Positions 1-64,000 of a stretch of 64,000 bases of DNA are shown piece after piece. The stretch comes from Cheiracanthium punctorium (lineage: Eukaryota > Arthropoda > Arachnida > Araneae > Cheiracanthiidae): assembly GCA_038373885.1 (NCBI GenBank), contig JAWZYV010006105.1, positions 1 through 64,000 of the forward strand, given 5' to 3'. A program made the position numbers and the translations under genes. The notes under the pieces are model-generated. The model was not told the DNA's origin and searched no databases. It saw nothing but the letters and a program-made list of their open reading frames with translations. The stretch's first letter is position 1. Each line of letters opens with the position of its first letter.

Positions 1-286
1 ATCAAGGATATTTCAATATTTTTCTTATTTAAAAATCCAAACAAGTTCTTTAAAATAATATACTTGTTACCTTATTCTTCTATGCAGAAACCTATCATAT
101 TGATAAAATAGTTATTTAAATAGACTTATAAAAGTCACACGTACATTTTCTAAAAAGCTATTTAAAATATAACTATTACATCAAAATAACAGATTTCTGC
201 ATAAAAGAATAAGGTAAAGTGTATATTATTTTAAAGAACTTTTGTTTGGATTTTTAAATAAGAAATATTGAAAAATCTTGATTAAT
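1..286. repeat. Hairpin MITE at the window edge
   Basis: The first ~120 bases return as reverse complement at about 165-286: the words CTTATTTAAAAATCCAAACA and ACCTTATTCTT occur in both halves, inverted, and the pairing continues inward (ATAGTTATTTAAATAG against CTATTTAAAATATAACTAT). The whole unit folds into one hairpin with a small loop, the form of a MITE or foldback element. The true left end may lie outside the window, so no TSD can be read and the superfamily is unknown. Confidence 0.7.
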
Positions 287-2248
287 TAGAAAAGAATGTT
301 TCCAAATATCACGCACTTAACACGGAATGGCCTATTAACAGAATGATAATAAGACGAATAACTATTTTATGTAGCTGATGTTTAACAAATTCAACTAAAT
401 AGCAGTTTTTGGTTATATAAAAAAATATATATTTATAGCTACTACTTAAAATACAATTTGTAAGAAATAAAAATACATGTTTTCAGAATTAATTAACATT
501 TTATTAAATATAATGCACCTATATTAATGATTTACATACTGCAAAAATATCGTAGGTTCACATAAAATGTATGCTAAAGTCACCGATTGGTGTGGACAAA
601 AATGTTAAAAGTTGCCAGAATGAAGTGTTTACTAAATATCGATCGCATTGTGTTTATCAGCTCATACATATTTGAAAGAAAAAGGGAGGGGAAGGGATCG
701 ATCGATAGAAGTAACATCGGTTACAGTCGTCTGAAATGAGAATTTCAAGGGGCGAAGGGGAATAAAAAGAATCATCAATACATGCTTTATACATGAAATA
801 AATCCTACATTCTAGCTTTGAACAAACCAAACGGAATTATTTCTGTTAACTTACACTTCACATAATACCAACACAGACAATCAACAACATACTAACTAAA
901 GTGCATGAATGAGGCAAGATTCTTGATCCAGGGGAACTAGGTTTGGCGACTTAACGCTTCAAATGATTTTGAAGCGATAACTAGCCAAGCAAGGGTTTAA
1001 ATTTATGTATTCTTTACGAAGATCGATTACTGTAATCTTTTTCTAGTAACCTTCCTTCGCACATGCGCAACATCACTGATGCAGAAATGCTTTTTATCTG
1101 GAGGATCGATATTTATACTCGTACCGAAGTTCGCTTGGAAGATAGAATACGTAACCAGAAATATTTGAAAATTCTCTGGATGGATAAAATGTTCGATATT
1201 TAACAAAACGGTTGATCTTTAAAGTGAATCTGCTTCATTATAGACAATTTCGTACATCCAATTAGTAATTGTAATATATTTTGCAAAATTAAAAATATTA
1301 ATATATTTAAATACATATTAAAACCCTTTTTTTTGTTTTTTTGTTTAATTTTGCATTCTAAATCTAAAATCTTAAAATTATTTCATCGGTTGGAGTAATC
1401 AGATTTGTATAATTCACAAAAAGGAATTTTTGAAAGTTATAATCATAAATTCCTTGGAGCAGTTCTATATTTTTCTTACATTGATACTATTAACTGAATA
1501 TATGTTCTTCGTGAAACATATATTTGCAAATAAGGCTTATTTTTGCAAATACAGGTTTTTTGTCTATATTTGTATACATATTTAGGCGAATTTTCAAGCG
1601 ATTGCTGTACTAATGTCAAACTTTTTTCGAGTGAAAAATTACCAAAAAATCTGGCGGTGCTTTTTTTTATATTATTTTTAAATAACTAAGATTTTCTCAG
1701 TAATTTTTCTGTTTATACGGCTGCTCCTGAAAATAACAATAAATGATAACTTCGTCACATGGCTCTTGAGTAGTTTTAAAAATAATTACACGAAACACTC
1801 GTACATAAGTAAAAGTAAGTAGTGAATAAATAAAAATTATATTGCCTTTTCCAACTCTCATCAATGCAATTTTAAAAACAATAAACTGTATGTCTTATAG
1901 AACTTTCAGAAAAAGTTCTTGCGCACAGAAATAGCAGGTTAAATATTTTAAAAAATACTGTAAATACTATAAGCATACTAATTACGTACACACACCTGTA
2001 CATGGATTCACACTGATATTAGTTACTTTACAAGCCATAATTTTTTTTTTTAAAAACCCAGCGTTTGATCTCTTGAAACAATTTACTGCTATATTTTACT
2101 AGTAATTGTTATTTATTTATTTATTATAGAAGGAGAAAATTTAGATGTTTTACATACTTAAAAATAGAAATCTTTAAAGTATCTAAATTTGTAGAATCAT
2201 GAAATTTAATAAAAAATAAAAAAACGATTTCCAAAAGGAGCGACATTC
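287..2248. other. AT-rich DNA upstream of the MADF gene, no gene seen
   Basis: No open frame with coding character is visible on either strand. A stretch near 1700-1745 (TATACGGCTGCTCCTGAAAA, then AATGATAAC) resembles 7870-7910 (TTTGGCTGCTCCAGGAAAAG, then AATGATAGC), so a dispersed repeat of unknown class is present. The rest is low-complexity T/A-rich sequence. Confidence 0.5.
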
Positions 2249-2523
2249 GTGATAAATCGCAAGATCTGGTGGCGCTGGCTCGAGAATACCCTCGCCTCGC
2301 CTCGTGCTGTCTCGCGTTTCCTCGGAAACACTCGCAGTGGAGTCGGCCTCCGGCACGAGACGAAACGAGGCGTCCGAAGTGAATTCGAACGGAAAAGCCT
2401 TTCTAGTACCGACGCGCTCCTCGTCTTGCTTTCCGTCGCCCACGTGGAGAAACTTGGTGCATTCTGTTGTTTTCGTGCGTTTTTTTTTTTTTTTTTTGTT
2501 TTTTCTGGTGTACGTTTTTAACC
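2249..2523 (+). promoter_or_regulatory. GC-rich promoter / 5' UTR of the MADF-BESS gene
   Basis: Composition changes sharply from AT-rich to GC-rich and CpG-containing at about 2250 and returns to T-rich just before the start codon, as expected for a CpG-rich arthropod promoter plus 5' UTR. There is no clear TATA box. Short open frames occur on both strands here but look like by-products of the GC content. A T-run of about 17 bases (2480-2497) precedes the AACCATGG start context at 2524. The transcription start cannot be placed from sequence alone. Confidence 0.5.
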
Positions 2524-2892
2524 ATGGCATGGTTAAATGAGAAAATGGTAGATTGGACTAACGAATTCACTTTCGAATTTCTGGAGATGTACAAAGCGGA
2601 GGGTGCCATATGGGATCCAACGCATCCGGACCACAAAAAGAAAGAAAAAGTCGTTGACGCATGGGTCCGCTTGAGCGAGAGGACAGGGAAGCCGGTACAT
2701 GAATTGAAAAGAAAGAAAGACTCCTTGATGGCCACATTTAGAATGCACTGGAGAAGGAAAAAGGCGTCCATAAAAGCAGGTTGTCGGGGAAGCAAAATCT
2801 ACAGGCCCATTTGGTTCGCCTACGAGTATATGGATGGGTTCCTAGGACCGTTGTACAAGTGTGATGATCTCGGCGGCGATGCACTATATGCG
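2524..2892 (+). CDS. MADF-BESS protein, exon 1 (MADF domain)
   Basis: This 123-codon first coding exon starts at an ATG in strong context (ACCATGG) and ends at a canonical donor, GCG|GTAAGT, in phase 0. Residues ~12-108 read as a MADF domain (the Myb/SANT-like DNA-binding module of Drosophila Adf-1). Supporting motifs are FEFLEMYKAEGAIWD, the aromatic core DAWVRLSERTG, the basic helix KRKKDSLMATFRMHWRRKK and the closing YRPIW. MADF proteins are nuclear sequence-specific regulators, and many carry a C-terminal BESS motif for protein contacts. The matching BESS exon lies 24 kb downstream in the same phase, so the two are treated as one gene. The exact orthologue, and therefore the targets, cannot be named. 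Confidence 0.85.
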
Positions 2893-2911
2893 GTAAGTCG
2901 GATACTTTTAA

Positions 2912-3540
2912 CCCTTTAACGCGCGGTGTCCTCGCCGCGAGGACACCAAACTCTGACGTTTTGACTGTTGCCAATCACGAAGAATAGATTTGATTTCTAT
3001 CAAAATAGTTGCGGGTGACATAGCTCCACGAGAATACTTTACTTTTTAGCACGTCATTTCCCGTAAAAAAATTGTCACGATTATTTTTAACAGCACTGAC
3101 ATCTGCTGAAAAAAATGGAAGAATGCGAGAACAGCTGGATAGATTGCCCAATGCTGAAAGAAGGGCAGCCGTTGCCATCGCTCGACTTAACTACCAGCAA
3201 GATTTGGCGGACGATCGAAACGTTCATTGCGTGCCACAGATCTAGAGACCCTTTTTTAACGCAGCTGGCTCTGCCCGCGCACAGCCAGCTGCCGTGGGTG
3301 CAAATGGGGGTTCACAAGGAGAAGAAGGTTAGCCACTGATCTAGAGCATTCGCTTGTGTATGTTGACAAACCGGTCAACAAAAGCGCGCTGGCTTTGACG
3401 CAGCTGGCTGTGCGCGTGCGCTCTAGATCTGTGGCACGAGATGAACGTTTCGATCGTCCGCCATGTTGCTGGTAGTTAAGTCGAGCGATGGCAACGGCTG
3501 CCCTTCTTTCAGCATTGGGAAAGGGTTGCGCCTCAAAGGG
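2912..3540. mobile_element. piggyBac-like non-autonomous element (TTAA TSD)
   Basis: It is flanked by TTAA at 2908-2911 and 3541-3544. The ends are CCCTTTAACGCGCGG on the left and, read inward, CCCTTTGAGGCGC on the right, fitting piggyBac-type elements that duplicate TTAA and start CCY. Inside lies a longer inverted repeat of about 100 bp (3147-3247 against 3421-3521), for example CCAATGCTGAAAGAAGGGCA. A 74-codon open frame at 3115-3339 spans one inverted-repeat arm and is not believed to be a gene. The element starts only 15 nt beyond the exon 1 splice donor. Confidence 0.75.
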
Positions 3541-3544
3541 TTAA

Positions 3545-5331
3545 ATAACTGCTATTTCTTCTACATCTCTTTTATTGTGGCCCTTAATAGCACCAGTTAG
3601 GGATGAATGCCAGAAATCTTGTCTGTGTGCGAGACGAGACCTGGGCCACTTCTCGTCTCGCAGGTTCTCGTACCCACCGCTAATGCCAATATAGAACTTC
3701 CCTAGCTACCTCCCCTGCCCCCTGAAAACAACAAATTACCATAAATTCTACGTTTACGACACTTTTTTTCGCCACCCCTTTTTTCTTTATTTTTAAACAG
3801 TCTGTTTTTCTTGATTTGGCTATTTAAAAAAAATCGTGATTTTGGTACATAGGTAAAGAAAATATAAAGGTCGTTGTTATTGCTAATGCCCTCTGGCAAC
3901 CGCGGAGTGCTGCTAGATCCCCCATATAGGAGAGGGCGGCTTTCATTTTAATGAGCCCCAGGAAAACCACTTAGCTCGTAGTCCCCTAATTTTGAACCAA
4001 CTCCAGATGAGGGACTAATCATCTGAAATCGGCGCCTCCAGAGGTAACGTTAAACGTGGAGGACATAGGAGCCACGACGGGTTTTTACGTGCACCAGCTC
4101 CCATTATCGTACACAGGGCCAGCCCAAGGGGGTGCGAATGTAGGCGATAGCCAGAGGCCCCGCTCCTGGGTCTTTTTTTTTTTTTTTTTGCTATCACATT
4201 AGACCGAACTTGGTAGATGGTTGCGATATATCCCGAAAAAAGCCGAGAGAAAAAGCTAATATGTTCCAGCAGTGCTAGTAGTAACTTACATAAGACATGA
4301 TAGAAAGGAGGCACCGCTCTTGCGCTTCGCCTAGGGCTCCCACACGCCCTTCGGGCCGGACCTGGCGTGACGGGCGCACCCAGTATTTTAGTTTAAGGGG
4401 GACTGTGCTACAAATACTCTTCTATAGTGACCTCTTTATACTTACAACTCTCTTATAACGTCAAAATATTCTGAACCACTTGACTTACCCATAGAACACA
4501 AGCTCACTATCAATGTAGCTCCTTATTAAATCATAAATAATTATCTGATCTTTTCAGTGACGTTGTAATTAAGTTAAACTATGTTTCATACACTAACTGT
4601 AAGTATTTATTTAAAACCCAGCGTCTTTTTTGGTAAAAAATATTTTAGAAATAATTAAGACAATTTAAAAAAATTAAACTCTTGAATTCGTTAGTGACAA
4701 TTTTCAATTTTTAAAGCTTTTCCCGTCTAACACTCCACCTTTAGTGGGGGGGGGGTTTCGCCCCCATATCCCCCTCCGTGGGTGTGCCTATGGCCCCACA
4801 GTAGACCAGCAGTGAGAAGAGTTCACCCTGCGAAGCACTGGTCAAGCCAGATGCTGCTTCACTTTCCGTGTTCTTACGAGAACGGAGTTTAGTGACTAAG
4901 CCACCGCGGCACAGAAAAAATAAATAAATAAAATAAGTCCAAAACTTCAAAATTTTTAGAATGCCTCTTTACAAGTTGTATTATACATTTAAATAAACGA
5001 CCAACCTGTATCAGTTACGAAACTTTTCCTTATAAATCCAGAATTTTTATCACTCTTCGAAAAAAGGAAAAAAAAAAAAAAAGATAATTCTTAAAGAATC
5101 AGCCTAAATTTTCTAGAGTTCCTGGTGCAATTCGTTTATTTTAATTCGTGTATCAAGACCGCGAGGCAGATTTTGTTTCTTCGATATCTACGTACGATTC
5201 TTAACACTGTTGAGTTCTAGAAAATTCGGAAATTTGCTGCCAGCATTCTTTCATTACCAAGCCCGTAGCCAAGGGGATGCATCGGCAGTGTCCCCCCTGT
5301 AGAACCCCCCCCCTCCAATTCTGCCAACTGA
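3545..5331. other. Intronic DNA with repeat fragments, no gene
   Basis: At 3598-3690 a TTAGGGATG start followed by GAGACGAGAC words resembles the end of the hAT element at 30677, suggesting a truncated relative. At 4741-4915 a GC-richer block whose minus strand has a tRNA A-box-like CGGTGGCTTAGTCACTAAA may be a decayed SINE. Poly(T) runs occur near 4171-4190. No supported coding sequence was seen. Confidence 0.4.
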
Positions 5332-6215
5332 ACATTCGGTAGGCCGAATGTTGGACAGGTATTCGGCCGAAAATTGGTATTCGAGTATTTCTACATATTC
5401 ATCTTAATAATTTCAGAATAAAGAAAGAAAAAAAAAATTTCAATGCATTTACAAATAATATTGCGTAGTTATATTTCATTATGTTAATCTCATACAATAA
5501 AATATTTTAAGTCACTGAATTTTAAACTGAATGAAACATAATCTAATGTATTTAATAATATTACAATATTTAATAATATAAATGCAAACTTTCCTACTTG
5601 GTGACACTACTTGACTTGATTTTCTAATTTCTTTATTGAGTAGGGGTAGGAAGAATTTCTTCAGATCCTCAGTTACAAACATAAATTTAGAAAGCTGCTA
5701 AATATGTTTTGCTCAGAGGCTGTAAAGATTAAAACATGCCGTGAATATGTCTAGTTACCAGATTAATCACATTTAGAATAGTATGGTTATTAAATTATGA
5801 ATATCTCAAAATATAATTGCTGTTATTAGTGTTTAACATTGTTAAAGACATTTTTTCATGTCCAAGATTTTTTACAGATAATATACTGTTGTATGTTTTT
5901 AAGTACCTACAAATAATATAAAATGAATTTTGTTAATTAGTCTTTATTTAGCATTTAATTACAAAATTGAAAAGCAACATTTTATTTACAGTCAAAATGA
6001 AATTTTTAAAGATTTAATATTCGGCCGTCGATTATTCGGTATTCGGCCTGAGCTATTGGCCGAAACCTTCTTCTTCTTGTGAACCCCCGTCGAAAACCCG
6101 AAAGAAACTGGCAATTTCCTTGTATAGTCACTGTTACCAGTACGTATATTATTTTCGGGAAACCTTTTATAGACCTCGTGAACCCCTGGGGATTCGCGTA
6201 CCACCGGTTGGGAAC
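5332..6215. repeat. ATTCGGCC-rich repeat and hAT-like terminal fragment
   Basis: ATTCGGCC-type words cluster at both sides of an AT-rich core: ATTCGGTAGGCCGAATG near 5333, ATTCGGCCGAAA near 5361, then ATTCGGCCGTCGATTATTCGG near 6020 and GGCCGAAACC near 6058. This is typical of hAT MITEs with palindromic subterminal satellites. A second terminus, CCACCGGTTGGGAACCACTG (6202-6221), is the inward-facing end of the widespread CAGTGGTTCCCAACC class of hAT elements; its partner end was not found. No TSDs were established. Confidence 0.4.
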
Positions 6216-6310
6216 CACTGAACTAGATTGTTGCTACACTACATCTTAAAATAAATAAAAACTTTCTGAAAAAACACACATAAAATGATACTTATAACAA
6301 GATACGATCA

Positions 6311-6342
6311 TTTCGACTGAAAATTTATTCAGTCTTCGTCAG
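6311..6342 (-). ncRNA. Hammerhead-like ribozyme core in a Penelope end
   Basis: On the minus strand the order is CTGACGA (6342-6336), a short stem II (AGACTG ... CAGTC) with an A/T-rich loop, then GAAA (6314-6311). These are the conserved core blocks of a hammerhead ribozyme (CUGANGA, stem II, GAAA). ATGAT and ATCAT follow and could form stem III. Penelope-like elements are known to carry hammerhead motifs near their ends, and a GIY-YIG fragment of such an element lies upstream on the same strand. Stem I is not convincing, so activity is uncertain. Confidence 0.45.
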
Positions 6343-6862
6343 TCCTACCCATCGTCTCACTAAACAGTGGGAACTAAAAAAGATAAAAACAAATGTGCAG
6401 GTTGCCACTTGGAAAAAAGAAAAAGTAAGAAACCAAGGAGTTTAAAAGGGGGGGGGGGTTAAAAAAGAAAGTAGAAAAGAAAAAATGTGGACAAACAAAA
6501 ATACATAATTAAATAAATAAAAATAAAAGAAGAACTCATAAACACACACACACACACAAATAGAAAACAACAAACAAAATAACATAAAAATACAAATAAT
6601 AGTATAATTAATATTTCTTTTAAACACATAATGGACAACACTTTTTTAAAATATAATTGTAATAAATAAGAAAATAATAAACATAAAGCAAATACAGAAA
6701 AAACAAAGTATCTAATCAAGACAAATAAAAAATCTAATCAAAAAGAAAAGAAAATAACGAAAAAAAGACGAAAAAGAAAACAAGCAGCAGACGAAAAGGG
6801 GGGGGGGGGAATGAGGGAAATAGTAGAGGAAGAAAGTAAATAGAACCTTACAGCAACAGCTT

Positions 6863-7160
6863 TCAAGCAGAATGAACAAAAGGAACGAAAGAACCATCGT
6901 TCAGAAGACGTTCCAAGTTCTGGGTAATGGAAAAACCTACCAAAAAATCAAGATGGGATAAAGACTGAGGAGTGCACAATATCTTAGCTTTAGAAAACTG
7001 AAAACAATGATTAGAATTCAAACTATGTGAGGCAATAGAAGATTTGGAAAGCTCGTGCTTAGAAACGTATCTCTCATGCACTTTGGGCCTGAATTTGAGA
7101 GCTCTTTTGGTCTGACCAATATAGCCCAAATCACAAGAAGAACAAGGAATTTGTATTATT
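6863..7160 (-). pseudogene. Penelope-like retroelement GIY-YIG endonuclease fragment
   Basis: The minus-strand frame reads IPCSSC, then GYIGQTKRALKFRPKVHE, then IASHSLNSNHCFQFSKAKIL. This is the typical C-terminal endonuclease of Penelope-like elements: a short Cys pair, the GIY-YIG signature (here G-YIGQT), an arginine-rich helix and an H...H/F segment. These nucleases nick target DNA for reverse transcription. Only ~95 residues remain; no reverse transcriptase was seen upstream, so this is a 5'-truncated dead copy. The frame continues to a stop near 6863, followed by T- and A-rich DNA with the hammerhead-like motif about 500 bp further on, as expected for a Penelope 3' end. Confidence 0.65.
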
Positions 7161-7502
7161 TTTTAGTGTTAAAAAATATAGAATTCCTAATTACTATAAA
7201 TTAAGAATTATTGAGTGTTTAATACATATTCACCTGTGAAATATCAGATTTAGGTTTTAGAACCGTGGAATAATTTTCAAGAACATACTAAAAAAAAAAA
7301 AACATCAATAAAAAGCTAAGAATCAGAAAAAAACAATGTGTGGCATTACCGCACATTATTTTGCCGCAGCGAAAACTAAAAGTTTTATTAAGTAGTTCGT
7401 TAAGAAGTAAAGTACTAGTTTTATTTTGTTATCCTAAATTAAATAGTTATAAAATTAAATGTTCATTAATTAAATGAAAAACAAAAATCAGTTTAAAAAA
7501 TG
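7161..7502. other. AT-rich intronic DNA, nothing recognised
   Basis: No open frame, TIR or SINE boxes were seen between the Penelope fragment and the next element. Confidence 0.5.
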
Positions 7503-8119
7503 TAGTGGTGGCAGAAAGTCCTGAACACACTCAATTTTTGCCTGATTTTTGTAGTTGACTGAATTTTTGTTATGAAATTATCTAATATAATACGTCAGTG
7601 ATTGTAATGTGGTTTCAACACTTTCCAACAAGGCTGAAAAGAGTTTACGATTTCGGTTTATCTATCTTCTTTTACGACCGTACTCTAACTGCCATTAATA
7701 TATAGGGTGTTTACACGTTTTTAGAACTATTTTTAGAAAAATATATAATTGATGTTTAAAATATAAAGACTATTTTTTAATATGTTTTTTAATAGCCGGG
7801 TAGCCCTTTTTCTTTAAAATTTCCAGGAGTATTGATTTCCATTCATCTTCTGCAATTTTTCAGAGTCACTGATCATTTGGCTGCTCCAGGAAAAGAACTA
7901 TAAATGATAGCGGCACTATTTTTGATGGAGACTTTTATTTTGTAATACTTAATAACATATACCAATTTTGTTTCGTTTGAAATAGCTGAATACCTCTAAA
8001 ATACGCTTTAAAGGATGATTGCCCACGGAGTATAATGTAGTGAATTCTTTTGGGTACTCCTGTAAAAGAGCTATTAATCCTACATACACCATTTTCAATA
8101 GGATAATGGTACAGTACAT

Positions 8120-8445
8120 TAGAGATGAGACGGGCTCAGCCCGAGCCCGAGCCCTGGCCCGACTCGGGCTCGGGCTCTGTAATTCACGATTGCGTGCGGG
8201 CTCGGGCTCGTGAAAAATTTCTCCTTTGTTGAACATACTCCTTGAAACAGATTTTAAAAAGTGATTTATGGGATAAATAGACGTACTTATTTTTAAAAAT
8301 AGCGGCACGGGGGACTAGAAGGTGTGTGAAGTAGTTAAATTTATTTGCCTTTAGCTGAAATTTCGGGCTCGGGCTCCAAATTTAATAATATTGCTCGGGC
8401 TCGGGAGGGCGCGGGCTTCAAAATATGAGCCCGAACTCATCTCTA
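8120..8445. mobile_element. hAT MITE with GAGCCC satellite, 8-bp TSD
   Basis: The TIRs TAGAGATGAGACGGGCTC and, inverted, TAGAGATGAGTTCGGGCTC are flanked by the exact duplication CAGTACAT (8112-8119 and 8446-8453). The interior is built largely of CGAGCC/GGCTCG repeats in both orientations. Eight-base TSDs with short TIRs indicate the hAT superfamily. It sits 54 bp outside the left end of the giant palindrome. Confidence 0.85.
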
Positions 8446-8491
8446 CAGTACATAGGAATAAGATATATAAATTTCGTAAATCGATGCATAT

Positions 8492-8499
8492 TTACAACA
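8492..8499. repeat. Left target-site duplication of the giant palindrome
   Basis: TTACAACA directly precedes the first base of the left arm. The identical octamer in the same orientation follows the last base of the right arm. Confidence 0.9.
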
Positions 8500-8526
8500 G
8501 TAGTAGATAAATGACAGTTCTGCTCA

Positions 8527-8640
8527 TGCGGTACCATGTTAATTCTGCGGTACGCCGTACAGGTGCTTTCCCTGGGTCGAGAGAGAGAGAGGGGGGCGTG
8601 GTCGGACCGGATGTGGGGAGCGGATGCTAAGACCGGATGT
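8527..8640. promoter_or_regulatory. Subterminal repeated words at the palindrome end
   Basis: TGCGGTAC occurs at 8527-8534 and 8546-8553, and GACCGGATGT at 8605-8614 and 8631-8640, with a GA-repeat and G-run between them; the right end carries the mirror set. Clusters of short direct repeats just inside the termini are where transposases of several superfamilies bind, so these are candidate mobilisation signals. The function is inferred. Confidence 0.45.
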
Positions 8641-9119
8641 TCAAAGGGTTGATAAGAATTTTTTTCCTTTTTTTCAAATAAGGGGACTTGTAATTTTTTC
8701 AGACTTTAAGATATTTCTCAAATAAGAGGACTTGGAAAAAATTTTCAGATTGCGATGCATTCTCTCATGAAAAATAAGAGACTTTGACATAATTTTAAAT
8801 AAGCTATACTTTATGAATTAAACCTGAAATAAAAAATATTATTATAAAATGAGGACCCACCAGTCGCCCGGTAGAACTCGTCTACCGCCTCATTTCAAAT
8901 AAAAATTCTTACTGTGCCTTTCCCCATCACGCTAGACTCGCATGAATGGAGACAGGGCGTAGCACAGAGGATGCGTTGTTGTTTTTGTTTCTTTAAATAA
9001 TAATTAACTATGTGGAGCAAAGAAATGAACAACATCCCCAGGAGGATTTAGTTGTCTTTACCATTTAGTAATAGAACCAATGCGAATTGAATAAATTTTG
9101 CTTAATACATACTTCTAAT

Positions 9120-9545
9120 GTTTAGCTAATTTTTTGTATACTGATTATAGCATATATTTAATAAGTAACAGTTTACAAGAATATTAAAGTAGGGCTTTTT
9201 AAACATTTCTTCTACTGTTAGGGAAGTGAGAAAATTATACCATAGAAAGATTTTAGTACCTATAATTTTTACAAATACTAGGAGGTCTACAAACAAAACA
9301 AATCTCCCAAAAGTTTTAATTTTAAGTTAATAATTAATTTTACAACAATTTTTTTTAGCCAAGAGTTTTAATTTAAGTACTTTTAATCAAGTGTTTTTAA
9401 TTTTTAGCTAATTTTTTGTATATCCTATTTTTGTTAAGTAGTCGTTTAACATTAAAGTAAGGTTTAGGATACCCATACATTTTCTACAAATTTAATCTAC
9501 TGTTAGGCAAGTGAGAAAATTATACCATATAAGATATTTAAGTTA
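9120..9545. repeat. Diverged direct repeat pair in the outer arm
   Basis: Two segments, about 9120-9262 and 9405-9545, share TTTAGCTAATTTTTTGTATA, ATTAAAGTA, CTACTGTTAGG and AAGTGAGAAAATTATACCAT in the same order. The mirror pair lies in the right arm. They look like an old internal duplication; no function is evident. Confidence 0.6.
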
Positions 9546-9639
9546 CAAATAATGATTTGGATATAGTCTTATATTCTATTGCGAGAAAACCACTTTAGCC
9601 ATATATCCCGAAAACTCAAGTTTTTGTATACGAAATGTA

Positions 9640-9727
9640 TGAATATGCGTTAGATCCCCTTAGAAAGTCCTACCAAGACACCCCTCATCCTAGGCAGATA
9701 CCCCCGCGTGCAGGTTTGCCTTAAAAC
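9640..9727 (+). mobile_element. SINE tail embedded in the left arm
   Basis: The segment reads GCGTTAGATCCCCTTAGAAA, then AGGCAGATACCCC, then GTGCAGGTTTGCCTTAA. This is the 3' body of the tRNA-derived SINE family seen at 24403, 54240, 54728 and 56838. The tRNA head is absent, so it is a 5'-truncated copy that was present before the arm was duplicated. Confidence 0.75.
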
Positions 9728-10849
9728 ACAAACAAACAAAGTATTTATCTAAACATTTTTTTCTTACCAACACATTTTTGATAAATTCTAGACAGCGATT
9801 ATACTAGCTTATATTTTCTATAGATCAATTAGAGAAAAAAATACATTTTTAGTAATCCTACAAAATATTTTTTTACTGTATATCCCAAGTAGAGTAATTT
9901 TATAGAATTTCAATACGATACGAGTTAGACTGTTTATGTGCAAAACTCATTTCAGTTTGACTATGAAAGCATAATTTTATACATGCATTAATATTTTTAG
10001 AGGTATGCACTTAGCATATTTTATAGAAAGGTGAGCATAACTAGCACAAACTTTTAAACTAGATAGTACTATTGTTAGAAAGTTGAACTATTGGAAATAA
10101 AAATTGAAGATTCGTTTTAGCACAGTTGTATACCGCATGTACATAAATATCTTTCAATACTTAGATAGTTTAAATCACAAATCATTACTTAAACTAAAAA
10201 ATACAAGGTTTTTACTTACTTACTTGAAGACACATCATGTTAAAATCTTCGGGTCTCTGGACAAAGTACCAACATCTATACGGCTAGCAAGACCGGAACA
10301 TAGAGTAATGATTTAAAATACATTATCCCTAATTCCCGGTCCAACTAGCACATTTTCATTAATTTTTGTCTTCATATGCTGAAATAGGTATATTATTTTG
10401 ACACTAAAAACAAAACACATTTGAAGATATTAAACGCTTTAAAAGTACTTTTTTCTTATAACAATTTACCAGATTCACAATACTATTTTATGTAGGATAA
10501 AATTAGTTAGCAAGCGAAAATTTAATCTTAGTTAGAATTTACTGAAATACAAATACCATGCATGCCTTATTTTCTATTAGGAGAAAGCCCTCAAACCCCA
10601 GTTTTTGTATACAAACTGCATAAAGTACTTCTACCGATAATGCTATTAATATTAATTACACTGGATTACCCACTTAAAATTTCGCAAAACACCAAAATAC
10701 AGAAAAACATGCATTAACAATAACCAAAAAAATCACACTTAAAAGTACAACACATCAAAAGTGCAACTATAAGAACCGCATAATTATTTTCAATTAGAAT
10801 TACGGTATCAACTTATATGTAACTAAAATAATAGAAAATATTACACTTA

Positions 10850-11040
10850 CCCTGTACTTGTACACGCGAGAGGTGAAAATAACAAAAAACTCACATAATT
10901 CACAAAACAATGATTGAAGTAAAATCCACGTGCATGTGATATTGCTGATAAGAAATTTAGAGATAAGAAAGTGCCTTGAGGCTCTACAGAGCCGGTACAA
11001 TAAGAGTTGGCCAGTTTACCGATAAGATAAAACCAGGGAG
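10850..11040 (-). promoter_or_regulatory. Possible outward exon with splice donor and GATA sites
   Basis: On the minus strand of the left arm (plus strand 19814-20004 in the right arm) a short GC-richer stretch ends in AAGTACAGG|GTAAGTGTAA, a near-consensus 5' splice site. GATAAG motifs lie at about 10947, 10962 and 11021. This suggests a transcript leaving the arm outward, divergent from the main gene. A 66-codon open frame covers it (10800-11000) but is not recognised. No downstream exon could be identified. Confidence 0.3.
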
Positions 11041-11917
11041 GGTGCTAGGGGAATACCGAATTGTGGGGACACGTGTTTCATTCTACGTTCAAAAATGGGG
11101 ACTTATGGATGAAGATGTTTACTACTTAAAAACATAATCTAATTTTTACAAGCGCATTGGAACTTTGTAAAGGATATCTATTGAACACGTATTAAATAGA
11201 TTATGATTATTCTTCTGATCGACATTATATCCTAAATTAAAATATCAAAGTTAAGCTACAACGATTAATATATTTTACGTAGTTTAGGAAACTAATGAAT
11301 CATTATATTAATTTCTGTGAAACAATTAGCAAAGAGCATTATACTGAAGCATTAAAGCAAATTATTTTTGTTAAGTTTTGATAAATAACAGTAATAAATT
11401 ATAGGCATTGAAGATGAATGAGTATTCACGTATAAAATAGGTATTAAAATTATTGTTTAAAACAATTTTTACAATAATAAACTAAAATTTTTATTTAATA
11501 AAGTCATAAACTAAAATTATTAATGAAAACTTGTTAATAAATTAAACATATCAAAATTTTTACACTCAGTTTTTTTATAGACTTAAATTTTACAAAGATA
11601 TCCTTTTAATAAATTCATAAACTAAAACAATTTTTACAATAATAAACTAAAATATTTATTTAATAAATTCATAAACTGAAATTATTAATGAAAACCTATT
11701 AATAAACTAAACTGATTACTCTAAAAGATAGCTAATCACAACATATATCAGAAAAAATATAAGCAATTATAATACCTGAAAAATACCGGACAACACTCTT
11801 GTTGCATGCGGACAAAACATCGGTCAGCTCGGCTAAAGAATTCTTAGGTATCCGTTGCAGGAGAACTTACCTACGCCCAACCTACAAACTCTACAAATTT
11901 AACGGCAACTGATTTTC

Positions 11918-12178
11918 TCTTATCAGGTATCACAGATCAGATAAGAGATAAGGAAGTGACATGCGCAGAAGACACGTGATAGTGACGTGTGCAAATCTAT
12001 GTTGATTCAATATCCGCTAGGTTCGTTGGCAGGATGTGCTATTTACATTGAGTGGCAACTCTCTGTAACAGGCTAAGACAAGTTAGATGATGCAATATCT
12101 ACAGGTTTGAGGAAGGTAGAGGGCGCTTGGGTAATCACGTGATTTTTATTTATTTATTATTTTTTTAAAAGAACCAAT
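11918..12178 (+). promoter_or_regulatory. Promoter region of the left AlkB-PC4 gene
   Basis: Clustered elements lie upstream of the ATG at 12295: CTTATC and two GATAAG motifs at 11919-11951, CACGTG at 11973-11978 and 12136-12141, and a CCAAT box at 12174-12178. No good TATA box was seen. Composition is less AT-rich than the rest of the arm. Use by host factors (GATA type, bHLH E-box type, NF-Y) is an inference from motifs alone. Confidence 0.45.
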
Positions 12179-12294
12179 AGGAAGATATTTTAGTTAGATA
12201 AAGTAGGGAAGTGTTTGTTGCGAGACTCCCTTTACACTGTGTGCGCCTATACTTAAGACGTGTGTTTTAATTGATTTTCCGCCGAGTTTCAAAA

Positions 12295-13842
12295 ATGTCT
12301 TTGCTTGAATCGATCGAAAATAACTTTAACATTGAATACACTCCCGAGTTTTATACTCAAAGTGATGCTGATGTGTTGCTGCAAGAAATAATACAATTGC
12401 CTTTAGATGTAAAGCCTCTGCAAAGTATTGAAAAGGAAATTTCCCCCGAGTTTTGTACTGAAAGTGATGTTGATGTGCTACAGCAAGAATTGTTTCAGTT
12501 ACCCCTGCAAAGTAGTGAAAAGAAAATTTCCTCGACCCGTAAAGTAATTACTTTTGCTGATGAAGGAATCAATTACAGTTTACCTGGAGCAACAGTCTCT
12601 GTTTACTCTTGGATACCCATTTTGCAAAAAATACGTGAAGATCTACAGAAAGTGACAAATTATGAATTTAATATGGTACAAGTGAACTTTGGCTCTGAAG
12701 AACAACCTAAAATTGAAGATGGCAACTACGAAGATTTTAATCTAGACCTATCATCGGGTGTATGCATTCTAAGTTTTGGATCTAAACGAACTTTGGATTT
12801 TAAACCAGCGAACTGTGAAACCACTACCATTAAATTAGAACATGGTTCAATGTGTAAGATATATCCCCCAACCAACAAACTTTTAACGCATGGTATTCCT
12901 TCTGAACCTTATGTGACAGACCCGCACATTAACCTAACATTTGCCAAAATGTACATTTATGAGCCTTCCCCGAAAAGGGCAAAGTTGGACGATTGGACGG
13001 GCGATCTTTACCATAGCTTATATGCTTCTGTAAATAGTACATGGCACTTGGAAAGACTTATCTACGTTTCACTTCACGATGAAAGAACTGACTTGAAGAT
13101 TTATATTAGACAATTTATACAGAATGCCCAATTAGACTATATACCAACCGGTCAGGGAGTCGTGATGAACCCTTCCACATGGATCGAATTTATTGTAAAA
13201 CTATTAGATTTTAATATAGGTCATAGCAATAGCTCTTTTATTTGTAATAATCAATTATCTGTATTTAATGATGATGGAAAATGCATCTTACAACAAATTT
13301 ACAAAACCGCAGATTCATTCACGTTAAATCCAATTTCCTTAACACTTTTAAATGATCAAGTAAAAAAACTTTGCGAAATGAGAAATGAAATATTGGAATG
13401 CATTTTAAAAACGCTATATACGACGACCCTGCCTCATTTAATTTTAAAATTAAAGCCGCAAAAATGTAACCGCGAACCCCATTGTAATTACGATGAAGCT
13501 AAACAACAATTAATGGATATAGTACATCAGGAAATTTTTAAAAACATAGGCCGGGTTCAAGATCATTCTTCGCATAGGATACATGCCTGTTCGAATAGAT
13601 CACATATTGATGAGCGAGAGGGTCTTATAAGTAGTAAAGCATGGTTTACGGTTGACATGCCGTATATTGCAAGAGAGATATGCGAGAAAAAATGCACTTG
13701 TCATTATGACGGAGAATTTTTTTCAAACATTTTCATTGAAGACTATATGAAGTATCTTCAAAATGAGCTATTTAATTCATTTTTTCAACCGTTTTCAGAT
13801 TTTGCGAATTCCAAGGATGACAAAACATGTGTAATTATGTGA
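12295..13842 (+). CDS. AlkB-like / PC4-like fusion protein, left copy
   Basis: An intact 515-residue uninterrupted frame. ATG 12295 (A at -3) is the first in-frame ATG after a stop at 12268. Residues ~15-222 read as an ALKBH2-type fold: EFYTQSDADVLLQEI (the N-terminal segment, repeated at ~50-71), YSWIPILQKIREDLQKVT (~104-121), SFGSKRTLDF, LEHGS (H183), THGIP (H199), INLTF. The catalytic HxD is gone (first His is 183) and the Arg before INLTF is His, so dioxygenase activity is unlikely. Residues 224-232 (PSPKRAKLD) are a Myc-like NLS. Residues ~250-302 resemble PC4 (IYVSLHDER, KIYIRQF, PTGQGV, W296), with a weaker second copy at ~319-360. A Cys/His-containing tail ends in CVIM, a CaaX prenylation box. 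Domain names rest on motif reading. Nuclear DNA binding is inferred. Confidence 0.8.
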   Translation: MSLLESIENNFNIEYTPEFYTQSDADVLLQEIIQLPLDVKPLQSIEKEISPEFCTESDVDVLQQELFQLPLQSSEKKISSTRKVITFADEGINYSLPGATVSVYSWIPILQKIREDLQKVTNYEFNMVQVNFGSEEQPKIEDGNYEDFNLDLSSGVCILSFGSKRTLDFKPANCETTTIKLEHGSMCKIYPPTNKLLTHGIPSEPYVTDPHINLTFAKMYIYEPSPKRAKLDDWTGDLYHSLYASVNSTWHLERLIYVSLHDERTDLKIYIRQFIQNAQLDYIPTGQGVVMNPSTWIEFIVKLLDFNIGHSNSSFICNNQLSVFNDDGKCILQQIYKTADSFTLNPISLTLLNDQVKKLCEMRNEILECILKTLYTTTLPHLILKLKPQKCNREPHCNYDEAKQQLMDIVHQEIFKNIGRVQDHSSHRIHACSNRSHIDEREGLISSKAWFTVDMPYIAREICEKKCTCHYDGEFFSNIFIEDYMKYLQNELFNSFFQPFSDFANSKDDKTCVIM

Positions 13843-14039
13843 TGTTATTGGTGTATAACTAGTATTGCGATTGTAAAAAATATATTAAAACCATTGTGAT
13901 TATGTAGAAAAGGCATGCTTGCTTCTACAACAGTAAGATTTTACTGACTTATGCATGCTTAGTTATAGAATACTCATTGAAAAGTTATTATTTTCTTAAT
14001 TGTGTAAATAGTTTGTGTAATTTAAAATATATTTTTGTA

Positions 14040-14045
14040 AATAAA
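14040..14045 (+). terminator. Polyadenylation signal of the left AlkB-PC4 gene
   Basis: AATAAA lies about 200 nt after the stop codon and is followed ~40 nt later by the T/G-rich stretch TGTGCGTATGTGTGTTG, the classic arrangement of a pol II poly(A) site. Confidence 0.65.
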
Positions 14046-15396
14046 ACAGTTTACATATGCAAAACTTTTCTGTTTTCTTCATGTGCGTATGTGTGTTGAT
14101 TACTTGCAAAATAAAAATCTATGAAATAAAAAGTGGTAAAGGTAGACATGTTTTAAGGTTCTCGTTTTATACTTATCTTTTATAAACTACAAGGTAGAAA
14201 GTTAGAAATTTAACAAAATTTATTGAAGCATGTATTACGGATCATGAATCTACTACATAGAAATAAAATGTTTTGATTAAAATCATAAACTTAAGTGTGA
14301 TAGGTAAATTGTGTTACATGAGAATTCCCAAAGTACTAATTTTTTATAAAATGAACTTAGCTAAAAAAGTTAGTTTCCATAATTTTATAACTTAATCGAT
14401 TTTACAGGTTTTTCAAAAATAAAGTTAAGTGAGATAAAGAAACTTAGTATTTTTAAATAAAGATTTTTTAGGTGTTCTTTAATGTAAAGATCTTACCATA
14501 TTTTACTTGAAGTAACAGAATATTTTAAATCAGACACTATGTTTTTAAAACCTTAGAGTATTAACTTAGCATAGTTTTATAATTTTTATTAAGTAATGGG
14601 CTTGAATATTTTTATGAAAAATATCAACTAAGTGCACATGTTACACATTTTAGTGATTGAGATGATTATGCTTACAAATTTTAAATAAATATGCTCTTAC
14701 TTTTATACATGTGACTTGTTCAAACTAAGTATACTTTTGATTGGGATACGTTTATGAGTTCTCATAAGTTATGAAATTATTTCTCGAAAGGAACTTAGCT
14801 AATAGAACTTTGTAAATTTCGTAGAAGTAGTATGCTTAACATGTTTTTGATAAAATGGATTTAAATGTGGTACAGAAATGATCAGCTATTTTAGCATAGA
14901 TGTATAAACTTATCTTTATGTAAACCTTAACTAATTAAAAGTAATATAATTTATGTCTGTACAAAGTCAAGTACTTAGACTATTTTTCAGAATTATCAAG
15001 TAAAGGGTTTTACAAAATACTTAGTAAACTGCATTAATAGATTGTAAGTTGTAATTTTTTTCTTTTAGAAGTTTTGCACATTGGTATATTTTATGTTCTG
15101 ATAAGTCGTTGAATATGTTCTTGAAATAAACTAACATATCTGTACTTTGAAAATTTTATAGAAGTGAAGAACTTTGCTATTTTTAGAATGTTACGAACTT
15201 GATACATTTTTTCTGAAGTGCTAGATATGTGAAATTGTCTTTTTAGAAACGTTGAATTATTCAACTTAGTGCATTTCAGTTACTCTTTCAAGATAACGGA
15301 CTTAGAATTTTTTACAAATAGCAAGCTAGTAACTTGCTAAACATGCTTCTTGCAAATATTTTTAAATACCGTTCTTAAAAATTATCAAAGTTGTAA

Positions 15397-15459
15397 CTAC
15401 TAAAAAGAAATAAACAAATTAGTATATTATTTAAAAATATTTGATATTACTTAAAAATA
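15397..15459. other. 63-bp spacer at the palindrome centre
   Basis: This AT-rich stretch between the paired words CAAAGTTGTAA and TTACAACTTTG has no long self-complementarity and no gene. It would form the loop of the cruciform or of a foldback transcript. Confidence 0.9.
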
Positions 15460-16808
15460 TTACAACTTTGATAATTTTTAAGAACGGTATTTAAAAATAT
15501 TTGCAAGAAGCATGTTTAGCAAGTTACTAGCTTGCTATTTGTAAAAACTTCTAAGTCCGTTATCTTGAAAGAGTAACTGAAATGCACTAAGTTGAATAAT
15601 TCAACGTTTCTAAAAAGACAATTTCACATATCTAGCACTTCAGAAAAAATGTATCAAGTTCGTAACATTCTAAAAATAGCAAAGTTCTTCACTTCTATAA
15701 AATTTTCAAAGTACAGATATGTTAGTTTATTTCAAGAACATATTCAACGACTTATCAGAACATAAAATATACCAATGTGCAAAACTTCTAAAAGAAAAAA
15801 ATTACAACTTACAATCTATTAATGCAGTTTACTAAGTATTTTGTAAAACCCTTTACTTGATAATTCTGAAAAATAGTCTAAGTACTTGACTTTGTACAGA
15901 CATAAATTATATTACTTTTAATTAGTTAAGGTTTACATAAAGATAAGTTTATACATCTATGCTAAAATAGCTGATCATTTCTGTACCACATTTAAATCCA
16001 TTTTATCAAAAACATGTTAAGCATACTACTTCTACGAAATTTACAAAGTTCTATTAGCTAAGTTCCTTTCGAGAAATAATTTCATAACTTATGAGAACTC
16101 AAACGTATCCAAATCAAAAGTATACTTAGTTTGAACAAGTCACATGTATAAAAGTAAGAGCATATTTATTTAAAATTTGTAAGCATAATCATCTCAATCA
16201 CTAAAATGTGTAACATGTGCACTTAGTTGATATTTTTCATAAAAATATTCAAGCCCATTACTTAATAAAAATTATAAAAATATGCTAAGTTAATACTCTA
16301 AGGTTTTAAAAACATAGTGTCTGATTTAAAATATTCTGTTACTTCAAGTAAAATATGGTAAGATCTTTACATTAAAGAACACCTAAAAAATCTTTATTTA
16401 AAAATACTAAGTTTCTTTATATCACTTAACTTTATTTTTGAAAAACCTGTAAAATCGATTAAGTTATAAAATTATGGAAACTAACTTTTTTAGCTAAGTT
16501 CATTTTATAAAAAATTAGTACTTTGGGAATTCTCATGTAACACAATTTACCTATCACACTTAAGTTTATGATTTTAATCAAAACATTTTATTTCTATGTA
16601 GTAGATTCATGATCCGTAATACATGCTTCAATAAATTTTGTTAAATTTCTAACTTTCTACCTTGTAGTTTATAAAAGATAAGTATAAAACGAGAACCTTA
16701 AAACATGTCTACCTTTACCACTTTTTATTTCATAGATTTTTATTTTGCAAGTAATCAACACACATACGCACATGAAGAAAACAGAAAAGTTTTGCATATG
16801 TAAACTGT

Positions 16809-16814
16809 TTTATT
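16809..16814 (-). terminator. Polyadenylation signal of the right AlkB-PC4 gene
   Basis: This is the mirror AATAAA (TTTATT on the + strand), with the same T/G-rich downstream element. The two genes converge, and their poly(A) sites are about 2.8 kb apart across the palindrome centre. Confidence 0.65.
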
Positions 16815-17011
16815 TACAAAAATATATTTTAAATTACACAAACTATTTACACAATTAAGAAAATAATAACTTTTCAATGAGTATTCTATAACTAAGCATG
16901 CATAAGTCAGTAAAATCTTACTGTTGTAGAAGCAAGCATACCTTTTCTACATAATCACAATGGTTTTAATATATTTTTTACAATCGCAATACTAGTTATA
17001 CACCAATAACA

Positions 17012-18559
17012 TCACATAATTACACATGTTTTGTCATCCTTGGAATTCGCAAAATCTGAAAACGGTTGAAAAAATGAATTAAATAGCTCATTTTGAAGAT
17101 ACTTCATATAGTCTTCAATGAAAATGTTTGAAAAAAATTCTCCGTCATAATGACAAGTGCATTTTTTCTCGCATATCTCTCTTGCAATATACGGCATGTC
17201 AACCGTAAACCATGCTTTACTACTTATAAGACCCTCTCGCTCATCAATATGTGATCTATTCGAACAGGCATGTATCCTATGCGAAGAATGATCTTGAACC
17301 CGGCCTATGTTTTTAAAAATTTCCTGATGTACTATATCCATTAATTGTTGTTTAGCTTCATCGTAATTACAATGGGGTTCGCGGTTACATTTTTGCGGCT
17401 TTAATTTTAAAATTAAATGAGGCAGGGTCGTCGTATATAGCGTTTTTAAAATGCATTCCAATATTTCATTTCTCATTTCGCAAAGTTTTTTTACTTGATC
17501 ATTTAAAAGTGTTAAGGAAATTGGATTTAACGTGAATGAATCTGCGGTTTTGTAAATTTGTTGTAAGATGCATTTTCCATCATCATTAAATACAGATAAT
17601 TGATTATTACAAATAAAAGAGCTATTGCTATGACCTATATTAAAATCTAATAGTTTTACAATAAATTCGATCCATGTGGAAGGGTTCATCACGACTCCCT
17701 GACCGGTTGGTATATAGTCTAATTGGGCATTCTGTATAAATTGTCTAATATAAATCTTCAAGTCAGTTCTTTCATCGTGAAGTGAAACGTAGATAAGTCT
17801 TTCCAAGTGCCATGTACTATTTACAGAAGCATATAAGCTATGGTAAAGATCGCCCGTCCAATCGTCCAACTTTGCCCTTTTCGGGGAAGGCTCATAAATG
17901 TACATTTTGGCAAATGTTAGGTTAATGTGCGGGTCTGTCACATAAGGTTCAGAAGGAATACCATGCGTTAAAAGTTTGTTGGTTGGGGGATATATCTTAC
18001 ACATTGAACCATGTTCTAATTTAATGGTAGTGGTTTCACAGTTCGCTGGTTTAAAATCCAAAGTTCGTTTAGATCCAAAACTTAGAATGCATACACCCGA
18101 TGATAGGTCTAGATTAAAATCTTCGTAGTTGCCATCTTCAATTTTAGGTTGTTCTTCAGAGCCAAAGTTCACTTGTACCATATTAAATTCATAATTTGTC
18201 ACTTTCTGTAGATCTTCACGTATTTTTTGCAAAATGGGTATCCAAGAGTAAACAGAGACTGTTGCTCCAGGTAAACTGTAATTGATTCCTTCATCAGCAA
18301 AAGTAATTACTTTACGGGTCGAGGAAATTTTCTTTTCACTACTTTGCAGGGGTAACTGAAACAATTCTTGCTGTAGCACATCAACATCACTTTCAGTACA
18401 AAACTCGGGGGAAATTTCCTTTTCAATACTTTGCAGAGGCTTTACATCTAAAGGCAATTGTATTATTTCTTGCAGCAACACATCAGCATCACTTTGAGTA
18501 TAAAACTCGGGAGTGTATTCAATGTTAAAGTTATTTTCGATCGATTCAAGCAAAGACAT
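17012..18559 (-). CDS. AlkB-like / PC4-like fusion protein, right copy
   Basis: This copy encodes exactly the same 515 residues as the left copy, including the degenerate AlkB-like core, Myc-like NLS, the two PC4-like modules and the CVIM end. It runs convergently toward the palindrome centre and ends 1.55 kb from it. Base changes elsewhere in the arms, against complete protein identity here, point to purifying selection, ongoing arm-to-arm gene conversion, or simple youth of the duplication. If both are transcribed past their poly(A) sites, complementary RNA would form. The protein partner and target are unknown. Confidence 0.8.
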   Translation of the reverse strand: MSLLESIENNFNIEYTPEFYTQSDADVLLQEIIQLPLDVKPLQSIEKEISPEFCTESDVDVLQQELFQLPLQSSEKKISSTRKVITFADEGINYSLPGATVSVYSWIPILQKIREDLQKVTNYEFNMVQVNFGSEEQPKIEDGNYEDFNLDLSSGVCILSFGSKRTLDFKPANCETTTIKLEHGSMCKIYPPTNKLLTHGIPSEPYVTDPHINLTFAKMYIYEPSPKRAKLDDWTGDLYHSLYASVNSTWHLERLIYVSLHDERTDLKIYIRQFIQNAQLDYIPTGQGVVMNPSTWIEFIVKLLDFNIGHSNSSFICNNQLSVFNDDGKCILQQIYKTADSFTLNPISLTLLNDQVKKLCEMRNEILECILKTLYTTTLPHLILKLKPQKCNREPHCNYDEAKQQLMDIVHQEIFKNIGRVQDHSSHRIHACSNRSHIDEREGLISSKAWFTVDMPYIAREICEKKCTCHYDGEFFSNIFIEDYMKYLQNELFNSFFQPFSDFANSKDDKTCVIM

Positions 18560-18675
18560 TTTTGAAACTCGGCGGAAAATCAATTAAAACACACGTCTTA
18601 AGTATAGGCGCACACAGTGTAAAGGGAGTCTCGCAACAAACACTTCCCTACTTTATCTAACTAAAATATCTTCCT

Positions 18676-18936
18676 ATTGGTTCTTTTAAAAAAATAATAA
18701 ATAAATAAAAATCACGTGATTACCCAAGCGCCCTCTACCTTCCTCAAACCTGTAGATATTGCATCATCTAACTTGTCTTAGCCTGTTACAGAGAGTTGCC
18801 ACTCAATGTAAATAGCACATCCTGCCAACGAACCTAGCGGATATTGAATCAACATAGATTTGCACACGTCACTATCACGTGTCTTCTGCGCATGTCACTT
18901 CCTTATCTCTTATCTGATCTGTGATACCTGATAAGA
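18676..18936 (-). promoter_or_regulatory. Promoter region of the right AlkB-PC4 gene
   Basis: This is the mirror of the left promoter: CCAAT box (ATTGG at 18676-18680), CACGTG sites at 18713-18718 and 18876-18881, and the GATA cluster at about 18903-18936. Confidence 0.45.
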
Positions 18937-21126
18937 GAAAATCAGTTGCCGTTAAATTTGTAGAGTTTGTAGGTTGGGCGTAGGTAAGTTCTCCTGCAAC
19001 GGATACCTAAGAATTCTTTAGCCGAGCTGACCGATGTTTTGTCCGCATGCAACAAGAGTGTTGTCCGGTATTTTTCAGGTATTATAATTGCTTATATTTT
19101 TTCTGATATATGTTGTGATTAGCTATCTTTTAGAGTAATCAGTTTAGTTTATTAATAGGTTTTCATTAATAATTTCAGTTTATGAATTTATTAAATAAAT
19201 ATTTTAGTTTATTATTGTAAAAATTGTTTTAGTTTATGAATTTATTAAAAGGATATCTTTGTAAAATTTAAGTCTATAAAAAAACTGAGTGTAAAAATTT
19301 TGATATGTTTAATTTATTAACAAGTTTTCATTAATAATTTTAGTTTATGACTTTATTAAATAAAAATTTTAGTTTATTATTGTAAAAATTGTTTTAAACA
19401 ATAATTTTAATACCTATTTTATACGTGAATACTCATTCATCTTCAATGCCTATAATTTATTACTGTTATTTATCAAAACTTAACAAAAATAATTTGCTTT
19501 AATGCTTCAGTATAATGCTCTTTGCTAATTGTTTCACAGAAATTAATATAATGATTCATTAGTTTCCTAAACTACGTAAAATATATTAATCGTTGTAGCT
19601 TAACTTTGATATTTTAATTTAGGATATAATGTCGATCAGAAGAATAATCATAATCTATTTAATACGTGTTCAATAGATATCCTTTACAAAGTTCCAATGC
19701 GCTTGTAAAAATTAGATTATGTTTTTAAGTAGTAAACATCTTCATCCATAAGTCCCCATTTTTGAACGTAGAATGAAACACGTGTCCCCACAATTCGGTA
19801 TTCCCCTAGCACCCTCCCTGGTTTTATCTTATCGGTAAACTGGCCAACTCTTATTGTACCGGCTCTGTAGAGCCTCAAGGCACTTTCTTATCTCTAAATT
19901 TCTTATCAGCAATATCACATGCACGTGGATTTTACTTCAATCATTGTTTTGTGAATTATGTGAGTTTTTTGTTATTTTCACCTCTCGCGTGTACAAGTAC
20001 AGGGTAAGTGTAATATTTTCTATTATTTTAGTTACATATAAGTTGATACCGTAATTCTAATTGAAAATAATTATGCGGTTCTTATAGTTGCACTTTTGAT
20101 GTGTTGTACTTTTAAGTGTGATTTTTTTGGTTATTGTTAATGCATGTTTTTCTGTATTTTGGTGTTTTGCGAAATTTTAAGTGGGTAATCCAGTGTAATT
20201 AATATTAATAGCATTATCGGTAGAAGTACTTTATGCAGTTTGTATACAAAAACTGGGGTTTGAGGGCTTTCTCCTAATAGAAAATAAGGCATGCATGGTA
20301 TTTGTATTTCAGTAAATTCTAACTAAGATTAAATTTTCGCTTGCTAACTAATTTTATCCTACATAAAATAGTATTGTGAATCTGGTAAATTGTTATAAGA
20401 AAAAAGTACTTTTAAAGCGTTTAATATCTTCAAATGTGTTTTGTTTTTAGTGTCAAAATAATATACCTATTTCAGCATATGAAGACAAAAATTAATGAAA
20501 ATGTGCTAGTTGGACCGGGAATTAGGGATAATGTATTTTAAATCATTACTCTATGTTCCGGTCTTGCTAGCCGTATAGATGTTGGTACTTTGTCCAGAGA
20601 CCCGAAGATTTTAACATGATGTGTCTTCAAGTAAGTAAGTAAAAACCTTGTATTTTTTAGTTTAAGTAATGATTTGTGATTTAAACTATCTAAGTATTGA
20701 AAGATATTTATGTACATGCGGTATACAACTGTGCTAAAACGAATCTTCAATTTTTATTTCCAATAGTTCAACTTTCTAACAATAGTACTATCTAGTTTAA
20801 AAGTTTGTGCTAGTTATGCTCACCTTTCTATAAAATATGCTAAGTGCATACCTCTAAAAATATTAATGCATGTATAAAATTATGCTTTCATAGTCAAACT
20901 GAAATGAGTTTTGCACATAAACAGTCTAACTCGTATCGTATTGAAATTCTATAAAATTACTCTACTTGGGATATACAGTAAAAAAATATTTTGTAGGATT
21001 ACTAAAAATGTATTTTTTTCTCTAATTGATCTATAGAAAATATAAGCTAGTATAATCGCTGTCTAGAATTTATCAAAAATGTGTTGGTAAGAAAAAAATG
21101 TTTAGATAAATACTTTGTTTGTTTGT

Positions 21127-21214
21127 GTTTTAAGGCAAACCTGCACGCGGGGGTATCTGCCTAGGATGAGGGGTGTCTTGGTAGGACTTTCTAAGGGGAT
21201 CTAACGCATATTCA
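21127..21214 (-). mobile_element. SINE tail embedded in the right arm
   Basis: This is the mirror copy of the left-arm SINE fragment. The same truncation point shows that the insertion predates, or was copied by, arm duplication or gene conversion. Confidence 0.75.
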
Positions 21215-22149
21215 TACATTTCGTATACAAAAACTTGAGTTTTCGGGATATATGGCTAAAGTGGTTTTCTCGCAATAGAATATAAGACTATATCCAAATC
21301 ATTATTTGTAACTTAAATATCTTATATGGTATAATTTTCTCACTTGCCTAACAGTAGATTAAATTTGTAGAAAATGTATGGGTATCCTAAACCTTACTTT
21401 AATGTTAAACGACTACTTAACAAAAATAGGATATACAAAAAATTAGCTAAAAATTAAAAACACTTGATTAAAAGTACTTAAATTAAAACTCTTGGCTAAA
21501 AAAAATTGTTGTAAAATTAATTATTAACTTAAAATTAAAACTTTTGGGAGATTTGTTTTGTTTGTAGACCTCCTAGTATTTGTAAAAATTATAGGTACTA
21601 AAATCTTTCTATGGTATAATTTTCTCACTTCCCTAACAGTAGAAGAAATGTTTAAAAAGCCCTACTTTAATATTCTTGTAAACTGTTACTTATTAAATAT
21701 ATGCTATAATCAGTATACAAAAAATTAGCTAAACATTAGAAGTATGTATTAAGCAAAATTTATTCAATTCGCATTGGTTCTATTACTAAATGGTAAAGAC
21801 AACTAAATCCTCCTGGGGATGTTGTTCATTTCTTTGCTCCACATAGTTAATTATTATTTAAAGAAACAAAAACAACAACGCATCCTCTGTGCTACGCCCT
21901 GTCTCCATTCATGCGAGTCTAGCGTGATGGGGAAAGGCACAGTAAGAATTTTTATTTGAAATGAGGCGGTAGACGAGTTCTACCGGGCGACTGGTGGGTC
22001 CTCATTTTATAATAATATTTTTTATTTCAGGTTTAATTCATAAAGTATAGCTTATTTAAAATTATGTCAAAGTCTCTTATTTTTCATGAGAGAATGCATC
22101 GCAATCTGAAAATTTTTTCCAAGTCCTCTTATTTGAGAAATATCTTAAA

Positions 22150-22312
22150 GTCTGAAAAAATTACAAGTCCCCTTATTTGAAAAATTGTTAAAGTCTGAAA
22201 AAATTACAAGTCCCCTTATTTGAAAAATTTGTTAAAGTCTGAAAAAATTACAAGTCTCCTTATTTCAAAAATATCTTAAAGTCTGAAAAAATTACAAGTC
22301 CCCTTATTTGAA
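22150..22312. repeat. 43/44-bp tandem array specific to the right arm
   Basis: The word TCTGAAAAAATTACAAGTC recurs at about 22151, 22194, 22238 and 22281, a spacing of 43-44 bp, while the left arm has a single equivalent unit near 8676-8710. The three extra units account for the 131-bp excess of this arm. Looser copies of the core AAATAAGRGGACTT also occur nearby in both arms. Confidence 0.85.
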
Positions 22313-22485
22313 AAAAAGGAAAAAAATTCTTATCAACCCTTTGAACATCCGGTCTTAGCATCCGCTCCCCACATCCGGTCCGACCACGCCCCCCTCTCTC
22401 TCTCTCGACCCAGGGAAAGCACCTGTACGGCGTACCGCAGAATTAACATGGTACCGCATGAGCAGAACTGTCATTTATCTACTAC

Positions 22486-22493
22486 TTACAACA
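22486..22493. repeat. Right target-site duplication of the giant palindrome
   Basis: TTACAACA directly follows CTACTAC, the last bases of the right arm, and is identical to 8492-8499. It overlaps the inner boundary of the 190-bp host TIR. Confidence 0.9.
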
Positions 22494-22760
22494 GTTAGAG
22501 CTTGGACGGACAGATAGAACGAGATCTGAAATCATAAACATTTTTCAACCTTTTGGAAAGTATTACAACACGTTAGTATCAGTAGAAATATTTAAGATAT
22601 TTCGATAATTTTTAATTTCATAAAGAAAAATTAAGTCAACCACAAAAATTGAGCGTATTCAGGACTTTATACCACCACTGTAATTTTATTGTAAGAGGGA
22701 GGAGGAGAAGAAAACATGAAAATGCATAGCCATTCTAGGGGCACTGGCCACGCTCCTAGT

Positions 22761-23526
22761 CAGGGATGTGCCAGCTGAAATTAAATTTTGGAGCAACTTA
22801 AAAACATTTTTGGAGCATAGAAAAACAGATTAGTGTAGCAATTTGGACCAAGAAAAAGTCACCTTTGGAGGACAAGAATGTCAATTTTGAAATACAAAAT
22901 TTTGGAGGGAAAGGGTAAAGTCATTAAAGAATGCCAATCTAAAAAATGAAAATTAAAGAGGTTCTTAAAAACTCTAAGCTGATAACAAAAACTAGTTGGG
23001 TTTTTTTTGGGGGGGGGAGGGGAGGAGCCAGAATCTTATGAAATAAATAAAAAATTCAGTTATTTTATACATTGCTACACAAAATATCTATTTCAAATCA
23101 AAAATACAATATTTACTAAACTATAGTTTACTAAATATTGTATTTGGTCAAGCGTTTCCTACCATCAGCAGCTTCTAAAACATTTGGTAACAAAAAATTT
23201 CCAATTTATATAAAATTAAATTTAAAATAGAGGTCAATTTTTACTCTTAAGACATAGGAGGTTTAAACAAAGGGATGTCAAAGAAAAAATATTCATTTTT
23301 AAGATTAATAGAGAAAGATTTAAATTAGAATGCTGAATGTTTGATGATTTTTGTAAAAATTCGGGAGATTTACAAACGTTTTCAACGTATATGGAAAAAT
23401 TAAAAATAGAGCAGTTTTATTGAATTTGGAGCAAAAATGTCCAAAATCGATCTTTTTGTAGCAGATTGGCACATCAGGATTGATTTGGCACAATTTGGAG
23501 CAATTGGAGCAGCTGTCACATCCCTG
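22761..23526. mobile_element. TIR element with CAGGGATGTG ends
   Basis: The left end is CAGGGATGTGCCAGCTGA and the right end read inward is CAGGGATGTGACAGCTGC. The immediate flanks share CTAGT (22756-22760 and 23527-23531), a 5-bp direct repeat. The interior is AT-rich, with repeated TTTTGGAGCA words on both sides and no coding frame. The ends resemble hAT, but a 5-bp duplication is not typical of hAT, so the superfamily is left open. Confidence 0.65.
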
Positions 23527-23531
23527 CTAGT

Positions 23532-24172
23532 ATAATCGTCTGCTAACTGGCCTTTTAATTACTTTCTCAATCCCTAGAACAAAAAGAACCCTTAGTGCTT
23601 TATTCTTTTAAAAATTCAAAAATTCGAGCACATACTTCTAACAAAAATATTATTTTGGGCACTTCCAAAAATATAATTTTTTTATTAAGTTGTTTTTTGT
23701 CAAATATTTTTTACAACTTAGTGTCTACATAATTTATTTAAATTATAATTAGCTAGAACAAAAGGAAAATGCAGTGTTACTAAAGATCTGGGTTTTAAAC
23801 ATTTTGACGGTAAAAACCATCATGCATCAATATCTTGCCAACCCTGAAAAAATATAGATAGCAATAACCTACCTGCATGCTTTTTTTTTTTTTTCTGCCG
23901 TATTTTAGTAAGCATTTTATGAATAACCCAGAGAGAAATAAATAAATCATTCCATCCCAAATGTATGTATTGTTTGTATTTTGTGATATAATCCAATTTC
24001 AACAGTTATTACAATTCACTTATTTTAAAGAACTTATAAGAGTCTCCCAAATTATTTTCTTTGTTTCTGAAGCAATATAAAAAGCGAATGGCTATAGACT
24101 ACCTGTATCTTTCTTTTTAATATATTAAATATTTTATGAATAACCCAGAGTTAAGCTATATTTCATTTCATT
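23532..24172. other. AT-rich intronic DNA, no gene
   Basis: No coding frame was supported. Two stretches share AAGCATTTTATGAATAACCCAG-like wording (about 23911 and 24131), so a short internal duplication may be present. T-runs occur near 23881. Confidence 0.4.
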
Positions 24173-24180
24173 CCATAATG

Positions 24181-24346
24181 CAGGCGCGTAGCCAGGAAAA
24201 TTTTTCGGGGGGGGGGATATGCGCCTGGAAAATTTTTCGGGGGGGGGATATGAACTTATATGTGTATAAATAGACGGAATTTCATCACTAATCCAAACAT
24301 TTCGGGGGGGGATATATCCCGATATCCCCCCCTGGCTACGCCCCTG
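24181..24346. mobile_element. hAT MITE, CGTAGCCAGG family, TSD CCATAATG
   Basis: The ends are CAGGCGCGTAGCCAGG and, inverted, CAGGGGCGTAGCCAGG, flanked by the exact 8-bp duplication CCATAATG (24173-24180, 24347-24354). The interior has G-runs, and the left part contains an internal tandem duplication of GGAAAATTTTTCGGGG. An open frame across it is an artefact. Confidence 0.9.
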
Positions 24347-24402
24347 CCATAATGTATTGTACTTCTTTATTTTGTGGTATGTTGATCTGTTAATCAGATG
24401 AT

Positions 24403-24633
24403 AGGCCCCACTATGGCCGAGGGGATAAAATACTGAGTGAGGTAGATGGCTGAAGTGTGAAGGTTCCGGGTTCGGCCCTGTCCAGCAGCTGTCCAACTGA
24501 TAGTTTGAAGTTTTGAGTGTTTTTCCTGAGATACAATCTGAATATGCGTTAGAACCCCTTAAAAAATCATCCGCTAAAGGCACCCCTTTCCTCGGCAGAT
24601 GACTCCTCGTATGGCTCACCATAACACAAAACA
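24403..24633 (+). mobile_element. tRNA-derived SINE
   Basis: A box-like TATGGCCGAGGGGATAAAA lies at ~24412 and B box GGTTCGGCCC at ~24469, then the family body (CTGTCCAACTGATAGTTTGA, GCGTTAGAACCCCTTA, GGCAGATGACTCCTCG) and a short A-rich tail. The spacing of the boxes fits an internal pol III promoter of a tRNA-derived SINE. Relatives lie at 54240, 54728, 56838 and 60130. Confidence 0.75.
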
Positions 24634-24755
24634 ATAATCAGGTGAAATAGTAATCTAGTTTCAACAGATAGTATAACGCATTGGAAACAGACCTGCATTT
24701 GCAGACATTTATTACATAACCAAGAAATTATGATCACATATTTGAATAGTTGTTA

Positions 24756-26269
24756 TATCTATATAAATAAAGCAAAGTGCAAATTGTCCGTTAGTTAGTT
24801 TGTCTGCACCTCGCGTAGCTCCGAAACGGGTGATCGTAGACCTACCAAATTTTGTATAGAAATTCTCCAGGACGGGTCCCGGCAGACCTCGAAACGATTT
24901 TTTCGAAATTCGAATTATTTTAGGAAATATCTATAAAAAAACATGTCGCAAAAGGCTAATTTTTGCTCCGCCATTTCGCAATTGTAACCCCGCAGTGGAA
25001 AAAGAGAAAATATAGCATGTCTAGGTTTACCGTATTTGGCAAGTTTATTAAATGATTCAGATTCTTGAAGTCAAAATAAAAGAATAACGATTTTTTTGTT
25101 TAGATTATTTGCAAGGTTGTTTTTTTAATTAAAATATCATGTGCATGTGAAATCGGAGCAGGAATGAAATATTTTATACTCAAAAGAAAAATAAGATTTG
25201 GAAATTTTCCGAGACTAAAATGTGCAACTTTTTAATTTGGCGAAAAATAAAATGGTTGATGTGCGATTTTGAGGAGATGATTCTAACGCTTGTTTTTAAA
25301 TATTCTAATGAGGAAATATTGGTTATCATGTTTGCATAAACATCTTTTTCTTTCAATAAAAATTAGCTGATGCATTTGTATAGCTTTATATCTTTTAATT
25401 CATAGTATAATTCTGATGATTAAATATTATCTTTAAACATCTACCACTTTATAAAATACTGTTTGTTTGGTTTTTTAGTTTGTTTGGTTAGTAGTTTTTT
25501 ATTTGCGTTGATTCTAAAGATCAATTAAAGTTAAAATAAACTTTAACGCTACCTATACTTTCCTATACCTGCGCTGGCAAATATCCAAAGTGTAGTATAA
25601 CTGCTATAATGGCATAGTTAACGCCACCAAATATTTCTACTAGTAGCAGATACTCCAGCTGGACCGAACCGGCTTTAAAATAATCTGCATTTTAATTATT
25701 TTTCATTTTCAAAATACTGGAATCTAACATTTTGGAACTCGAGGTTTAGATTTACCCTGCTTGCATTTTGCCAGATCGTACCTAATGCCAAAATGGCGCT
25801 TTTAAAATCAGTTACAATTAGTTTTTCTGTTTTGGAAAAACGAATAATCCCTAATTCTAAACTCCTGTTGTCTAAGGTCTAAGCTAAGCTAAATATTTGA
25901 AAATTGTCAACTTTGTGTGACACACTTTGAGCTATTTATTTCATGTACTCTTTAATTTGGCGTAAAACTGGTGTAATTCTACTTCATGTTTGTCAATTTC
26001 AACGTGGAAGTGCTTTGTTGCAAAGGAATGAATGACTTTATGCCAAATCTGGCAACCATTATGTTTATTTTTTCAGTTTTTTATTAATATCTTCTAAAAT
26101 AATTCGATTTTCGAAATTTAAGTCAGCTTATCAGGTTCCTCTGAATTTTTCGAATCAGTGGACACCTTAGTCAAAACTCAAATTCCCACGGTTTAGGAGG
26201 AGATAGCCGAACAAGCTCTTGACAGCGGCGGTGGCGTCAGTGGTTACTTTTTTTTTTTTAGAATAGAGA
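24756..26269 (-). repeat. Helitron-like repeat DNA
   Basis: At 25600-26269 the minus strand is clearly related to 48386-49050: TCTCTATTCTAAAAAAA start, TGACAGC, CACCTAACCGTGGGGA-like and CGGAAAATTCCGAGGAAC-like blocks in the same order. The lower-coordinate edge begins TCTATATAAATAAAGC and continues with CGTAGCTCCGAAACGGGTGA, wording common at Helitron 5' ends. Whether this is one element or two joined ones is unclear, and no CTAG-type end was located. Confidence 0.4.
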
Positions 26270-26289
26270 GATTCCTGTTCTACGAGAAT

Positions 26290-26431
26290 CAGGCACGTAG
26301 ACAGAAAATTTTTTCGGGGGGGGGGGGGGTGGATATGAACTTATATGTGCATAAATAGACGGAATTTCATCACTAATCTAAAAATTTCAGGGGGGGATAT
26401 ATTCCGATATCCCCCCCCTGGCTACGCCCTG
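26290..26431. mobile_element. hAT MITE, CGTAGCCAGG family, TSD ACGAGAAT
   Basis: Left end CAGGCACGTAGACAG; inverted right end CAGGGCGTAGCCAGG; exact 8-bp duplication ACGAGAAT at 26282-26289 and 26432-26439. It is closely related inside to the copy at 24181 (shared ATATGAACTTATATGTG and GACGGAATTTCATCACTAAT). Confidence 0.9.
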
Positions 26432-26608
26432 ACGAGAATGTCCCATTGCAAAGCTTAAACATGGCGTGGATGTCATTACATTTGGTCTACCTCTGTTTGC
26501 CCTGGCTAAGTTTGTACTTTACTTTGCTAGTTAAATGAAGTGAATATCATCCAGTTGAGGAGAGAAGGAAGGATAAAAGCGGCTTTATCATTTTTTTTTT
26601 AAACAAAA

Positions 26609-26637
26609 TTTGCGAGTCAAAGTTTGACTCGCAGTTA
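26609..26637. repeat. Small perfect hairpin upstream of exon 2
   Basis: TGCGAGTCAAAGTTTGACTCGCA is a perfect stem-loop about 230 bp before the exon 2 acceptor. No function can be assigned. Confidence 0.5.
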
Positions 26638-26864
26638 AAAAAAATGAGAGTCAATTTGCTTGAAAATCTATCGATTTACGCGTCAAACGTGAGTACCGGC
26701 GAACACTGGGGTCTACTGCCACTGAATACCTTAATCAGGTACATTAAAAATATAATAAATGAGTTCGCTGATTTTTTAGTAACGATAATGTATAGTATGT
26801 TGATTATTGTACATTTAAATTTAGTGTTTTTTTTCCATTAACTTATTATTATTTTAATTATTAG

Positions 26865-27443
26865 CTTTTCTCCGAAGAAACTCCTGAAGAAGCCTCAGCA
26901 GCAGCCCAACCGCCCGAATGTGTCGTTGCTATGACCGATGATATCCAAACTGCAACTGCGACATCCTCAACTTCCACCCAGAAAAAACGACGCAAAAGGC
27001 ATCCAGAGGTACAGGGTCCACGTAAAAGGTATCCGGAGATGCAGGAGCCAGAGAACCAAGTTGCGATTGCGTGGCCGAAGCCTGACACGTTCGAAAATTC
27101 CGACAAGCAAGGTGGTAGCAACGACGAGTGTGACTTGTACGGAAAAATTCTCGCTAAAAGATTGCGGAAGCTGCCGGAATTCGACCGGCAGTTGCTTATG
27201 CACGATATTGACGGGATGGTGCTCGAAGCCATGCAACGTCATCGTCAGTCATCTCATCTCGACACTTCCTCGCTTTCTTGGCATTCCACAGAACCCCAGA
27301 GTGCCTATCATTCGCCCTATGCCTTAGAAGAAAACTATTCCCAATACACATCCTCCAGCTGTGATTATGAGACGCCAGCTGATCAAAATTCTGTAGATCA
27401 AAAGACTATCATGGTTCCGGAAAAGTTACAAGGGGAACAATAA
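26865..27443 (+). CDS. MADF-BESS protein, exon 2 (BESS motif and C-terminus)
   Basis: The acceptor TTTTAATTATTAG|CTT opens a phase-0 frame of 192 codons ending in TAA at 27441-27443. Joined to exon 1 it gives 315 residues, usual for the family. Residues ~163-169 of the joined protein (KKRRKRH) are a basic nuclear signal, followed by two related units (RKRHPEVQGP, RKRYPEMQEP). Residues ~209-249 form the BESS motif: a D/E-rich lead, CDLYGKILAKRLRKLPEFDR, then LMHDIDGMVLEAM. BESS mediates contacts with partner proteins. The tail is Ser/Tyr-rich. Internal ATGs exist (27000 region), but the upstream open frame back to a good acceptor favours splicing to exon 1. Confidence 0.8.
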   Translation, partial: LFSEETPEEASAAAQPPECVVAMTDDIQTATATSSTSTQKKRRKRHPEVQGPRKRYPEMQEPENQVAIAWPKPDTFENSDKQGGSNDECDLYGKILAKRLRKLPEFDRQLLMHDIDGMVLEAMQRHRQSSHLDTSSLSWHSTEPQSAYHSPYALEENYSQYTSSSCDYETPADQNSVDQKTIMVPEKLQGEQ

Positions 27444-29618
27444 GTATGGCGAATCATTTCATCATAGAAGGCCATTCCTTTTTCTAAAACAGTAAGTTTT
27501 AATCTTGAACCCAGGTTTAGCCTGTTCGTTCTCATCACTGAAAGAAAGCAGCGGGAAAAGTCTCTGTGACCAACCAGTGTTGGTTGGTGTCCCAGCTTGG
27601 GTCTTCGAATGTTCGTCCGGAACCCAGCGATTGAGCTGTACGAATTGGTTAAATCTCGGTTCAAAATAGTGCGCTAACTCTATCAACCACTCGAAAAATT
27701 CTTAGGTTCAAATGTGTGTGTGTGTAAGTCTTTGAATCCGCAGAGACAAGAACTGATAACATATGCAAAGAATTTGCTCGTGACTTTGAGTTGCAAAGCA
27801 AATGCCTGAATTCCCTGATCTGGTCATTCTTGTTAAATAATGGGCTTTGTATCATTCTTTTACAAATTTATTGTAATGACTTTTACAAGTTATTGTAATG
27901 AAAACTGTAAAAAATATTTAATGTAGTGTAATTTTTTAAAACTAGCCGCCAAAGCGGCCACCTTCGTCGCCCCCTGCAAACATTAAAAAAAATAGTCCCT
28001 TTTATGCTCAAGATCAAGTCTTTCTCAGTTTTTGAGTTTAAAATGGCGCCCCTTCGAAGATGGCTCCCCGATGCGATGCTTACCTTTCTTACCGTGTCGG
28101 GCCGCCCCTGCGTTGCCCCATGTCTTACTGTTCTTTATACTCAGTGCAGTGTTGGCCAAATTATTGAACTCATTTCAAAGAAAATCATGTTTCTTTGAAC
28201 AGTATTTACCATTAAATTTGTTTAGGTTAGGATTGCAACAAATGGTACTTACGTATTATCCCAGCCGTCATTTCCGCCAAATAATTTTTTCATGAAATGT
28301 GCCGACAAACAGTTGCCATTCGTATTTGAAACCATCAATAATTTAATTTGTCTGGCATTTATCTTGGCGAAAAATCGCTCGACTTAGCCGACCGCCCGGA
28401 TAATACGTAGAAGTAACTTACAAATTTTGGATGTCGTCATAAAAGCGGATGTTGGCCATGGTAGCGATGCCAAGTACTAACATTGCAAAATGTACGAAGC
28501 GACATTATTGGTGACATTTCCATTCATGCAATCATTATGAAAATACTGTATTTTGATAATGGGTACATTTCTAGTTTAATAACACCAGTGATAATGTGCC
28601 AAAGTTAGCAACCCGATGTTTTTATAGTATGGTTGCATTATTTAATAGATATCCTCGGTTACAATAATATGCAAGAAACAGGAAATGGGGCTAATGTGCT
28701 TTAGGCCATATGGCGATTTTTTTATGTGCGATAAACGCGGCAAGTATTGTAAATTCGATTAAAGCTGTGAAAAAGACCGAAAGATCTTGTATTTTTGTGT
28801 GTTCATTATTGTTATTTTGTAATCTAGCTACTGCGTGACATGCGCTTTCTCCATTTGAAGTCTTAATGTTAATTTGGATTTTTGCGCATGCGTTATTGAG
28901 AGACTCTAAAAAGGTGGGTCACCAAATGTTAACTATAATCCATTTTTGGAATTGAACTCTATTTTTTTTTTACACATTATAGCATATAAGCCTAGAATAG
29001 AGTATACAAACATAAAAAGGCAGCAAGTGTTATGGAAAATTACCAATTAAAGCATTTAATTATCAAATCTGTAGGTTACAAAGTTTTGACATCTTTGCTC
29101 AGTAGGTTACACATTTCGAACTTCTTTGATCTGTATATTACAGATTTTTGACATTGCTGATGTTTTGGTTACTGATTTTGAACATTGGATTTTTAAGATA
29201 TGTGCATTAAAAAAATGCTAGGGGCTAAAAATGCATTAAATAGGTTCTCCATAATTGCATTTTGTTAATCAAATGAGTAATTTCTTTTTTTTTTTTTTTT
29301 TATAGAAGTCTTATGCGTCTTTGATAAATTGAATTTCATGAGTTACATTTAAACAAAAGTACTATGAGCAAAGTGACATATTTAATTTCAAATATTCGTG
29401 TTATATGCATTTAAACAAATGTTTTTGGTCTCACGATGACTCATAATTAGAAGTATCGAACTTGCAGTTTCTTTTGAACAATAAGATATAAATTAAGAGA
29501 ATGAAAAATGAACAGGAACAAGTTTATTCTTATTTAAAACCAATTTACATGGTCATCTAAATTACAAGTTTTAAATTATGAAACACTACAAAATATATAA
29601 CACTTGTTAATGCACTTT

Positions 29619-29656
<38 letters not shown>

Positions 29657-30668
29657 GTCTTCATTTAATTCTAAAAATACTTTAAAATTTTTGGTTTTAC
29701 CTCTATGAATTCTAAATAAAAATTGTATTATGTCTAGTTTACAAATTTATTTAAAAAATTATTTGTGTTTCGATCTTTACGTAATGAATTCGTCAAATAA
29801 TTTTAAGTACATTTTTTGCGGAAAAACAAAAACAAAACATTCCTTATAAAATAAAATACTTACAAACTTTGAATGTCAGTTTATAAAGTTAGTGAGGTTG
29901 TACTACTCCTTATAAATCGTACTTTTTAAGTAATCATGTCGATTGTGTTTAAATAATCATGTCCGAAAATACATAACGATCAAAGCTGCCGTCATTTTGT
30001 TTCGTCTGTACACATGTGTTTCACATGCTCATCAATGGTGTTAATCATTATTTCAACTAAGTGCATTCTATTTCACGAATAAAAACTCTTGAATTGGAGA
30101 TGGTGTAATTAAAGACTTTCTGAAATTTTAGGACACTGGCAACTCTGCGACAGTAAATTAAACATTAAAGAAATCAATGTTTCGATCTTTACGGGATTTG
30201 GACATCGTGGTTTATATGCATATTTACATCAGAGAAAATGCACAAAAACGTATGATAATGCTTTAAAATGTTGAAAAAATTATTTTAAAGGCTGACAAAT
30301 GAGTTGAAATAGTTATATATTATTTATTTAAGCTTCCAAATAGCGTTGTTTCGATCGTTACTTTTTGACAGACAGGACTGGCAAGAACCCATTATGTGAT
30401 TCTGGTTATAATTCTTCAATATTTTAAGCATTACTGCCATATGTTGGCCAAAATAGTAAACGAATCATCATTTTATTGTATTCACTCAATATTCTGATTA
30501 TGAAACTCCTACAAGCGCGGTAGAATTTTTTTTCTTCGTATTACAGAGACATCGTTAACATAAGAGATGTCCAAAATTCACAATTTGTAGCTAAAATGTT
30601 TTAATTTAAGGATATTTACAACGAATTTTTGTAATAAATGATACCGGTTCTTGTTTCTGAGCAAAACT
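27444..30668. other. 3' UTR of the MADF gene and AT-rich DNA, no further gene
   Basis: Immediately after the stop, 27540-27700 on the minus strand has GTGGTTGATAGAGTTAGCG and GGGTTCCGGAC, possibly a decayed tRNA-derived SINE. At 27944-27966 a hairpin (CTAGCCGCCAAAGCGGCC) resembles a Helitron 3' end on the minus strand. A 30-odd-base A run lies at 29622-29654. Short frames at 28004-28295 are not recognised. No clear poly(A) signal could be chosen among several AT-rich candidates. Confidence 0.4.
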
Positions 30669-30676
30669 AAAAATTC

Positions 30677-33516
30677 TAGGGATGGACGCGAGAAATCTCA
30701 CATTGTCTCGCGTTCTCGTCTCGCAGCAAGACGGGCAATTTTTTGCAAAACGAGAAAGGAAATATTTTGAGAGACGAGACAGAGTCTTGTCTTGCATAAA
30801 TTTACGATACGAATTACTTTTCAATCAGAATTGCAGTGCTGTATTTGAGGAGGTATACCATTCTGAGAAAGGAGGTATACTCTGCCTGAAGCCTCTACCG
30901 TTTCCAGTGGCGGCTCGTGGGATACAGCAAGTACAGCCGGGCTGCACTTGAAATTATCAGCATATACTTTAAAATAATTTATTCTACTAACTTTCTTAAA
31001 TTCAGATTAGAATTATGGAATTCCTATTGTAAATTTAAAAAAAAATCTCAAAAAAAAACCTATTGTAGTAACGGCCGGATCTCTCATTCAGAAAAAACCC
31101 CTTTAATCTTCCCGCAATTCAACTGCGAAAGTCGCTGGTACAGCCGAGGCCTCCGAGAGAGGAGAAAGATTCTTTCTCCTCTCTCCGAGGCCTCGGTACA
31201 GCTCTCCGCGCTGATTAAGGAATTGGCAGCACCGTTGCCATGGTAACGAGTACGTAAGCAGTTTCTCCGGCTTAGGATAGCATAGGGTGTTTTAGCTGAG
31301 ACACAGCCGAAGAAAAAGTTTCTGTCTTTTGCAGCACTCGTGAATTCGACGAACTGATTGGCTCGGACGATCAGTGAGGGAGAGAATAAAGGCACAGAAT
31401 ATATGTTCTAGCCCAGCGTTTCTCAACCTGAGGGGGGCGCGCCCCCCGCAGAACTTTTGCAGGGGGGGAGGGACGAGAAAAACTATAGAGTAATAGGGCA
31501 AACTATAGAGCAGGATGCATTTTTTTAAAAAATCATCTTATTTATTCGCATTTTTACTCAAAGAATATCCATTTTCGCTTAAAATGTTCATTATTAAAGA
31601 TTAAAAATCTCAATGTATGCTGAAAAGTGTGAGGGGGGGAGCGCCACTGTAAGTTAGCCTTTGTTGGAGGGGGGGGGGCACGAAGTTAAAAGGTTGAGAA
31701 CCGCTGTTCTAGACCATTCTAACGGAAACAATAGTTGTTTTTTGTTGTCTGGGAAGGTTGAAAGTTTTTACTCTTATTTGTTACTGTGTCCATGTGTTAT
31801 TGGAATCTATGATTCAACCGTTTTGAAACAAGGAGCCCCGTTATTATCCAGTTTGCGTCTTGCTTGAAACTCCGTTTAACACATGGAAAGAAGATAATAA
31901 ACGACAACGAATAAAAGAAAATAGACCGACACCAAAATTGTCCATTCATAAGAAAAAAGCAGGTTCGTCTCAGCATGGTCGTAGCTTCCATTTCTCCTGA
32001 TATGCACTATTCTCGTGGCTATGGGGCAGTTTTTATTTACAAAAAAAATGTTTTGTTGGCCGTGTTTAATCGTTGAGATAAAAAAGACCGTTTGGAATGG
32101 TACTGGATAGGATGGATTAACCACTATCACACGAGCACGTAAAACACATGAAAGCTCAATCGAGCATTTAAAAAATTCTTTAAAATTTAAGGTGTTGATA
32201 AGAAGTGGGAGCTAAATTGCTGACGCATTAAAGGAAAACTCTCGACTTTATATTGCTGAATTTATCAAGAAGGTAAGCCTGAATAGACGCTTCATGCAAT
32301 TATTGTATTGTTGCAAGCAGTATTGTTTTTAAGTAAGCAAGAACTGGCATTAAGGGACATGGCGAGCGAGAAAATTCTTTAAACATGGGGGATTTTAAAG
32401 AGCTTTTAAAATTAATGATATCTGAATTAAAACAACGCCCTTTTATGAGGACATCACTGACTGATTCGCAAGTTTAAAAGAAAAGAGGATTGATTTGACT
32501 TATAAAAAATAAGTAAGTTTTCTTTTCTTTTTTTTTTTTCTTCTTTCTTTTCAAGTTATCATTACAAAAGAAAATTCTCAGGAAACTTCGAATCAGACAC
32601 GGATTAATGCAATTTGGAGGATAGGAGCGGTTGGTTGAAATTTATGTCCATTTTATAGAAGTAAAATAGGATCTCTTACATTTTTTATGTAATTTCTTTT
32701 TTTTTTTTCCTGGATGAGAGCTTAATCACTCCAAAGCCTGACCATATTTAGATGGGGCCCAGGGCACTAACTTTGGGACCCCTTTTACTATCACAAGCAT
32801 TTTAACCCATTTCTGACCGCTGTTGAGTTTCGCAATACAAAACTTTTCTTAAGATTTCCTAAATTGAATTTTAAAAGTACTTACATATATTTGAGCAAGT
32901 TACATTTAAAAATGATTTTTGTTTTAATATTTGTATCATGAGTTCATATAGATGACAAAGTCAGGAATGACAATTATATGACACTCCTGCTCGTACTTCG
33001 GAAATTTCCTTTTAAAAAACGATACAGCTATAATATAATACTTCAATTATCTCTGTATCTGCAGGCTTCACTGTAATTATCCCGTCCCCAATTGAAACTT
33101 TTATGGATTCACAATTCCGCACATTGGGGCCGCTTAATTAGATTATAATTTTATTTGCTCAATATGTCCTGAGTTCTGCATCATTTCTAACAAAATTCAA
33201 AGCTTTATATAATTTCAAAAGCAATCGAAACTCCCATCAACCATACATTTACGCAGTTCATGAATTAAATAAATAAAAACAATTTTTTTTTCTGTGTCAT
33301 GTCACATTATATATATGGATTAAATCTGAATTTTTATCACTGTAAATGCATATATGAGTTAATATGGTAACTTATATGGTAATATGTAACTAATTGTTAT
33401 TATTAATATAAATTTTCAATAAAATAGTATTGTAAAAATATGGTAACAAAATCGCAGTCCTTAATTCTGCGAGATGAGACGAAACAGCTCTGTTTCTTGT
33501 CTCGCGTGCATCCCTA
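30677..33516. mobile_element. hAT element with TAGGGATG ends, TSD AAAAATTC
   Basis: The left end is TAGGGATGGACGCGAGA and the inverted right end TAGGGATGCACGCGAGA, flanked by the exact 8-bp duplication AAAAATTC (30669-30676, 33517-33524). Subterminal GAGACGAGAC/GTCTCGCG words are repeated at both ends. No transposase was recognised in 2.84 kb, and a second hAT is nested inside, so it is non-autonomous or dead. CAGTGGCGGCTCGTGG at about 30907 is another transposon-like end without a found partner. Confidence 0.85.
31414..31706. mobile_element. hAT element with CAGCGTTTCTCAACC ends, nested
   Basis: The ends CAGCGTTTCTCAACCT and, inverted, CAGCGGTTCTCAACCTTTT belong to the widespread Charlie-like hAT type. 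Flanks TTCTAGCC (31406-31413) and TTCTAGAC (31707-31714) match at 7 of 8 bases. The interior has G-runs and GCGCCCC words and no frame. It inserted into the TAGGGATG-ended element and is therefore younger. Confidence 0.85.
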
Positions 33517-33877
33517 AAAAATTCGCTGAGAAAAAAAAATCAGTTATAAGATCTTATTTTTTTTCTGACATAACTTTAAGTTAGGATGTGTGTTTGTACC
33601 CACATTTTTAGAATCACCCTATTGTTATTGCACTAATGTTTACATCTAGCTGTTGCCGTTCGCAGCGTGGAAATATCGTCGATTTCGGTAACGCATACGT
33701 TAGCATATTATATAAGTAGATCATTTTTTATCATGCAGTTTCCAAATTTATCCTTCCCCTCACTGTAAATTATCTGGATTCGTTATTGCTCTAAATGCTA
33801 AAGATTCCTAGAAAAAAAAATTATGATAAATTTTAATAGACTTTGCGGGAAAGTTTTCGCTACCATATACTCAGTAA

Positions 33878-34055
33878 CAGAGGCGCAGACAAAGGAGGGG
33901 GGATAGGGGCGTCACCCCCCCCCCCCCCAATTAGGAATTTTTTGCAACACAAAATGTGTATTCTTCACTCCCTTATCACACACACGTATACATATATGTG
34001 AGTTGCAGTAGTCGTAATCCCCCCCCCCAATGAAAAATTTCTGGCTACGCCACTG
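33878..34055. mobile_element. Decayed MITE of the CGTAGCCAG family
   Basis: Left end CAGAGGCGCAGACAAAGG; inverted right end CAGTGGCGTAGCCAGAAA; flanks CTCAGTAA and CTCAATAT show only partial agreement. The C-run and G-run pattern and CACACACGTATACATATATG match relatives at 35710 and 57464. Confidence 0.65.
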
Positions 34056-34253
34056 CTCAATATACATATTAAACGAGACTTGACTTCTTTTCATAATGTT
34101 GTTCATTTCTTTGAAACAGGGGAAGAATTCAAAAGCAAATCAAGGAAAATTTATGTTGAAAAACTTTGCTAAGTTCATTTAGCCCAAACCCTGTCTTAAC
34201 ACGTCACGCAATTACAGCAACTTGTCAATTATGTGCTCTAGTTTTAAGTTAAG

Positions 34254-34284
<31 letters not shown>

Positions 34285-35670
34285 CATTTGAGCGTTTAGG
34301 GAGCGAGTTCTGTATTAAACTTAGACATAAATAATATGCAGTTTGATTATTCAAGTAATAAAAAATACAATTGATGTGGTAAAGAATTATAAATTATTTA
34401 TGGAATTTTAAAAATAATAATTATTATTATTCAGTTAAAGGGTGAAGGAAATAGTCAACAAAAGATATTGCTTAAAATGGAAAGGGCTTCAAAAACTCTT
34501 GTATTATCTTAATGTGCTAATTACTCTATCTCTAGCCAAAACCTTGTTTAAAATTTAAGCCAGCACCAGACACATTCCATGAAATTCCGCGTACATCTTT
34601 GTGAACTTGTATCTAAAAACTTTGAGGGTAGTATACATCCAAATAATTTTCTGGCACTGGTACTGTTTAGTATTGAATACAGTTTATTAGTCTGTCTCAA
34701 GGACAGCCTTTTCGAATAATGCTCCAAGGCGATTTCTGTTGCTTTTCCAGTTGGCTTATTTTCAAAAGCTTTACAAAATTATTTACTGCCGCATTCACTA
34801 TATATTTGTTGATATTTATTCATGAAATGGACGGTGTCATGATTTTTGTCGAAATGGGCAGGGACTCTTGAGTATAAAACCTTTCCGAGAAAGTAGTTAT
34901 TCTATGCTATCACAGGAGTAACGTCGATGGAGGGACGCAATTTTGTACATTGTCCATAAATGGTAGATTTCATTATTGCAATACATTGAAAATTCTAGAT
35001 AATTTTTCCGGAGTAGAAACAATTATTTTGAAACGTGACATTAATGTCAATCAGTAGATGATACCCTATTCCAACTACCCCCCCCCCTTTTTTTTGGGGG
35101 GGGGGGTGTTCGTTTTTACCATGGTCCTAGATTTACGATCCCCAGGTGAAATAATTTTTTATGCGATCATCTTTCCCTCTTCAATTTAATAAAACTTTAC
35201 GTAACATAGGGAATGTTTTAAAACTGAACTAAGGCACAAAAGCTACTTTATTTATAATTAGTAAAATCTGTTGAAAACACCATTATGTACCTCCTCACAA
35301 AAAATAAATAAATTGTACACCATAAAGATAAATCATGCCAAATGCGTCTATTATAAAACACTTTCCAAGACAAAACTCTTTTTACGCCAAATTTGGTGAC
35401 TTTGGAAATAACCTTTAAAAAATGTGTATCGCAGTTAATGCAATTTTGCTAGACCCTGTAAAAAAATACTTTCAATTTTATTTGCCTTTTTTTTAAACGA
35501 AGAGTAGACTGTGATGCACGCCTATTGTGTTATGCTTGAAATGGATGAATGTCTAAACTGCCATAGGCCGTAATGTATTGCAAGCTTTTAAGTGCTGTTG
35601 TAGAATGTTACAGACATTATTTTCGATGGAGAACATAAATAATGCCCGAATTCCCTGATGGAAATCAGCC
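34056..35670. other. AT-rich DNA, no gene recognised
   Basis: It includes a T-run of about 27 at 34256-34284 and a C-run facing a G-run at 35080-35107. Coding-like frames were not found. Confidence 0.5.
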
Positions 35671-35671
35671 C

Positions 35672-35940
35672 CTAGTTAGAGCACGGAGGACAGATAGATA
35701 AACCGAAATCAGGGGCGTAGCCAGAAATTTTTCATGGGGGGGGGTTACGACTACTGCAACTCACATATATGCATACATGTGCGTGATAAGGGAGTGAAGA
35801 ATATACATTTTGTATAGCAAAAAATTCCTCATGGGGGGTTATGACCCCCTAACCCCCTCCCCTTGGCTACGCCCCTGACCGAAATCATAATCACTTTTCA
35901 ACCTTGTTTGAAAGTGTTAACTGCAAACAAGAAATAATTT
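35672..35940. repeat. Third copy of the 190-bp host TIR, split by a MITE
   Basis: GTTAGAGCACGG, GACAGATAGATAAACCGAAAT and CACTTTTCAACCTTGTTTGA match the terminal repeats at 7503-7693 and 22491-22680. The copy is interrupted by the MITE at 35710-35877. Confidence 0.6.
35710..35877. mobile_element. hAT MITE, CGTAGCCAG family, TSD ACCGAAAT
   Basis: The ends CAGGGGCGTAGCCAGAAA and, inverted, CAGGGGCGTAGCCAAGG are flanked by the exact 8-bp duplication ACCGAAAT (35702-35709, 35878-35885). Confidence 0.9.
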
Positions 35941-36529
35941 TAGTTCTAACTGACGTACAGAACGAATAACGATAAAATCATTTTTTTTTTTGCTTTTAAT
36001 TGATGCACAAAACGAATAAGAAAAATAAAACGATGTTTTAAATGTTATATTTTATAGGTAAGTAAAGTCGCAGCGAAAACCCCCACAAATTCATACTTTG
36101 ATATGAGTTAAAAAATTACCGTGTCCGTTTGAAAGAAAATAATAATAATAATTACAACCCTTTTCCTTAAATTTTTGTCAACCTGCGGTAATGATCGTGA
36201 GAGGATATGTGTTTTAATTGAAAATGAACAAAAGGATTTAATGTACGTCCTAAGTCGTCGTGTTTAGAAAATCAAATGTGAATGAAGCACAAGGTAAAAC
36301 TTATCCACGCTATGATTTATGATTTTACTGGGGGGGGGGGGGGAAGATATATTAATCATGACGAAAGCATCAATTTTAAAACACGTATCAGCACAATCGT
36401 AATATGTGCATAACATTACTATACTGCGGTATGAATAACCTGTTCTCTCTTGTCATAGAAACGACGATTGCAGAAATTCCTTTTATCTTCCGACTCGATA
36501 GTTGCTTTTTCGGCAAGAATTTTTCAGTA

Positions 36530-38000
36530 CAGTAATACCGTGACTTACGCGAATCCGGAGTTACGCGATTTGCAAATTTTGTCGATTCGTCTTTTGTTTA
36601 CTTCCAAATTAACGTCAGTTCACGATTTTAATCGTATAACCATGGGAGCCCATAAGGGGGGGGCAAGGTAGGGCACTTCCCCCCCCCCCTAGAGTTTTAG
36701 ATTAATGTCTCATGATGTATACAAATGGCAAAACCAGAACCACATTTCTTACAAGTTTGAAATTTGCCCCCCTCTAGAAAATTTTTTGGAGTTTGCCCCC
36801 CCCCCCTAGAAAAATTCCTATGGGCGCCCATGTGTATAACTTGTTATATACATATATATTAGCTAAGATTTTATTAAACATATTCTTCTAAATTATTGTT
36901 TTTGTTTGAATTTCATGTAAAAAACGCAACTATCTTTTAGCAGAGCTAATATTATCACTATGGTTGTTATTTCACTTTCTTCATTTAATCTTATTGTCTG
37001 CAGTGTGCAATATTTTTATAAGACTTTTGGCGGCATTTTGATTTATAGTCAGATGAAAATTTAGACAGAAAAATATGATTTTGAATGTTTGATAAAATAA
37101 GGGGAAGTCCAAAGACCTGATGCTTCCGACATTAAAAAAGGTTAAATTCATACCTGGAATGTTAAGGATGTTAGTTTTTCAGAAATAGGACGTTGTATTG
37201 AAAGATACATATCTACAGCATCTAATTCTATACATGGAAAACATTTTATTTAGGGGAAATAGTAGCGGACGCAACAATAGACGCATTATAGAATCTTCAT
37301 CAAACTGTACAAACCTCCAATTTATTTGCTTCAAAATTTGCTATTTTTTAATACCGCTAGCTTTTAATGTTTTTGTGCAAAAGAAATCTAGTTTACGTTT
37401 ATTTTACGTAGTTTAAAAAAAAAATTGTCGAAATTTGACTAGGTCGCTATTCATAATTTTTTTAATATTAATTTCATAATTCATATTAATATTTTAATAA
37501 AAGTTATAATAGTAGTACATTATGTTTGGGTCGTTTAGTTTTAATAGTACGAATAAAAATCAGCTTCTTACTATCAATATTATATGAGATATGAATTAAA
37601 ATATGAAAAAAATATTTTAACAAAGGGGGAGAGGGATTTTGGAAGCTCATAACTCACTCATCTTCAGTTCAAATTTATTGAAAATCGGTATCCGGGATTA
37701 AAATAAGCTAAATTTGTGAAATATGAAGTGAAATCTAGGGGTTGCTATTGGAGGGAAAAAAAGGTTGGTGCAAATTTTAATATGGAGCTGGCCCCTTATG
37801 CAATTTTTATGTATAGTAAATTAAAGCGTAGTAAATGATTGTATATGTAACTTTGCTGTACTACGAACGACGACCGAATAAAGTGGGCGGTTTTTTTCCG
37901 CAGCTGTACATAGTTATATGGGAAATTATAGCCCGACTTGCATGAATTCGACTTACGCGGTTATCGCTCCGTCCCACCTATCGCGTTCGAGGTATTACTG
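36530..38000. mobile_element. Tigger/pogo-like element (degenerate)
   Basis: The left end CAGTAATACCGTGACTTACG and inverted right end CAGTAATACCTCGAACGCG share the first ten bases and the nearby CTTACGCG/CGCGTAAGTCG words, like Tigger/pogo termini. The left flank is TA. The interior is decayed, with no recognised transposase domain, and contains a hAT MITE. Confidence 0.5.
36641..36832. mobile_element. hAT-type MITE with CATGGG ends, nested
   Basis: The ends CATGGGAGCCCATA and, inverted, CATGGGCGCCCATA are flanked by CGTATAAC and TGTATAAC (7 of 8 bases). The interior alternates G- and C-runs with TTTGCCCCCC words. It lies inside the Tigger-like element. Confidence 0.8.
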
Positions 38001-41000
38001 CATTTCATTCAGGCTCAATTTTGCATTCATTAGGGAACGTACATGTTATAATCAAACACTAAAGTACTTATTTTATTCACGCTCTTACAGTTATTTTGTT
38101 AAGAACTTATAATGAGCTTTCTTTAAGAGATAGTAAAATAGATATAAAAGTTATGAACACTATTTTTGGTGTAGTGCATTCTTTTCATGAACGTCAGTAG
38201 TTTTTATTAATTTGGTTTTGTTGCAATCAGATGAGTCTCTAAAACCGACTTTGAAGAATGTCCATCAATTCAGAATTATTAATGACGTGTACATCATTTT
38301 CAATTGGGTACATGAAGTAGTACATAGCAATAATAAGTCCGTTTCGAAAAATGATGAAATTTTGTGGCAATTAGGACACCTACGGGAAAACACGAGTCAT
38401 AAGTACTTTTTAAGATTGTTGGAAAATGTTAAAAAGTTAATTGCTAATGATACCTAGTGGAAATTGGAGCTAGTGGAAAGTCTGTTTCTTAACATCTACA
38501 GTAATGAAAACAATAAAGAACTTTGTAAATAAAGTTTAATATACTATAAAAATTGTACAGTACGAAAGTTTTTGGTGGTACGAAAGTCCAACTATTCTTA
38601 AACTGTAAAAAGTTCATATTTCCCCATAGGTGGAAAGTGGAAGAACGGAAAAACACATTAAATACGAAGGAAAAGACTTCGCCATTCGCAAGAAAAAAGC
38701 AGGGTGATTGGACACCCGAAACGTTCGTATTGTAAAATTTTATGTATGTGTGGTATTTACAGTGTTCTTATTAATTTAAACCTTTAAATACCCGATTTTT
38801 GAGTGTAAAAAGAATATGAATCATTGTGAAAGTACCATTTTACCAAGAATTGCCAATTTGAACCACAGAAGAACCTAGAACATTAGCAAATAACAAAAAT
38901 CAATAAAGCATTGAGCAAAAAAGCCCAGTGATTTCGAAAGCGAGAATCCTAAGCATAGATAATTGTCGGGAAATCGGAGACTATCTAAACCCAAATTTGC
39001 TCCATTTGTTTCCAAACGTTTTATACTCTTTTTTCCTGGGGGTTTATTTTCCGTAAATTTTGCAACAAACAGTGCAATGCCACGTACAATGTAAATTGTG
39101 CAACACCGAGATACTCAATTTGCTGATGTAACTCTGAAAGCTTTTGGGAGACGAGTGGAGGAAAGATATTCACCGAGTAACTTACGGTATCTTTGAGGAG
39201 ATAGCTGAAGAATGGCTTTTTAACCCTCTGAGCGGCTGAGATGTAAAGTTCCGTGCATTTGAGCACGGTTTTCACTGCAAATACAAAACAGTTTCATTTT
39301 CTGCTAAGACACACGTTACATAGTTTCCTACTTTAAACAGTTGTCAACTGTGCAGGAGGAAAAGTGGTCTGAAATGGCTAAAAATGTTTTAAGATGAGAG
39401 AAAAATAAATTAATCATTGTGACATTTATAGCTAAACGGCATTCTGCCGAAAAATGTTTATTTTTTGTACAATTGTTTTTTAAATTAAGCTTTTAGCTCT
39501 CATTTTCGAATTACAAGTACTTTCGTACTGCCAGTTGAAACTGGTTAAATCAAATCTTTGAAGTCTGCTATATTTTCTCATTCTGTTTTATAACACGGTG
39601 TACTGAGAACATAAAACATTCAAAAAGAAACTGGTTATTAAAGATGAAATAAATAAATCTGTATAATAACACACATAGGTACTTATCGCACTGTACCTTT
39701 TTATGTGTGTTATTATACAACCTTTTATTTATTTCAAGGTGTACTGAGGTAATGAGCACAAACTGAATATTGTCCTTAAGCGCACGTGTTATTTGCTGTT
39801 GCAGCATTTATAGTGGTTTTTTTTTTTTTTTTTTTTTTTTTTCGTAGGTCAACCTTACAAGAATGCTAACGATTTTTTAAAAAGTTCTCAGCTTAAACTT
39901 TCACACCACAACTTTCTGTCCACAAACTCTTCAGTAACACTTTAGTACACTACAGATATATTTAAGATACAAAAATAAAAATAACCGTTTTATTGAACTC
40001 TACAACAAACACATTTTGGTCAATAAATTTAACATGAATTACAAAACTGGAAAATTTCACTATATTTATAATCTGGTTCTGCACATTTCAGTTTAAAAAA
40101 ATTTAAATCTGAGTTGCTGAAATATAAAGGATTAAGGTTATAGCGAGTCTCTTTATTCCCGTTTATGATTTTACGTATTAACTAAATTAATTTTTATGGA
40201 AAAGTTTTCCTACGGTTCAGTTTTAACTTAATTCAAAAGCCCCCAGCCTAGTAGTTAATCAATTAATTAATTTGTTCGTTTATTTTTGTCAACTGAATCA
40301 CACAAAAAACTTCTTTTCAACTTCAAAGCTTGAAAGTACTTTTTGAGGCGATTATTCAAATTTGTTCTTCATGTCTCTAAAATTGGCTAAATTCGGTAGC
40401 GCACGCAAAATAGGCATATAAAGTTCAGTGCCATATTACCGGAAGGGCAAACGGGGCAACTGTCTAGGGCCCACAGAATATAGGGGCCCAAAACTTTTAC
40501 ATTTTATAATTTTACAATAAAATTACAAAGGAGAAAGATATTTCAAAAGATTTTTTAATTATAAATCCTGAAAAATGAAAATGATTCAAATTTATATTTC
40601 TATAAAATAATTTTTTTCTTTTCAATTATTCGAAATGCTATATAGTCGATATAGCATACCGGCGTGTAAGAAAATTACTTACATTTTGTAAACAGTATTT
40701 TTAATGTTGAAAAAATTGCAAAATTTTGAATTATCTGTGTGATTTAGTTATTAAAAAAAAATTTACTGTTTACAAAAAGTGGTTGTATTCCGTTCATGTT
40801 GGTAGCTGTGATAATAGTATTTCGATGTAACGTTTCACTATCTGATTTATTGACATCACGTATTTCAGATTAAACAAAATTTGTGTTTGGAAGAGGGAAG
40901 ATATTTAAAACTTTTCAGAATAAACCAATCATAATCTTTTTTTCCCTTCTTTTTTTGGAAGGGAGGGGTTATTGCGCGGGGACCAATTTTTTTCTTCTGC

Positions 41001-41640
41001 CCAGGGCCCACAGTTGTCTTGATTGGACTCTGATTAAGTTACGTAAGAAGCTCTTATCTGGGCATTCTAAGACCTATTCTGGGAAGCAACAATGGGTAAA
41101 TTGCTACCGTCACGTCATTGCGACGATAAAAGCAAATAAGTTAACTATTCGTTACGCAGGTATGCGTGCACTGTGAAGAGTATTAAAAAAAAAGTAATTT
41201 AGAATCGATCCATTGTGTACATTTTTTCTTTCCCTTCATCCATTGCCATTTATGCATTTCTACACAAACCTCTCAGACTTGATTAAACAATTTTTCTCGT
41301 GTAATGGATGGAAATCATAACATAGAATAAGATGGAAATCATAAAAATTATTGTGATTTATAAAAATCATGTGAATTATAAAAATTATGTATATATTTTT
41401 ATAATAATAGAGGTTAAATTTATAATAAAATATACTAAAATATCCTGATTGTTAAAATTTTGTAAAATGTACACAACCGTTTCAAACTTTAAATTATTAC
41501 TATTTATTTCGTAATATTTTGTAAATAACTGAAATATAGCGGAAATAACCTTAATGGTTATTTCTCTTAAATTAAGTCTTGAGTTACCGAAAACACTCAA
41601 CAGAAATCTGGTATTAAAAGGCAAAATTAATGAAAAACCG
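38001..41640. other. AT-rich DNA with unplaced repeats, no supported gene
   Basis: 38700-38760 (ACACCCGAAACGTTCGTATTG) resembles Penelope terminal DNA. 39660-39720 is a hairpin (GTATAATAACACACATA facing its complement). Around 40425-41030 GGGGCAACTGTCTAGGGCCC faces GGGCCCACAGTTGTCTTG in inverted orientation, a possible decayed TIR element. Frames at 38212, 39021 and 40883 are not recognised. Confidence 0.4.
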
Positions 41641-41683
41641 TATAAAATAAAACACCTGAAGTAGATACTTATAAATTCTATCG

Positions 41684-41717
41684 TTTCGGGTGATACGAAT
41701 GGTCGACCCTTCTTCAG
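41684..41717 (-). ncRNA. Hammerhead-like ribozyme core (second)
   Basis: On the minus strand CTGAAGA (41717-41711) is followed by a stem II that pairs GGGT with ACCC around a 14-base loop, then GAAA (41687-41684). The surrounding wording (CACCCGAAACGAT, ATAAGTA, then GTGTTT) matches Penelope terminal repeats, and a related inverted partner lacking a good CTGANGA lies at 41755-41825. Stem I and the cleavage site were not resolved. Confidence 0.4.
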
Positions 41718-41829
41718 TTGCTAAAAAGTTCTACCATCCACACAGGCAAGGAGGAAAACTGGAGGACTATTTGCACCACCCGAAACGATCATACTGATAA
41801 GTACCTTTTCACGTGTGTTTCTTTACATT

Positions 41830-42002
41830 AATAAATGTTCTGTCTTGAGTTGTTATCGTTGCTGGTGGGGGCCTAGATGGCTGGTCTGGTAACCAGTTCT
41901 TGCCTTTAACTAATATATACCAGCAGTGATTAGCATGGTGGTGTCTGCAGTGGCGTAGCACTTAGGCAAAAAGTGGGAGGACGCTCGTTTTTTAGAATTG
42001 AA

Positions 42003-42039
<37 letters not shown>

Positions 42040-43089
42040 CAAGTAAAACACAAAACATACTACAAATAAGACATATCTCGCATAAAAATATAACAGCTAT
42101 TAGCAAGAATTAGAAACCAGATTTTGAAGCCAAATAAAGTGCAAGAATTATTGTGATAATATAATGGAACGGAAATTATAACCACTGTCACCGTCGTCAG
42201 GGGCCACAAACAGTGGATTATAATTTACAGCAAACCAAATAGTAGGGTTTCAGTTGTGTGGCATATCAGAAGAGATATTAACTCACACATCTGGGCCCTA
42301 CCCTACTATATAAAGGAAAGAAGAAATAAAAAAGATAACAAAAATTAGAAATAGGAATTATAATTTTACATACCAGACCTTGAGCATATGGAAATTTCAT
42401 TTGAACAATTGATATGTGTTGCCAATGCTAAGAATTGTAAAAAGTGAAAGATGGTGTTGCCACTAAATAAAAGTGTAAAAGTCGAAAGAAGAAAGTATAG
42501 GAGTTGCCAAATACTAAAAGGTAATATTATTAAATTTTAAGAATATCCAGGTATATTAATATAATAAATATATATTGAATAATAATAAATTAAAATGATT
42601 GAATAAAATAAATAGTATAGCAAAATTAAATATAACATATTGTTTAAAATATATAATGATTATTATTATTGACAAAGTATGTATAATAAGTTATTGTATG
42701 ACAGAAGATTAATCTAGTAAATAAGAAAAAAATAAAAAATAATGTTTAGGACAGAATAATCACAATACAGGAACCCCGTTTTTTTTTTTTAATTCCTCCA
42801 GATATATATATGCATGCATATACATATCCAAATTGTTTTTAAACATATTATTATTATTTTTTTTTAATGAGAAAAACTTCCTCCGCCCGACCCAACCATC
42901 CAATTATATATATATATATATATATATATCCATCACATTGTCTGAATCATTAATTTCAACCATTTATTAATTTATTTTAATTCTTGTGTAATTATGTTTG
43001 TTTTAAAAACAGTGTAATTTTGATCAACAGCGCCTTAAGGAAAATAGATTTTCTAGCACCATCTTCAACAATCCCATTGTCATAAATAG

Positions 43090-43134
<45 letters not shown>

Positions 43135-44640
43135 GGACCCCCTCCCCCCTTTTCTGCCCTCCTTTTTCAACCATCAGAGAGGATACTACTTGACCAAGAG
43201 TGCGTTTGACAAGATGATATGTGGATTCTATTTTTAAGACTATGTTCACATTATTTAGCATTTACAAAGAGTTTGTTTGTAAGTCTTAAAAAACCACCTA
43301 GGTGGTCTCAAAAGCTCCTTTTGGTTTTGAAGCACAATTCCAAAACAAATATTTTAATGTGTGTTTTTTTTTTTTTTTTTTTTTTATAATGAGCATTCCT
43401 TTTGAAGATAAAAAGTGTTTTGATTGCACTAGGTTGTTCGTCGGTTGTTTTCCTGTTATGTAACGTTTTCTGTGATACATTATGCAAGCATACTATTGCT
43501 CATTCGCCAGCAATGAGGTTTTCCGTTTAAATGCTTTTGTGAAACATATGCCGGCCTTGAGGAAGTCACACTCTGCTCATTCAAATGAACATTTATCAGT
43601 GCTTTCAGCTGAACTTACAAGCTGCAAAAAAGTACCACATTTAAAATGTTCTTTGGTATCTCATACTACACGGTATTTGCGTTGCACTACAGAAGGAGTT
43701 AATGTTTCAAAGAACTGTGGTATTCCCGGCTTTACGTTATGCTTCTATGCCTGTTTGATGTTTCTAATTGATTAGTTTGTACACTCTTGTCCAAAATTAA
43801 GGTTGCAGACATAAGAAATGAGATTTTTCTACAAAAAAAATGGGTTGCATGCATTGGAACTAGGTATACTAATAGAGCATGTTATTTAATCCATTTGTGC
43901 CCAGATATTTTCGATTTTTGCAAATACCAGCAATAATAGATAAATTTCTGATGTCAACTTCTAGCGCAAGGGGTGATTTCTTTTAAAATCATTATGTACA
44001 AAAGTTGAAATGTCGACATCCTACTGGGTCAAGCTAAAATATTTTGTGGAGTTGAGGTTCAATACTCGTGAATAAAGACTAGGAAAAATAAATAACGTTT
44101 TCGACTGATGGCGAAAATGCCGTCCCAAAAAAGGGACATTAGGCATGGGTTAAGGCAGGAAATGTTAACAAACAGGGATCGATCAGATCAACCAATACCA
44201 TATTTTATCCGATAACCGATTCCGATACTTTACTTACAAAATCATTTTTTTAAATGGTCGACACCGATAATTTAAAGGGGTTAAATCGGCCCATACTGAT
44301 ACTTTATATGTATTAATGGTATTAAAACGTTCATTTCTATTTATTATGGGCAGCTTTTTACAACAGCTTTGGCAGCTTGTGTACATTTCTTCCAATATTG
44401 AAGTAACTTTTAGTAAATTTTTATAGTGAGAACTCAAAACTTGAAATAAAATCCCCTGATTTTACTAAACTGTCGAAAAATTAAACAAACTTTCAAGAGT
44501 CAATAGACAATAGTGTATTTCTACGTGACGTTGCAATATGTCACTTGAGTAACTACTGACTGCGTAGATTATCCCATCGTATTCCTATTATATTAAACCA
44601 GAAATTAAACATATTAAATGAAATTAACTTTGAACTAAAG
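41830..44640. other. AT-rich, microsatellite-bearing DNA, no supported gene
   Basis: It holds (AT)n tracts at about 42006-42039 and 42904-42930, a T-run of about 40 at 43092-43131 and another at 43368-43386. At 44173 CAGGGATCGATCAGATCAAC followed by CCGATA-type words looks like one end of a hAT element; its partner was not found. A 97-codon frame at 43482 is unrecognised. Confidence 0.45.
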
Positions 44641-44831
44641 GCTCATATACACTGCTCAAAATAAATAAAGGATATTGCGGTTTTAGGTGGATCTTGTGGC
44701 TGGGAAACTTTTTAGCTGATTGATACATGGTCGACGGACGTAGTAGGTTATATGAGAATAAATTACACATGAAAAAACACTCAAAATACTGGTGTTAAAC
44801 GATAAAGTAATTTTACGTCGAAGGGCTTGGA

Positions 44832-44863
44832 CTGAAGAAGTTCAAAACAATTTTTGAACGAAA
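44832..44863 (+). ncRNA. Hammerhead-like ribozyme core (third)
   Basis: CTGAAGA (44832-44838) is followed by a perfect 8-bp stem II (GTTCAAAA facing TTTTGAAC) and GAAA (44860-44863), then CGCGTAT. This is the conserved hammerhead core order. It lies between the Tc1 left TIR and the transposase, in DNA ending TTATGTGTGTTTTTT like Penelope termini, so a Penelope end probably inserted here. Confidence 0.45.
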
Positions 44864-45399
44864 CGCGTATCCTCTTTCCTTTTTCTTCTTATGTGTGTTT
44901 TTTACAAAGTTTTTTAATTACTTTATAAGTTACACATGTTTGGCAGAAAAAAAAATGCATTTATTGCGCATTTGTGTAGAAAAGGAAAAAAAAAACACAA
45001 TTTGTGCATATGAGAAAAAAAAAGAATAAGAAAAGGTGTTTTCTTCAAAGGAAATCATTTTCAGAAGGGGGTTGTGGTTTCCACGGACGGCCAGCAACGT
45101 TGAACACCTTTGAGGCATGGAGTCAATGGGGCTATTAATCACGAGTTGGGGTATTCTGTCCCACTCTTCCAGAAGAGCTCTTTCCAGTTCTTGGAGAGTT
45201 TGTGGGGGTGGTTGGCGGACAGCAACTCGTCTTCCTAGAGCGTCCCAAACGTGCTCTATTGGATTCATGTCTGGAGAACACGCTGGCCATTCCATTCGTA
45301 CGATTCCTTCCTCGAAAAGGAAATCCTCCACCAGGTTAGCACGATGTGGCCTGCAGTTATCGTCCATTAAAATGAAGTCATCTCCGATTGCTCGGGGCC

Positions 45400-46609
45400 T
45401 TCGCAATTAGTAACGGGCCTGCTCGTGTATTTTGATGAGTCATCCAAAGAGGCTAGGATGCTCGAGTCTTCACGTATACATCAGGCATTTCTTAAGTTTC
45501 CCAGTGCTTTCAAACGTTATTTAATGTAGTTTTAAGTAGTAATTGTGTTACTAATTCAAGTACGAACTCATTATTAATTTGTTTGCTATGATACATATTG
45601 GCATTAAGAAAATAGATGCATATAATTTGAAGGAAAAACTAAGTAGCGCTTACTCTCGTGATTCACGATTGCTTATTTTAGTTTCACAAGTGGATATTTA
45701 ATGTACTCTAAAATAACTAAATACAGAAATGAGAAAGACATTTTATAATGAATATTTCATTAATGTAGTCGTATTTCCTACGTTATTTTAAACAATTTAA
45801 CATTAACAAATGATGTATTAAAGCGCATTTCAGTGTTTTCGGGATATCCTGTATATCCCGAAGAGTCCCGAGAGTATTGGAGAAAATTGATAAAATACGC
45901 TCTATAGCGCGATCCGTGAATTAATTATTCTTTAATAAAGACATTTCATGCATTATATGTTATTCTTTTGTCGCTTTCTCAATCGAACTTTGGAATTGAG
46001 CAAGCATAATGAACGCTTGTACAAAATATTAACTACATTTGAAGTTTCTATATAAACGGGCAAAAATCAATAATTTATAATTTAATTTCTGTACTGTACC
46101 AAATGTAAGTCTGAATCACACAATCAAGGCATATATAACTGATAATTAACATTTTCAACTGGCAAAATTAAATTGTCTAACTAGTATCACAACGTCATGC
46201 TTATTTACAAGAATAAACTACACAAGTAATACGATTTCCGATTAAAATAATTTATTTATAAATAACACATGAATAATTATTCACTAAACCTAATTTACAT
46301 ACATAATTTTAGAATTTCTAAATAAATTATAAAAGTGTTCACTTACCTTTACATTCAGAACAAAATGTTCGAATTTTATGATAAATTTTTATGAAAGAAA
46401 ACGGCGCAAGATTAACAAAACGATTAGCTACATCTAAAGTTCTTTAGTACGACAAAACTATAAAAAAAATGTTTTAAAATAATAAAATAATATAATATTT
46501 AGAATACTTAGAATAACAAAATAGAACACTGCGAATGGCGAAAACAGGCCTCAATGATTAACTCGTTTTTAGCGGTTGCAACTCATGAGCAGGCCCATTG
46601 CTTAGCGAC
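45400..46609. mobile_element. 1.2-kb insert in the Tc1 transposase
   Basis: The left edge is TTCGCAATTAGTAACGGGCC and the inverted right edge GTCGCTAAGCAATGGGCC, both followed by TGCTC; flanks are GGGGCC and GGCCCC. The Tc1 reading frame resumes on either side. The interior is AT-rich with no frame. The class is unknown; a GC-rich 4-6 bp duplication is suggested but ambiguous. Confidence 0.6.
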
Positions 46610-47396
46610 GGCCCCGGATTGCTGCAGCGTAAGGACTACAATAGGTCTCATGATCTCATCCCTATATCGGCGACCAGTCAGAGGTCCATCTCGAATGATG
46701 TAGAGGTCTCTGCACCCGTCAATGGAGATGCCACCATACACCAACACTCTACCACCGCCAAAGCTGACACTTTCGTGCACGAACGCAGGATTATTCCTAC
46801 TGCCACGGTCCCTCCAGATGAAAATACGCCTATTATCAGGATGAACTGAAAAACGGGACTCGTCAGCAGGGCCGGCCCTAACAGGTTTGCCGCCCCGGAC
46901 AAAAATATAAAATGCCGCCCCCCCACAGTAAAATTACTATTAAAGGAAATAAATTGTTCACAGATACTGTTTTCATGCCTATAAAACTGGAATAGCTCTT
47001 TAAACATAATACAGCATAAGAAAAACCATATTTATTAAAAAATCACACATTAAGCTAAAAACCATAAGAAAGAGAAAGAAATCAAGAGTTTTTTTCTGAC
47101 TTTTAATTCCGCAAAATTCCTGACTTTTTCTCTTAAATAAATTTTGCAACTAATTCATGTTCGATAGCGGATAGCCAATGTAGTTAAATTATTTAACCTG
47201 TCTAGAATAATTGTGGAACACAAGAAATTTTTAACTTTCATTTTGAGAAACTCTTCTCTGCACTTGCCACAATTATCGGCAAAGAAAGCGGAATTCTCGA
47301 AGCAAGAGCAAGATGTGGTGTAAAATCTAGAGTTGAAATTAGCTTTAAAATTTCAATTGGACTTTCCTTTTTGCCTAATGAGGCCGTAACTGACAC

Positions 47397-48151
47397 CAGG
47401 GCCCGATTAACCTCTGAAGTGAGGGGAAGCTTAGTCTCATTTCGGACCCCCATCCCCTTTTTGTTTGGGAAAATTAAAGTTTTAATGATTTTCTTTCATA
47501 AAAATATTTTATTCATAAAAAATAAATGTTATTGATTTAATTAGTTCTAATGACTTCTTTTGATAAAAACATTTTATTCATTAATTTGAAATTTTCCTTT
47601 CATAAAAATATTTTATTCATTAATCTTCATAATAGTGTAACGGGATTTTACAGTATTTTTGAAATTACTTTAATACAAATAACTAAAAACATTACCTTAC
47701 AGGAACATTAAACTTTATTAATTTAGTCCTATTTTTCATTAGACATGGGTTTTTTCAGGAATTCTTTGTTTGTTTTAATGACATCATAAAAATCACAACA
47801 CAGAAGTTGAGAATTAATTTTGACATTTAGAAGATATTTAACATTACATATTAAAAGTTTACCCCTCTCTGCTGCCCAAATATTCCCCATAATAGAAAAA
47901 AGCTCTCAACTGCAGCAGGTGTCCCAAGCAATGACATCGCAAACAACTAATTTATAAATGTTGCGATATGAAGTATCAAGACTTCTGAAAAGCACAACTT
48001 CTCTTCATTAAAAATGTGTACAATAACTTAAAAGATCATTTAAAAACAAAATTTTGAATTCTTATAGCAGTTTTTCAGTCATTTTCAGGCCCCCCTTCAA
48101 ATTGTGAGGGGAAGCTCAAGCTTCCCGAGCCTTTTCAGTAATCAGGCCCTG
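47397..48151. mobile_element. hAT MITE inside the hAT transposase, TSD ACTGACAC
   Basis: The ends CAGGGCCCGATTAACC and, inverted, CAGGGCCTGATTACTG are flanked by the exact 8-bp duplication ACTGACAC (47389-47396, 48152-48159). The interior is AT-rich with GAGGGGAAGCT words near both ends. Relatives of its end sequence occur at 55250 and 58457. Confidence 0.9.
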
Positions 48152-48385
48152 ACTGACACTATTTCATTTACTAGATCAAGCGCGTTTATATTCCCTGGTT
48201 CCCCATCGGTCAGCATTAACTCCAATTGTTTACTCTATAAACAGTGTTAACACGTGTTACAATGTTTAATTAGCACTTTTTAGGAGTGTCTTTTAACTCA
48301 TATATGTCGTGCAAAAATTTAAAACAATTACATTGGGTGCTTATTAAATTAAATCTGCACTCTAAGGTATTAATCGCTTTGTTTT

Positions 48386-49594
48386 TCTCTATTCTAAAAA
48401 AAGTGACGGCTGCTGTCAAAAGCTTCTTCGGCTTCACCTAACCGTGGGGATTTGAATTTCTAGAAACATGTCCACGGATTCGGAAAATTCCGAGGAACTT
48501 GATAAGCTCACTTAAATTTTGCAAATCGAATTATTTTAGAAGATATTAATAAAAAAAACTGAAAAAATAAAACATAATGGCTGACAGATTTGGCATAAAA
48601 TCATTCATTCCTTTGCAAAAAAGCAATTCAAAGTATGTAGAATCGTGAAATTGACAAACATGAAGTAGAATGACACCCATTTTACGCCAAATTAAAAAGT
48701 ATATGAAATAAATAACTCAAAGTGTGTTAGACAAAATGGACAATTTTCAAATAGTAAGTTCGCTTACACAACAGGAGTTTAGAATGAGCAATTATTCGTT
48801 TTTTCAAAACAGAATAACTAATTGTAACTGATTTTATGACTGCGCCATTTTGGCATTTGGTGCTATCTGGCAAAATGGTATCTTTCCAAACAAGTTCAAT
48901 CTAAACCGCGAATTCAAAAAATGTTAGAACCCGCCAATATCTCGAAAATGTAAAATAATTAAAATGCAGATTATTTTAAAGCCGGTTCGGTCGAGCTGGA
49001 GTATTTGCTACCAGTAGAAATATTTGGTGGCGTTAACTATGCCATTATAGCAGTTATACTGCATTTTGGATATTTGCCAGAGCGGCGAGATGATATAATT
49101 CGAGGTGCTAAATACGCCAATCTGCAAAGGATTATGTATATGAAAATATGGATAACGGTTTTCCGGGAACCTTACATGGGCAGTAATTATAGGTTGTGAG
49201 CATATGTAAATCGCCAAATAATGAAAAGTCGCCGTTGATGGCAAGCTCTTACGTAGTTTTTAACAAAGAAAACATATAAAGTACTGTTTTCTTAAAGCTA
49301 ATTATTAACTATACGTATACGCAAGTCGCCAAATTATGAAAATTCGCCATGATTGGCTAATACGCAAGGTGTTTCATGGGTTTCACGTAATTAAAAATAG
49401 TGAGAAGTTTAAATTTTTATGTTCCAAGCAACATGCAAGAAACAAGCAATGTGTAGCTCGATAACATTCTAGCTGATCCAACCATTGGGTTTTGTTTGTT
49501 GAAATTATGCCTTTTATACGAATAAGCCCTATTAGGGGCCCGAATGCCTCATACGAAAAGCGAGCTTAATGAGTCTAGGGGCCGTGGCCCCTAG
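48386..49594 (+). mobile_element. Non-autonomous Helitron
   Basis: It starts TCTCTATTCTAAAAAAAGTG and ends with a GC-rich hairpin AGGGGCCGTGGCCCCT closing on CTAG, followed by T: the 5'-TC / hairpin / CTAG-T pattern of Helitrons. The hAT transposase frame resumes near 49640. The first 660 bp are related to 25600-26269. The expected A before the 5' end is not seen (T instead). Confidence 0.55.
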
Positions 49595-51447
49595 TACTGT
49601 AAAAAAATAAACTATCTTAAATTTTAATTTAGGATCTTTTACCAGATCATCTCGTGCTTCGCAATCAAAATTAATATGTTACATGCCTGCTTAAACTCAA
49701 TGTTAGGCAGAATACTATCTCCATCTCGTCGGTCAGTTCTCTGGCATAACAGAACATTTCATTTAAAATCACATCCGATCGAAGATCCTTTCAAAAAATT
49801 TTTACAGTTTCTTAAGAGTTCGAGAGCAGGTGGTAAATCGTTGTCTTTTGACTGAAATAGCTTTCTTAACGGATTCAAGCAATTGAAGATTCTGTACCAA
49901 ATAATAATAGAGCATAGAAACATGAACTGTTTGAGAGAGTTAAGTAATCCTGAAGCCAAATCACTGGAATAAAAACTTCCTCAATTCCTTCCAAAATCCT
50001 TTCATCAATTTTAACGGTAGCTTCAAGGTGTTTCATTATCATTAGAATTAGATTTGTCAATACCTTTATACCTTACCAAGAATGCGATCTGTTCGATATT
50101 TTTGGCATCAGGAATGCAATCTAGAAATATGGAATGGTATTTGCTTGTTGAATTTTATTAACAAAGTGTAATTTGAAACCAACTGGAAACCTTGTGAAAA
50201 ATCTATGCAAAATGTGTAAATATTAGTTTGCACATCACATATAAACAACTGAAGCGAATGAAATGAAATTTTTAGCAGCACCAAAAGTGGCAGCTTAATT
50301 TAAACTGCAGGTTCTAAAATATTTCTAATTCGTTTAAAAGTTTTGAGATTTAAAACTGTTGTTTGAAAACTGTGTGTAAATGTATGTCCACCCTTTGTTA
50401 AAAAATGGCTCAATGGAATAGAATGAAATTTGGAATTATATTGAATAGTACGTTAATTGAAACGATAAGTACCAAAATTGTTTTAAATAATTCATAGACT
50501 TTGAAATTTTGTAAAAGTCGCTTAAAAAGTTCTGGCATCCATCAAAAACGGATTAAGAGAACAGGCTGAAATTAGGTCATATGACGGGTAACAAAGCATC
50601 ATCGAAATTTTTAAAAGATTTGAATAAATTGAAAAAGTTTGTAAAATTTGCATTGTATTTTTTCTTTTCTTTTTTAGGGGACGGGGACAAAGGGGGAGGG
50701 CGTCACTTTAAGGCGTCTGGAGGTACTACAATAGGTGGCTGTCCGACTTAAACAAATTACGTCGATTTCTTTTATTATTATTATTTTTTTCAATTTTGAG
50801 AAAATTGTGCAAAATTTTTACAGGCACAATATTAAAATTTCTAAAGAACAAAATTCAGTTACTATCGAGGAGATTGAGTTAAATAACATTGTTTGAATTT
50901 AAATATATATATATATTATTTTGAGAAAATTTTCTGCGACCACTTCGTGAAAACAACTAGTGGTCAGCAAAAGGGAATGAAATGAAATTTTGTTAAATAG
51001 TAGGCGGTTGGTAAATTAAAATTTCAGGTTTTTAATTTTCTACAAATTTGAATTATTTTTTAGGTATGACGTAAACTTTGATAAAGTTTTTCGCGCATCA
51101 TGCAAAATGATCAAAATATAATTCAATCGGACGTTGTAGTGTTAAATATAGGCTACTTGCCATTACAAAGAATTTTCCAGATATTCTCTTTTCAGTTTAA
51201 TATTCATTACTAGCATCTTCTTTTGCAACAATACAATTTAAATGACTTCTTGATGTAGGAAGCTCATCCACTAAAGGAAAACGTTAATTTTGAATCTCGA
51301 TTGACAGTTTGTTTCAGTAATTTGTTACTCTCTAATCTGTAATCATGGAACAATACACAAGAGTTACAACTTTGCTTTCTATATTTCTGTCAGTATGCTA
51401 ATTCCATTGTTTGTACTCGTACAATGCAAACGAAATTTCGCGAGGTT

Positions 51448-51486
51448 AGTAAAAACCCATCAATGACGGATGGGTACATCAGCTAG
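51448..51486 (+). mobile_element. Second Helitron 3' end
   Basis: CCCATCAATGACGGATGGG forms a hairpin and is followed by TACATCAG and CTAG|T, a textbook Helitron 3' terminus. The matching 5' end was not located; it may lie near 50150, where the hAT-like reading ends. Confidence 0.5.
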
Positions 51487-52409
51487 TAAAGTTATACTGA
51501 ATGATATTCTTCGGAATATTTTTTAACAACTATTTTACTAATACAAAATGTATTTTTCAAATTCGAGCCAAAATGCCGCCCCTAAAATTTGCTGCCCCGG
51601 ACAGGGGTCCGGTTTGTCCGGCCCTAGGGCCGCCCCTGCTCGTCAGAAAAAAGAACATTGCTCCATTCATTTCTCCTCAGTTCACATGCTCTGTTGCCCA
51701 CTCCCTGCGGTCGCGACGATGCCTTGATGTTAGTCTAACACGTATCATCGGTCGGCGAGCATACAGACCTACACCATGGAGCCGGTTTCAGACAGTCTGG
51801 ATTGAAACCGTGGTGCCAGTAGCCGAGCGAAGGTGTTGTTGGAGAAGAGTAGCGTTCATATTACGGTGTATCCGAGTGTGTTTCATATTCTGGTGTCTAA
51901 CGATCTTCATTGGGCGTTTTTGCCCATCTACGACCTTGCCCTGGTCTTCGGCCTGCACTTCCAGTCGCCAAAAACCGGTTCCAGATCCTGGAAATCACAT
52001 TTTGTGACACTCCAGTGGCATGCGCTACTTCGGCTTGAGTTTGGCCGTCCACCCCGATAGATATATCGGAGTTGACGGTTTGGCCCCCTTCTAACCTACC
52101 GACAACTCTCCAAGCTTCTGAATCGGTTAAATGACTTCGCTGAGACATCGTACTCATCGAAACAAAGCAGTCACTGAATGCCGATCATCCTTGTCTTCAT
52201 TGTCTTTTATTCAGTTGAAAGTCCAATTTCATTCGCTGCCGCTGAAGTGACGTTTCTGACGTCGAACTCAAAATTAGCATACTCCACAGTTTGAAAATCA
52301 GAAATTTTGCATTTGTGATTCTCTTCTTCCATTTTCGGCAAAAAAAATTTCGCTTATATCTTTATTTTATATAAAACTTACAATATCCTTTAATTGTTTT
52401 GAGCATTGT

Positions 52410-53216
52410 ATATTAAAGTTTGCGTAATATATTCGTCCTACCTATATGCTCGGGATGGTAGCACTCTAATAACTAAAGAAGCACTGTTCCTAAAAAATGA
52501 CGACTGAAAAATCATGCACAATGGCTGAATGGCTAATGCATGGCTTGAGATAAATTCCGATTATAAATTCATTAAGTAAGTACATGCCATTATGCAACTA
52601 GTAAAAGTGGATGCTTTTTTCCATACTGTCACACAAATTTGAAAATGTATCTGTTATACGTAAGAAATTATTTGACGTCTTCAAAATTTTTAACTCGCCT
52701 CTAATAACACGTGGTTCAGCCTCATATGAATTCTAAATAACACGCACCTCACCCATTCCAAGATTAGAAAGGCTAGCACGAGCTCTCAAATTATATTTGC
52801 AGGTCGACACGTGGGTTCGTGCTTTCTTTTATTTTTCCTTCAAAATTTTCCCATTTTACTTGTTGAACAGAGGCGATTTGAACGAAAGCAGAAACATTTC
52901 ACGTAACCCCTTCTCCCATTATATCGGAATGATAATCGACCTTCGTTGTGCCATTATAAACAATACAAGGTCAATTGATTAATAAGGAAAATGTCTCTTA
53001 TCAAAACAAGGAAGTAAAAGTGCCCAGTTGCTGACACTATTTGATCTTTCCTGGAGCGAAATGTTGATTAGATTAAGTTATTGGCTTAGGCATGACTGTA
53101 CCAACTGCTGGTATAACTGTTCATTGGTCGGTCCGATTTCACTGCATTTCATAGTTTAGTGCAAGAACGATTTAAGAATTAAATTCTCATGCGGCTCACC
53201 CGCCTTTGGATGCATG
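52410..53216. other. No gene or repeat recognised
   Basis: Unremarkable AT-rich sequence; a 61-codon frame at 52797 has no recognisable motif. Confidence 0.5.
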
Positions 53217-53520
53217 GCCCGGACTGACTCCTTTGGGGCTAGAGATTGAAAAGGGCCCCTTACTAAGGAATTTATAGGGAATAGAATTTTAGAATATTTA
53301 ATATTTGAAAATTAGGCTATTTGAAAATTATGGCTAAAAACCATAGTTAACTATTTTAGAGCTTTTGGGGCCCCTGTCTCTTCGGGGGCCCCAAAATTCG
53401 GAATTTGCTCAAATTACTCTAATTATAAAGTAGTGTATTCATTTTGGGGGCGTCTTCGGGGCCCCATTGGGCAGGGGGGCCCTCGAACATCGCCGACCAT
53501 CCGACCTGGCCAGTCCGGGC
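53217..53520. mobile_element. MITE with GGCCCGGACTG ends
   Basis: The left end GGCCCGGACTGACTCC and inverted right end GCCCGGACTGGCCAGG enclose an AT-rich core with repeated GGGCCCC words near both ends. No clear TSD was found, so the class is open. Confidence 0.5.
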
Positions 53521-53709
53521 GTGATACTAATCAGTTCAATGCGGGCCAATCAAATCTCTAGGAAACAAGCAGATACGCTGATGACCGTTTCTTTGTTAGG
53601 AGAGATCAGCTCACATCACCTGAGGTGTCCTTCATAGAGTTTCTCGCCAGAGTTTGAATCCTCATCAGAAGAGGGATTTCTAAATATTGACATCCCCTCG
53701 GAAATTGCT

Positions 53710-53866
53710 AGCGACTGCAGACGGGACTTTCGGAATCACGGATTTAGCGTGCACGTATACCGCGTATGGTCATGTCATTTGTAAGGCGGGATTCGAACCC
53801 TCAACATTCCGGTTATTAGTCCAACACCCTAACCACTGTGGGCTACCACGGACCCTTTCGCATCTT
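53710..53866 (-). mobile_element. tRNA-derived SINE head
   Basis: On the minus strand TAGCCCACAGTGGTTAGGGT (A box, near 53846-53827) is followed by GGGTTCGAATCCC (B box, 53800-53788), a complete tRNA-like half. The body after the B box differs from the other SINE family here. A long frame read through it on the + strand is an artefact. Confidence 0.65.
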
Positions 53867-54239
53867 TTTTTCGGGTTGTCTGGTGGGAATTTCCCAGGTT
53901 TTCTTCCATTTGATGTACAGCAGATTTGATGCGAAAGTTCTCACGATCGAAAGGAAGATTTTAATCTTCACATTACCCGAAGAAGATGAAATAAACAACT
54001 TTTGGGCTTCTGTTATCGGATATATATGAAAACCAAATTATTGATTTCTAAGTCACGAAAAGAGTTGTTAGAAGTTCAAACGGAATTTACCTTCTGAACT
54101 TCTCGATTACAGTGATTTTACAATATAATGACTGCAGACTTGCTTGCTTCTTATGTATTTTGTATTATGGTATGGTGCACCTTCACTTCAGTGAGAAGTT
54201 TTTGACTTTCTAGACCTATGCCAAGGGGCTGTGTTGTGT

Positions 54240-54453
54240 TGGTTAAGGCTACCTGTCTAATTGGAGAGCGGGAATACCTTAGGTGGAGGACTTTTAAGGG
54301 GTTCTAACGCATATTCACGTTACTCTGCAAGAAACCACCCGAAGTTCCAGATCGTTAGATCGACAGCCGCGCGGTAGGCTAGAACACTGGATCTTCACAC
54401 TTCAGCTACCTAAAATGTTTAGTGTCTTATCCACTCAGGCATGGTGGGGTCTT
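54240..54453 (-). mobile_element. tRNA-derived SINE, decayed
   Basis: This is a minus-strand copy of the family at 24403 and 56838: the tail words AAGGGGTTCTAACGCATATT and CGTTAGATCGACAGCCG are shared on the + strand. The head is recognisable (CTTATCCACTCAGGCATGG) but the B box is decayed. Confidence 0.65.
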
Positions 54454-54727
54454 TGCATGCCTAGGAAATGGCAAAGTCCAAATGACCTGGCGATAGCACC
54501 AGATTTTATGTACGTTGTAATAATAATTGAAAAAATGCAGCAGAAATTGTGAGTTGTAGTGTTATCTTTTAGTTATTAATAAATTAATCATGAAATAATT
54601 ACCATAAATATGTTTTTGAATAGTTAGAACATCTTTTCCTTTGATTGGCCGTTTTTCTCCATTGAGAGGCCTCGATCGTAGTTGTCAGACACATGTCTGA
54701 GGCCTCATCCGTTGGCGCCTCTAAAAT

Positions 54728-54967
54728 GGTCGGTTGCCCCTCCATGGCCGATTGGATATAAGACACTGAACATGGTAGACGGCTGAAGTATGAAGGTCCC
54801 GCGTTTGAATCTATCGCACGGCTGTCGATCTAACAGTATAGAATTTGGGGTACTTTTTACCAGCTGTAACGCTAATAAGCGTTAGAACACCTTAAAAAGC
54901 CCTTCGCCCAAGGCACCTCTCTGTAGGCAGATATTCCTCGTATCGGCTTGCCATAACTCAAAACAAA
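54728..54967 (+). mobile_element. tRNA-derived SINE
   Basis: A box region CATGGCCGATTGGATATAAG, B box region GTCCCGCGTTTGAATC, then CTGTCGATCTAACAGTATAG, AGCGTTAGAACACCTTAAAA and AGGCAGATATTCCTCGTATC, matching the family at 24403. Confidence 0.7.
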
Positions 54968-55459
54968 CTGAAAAGGTCGGGTCCCCCAGGATAGAGGTTA
55001 CTGAGCCCGGTAGCAGATTATCCAGTAAGCCTGTTGTCCCCGGTTATTTCAGGGCTCTCAAACTTCACAGGAGGCCTCTCTAAGGAGAATAAAATATCGC
55101 AACTAATCCAAAACTTGTGTAGAATTATTTTAAGGAATTAACTAAGTTCAAAATACATAACCTATATTTACTTTTAAGAGATTCAGTATTTTACCACGAT
55201 AGAAAACAGCTGTATAACATAGCATCATGTACTATAGTTACAAGGCCCGATTATAACAAATCGGGGCTTAGCGCAGAAATATGAATGGGGATCCCCTACA
55301 TGTTGAGTTGTATAGGTATTAGCGATAAATGACTGTTAGAACACAGACATGTAGAAGGGGCATGTATCAGGTGTGGTCGTTGCACACGGCCCGCTCGAGC
55401 GGGCATATTGAATTTAAAAAATTACGATTATGGACAAACTATTGAGCTTTCATTCAGCT

Positions 55460-55695
55460 GGCCGTGGAAGACGAGCGGCCTGTAGGTTGCTCATTTTTTT
55501 TTTCGAAGCGGCCCGTTGGCGGACCAGGTGGTCGCAGAAGGCGGGTAGCCCGCAGGTTGCACTTTTTGGTCGCGAAGAGGTTCGTGTGCCGTAGGTTGCA
55601 CAAGCCAGTAGCGAAGCGGCCCGTGTGCTCTAGGTTGCACATTTTGGCCGCAAAGCGACCATCGACGGCCAAAACTGGTCGCCGAAGCGGCTAGT
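55460..55695. repeat. GC-rich minisatellite ending in a CGGCTAGT hairpin
   Basis: Four to five diverged units of roughly 55 bp share GTAGGTTGCACATTTTGG and GCGAAGCGGCCCGTGTG wording. The block ends GTCGCCGAAGCGGCTAGT, a small hairpin followed by CTAG-T, like the Helitron-type end at 27944. It stands out from AT-rich surroundings. Open frames through it on both strands (55454-55694) are by-products of the repeat. Flanking words (TTCAGTATTTTACCA, AGCTGTATAACATAGCAT, AAGGCCGATTATAACAAA) occur on both sides, so a larger direct duplication of about 540 bp brackets it. Confidence 0.65.
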
Positions 55696-56837
55696 AACCT
55701 ATGTTTGCTTTTAGGAGGTTCAGTATTTTACCAAAATAGAAAAAAGCTGTATAACATAGCATACACTACAGTACAAGGCCGATTATAACAAACCGGGGTT
55801 TAGGGCAGAAGTCTACATGTGGGTCCCCTACATGTTGTTACTGTGTCTGACAACTACTTTATGTATTATTTCTGTGTTCGCTAATAAATCTTTGTCATGA
55901 TTAATTGTATTCAACATGAAATATACTAATATTAGATAAATGAGAATGTTTATGAACATTATAAATATATGAAACATCAACATTATGACATAAGCTTTAT
56001 TAAAAATGAAGACTTATAAAATGCAACTAAAAGACTGACTTTTTCATAATATTAATAATCATAATCGGCAAATTCCTATTTTTTAGAGGCCCCATTCTCG
56101 CTGGGTAGCTTCTTATAAAACTTTAGTGGTACTGGCAACTTATCGCATAATCACTTAAAATCTAGCAGCCATCCTAGTTACCGCTTCTTTTTGCAGAAAT
56201 TGTTAACTTGCAAATTCGAAACTGAAAAAAATTAGGCATTTACTACCTTGAAAAAAAAAACAGCCTCAAACTAAAATTGCATACTATAATAATTTAGGGG
56301 CCTTCAAAATCGGGGCCTGGGCATATGCCCCTCTTGCCTCTGCGATAATCAGGGGCTGCCTGACTATAATACTTTAATATCCAGTGCACTTCTCAAATTT
56401 TGTGTCCTTAGATGTAGCAGGTTCAATTTTTTTTTGTCCTATAACTTTAACTCTCGATTTTCGCCCTATTTCTGCATATGTGCGCAGGGCACCGGTCCCA
56501 AGTGCCCGTGCGATAGTTAGGCCCTGCTACACTATTAATAGAAGTAGCAAAGCATTTCACCGTAAGTGGTGCAAATTACCTGCAACCTTCCGAAAGAGAA
56601 ACCTCGCACCATGATTTGGTGCTAAACTAACCAGTAGAGCCAAATCTTGGCGTATTCTTTCCCCGTAGAAAGGCTTGCGGTTGATTTAGTTCCATTTTAT
56701 GGTAAGATGTCCAATTACTTTCATTAACCTTTTACGGGCCGACTTCATATTTTGAATTAGTTTATTGTATATTTTGTCTTGTGATGCGTTAGGTAAAGGA
56801 TATTAAGTCATTTAATGTTGTTGTGTTGTGTGTGTTA
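55696..56837. other. Transposon-derived AT-rich DNA, no gene
   Basis: GATAATCAGGGGC near 56345 and AAGGCCCGATTATAAC near 55251 look like opposite ends of a relative of the CAGGGCCCGATTA family, but no TSD was confirmed. No coding frame was recognised. Confidence 0.35.
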
Positions 56838-57063
56838 AGGCAAACCTGCACGCGGGGTATCTGCCAAGGATGGGGGGGGTGCCTTGGGTAGGAGGACTTT
56901 CTAAGGGGTTCTAACGCGTATTCACGTTACATTTGGAGAAAACCTACCAAAACTCCAGACCGTTAGATCGACAGCCGCGGGATGGGACCCGAACCCGGGA
57001 CTTTCACACCTCGGCCGTCTACCATTTTCAGTGGCATAACCACTGTGCCATGGCGAGGCCTTA
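56838..57063 (-). mobile_element. tRNA-derived SINE, best-preserved copy
   Basis: Minus strand: A box TGGCACAGTGGTTAT (near 57050), B box GGTTCGGGTCCC (near 56995), then GCGGCTGTCGATCTAACGGT, CGTGAATACGCGTTAGAACC and CTTGGCAGATACCCCGCGTG, ending in GTTTGCCTTAA. This is the reference copy for the SINE tails found in the palindrome arms. Confidence 0.8.
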
Positions 57064-57463
57064 AGTCATTTAAATGGAGAAAAAAATTATACAATTTTTA
57101 CTGTGTTCCCAATCGGGAGCATGGGTCACATTTCTTACTATATTTTTACTTTGGTTTCAAAAACAGAAAATAGTGATGGGTAGTTTAATAATAACTGAAA
57201 TATTAAGAATTTAAAAAAAAAGATTTAATTTTAAATTTAAGTAAAAATATGAACAATGTTTGAGGGGGGGGGGTTATCAATATAAATCTTTAAAAAATTA
57301 TGAAAATGGCTAATCATTTTTTTCCCAGTTTACCACTAATGATAGAAATGCAACTTCTATTTAAAAAAAATCAAGTCATCTTTTAACTTTATATGCTAAT
57401 TCTTTCAAGTCAATGTTGTTAAAATTTCATTTTTTCAATTTGATGTTCCCAAATGGCTGTGGT

Positions 57464-57957
57464 GTAGTGAGAAATTTTTAAGGGGGGTGGGATACGACTA
57501 CTGCAACTCATATATACAGCTAGCATCTATGCATACTAAGCATCATGTAGCTCTGTTTTCTACGTATAGTTACGCGTAATAAACTTTGCTATGTAATTAC
57601 TTTTATTCATAATTATTATATTTTAAGTAGTAATTATAAAATTTACAATCAAAAGCAAGTACAGAAATACATATATTTTGTATATGTATATAACTACTTA
57701 TACTATTTAATATCAAATACACAGATTTTCAATGAGAAATTGCGTTACGTGTGTTACTTTAAGAAAGCCCGCATAAGCGCACAAACCGCTTAAGTACACA
57801 TAATTTTTTTGCCACATCGATATGCACTTACGCGGTTTCTACTGTATATGTTTACGTGTGTGCGATTACAGAATGAAGAAGATACATTTTGTACGAAAAA
57901 AAATTTCTCATGAGGGGATTCTAACACCCCCACCCCCGCCCGTGGCTACGCCACTGC
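57464..57957. mobile_element. Long relative of the CGTAGCCAG MITE family
   Basis: The inverted right end CAGTGGCGTAGCCACGGG is intact and the left end (GGTGTAGTGAGAAATTTTTA) is decayed. Internal words GATACGACTACTGCAACTCA and TTTACGTGTGTGCGATTACA match relatives at 33878 and 35710. It is longer because of unrelated AT-rich DNA in the middle. Confidence 0.55.
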
Positions 57958-58456
57958 CAATTGGGAACATAAGCCTCTAAAAGGTTAACGGTGTTCGCGT
58001 ATATAATTTTTCTGATGTTTAAGATATTCAAAAGTAGTAGCATCATTTCTTAAAAGAACAGCAGTCAGTTTGAAAACACATTGTCTTTCCATATTGTTCA
58101 GGATTGCCCAATCTTCTAATTCCGGATGTCTGGGAAACGGGATAAATAATGTCAGCGAAGCACGCGCCCGTGAAGAAAAATGGAATCTTTTTCCGCGGCT
58201 AAGGACCGGGCGTTTATTACGCCACACACAGTATTTATGTTGCTAAATAAAACCTGAAGGGTGTCCTTGAAGAGACTCTTACGCAGTTCCAGATTCGCCT
58301 CCTGAAAGCTGATTTTTCTTCAAAACTGACAGAGAGCCAAGATTTTTGAAAAGATGCACGTATGATATTGCCGTCCTCCTCCTACGAGGTTCAGCCCGCG
58401 TCGCCAACACCGCTCTCAGTGATGTAGAGAACTGTTGAAGGTTTAATACTGTGTTC

Positions 58457-59053
58457 AGGCCCCGATTATCGCATGCCCCAGGCCCCTAATTTTGAGGGGA
58501 CCCTAATTTTTTTCAGAATGTAAATTTATTTTAAGGTTTTGTTTCAATATAGTAAATATCTAATTTTTTCAGTAATGAATTTAAATTCATTTCCCCCCCC
58601 CCCCAATTCTACCTCTCCACAGAAAAAAATATCACAGCAGATTAACGATTTCTCCAAAGAGAAGTGGTAACTAGGGTGGCTGCTAGATTTTTAAGTGACT
58701 ACATGGTAAGTTGCCAGGCCGATTGTAGTTTTTTTAGTGGCTTTCCAACGAGAATGGGGCACCAATTTACCGTTTATACTAATATTATGTAAAAGTCAGG
58801 CTTTTAGTTGTATTTTTGAAGCCTTCATTGTTAATAAAGCTTATTTCATAATGTTGATGTTTCATAATGCTTAAAATATTCCTAAACATTCTCATTTATC
58901 TAATATTAATATATTTCATGTTAAATTTATTTAATCATGACATAAGTTTGTATGAGAACATGAAGCAGTTGCTAGACACAGTAACAAAATGTAAGGGGCC
59001 CCCCATTCAGACTTCAGTCCTAGGCCCCAGTTTGTCATATAATCGGATCCTGA
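58457..59053. mobile_element. hAT-like element of the CCCGATTA family
   Basis: The left end CAGGCCCCGATTATCG and inverted right end CAGGATCCGATTATATG, with GGGGCCC-type words just inside, match the ends of the 47397-48151 MITE. The TSD is not clear, so the copy is old. Confidence 0.5.
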
Positions 59054-59059
59054 CGGTCG

Positions 59060-60128
59060 GCTTTATCGGCGCTTAATAACGAACGTAAATAATGCTGAAC
59101 GTATCGATTATAAATTACTCTCCAATGGAATAATTATTAAGTGTACTGGAAAGAAGATTTTTTTTAACATTAAATGCACTCAAATAAATTTTTAACAAGT
59201 TTTGAGAAAGCATCTGGGCCTAACAATAAATTCATACTTGTTACATTTTAAAGTAAGAATTTCATGCATAACTTTTTTAAAGATACGTCAAAAAAGGGGG
59301 AGGGTAGTCGCCCACTCTTCCTTGGAGGGCGAATTTCAAAATGTCTTAAAATGGATTTCTAGATATATATCTCTTGCGGTGTTACAGCAAGAGGTTTATG
59401 AATATCTGTTTCCTTCTCCGAGATGGAAACGGATATGTGAAAAAAAGTTTTGGTGAATGAATAAATGATCTACTTCACTAAATTTTTTTTTCAATTTTTT
59501 TCCGAATTCAATTGTTCTCTTACTGTTATTAACGCAATAATAATTCTAATTTTCTGAAAGAAATAAATGAGGACAAATACAATAGTGAAAGTTTTTTTTC
59601 AATGCCTTATAACTGCGTAAAAACTTTTGATTACCACACAAAATTTTGCAAATTTATAATTAAACTAAATTTTTCTTTCGCTCCGTTTTACAAAAACATG
59701 AAGTTATTGATCTAACATTTCTCTGCTCTAATTCTGGGACAAGACAATGAGAAATAAATTTAAATTGAAATCTGACGGAAGTAAGACTTAAATTTTCCAG
59801 ACTCAATGGTTATTACTAAACATCGGATGGTATTGTTTCCTGGATTTCCATGTCTGATCTCACTGCGCACGATAAAAACATTTGTTTAATAAGTATTAAC
59901 ATAGATTTTGGTGAATTGGGGACGATCTATGGACTAAATAGAAAATCTCGTGTTGTTAACAGAAATGTGTAAGAGCAAAATAGTGTGTATGAATGCCAGT
60001 AATTTTGATTGCAAAATCTAAATGGAAAATATTCACACAGTATCTAGGGAAGTCCCTGATTATTGCATTGGCACTTGGTATTCGTGCCTTGGCCACTGCA
60101 TGCACATAGAGCCTAAAAAATTGTGTAT
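59060..60128. other. AT-rich DNA, no supported gene
   Basis: An 84-codon frame ending at 59456 (… VYEYLFPSPRWKRICEKKFW) follows a weak TTTTTTAAAG acceptor-like stretch but has no recognised motif and was not accepted as a gene. Confidence 0.4.
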
Positions 60129-60129
60129 T

Positions 60130-60347
60130 GTGTTATTAAGGCCAATTATCTACACGAGGGATCTAGGCTTAATGGGTGTGGGGTGCCCTCCGTGGAGGTC
60201 TTTCTAACGGGTCCTAACCCGTATTAACGCTAAGTTTCGGAGGAAACTACGGAAAACTCCGAATGATTAGGTCGTGACCTGGTTTTAAACCAGGCACCTT
60301 CCGTCTCCCATTTCAGAGCGCTATACGCTCGGCCACTGGTCGGGCAT
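60130..60347 (-). mobile_element. tRNA-derived SINE
   Basis: Minus strand: CAGTGGCCGAGCGTATAGCG (A box region) and GGTTTAAAACC (B box region), with the tail words GGGTCCTAACCCGTATTAAC on the + strand matching the family body. Confidence 0.65.
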
Positions 60348-60778
60348 AAATTTGAGTTTAGACTAATAGCTAAAACTTCCGAGCAAGCATGTTAAGCCAA
60401 CTCAAGGGCGTAGCCAGGGAATGGGCTATGGACCCTAGGGTTCCTTTACAATTTTGATTTATTAGTTGGATGTCAGAAATCGGTCGCTTTTGTGATAAAC
60501 GGACGGACAGACAGCCAAAAAGAAATCATAAATGCTGTTCAACCTTGTTATAAAATCTCATTATGCTGGGGAAGCGAAAAAACTTACAATGATTCTTCAT
60601 AAGCTGCACTACACAAAAACTCAGTACCTTTAAAGAAACTTCCAGGAAAAATCTTAAATAGGAACTGCTCAGTAAAATTTTTCGAAGAGTAACGCATTTC
60701 TTAAATTTTTCGATTTATTTTTCTGAAAGTTTCGTAACTGAAGCATTTTTATCGTTTAGTACAATATATAGTGCAGCT

Positions 60779-60946
60779 CAGGGCTGTACCCAGAAGAGTG
60801 GTCGAAGGGAGTAGACACCCTTCAAAATTTTGATTTTTGTTAACAAGATGATAATTATGGAATCTTTTTCTTTTAATATTTTTCTTTCTATTTGCCTTCC
60901 TTCCGTTTGGACCCTCCCGAAAGTTTTTTCTGAGTACGGGGCCCTG
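60779..60946. mobile_element. MITE with CAGGGCTGTACCCAG ends
   Basis: The left end CAGGGCTGTACCCAGAAG and inverted right end CAGGGCCCCGTACTCAGAA enclose an AT-rich core. Flanks GTGCAGCT and CTACAGTT agree at only 5 of 8 positions. The ends resemble the copy at 63334. Confidence 0.55.
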
Positions 60947-61359
60947 CTACAGTTTTATGAAGAGACAGCTTAAAAACTTTTAAGTGTCTAACGTAATTAG
61001 TTTATTTACATTTTTGCACCAAAACCAAAGAGTTTTTCGAACCAATCTTAAGTATAACACCTTGCAAATGCCGAATTAAAAAGAAAGTTTGTTAGTTTTA
61101 TAAATTTAATTTTTAATTGAAGTTGAATTTTTGAGAGGAAGAAAATCGGAGTTACTTCGTCATGAAACCTTTCCTATTTTGCGAAGTGTTAAAAGTAGCA
61201 GAATTTGAATTTAGAAAAAGACAAGTTTTCCAAAATTTTTAAGCAGTTACCCCTCAGTTTTACCTGAATTAAATGAAGTGTAATTTAATTCTTCTTATAG
61301 GAAAATTATCCACAAAACATCCTGTCTTGATACAATGAAACTTTCTCGTTTTCTTTTAG

Positions 61360-61539
61360 TACACCAGCAAGGACGTAAAATATTACACCCGGCCATTATT
61401 TCACCGCGTGGATATCACTCCAGGGCTGTTCTGCAAAACGGGTCACGGCGTCGGATCGATATTACGACCAGAATCCTGGTGGTGCGTCTTGGAAAGTAGG
61501 CGTAGTCTCCGCGTGGATGCTGTTTCTAGAGATCGCTAA
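61360..61539 (+). CDS. Possible terminal exon of an unrecognised gene
   Basis: A good acceptor (CTTTCTCGTTTTCTTTTAG) is followed by 59 open codons and TAA, beginning TSKDVKYYTRPLFHRVD and ending SLRVDAVSRDR. The segment is clearly GC-richer than its surroundings, as exons are here, and starts in phase 0. I do not recognise the product. The +2 frame is also open for 45 codons, so the frame choice is not certain, and no upstream partner exon was found within the window. The gene would enter from the left on the + strand. Confidence 0.35.
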   Translation, partial: YTSKDVKYYTRPLFHRVDITPGLFCKTGHGVGSILRPESWWCVLESRRSLRVDAVSRDR

Positions 61540-61925
61540 AATGTATCAACCTTTATGGAGATGAATACGGAACTGAGGTCGGCGCAAGGTGGAAAAATTG
61601 CTTTTTTCCCCCTCCAATTTCCTCCTTTTTTTCTTGGAAAGTAATAATAATAATGATAAACGTATGCGTCAAACGTTTTAATTAAATCTCTCCCCAAAGA
61701 ATACATTCTGTACTTGTTTTGCTGAAACAGATTTATTTACATCATATATGCCCTATACATGCCGTACTCGTGCATATAAAAATGCAGGCCTATGTGTCAA
61801 AGTGATTTACTAGACAAGTGATTTAGATAAAAATATTTCTGATATAACAGGATCTTTTCTTTCTTTCTTTTCTCTATTGTTACAAACTTACCCAAAAGCA
61901 TTTCCATTTTAAATATTATTATTAT

Positions 61926-61959
<34 letters not shown>

Positions 61960-63333
61960 ATTAGACTAATAATTATTATTTTTCAATCCCTTGATTGAGC
62001 AACAACCACACTTCCCCGTACATTGTGGTAAATTTAGAAAAAAAAATCTGATGAGGAGGTGTTTTTTGTTTTGCTTCATTTGTTTTATATAAATACATCT
62101 GAACAAAATAAGTCAATCTTTTATATTCTAAACTAGGGGTGACAATTTCGTGGTAACGCGTTTTTAGAGTTCTGGAATGTCAGAAAAGCAACAATAAAAA
62201 TAAGTGATAAATAAATAAAATAGTTGGTGGATATTTCGGGGGAAAAAATTGCACTTCAATATACTTTAATTGGCTCTTATTTTTTTTTATATATTTTGGC
62301 TCTTTGATGAAATCCTATTGTCATCCCTGGTCTAAACTCAATTCGTCTGGGGAGTACACGTGGACCCTCGCGGATCCACCAGTGAAAGAATATTTAACTG
62401 ATTATTAGAATGACTCCACAATTTATTTCATTTTTATTTATTTAATATTATGTCAATTACTTTATTTTTTAATAGGCGCCAGGATCTCAAGTTCTACGAG
62501 CTCATACAACTCTATATACTTACATTGTAAAATATTTTTATAGGTTTGTGTTTGAGTAGTTTGTACATAGTATTAATAAGTATAAATTAAGAAAAAGAAA
62601 CGTCCTCTTGTAAACTTATTCTTACTATAATAATCCAAAGAATTTTTTTTTCATTGAGTTTGTAATCTGAACTTTTAAATACACCAGTCGAAATTAAAAA
62701 TCTCATTGCTTAAGCAGAGATAACAATTTAAAAAAAAAAAAAGAAAAAATACATCTCGAGAAAAGGAAAATGGTAAATGATGTTTTAAAGACTATGAGCA
62801 GTTTCGTAAAAAATTACTTTACTGATAACTGACTGCATACTTATGCGTGCGAATATTTGTAGCAAGCATTCCTCCGTTTGTGCCTTTAAAACAAAAATAT
62901 GAATAATACTTTATGCAATAGTAAACTTCCACTCAATTTATACTCTTAAAAAAAGTAAGTTTCGAATTAATAAACAAAAGCTTACGAAAAATGTAACATT
63001 CCGGAATTACCGTATACCGAATAAACAAATAATAAAATAAAAGCATAATTTAACCTGTAAAATAAACATAGAAAGCAAATTATGCTCTGTAATCACGCCT
63101 AAAAAAAGGATAATGTGGCACCAGAGCCTTGGGTTGTCAGTACTTACGCAAATAATGAATTAATGATTTAAGTTAAAAAAATAAAGCGTAGCGTTGTGCT
63201 TATGAAATTTGGTTTTGCTGTACAAGGGTGTATTAGACTCATGTTTTACTTTCATTCGTTCAACATCTTCATATCCACTTGCATAACTGGATAGGGTTTT
63301 GGGGAAGGGGGGGGGGTTGCACTCACCTACTGA
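61540..63333. other. AT-rich DNA with microsatellites, no gene
   Basis: It holds (AT)n tracts at about 61926-61960, A/T-rich low-complexity runs and no supported coding frame or transposon ends. Confidence 0.5.
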
Positions 63334-63491
63334 CAAGGCCGTACCCAGAAAAAAATTGGGGGGGGGGATACTAAACGGTGAAAAAGGCTAAATTTTTTCC
63401 CAAAAAGTCTTCATCATTATTATTTTGTTAACAAAATTTTAAATTTCCGGGGGGGGACCGGACCCCCTGGTCCCCCCTGGGTACGGCCTTG
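63334..63491. mobile_element. MITE with CAAGGCCGTACCCAG ends
   Basis: The ends CAAGGCCGTACCCAGAAA and, inverted, CAAGGCCGTACCCAGG are near-identical, with G-runs and C-runs just inside, like the CGTAGCCAG MITEs. Flanks CCTACTGA and CTCCCTGA agree at 5 of 8 positions. The interior is AT-rich with no frame. Confidence 0.7.
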
Positions 63492-64000
63492 CTCCCTGAC
63501 TTAAGCTCTAACCCAAATATTTCCGTATTTCGCATTTTATTTAGTTTTAAATCACGTCCCTTTTACAAAATGAATGAATTAATAAAGAACTTTTGAAAGT
63601 AACACATGCATGTACATAAGCATAATTATACATATGCGTTATTAAGAATTTTTTTTTAAATTATGTTTTGAGAATGTTTCAAATGTGGCTTCAAAGAAAG
63701 AAAGCACGAAATGTAAAACGTAAAATACTGTTTTAAAACGGTAAATCGTATTTTATTGTAATTTAATTCAGCGGAAATCTGAAGGAATGGTTGGATACAG
63801 TACTTTCACTGCTGTGATCATAATTAAAAAAAGTCAGGAAAAATTAGAAAAGAAAGTATTATCCAAATAATAAAATTATCTTCACAAAAATATTTTTCCT
63901 CTGCCCTTCTCAGAGGTTTCGCTTAGTTCCAATTTTCGCCAAACTTTGGCATGCAGTTTGGCTGGATCAGATAAAGTACGCCAATGATTGGCGCATGTTT
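63492..64000. other. AT-rich DNA at the window edge, nothing recognised
   Basis: No coding frame, TIR or SINE boxes were seen. Confidence 0.5.

Follow-up and report, generated by a model that had tools for sequence, protein, structure and literature searches.

A fully palindromic, multicopy element with Maverick/Polinton-type ends in the genome of the spider Cheiracanthium punctorium

Introduction

What kind of mobile element consists almost wholly of its own inverted repeats, with one gene in each arm? The question is raised by a palindrome in Cheiracanthium punctorium, found in a stretch of 64,000 nt that we analyzed as a whole and refer to as the window. The original prediction placed a mobile element at 8500..22485, flanked by an 8-bp target-site duplication (TSD) and with ends matching no superfamily that it recognized, and suggested either a new giant-TIR or foldback class or the integration, with a TSD, of a linear genome of viral type.

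Boundaries, ends, and target-site duplication

The element spans 13,988 bp, and its boundaries lie one base further out on each side than first proposed. Its outer features are as follows.

8499..22486, no strand: whole palindromic element, 13,988 bp, with ends AGTAGT...ACTACT
8493..8498, no strand: left TSD, TACAAC
22487..22492, no strand: right TSD, TACAAC
8499..8523, plus strand: terminal motif AGTAGTAGATAAATGACAGTTCTGC, compared below with the ends of pPolB elements
22462..22486, minus strand: terminal motif of the right end

In all nine copies read at both ends, the ends are AGTAGT...ACTACT, the structure is an inverted repeat, and the flanks carry a 6-bp TSD, with nine different TSD sequences among the nine copies; the extra A and T therefore belong to the element. 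The 8-bp duplication was a coincidence of one copy, in which a flanking T on the left (8492) and a flanking A on the right (22493) lengthen the TACAAC match by chance. An insertion preference for the target TTACAAC was rejected, given that the TSD differs in each of the other eight copies read at both ends. All 18 ends of the two-ended copies carry the (AGT)2//(ACT)2 motif, as do L004 and L013 and 19 of 20 additional ends from top-scored copies, the exception being L078. Within the window, the terminal 18-mer, allowing up to three mismatches, matches twice, both times at the element ends, and none of 100 shuffles gave two matches.

With one base restored per side, the ends show the combination described for vertebrate Maverick/Polinton elements in the relevant part of PMC8097293, namely, (AGT)2//(ACT)2 ends and 6-bp TSDs. 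The restored ends and the 6-bp TSD thus identify a palindromic, apparently non-autonomous form of Maverick type and not an unrelated new giant-TIR superfamily. Of the suggestions made at the outset, it is the viral-like one that agrees with this. A foldback derivative of a superfamily with 8-bp TSDs (Mutator, P/Galileo, or hAT) would account for the long arms and the subterminal tandem repeat, which resemble those of Tetris and Galileo as these are presented in parts of PMC4079207 and PMC4168063. However, TSDs measure 8-10 bp in Tetris and 7-8 bp in Galileo, and a 6-bp TSD in nine of nine copies, together with the AGTAGT...ACTACT ends, led us to reject Mutator, P, or hAT foldbacks (7-11 bp TSD) as very improbable.

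Copies across the genome

The exact 25-base terminus has 105 matches in the genome (2.53 Gb), and a reversed-pattern control has none. Among the 100 matches listed, there are 26 convergent pairs of termini of the same version, 9.1-16.5 kb apart, and 48 termini without an exact partner listed on their own contig. The locus is, as predicted, one of many copies of a mobile element that share their termini. The condition named at the outset as refuting, absence of any further copy with these termini, is thus contradicted by the genome, and the other copies contradict the 8-bp TSD.

Among 20 contig starts sampled blind, there were two copies, both running off the contig start. Such breaks indicate that the elements trouble assembly and could be taken to favor an artefact in which chimeric reads made the inverted duplication. 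We nevertheless rejected an assembly chimera, which we hold to be extremely unlikely: direct 6-bp TSDs lie on differing left and right flanks in nine of nine copies, convergent pairs recur among the listed termini, and the arms carry real sequence differences.

Arms, centre, and subterminal repeats

Alignment of the arms supports the predicted architecture of two near-identical inverted arms that meet at a 63-bp spacer and, as terminal repeats, make up more than 99% of the element.

8499..15396, plus strand: left arm
15397..15459, no strand: unpaired centre (loop), 63 bp
15460..22486, minus strand: right arm, with 5 substitutions relative to the left arm in 6896 aligned positions
22120..22315, minus strand: 44-bp tandem repeat of 4.5 copies, longer than its left-arm counterpart
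8527..8553, plus strand: paired variable repeat, with TGCGGTAC at 8527-8534, CATGTTAA at 8535-8542, and TGCGGTAC at 8546-8553
22432..22458, minus strand: right-arm counterpart of the paired variable repeat

Besides the substitutions, the alignment contains one 2-bp gap and one 131-bp gap, and the latter falls within the 44-bp tandem array. The paired subterminal repeats agree inside one copy and differ from copy to copy. The right arm also has the heptamer TTACAAC at its inner end (15460-15466).

Over the first ~600 bp, the two arms of a copy are 98.2-100% identical (nine of nine two-ended copies), whereas arms of different copies are 90.6-94.7% identical (36 comparisons). Since the two arms of one copy resemble each other more closely than they resemble arms of other copies, each palindrome is homogenized or recopied. 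Palindromes elsewhere undergo gene conversion, and ordinary chromosomal conversion after insertion, as opposed to copying at each replication, would likewise keep the arms alike. That arms do diverge, being only 98.2-99.0% identical over the same ~600 bp in four of the nine copies, suits this alternative. The palindrome centre, observed in five of eight other copies (the pieces of C10106 and C3984 did not reach it, and that of C12517 reached it partly), does not have the same junction in all, and a short copy of 6.5 kb on C7893 departs from symmetry by no more than about 6 bp. By argument, differing centres and a near-symmetric short copy resemble fold-back copying and not two-breakpoint deletions, and we therefore treat conversion after insertion as a possible but not the favored source of arm identity.

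A single conserved gene in each arm

Each arm carries an intact gene of 515 codons, as predicted, and in the left arm it is oriented toward the palindrome centre.

12295..13842, plus strand: 515-aa gene of the left arm, with an ALKBH2-like N-terminal domain, a possible PC4-like domain, and a Cys-containing C-terminal part
17012..18559, minus strand: right-arm copy of the gene, with an identical protein

Among the best 84 of 3405 candidates scored across the genome, all 84 matches to the gene are full length at 98-100% identity, and 81 are free of stops. Of 23 inverted gene pairs, nine score the same in the two arms, and none of 20,000 shuffles reached as many. Over 201 codons compared between the window gene and that of L013, with 4 amino-acid and 6 synonymous codon changes, dN (0.0085) is lower than dS (0.048).

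The protein matches human ALKBH2 over residues 76-221 (E 3e-16; E 1.7e-25 with a two-row profile), and about 290 residues lie beyond this domain. In ALKBH2, the HxD...H motif supplies the iron ligands and an Arg binds 2-oxoglutarate. The alignment places Tyr at the iron-ligand Asp and His at the 2-oxoglutarate Arg, both in the window protein and in its relative P0001; at the position of the first ligand His, the window protein has Gly and P0001 retains the His. The window protein thus lacks the HxD...H and Arg set of an active ALKBH2 dioxygenase, and its ALKBH2-like domain is probably dead as such an enzyme. A PC4-like, ssDNA-binding domain is possible. The best PC4 score, itself weak, is to PDB 6ycs with a two-row profile (E 0.0067); the Pfam PF02229 match has E 0.17 and 11.9 bits, below the cut-off of 25, and reaches E 0.0094 on a protein piece carrying four stray residues. 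For P0001 alone, Pfam shows no PC4 match at E 1 or below, and 6ycs scores E 0.1, and an AlphaFold model from two rows gave no usable fold (mean pLDDT 28.6).

Two protein database searches returned the same two relatives, P0001 (50% identity, on a 1963-base contig) and P0002, an ALKBH2-domain protein. A scan of viral contigs with A1 gave 121 pattern-matching stretches and no confirmed one, and in a phage collection AlkB matches occur in two records of one Acinetobacter phage.

Could this protein itself replicate or transpose the element, which would then represent a new autonomous class with ancestral or convergent Maverick-like ends? The 515-aa frame is the element's sole long ORF (in the left arm plus half the spacer, no other frame than this one, 523 codons from stop to stop, exceeds 73 aa), and its openness in nearly all scored copies and the low dN would suit such a role. 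However, Pfam and PDB sequences show no nuclease, transposase, or polymerase domain in the protein, the 6-bp TSD and (AGT)2 ends match those of reported Mavericks, and Maverick polymerase genes exist in the same genome, so we judge an autonomous class improbable. No transposase is visible in the element, as had been noted before.

Maverick polymerase genes in the same genome

Elsewhere in the genome, 34 PF03175 matches above cut-off show that Maverick-type pPolB genes are present; none on the window's contig is listed among the best 91 of 364 candidates scored. One such pPolB has spider proteins and the PolB of a spider adintovirus as its named relatives. Five pPolB loci form the basis of the proposed helper link. 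In three of them, each read at one end only and C5453 by 12 terminal bases only, an ACTACT end lies 0.8-0.9 kb past the gene, and two of the three have a related motif in subterminal position (C6745 has TGACAGTACTGC where the window has TGACAGTTCTGC, at equal offset from the end); C9866 and C9804 have no ACTACT in the piece examined. The window's terminal 25 bases are alike at 18 of 25 positions with C6745 and at 18 of 25 with C7250, by a comparison whose background control was contaminated by the elements' own ends, and past the terminal ~25 bp the likeness fades (23 of 44 positions with C6745 and 23 of 50 with C7250). The 1.5-kb flanks of 12 pPolB loci share with the arm only a 91-bp match of 78%, in two of the 12.

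A satellite of Mavericks?

Taken together, the element is best explained as a non-autonomous, fully palindromic satellite of Maverick/Polinton type, in which the inverted terminal repeat has expanded until it takes up the entire element, a reading to which we give a probability of about three in four. Because the element has no second long ORF, its use of a Maverick helper is something that we infer. A Maverick-type replicon may have copied one end together with an accessory gene and folded back into a palindrome. The Mavericks' protein-primed DNA polymerase would replicate it from the element ends, and their retroviral-like integrase would insert it. Displaced single strands could fold into hairpins of roughly 7 kb, closed by the short central loop, and the arms would be equalized in each round by replication round the loop, snap-back copying, or mismatch repair within the hairpin. 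The 515-aa protein may bind or protect the displaced strands or, alternatively, the paired subterminal repeats. In a fuller and distinctly tentative form, the satellite would be a self-folding replicon with arms recopied from one another every cycle, a protein of its own that handles ssDNA and has a dead ALKBH2 fold as its scaffold, and, at each end, a pair of short repeats, hypervariable but matched internally, acting as an iteron-like code of specificity by which different helper Mavericks recognize it.

Maverick DNA replication and the existence of satellites are hard to test, and a young, multicopy, fully palindromic element bearing Maverick ends lends itself well to such tests. Insertions could be dated by their arms in the manner of LTRs, the centres may preserve a record of fold-back copying, and the one conserved gene gives a hint of what a hairpin satellite requires. 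Palindromic elements of this kind may also explain assembly breaks, such as those at the two sampled contig starts.

Comparison with known systems

With Mavericks/Polintons (polintoviruses, adintoviruses), the element shares the 6-bp TSD, the (AGT)2//(ACT)2 ends, a similar length, and centre-pointing genes, in that intact vertebrate Mavericks measure 12.7-24.6 kb and their genes are generally oriented toward the centre, according to the sections of PMC8097293 on these elements, which also describe Maverick particles as so far unobserved. Unlike Mavericks, it has no second long ORF and hence no intact gene for pPolB, retroviral-like integrase, ATPase, protease, or capsid, a statement about intact ORFs as distinct from broken or split remnants. 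Its inverted repeats measure 6.9-7.0 kb, in contrast to 46-1447 bp in the vertebrate elements, and its gene, present in two copies, is absent from the Maverick genes listed in those sections of PMC8097293. By titles and abstract openings among the matches listed, in literature largely outside subscription journals, there was no palindromic Maverick and no AlkB/PC4 gene in a transposon.

The foldback-like elements Tetris and Galileo likewise have very long inverted repeats that contain tandem repeats, and they often lack a transposase, as far as the relevant parts of PMC4079207 and PMC4168063 describe them; the 6-bp TSD, the Maverick-type ends, and an intact conserved gene per arm set the element apart. 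The 515-aa protein shares its sequence match with ALKBH2 dioxygenases and differs from them in its altered ligand residues and its C-terminal extension. For a replicon that depends on nothing but its ends, one possible form is a self-complementary strand folded back as a hairpin. In its self-complementary form, the element recalls the palindromic defective or rolling-hairpin genomes of linear DNA viruses (adenovirus-type, bidnavirus, parvovirus), but, unlike those genomes, its palindromic form is chromosomal, multicopy, and gene-bearing.

Structure and boundaries of the palindrome

Self-comparison of the window confirmed the predicted inverted arms, and aligning 8499-15396 end to end with the reverse-complemented 15460-22486 gave 5 substitutions in 6896 aligned positions and two gaps, one of 2 bp and one of 131 bp within a 44-bp tandem array. 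Judged by its arms, the window copy appears young.

Features of the element (window positions, forward strand)
8499-22486: palindromic Maverick-type element, 13,988 bp
8499-15396: left arm
15397-15459: loop, 63 bp
15460-22486: right arm
22120-22315: 44-bp tandem array in the right arm, site of the 131-bp arm difference
8527-8553 and 22432-22458: paired repeat, direct repeats flanking CATGTTAA

The palindrome stands, and its limits, first placed at 8500 and 22485, shift to 8499 and 22486, because all nine copies read at both ends (the window and eight others) run from AGTAGT to ACTACT and are flanked by a direct 6-bp repeat. The original prediction of an 8-bp target-site duplication (TSD) that other copies would share together with the boundaries was right about the termini, which recur in 9/9, and wrong about the TSD, which is 6 bp in 9/9; the two extra bases of the apparent 8-bp repeat are the A or T with which the element itself begins or ends and a single base that matches by chance. 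The nine TSDs are TACAAC (window), CACATT, TACGTA, CCTACA, TAGGAA, CGTAAG, AGTGAT, CACGTA, and AAGGTG.

Elsewhere in the window, a second inverted repeat pair (25542-26193 and 48440-49112, ~22-23 kb apart) is 83-92% complementary in pieces; 2467-2919 holds a MADF-domain ORF (Pfam E 6.6e-12), perhaps derived from another transposon; and 44930-45406 resembles, by eye, the end of a Tc1/mariner transposase, through what we take to be a motif of that family.

Copies in the genome

The element is a real multicopy mobile element, a variant of the Maverick/Polinton type. Blind sampling of the first 10 kb of 20 contigs turned up copies L004 and L013, each truncated by the contig start. A 1-kb query spanning the left end, run against the genome (2.53 Gb, 15,171 contigs), returned 3085 unconfirmed first-look candidates; scoring covered 40, several of them in convergent pairs. 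Both ends were obtained for eight such pairs, a non-random set drawn from the 40 matches most similar to the window's end, with lengths of 5890, 6510, 12963, 13255, 13723, 14077, 14293, and 14463 bp. The two short palindromic copies (C7893:102876-109385, 6.5 kb; C11325:366075-371964, 5.9 kb) have their own centres and 6-bp TSDs.

The window's exact 25-base terminus, a single version of a variable end, had 105 matches in the genome, and the reversed control pattern had none. Among the 100 matches listed, 52 termini formed 26 convergent pairs with spacings of 9,094-16,520 bp (median 14.4 kb); the other 48 lacked a listed exact partner on the same contig. Four pairs (on C6188, C7221, C8329, and C11539) share a near-equal larger length of 16,400-16,520 bp and are perhaps a subfamily with extra sequence. 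A protein search for the gene gave 3405 unconfirmed first-look candidates; the best 84, which were scored, were all full length at 98-100% identity, 81 of them without an internal stop.

A single gene in each arm

The intact gene predicted for each arm is borne out: both carry one long ORF, of 523 codons if counted from TTG and 515 if counted from the ATG at 12295, and encode the same protein. A further long ORF was not found, other frames in 8500-15428 reaching at most 73 aa from stop to stop, which places the element outside the autonomous Maverick/Polinton class. Across 201 codons compared with L013, the window gene shows 6 synonymous changes and 4 that alter the amino acid (dN 0.0085, dS 0.048), small counts that suggest constraint on the gene.

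The N-terminal part resembles ALKBH2 (PDB 3rzg, residues 76-221, E 3e-16; E 1.7e-25 with a two-row profile). Pfam 2OG-FeII_Oxy_2 scores 25 bits in the window protein, under the cut-off of 31.2, and 57.2 bits, over it, in P0001, a 50%-identical relative. In their alignment both proteins have Tyr at what we take to be the iron-ligand Asp and His at the presumed 2-oxoglutarate Arg; the window protein has Gly at the first presumed ligand His. A PC4-like ssDNA-binding domain may occupy the middle part (PDB 6ycs, E 0.0067 with a profile, weaker from single sequences); Pfam PC4 had no match in P0001. The window protein ends in CVIM (13828-13839), which we take to resemble a prenylation signal and which is missing in P0001.

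Arms, centres, and paired repeats

When the terminal ~600 bp of the arms are compared (489 aligned positions in the window copy, 600-619 in each of the rest), the two arms of any one copy show 98.2-100% identity in 9/9 copies, whereas left arms taken from different copies show 90.6-94.7% in all 36 comparisons (median 93.2%). Further, the 84 scored gene matches include 23 inverted pairs, 9 with equal scores in both arms, a number reached in 0/20,000 partner shuffles. The two arms of one copy therefore descend from a recent common source or are kept similar; gene conversion in the chromosome remains a rival source of their identity.

The centre is visible in five of the eight other copies, and its junction varies: C7617 and C5618 have a common junction whose other side reaches further, C6953 and C11325 have still others, and the 6.5-kb copy turns at arm position ~2976 with arms symmetric within ~6 bp. 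The centres of C10106 and C3984 were not within the piece examined, and that of C12517 was partial. Gene-to-gene distances cluster, with 18/23 pairs at 4674-4816 bp and 5/23 at 3246-3912 bp, and the main junction region is thus largely inherited. As a matter of reasoning, a near-symmetric short palindrome arises more easily by strand fold-back than by two independent breaks.

Immediately inward of the terminal 26 bases, a word of 7-8 bases precedes CATGTTAA and is repeated shortly after it. Which word is present varies from copy to copy (TGCGGTAC, GCCGGTGC, GCCGCAGC, GGGGGTGC, TGCGCAGC, and others), and the 7-mer recurs exactly within the copy in 24/29. Ends came from the window, L004, L013, L030-L045, and L071-L090; 28 of the 31 copies were top-scored left-end matches, the rest being the window, L004, and L013. 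Altered anchors led to the exclusion of L078, L084, and the right end of C3984. The within-copy best match averaged 6.79; with partners re-dealt the mean was 5.00, and 5.69 was the highest value in 5000 shuffles, which ignore the relatedness of copies, several having the same word. Such co-variation is iteron-like behaviour. The terminal bases seem modular (AGATAAA/AAGGAAA/AAAGAAA, then TGACAG/CGAGAG/TAAGAG/TGGGGG).

Polymerase loci and a proposed mechanism

Among the best 91 of 364 candidates scored, 34 matches to PF03175, the Maverick-type protein-primed DNA polymerase B (PolB), exceeded the cut-off, more matches than genes since some genes yield several; no match listed lay on the window's contig. 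The polymerase protein of L055 has 537 relatives, the named ones among the best 120 being from spiders (Uloborus, Larinioides, Araneus, and Trichonephila) and a Parasteatoda adintovirus PolB, which fits a spider as the probable host. The PolB genes at L046-L057 are varied and of Maverick/adintovirus type, with long open frames in several; two pairs, L049/L050 and L052/L053, are apparently near-identical copies. In PolB-locus flank at L052 and L053, a 91-bp stretch is 78% identical to arm position 1141-1225 (window ~9640-9724).

Three of five polymerase loci (C6745, C5453, and C7250) have an ACTACT end followed by unlike flanks, 0.8-0.9 kb past the polymerase stop codon, a distance read in C6745 and C5453 and estimated in C7250; C9866 and C9804 had none within the piece examined. 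Inward, the C6745 end reads AGTAGT-GAGAGAT-TGACAGTACTGC and the window end AGTAGT-AGATAAA-TGACAGTTCTGC. The window agrees with C6745 and with C7250 at 18/25 terminal positions each, a comparison resting on one end per element (for C5453, 12 bases only). As background, 103 of 142 AGTAGT-anchored 25-mers from the loci collected scored 8-13 against C6745 and 27/142 at least 16, in a set contaminated by element ends themselves. Further inward the likeness is lost (23/44 with C6745, 23/50 with C7250).

Ends, TSDs, and palindrome in the copies read, arm homogeneity, an open gene, and Maverick-type polymerase genes in the genome are established. We propose that a Maverick protein-primed polymerase would amplify the palindrome from its ends and a Maverick integrase would insert it, with self-complementary strands folding into long hairpins as an intermediate. 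The arms could be equalised as replication passes around the loop, through snap-back copying, or by mismatch repair within the hairpin, and the ALKBH2/PC4-like protein might serve hairpin strands or the paired repeats.

Comparison with known Mavericks

The ends, previously thought to belong to no recognised superfamily, carry with their 6-bp TSD a motif published for vertebrate Mavericks. In that study, vertebrate Mavericks have conserved end motifs, most commonly (AGT)2//(ACT)2, a 6-bp TSD, and terminal inverted repeats of 46-1447 bp (mean 402) (PMC8097293). The spider element is like them in having the same end motif and the same 6-bp TSD.
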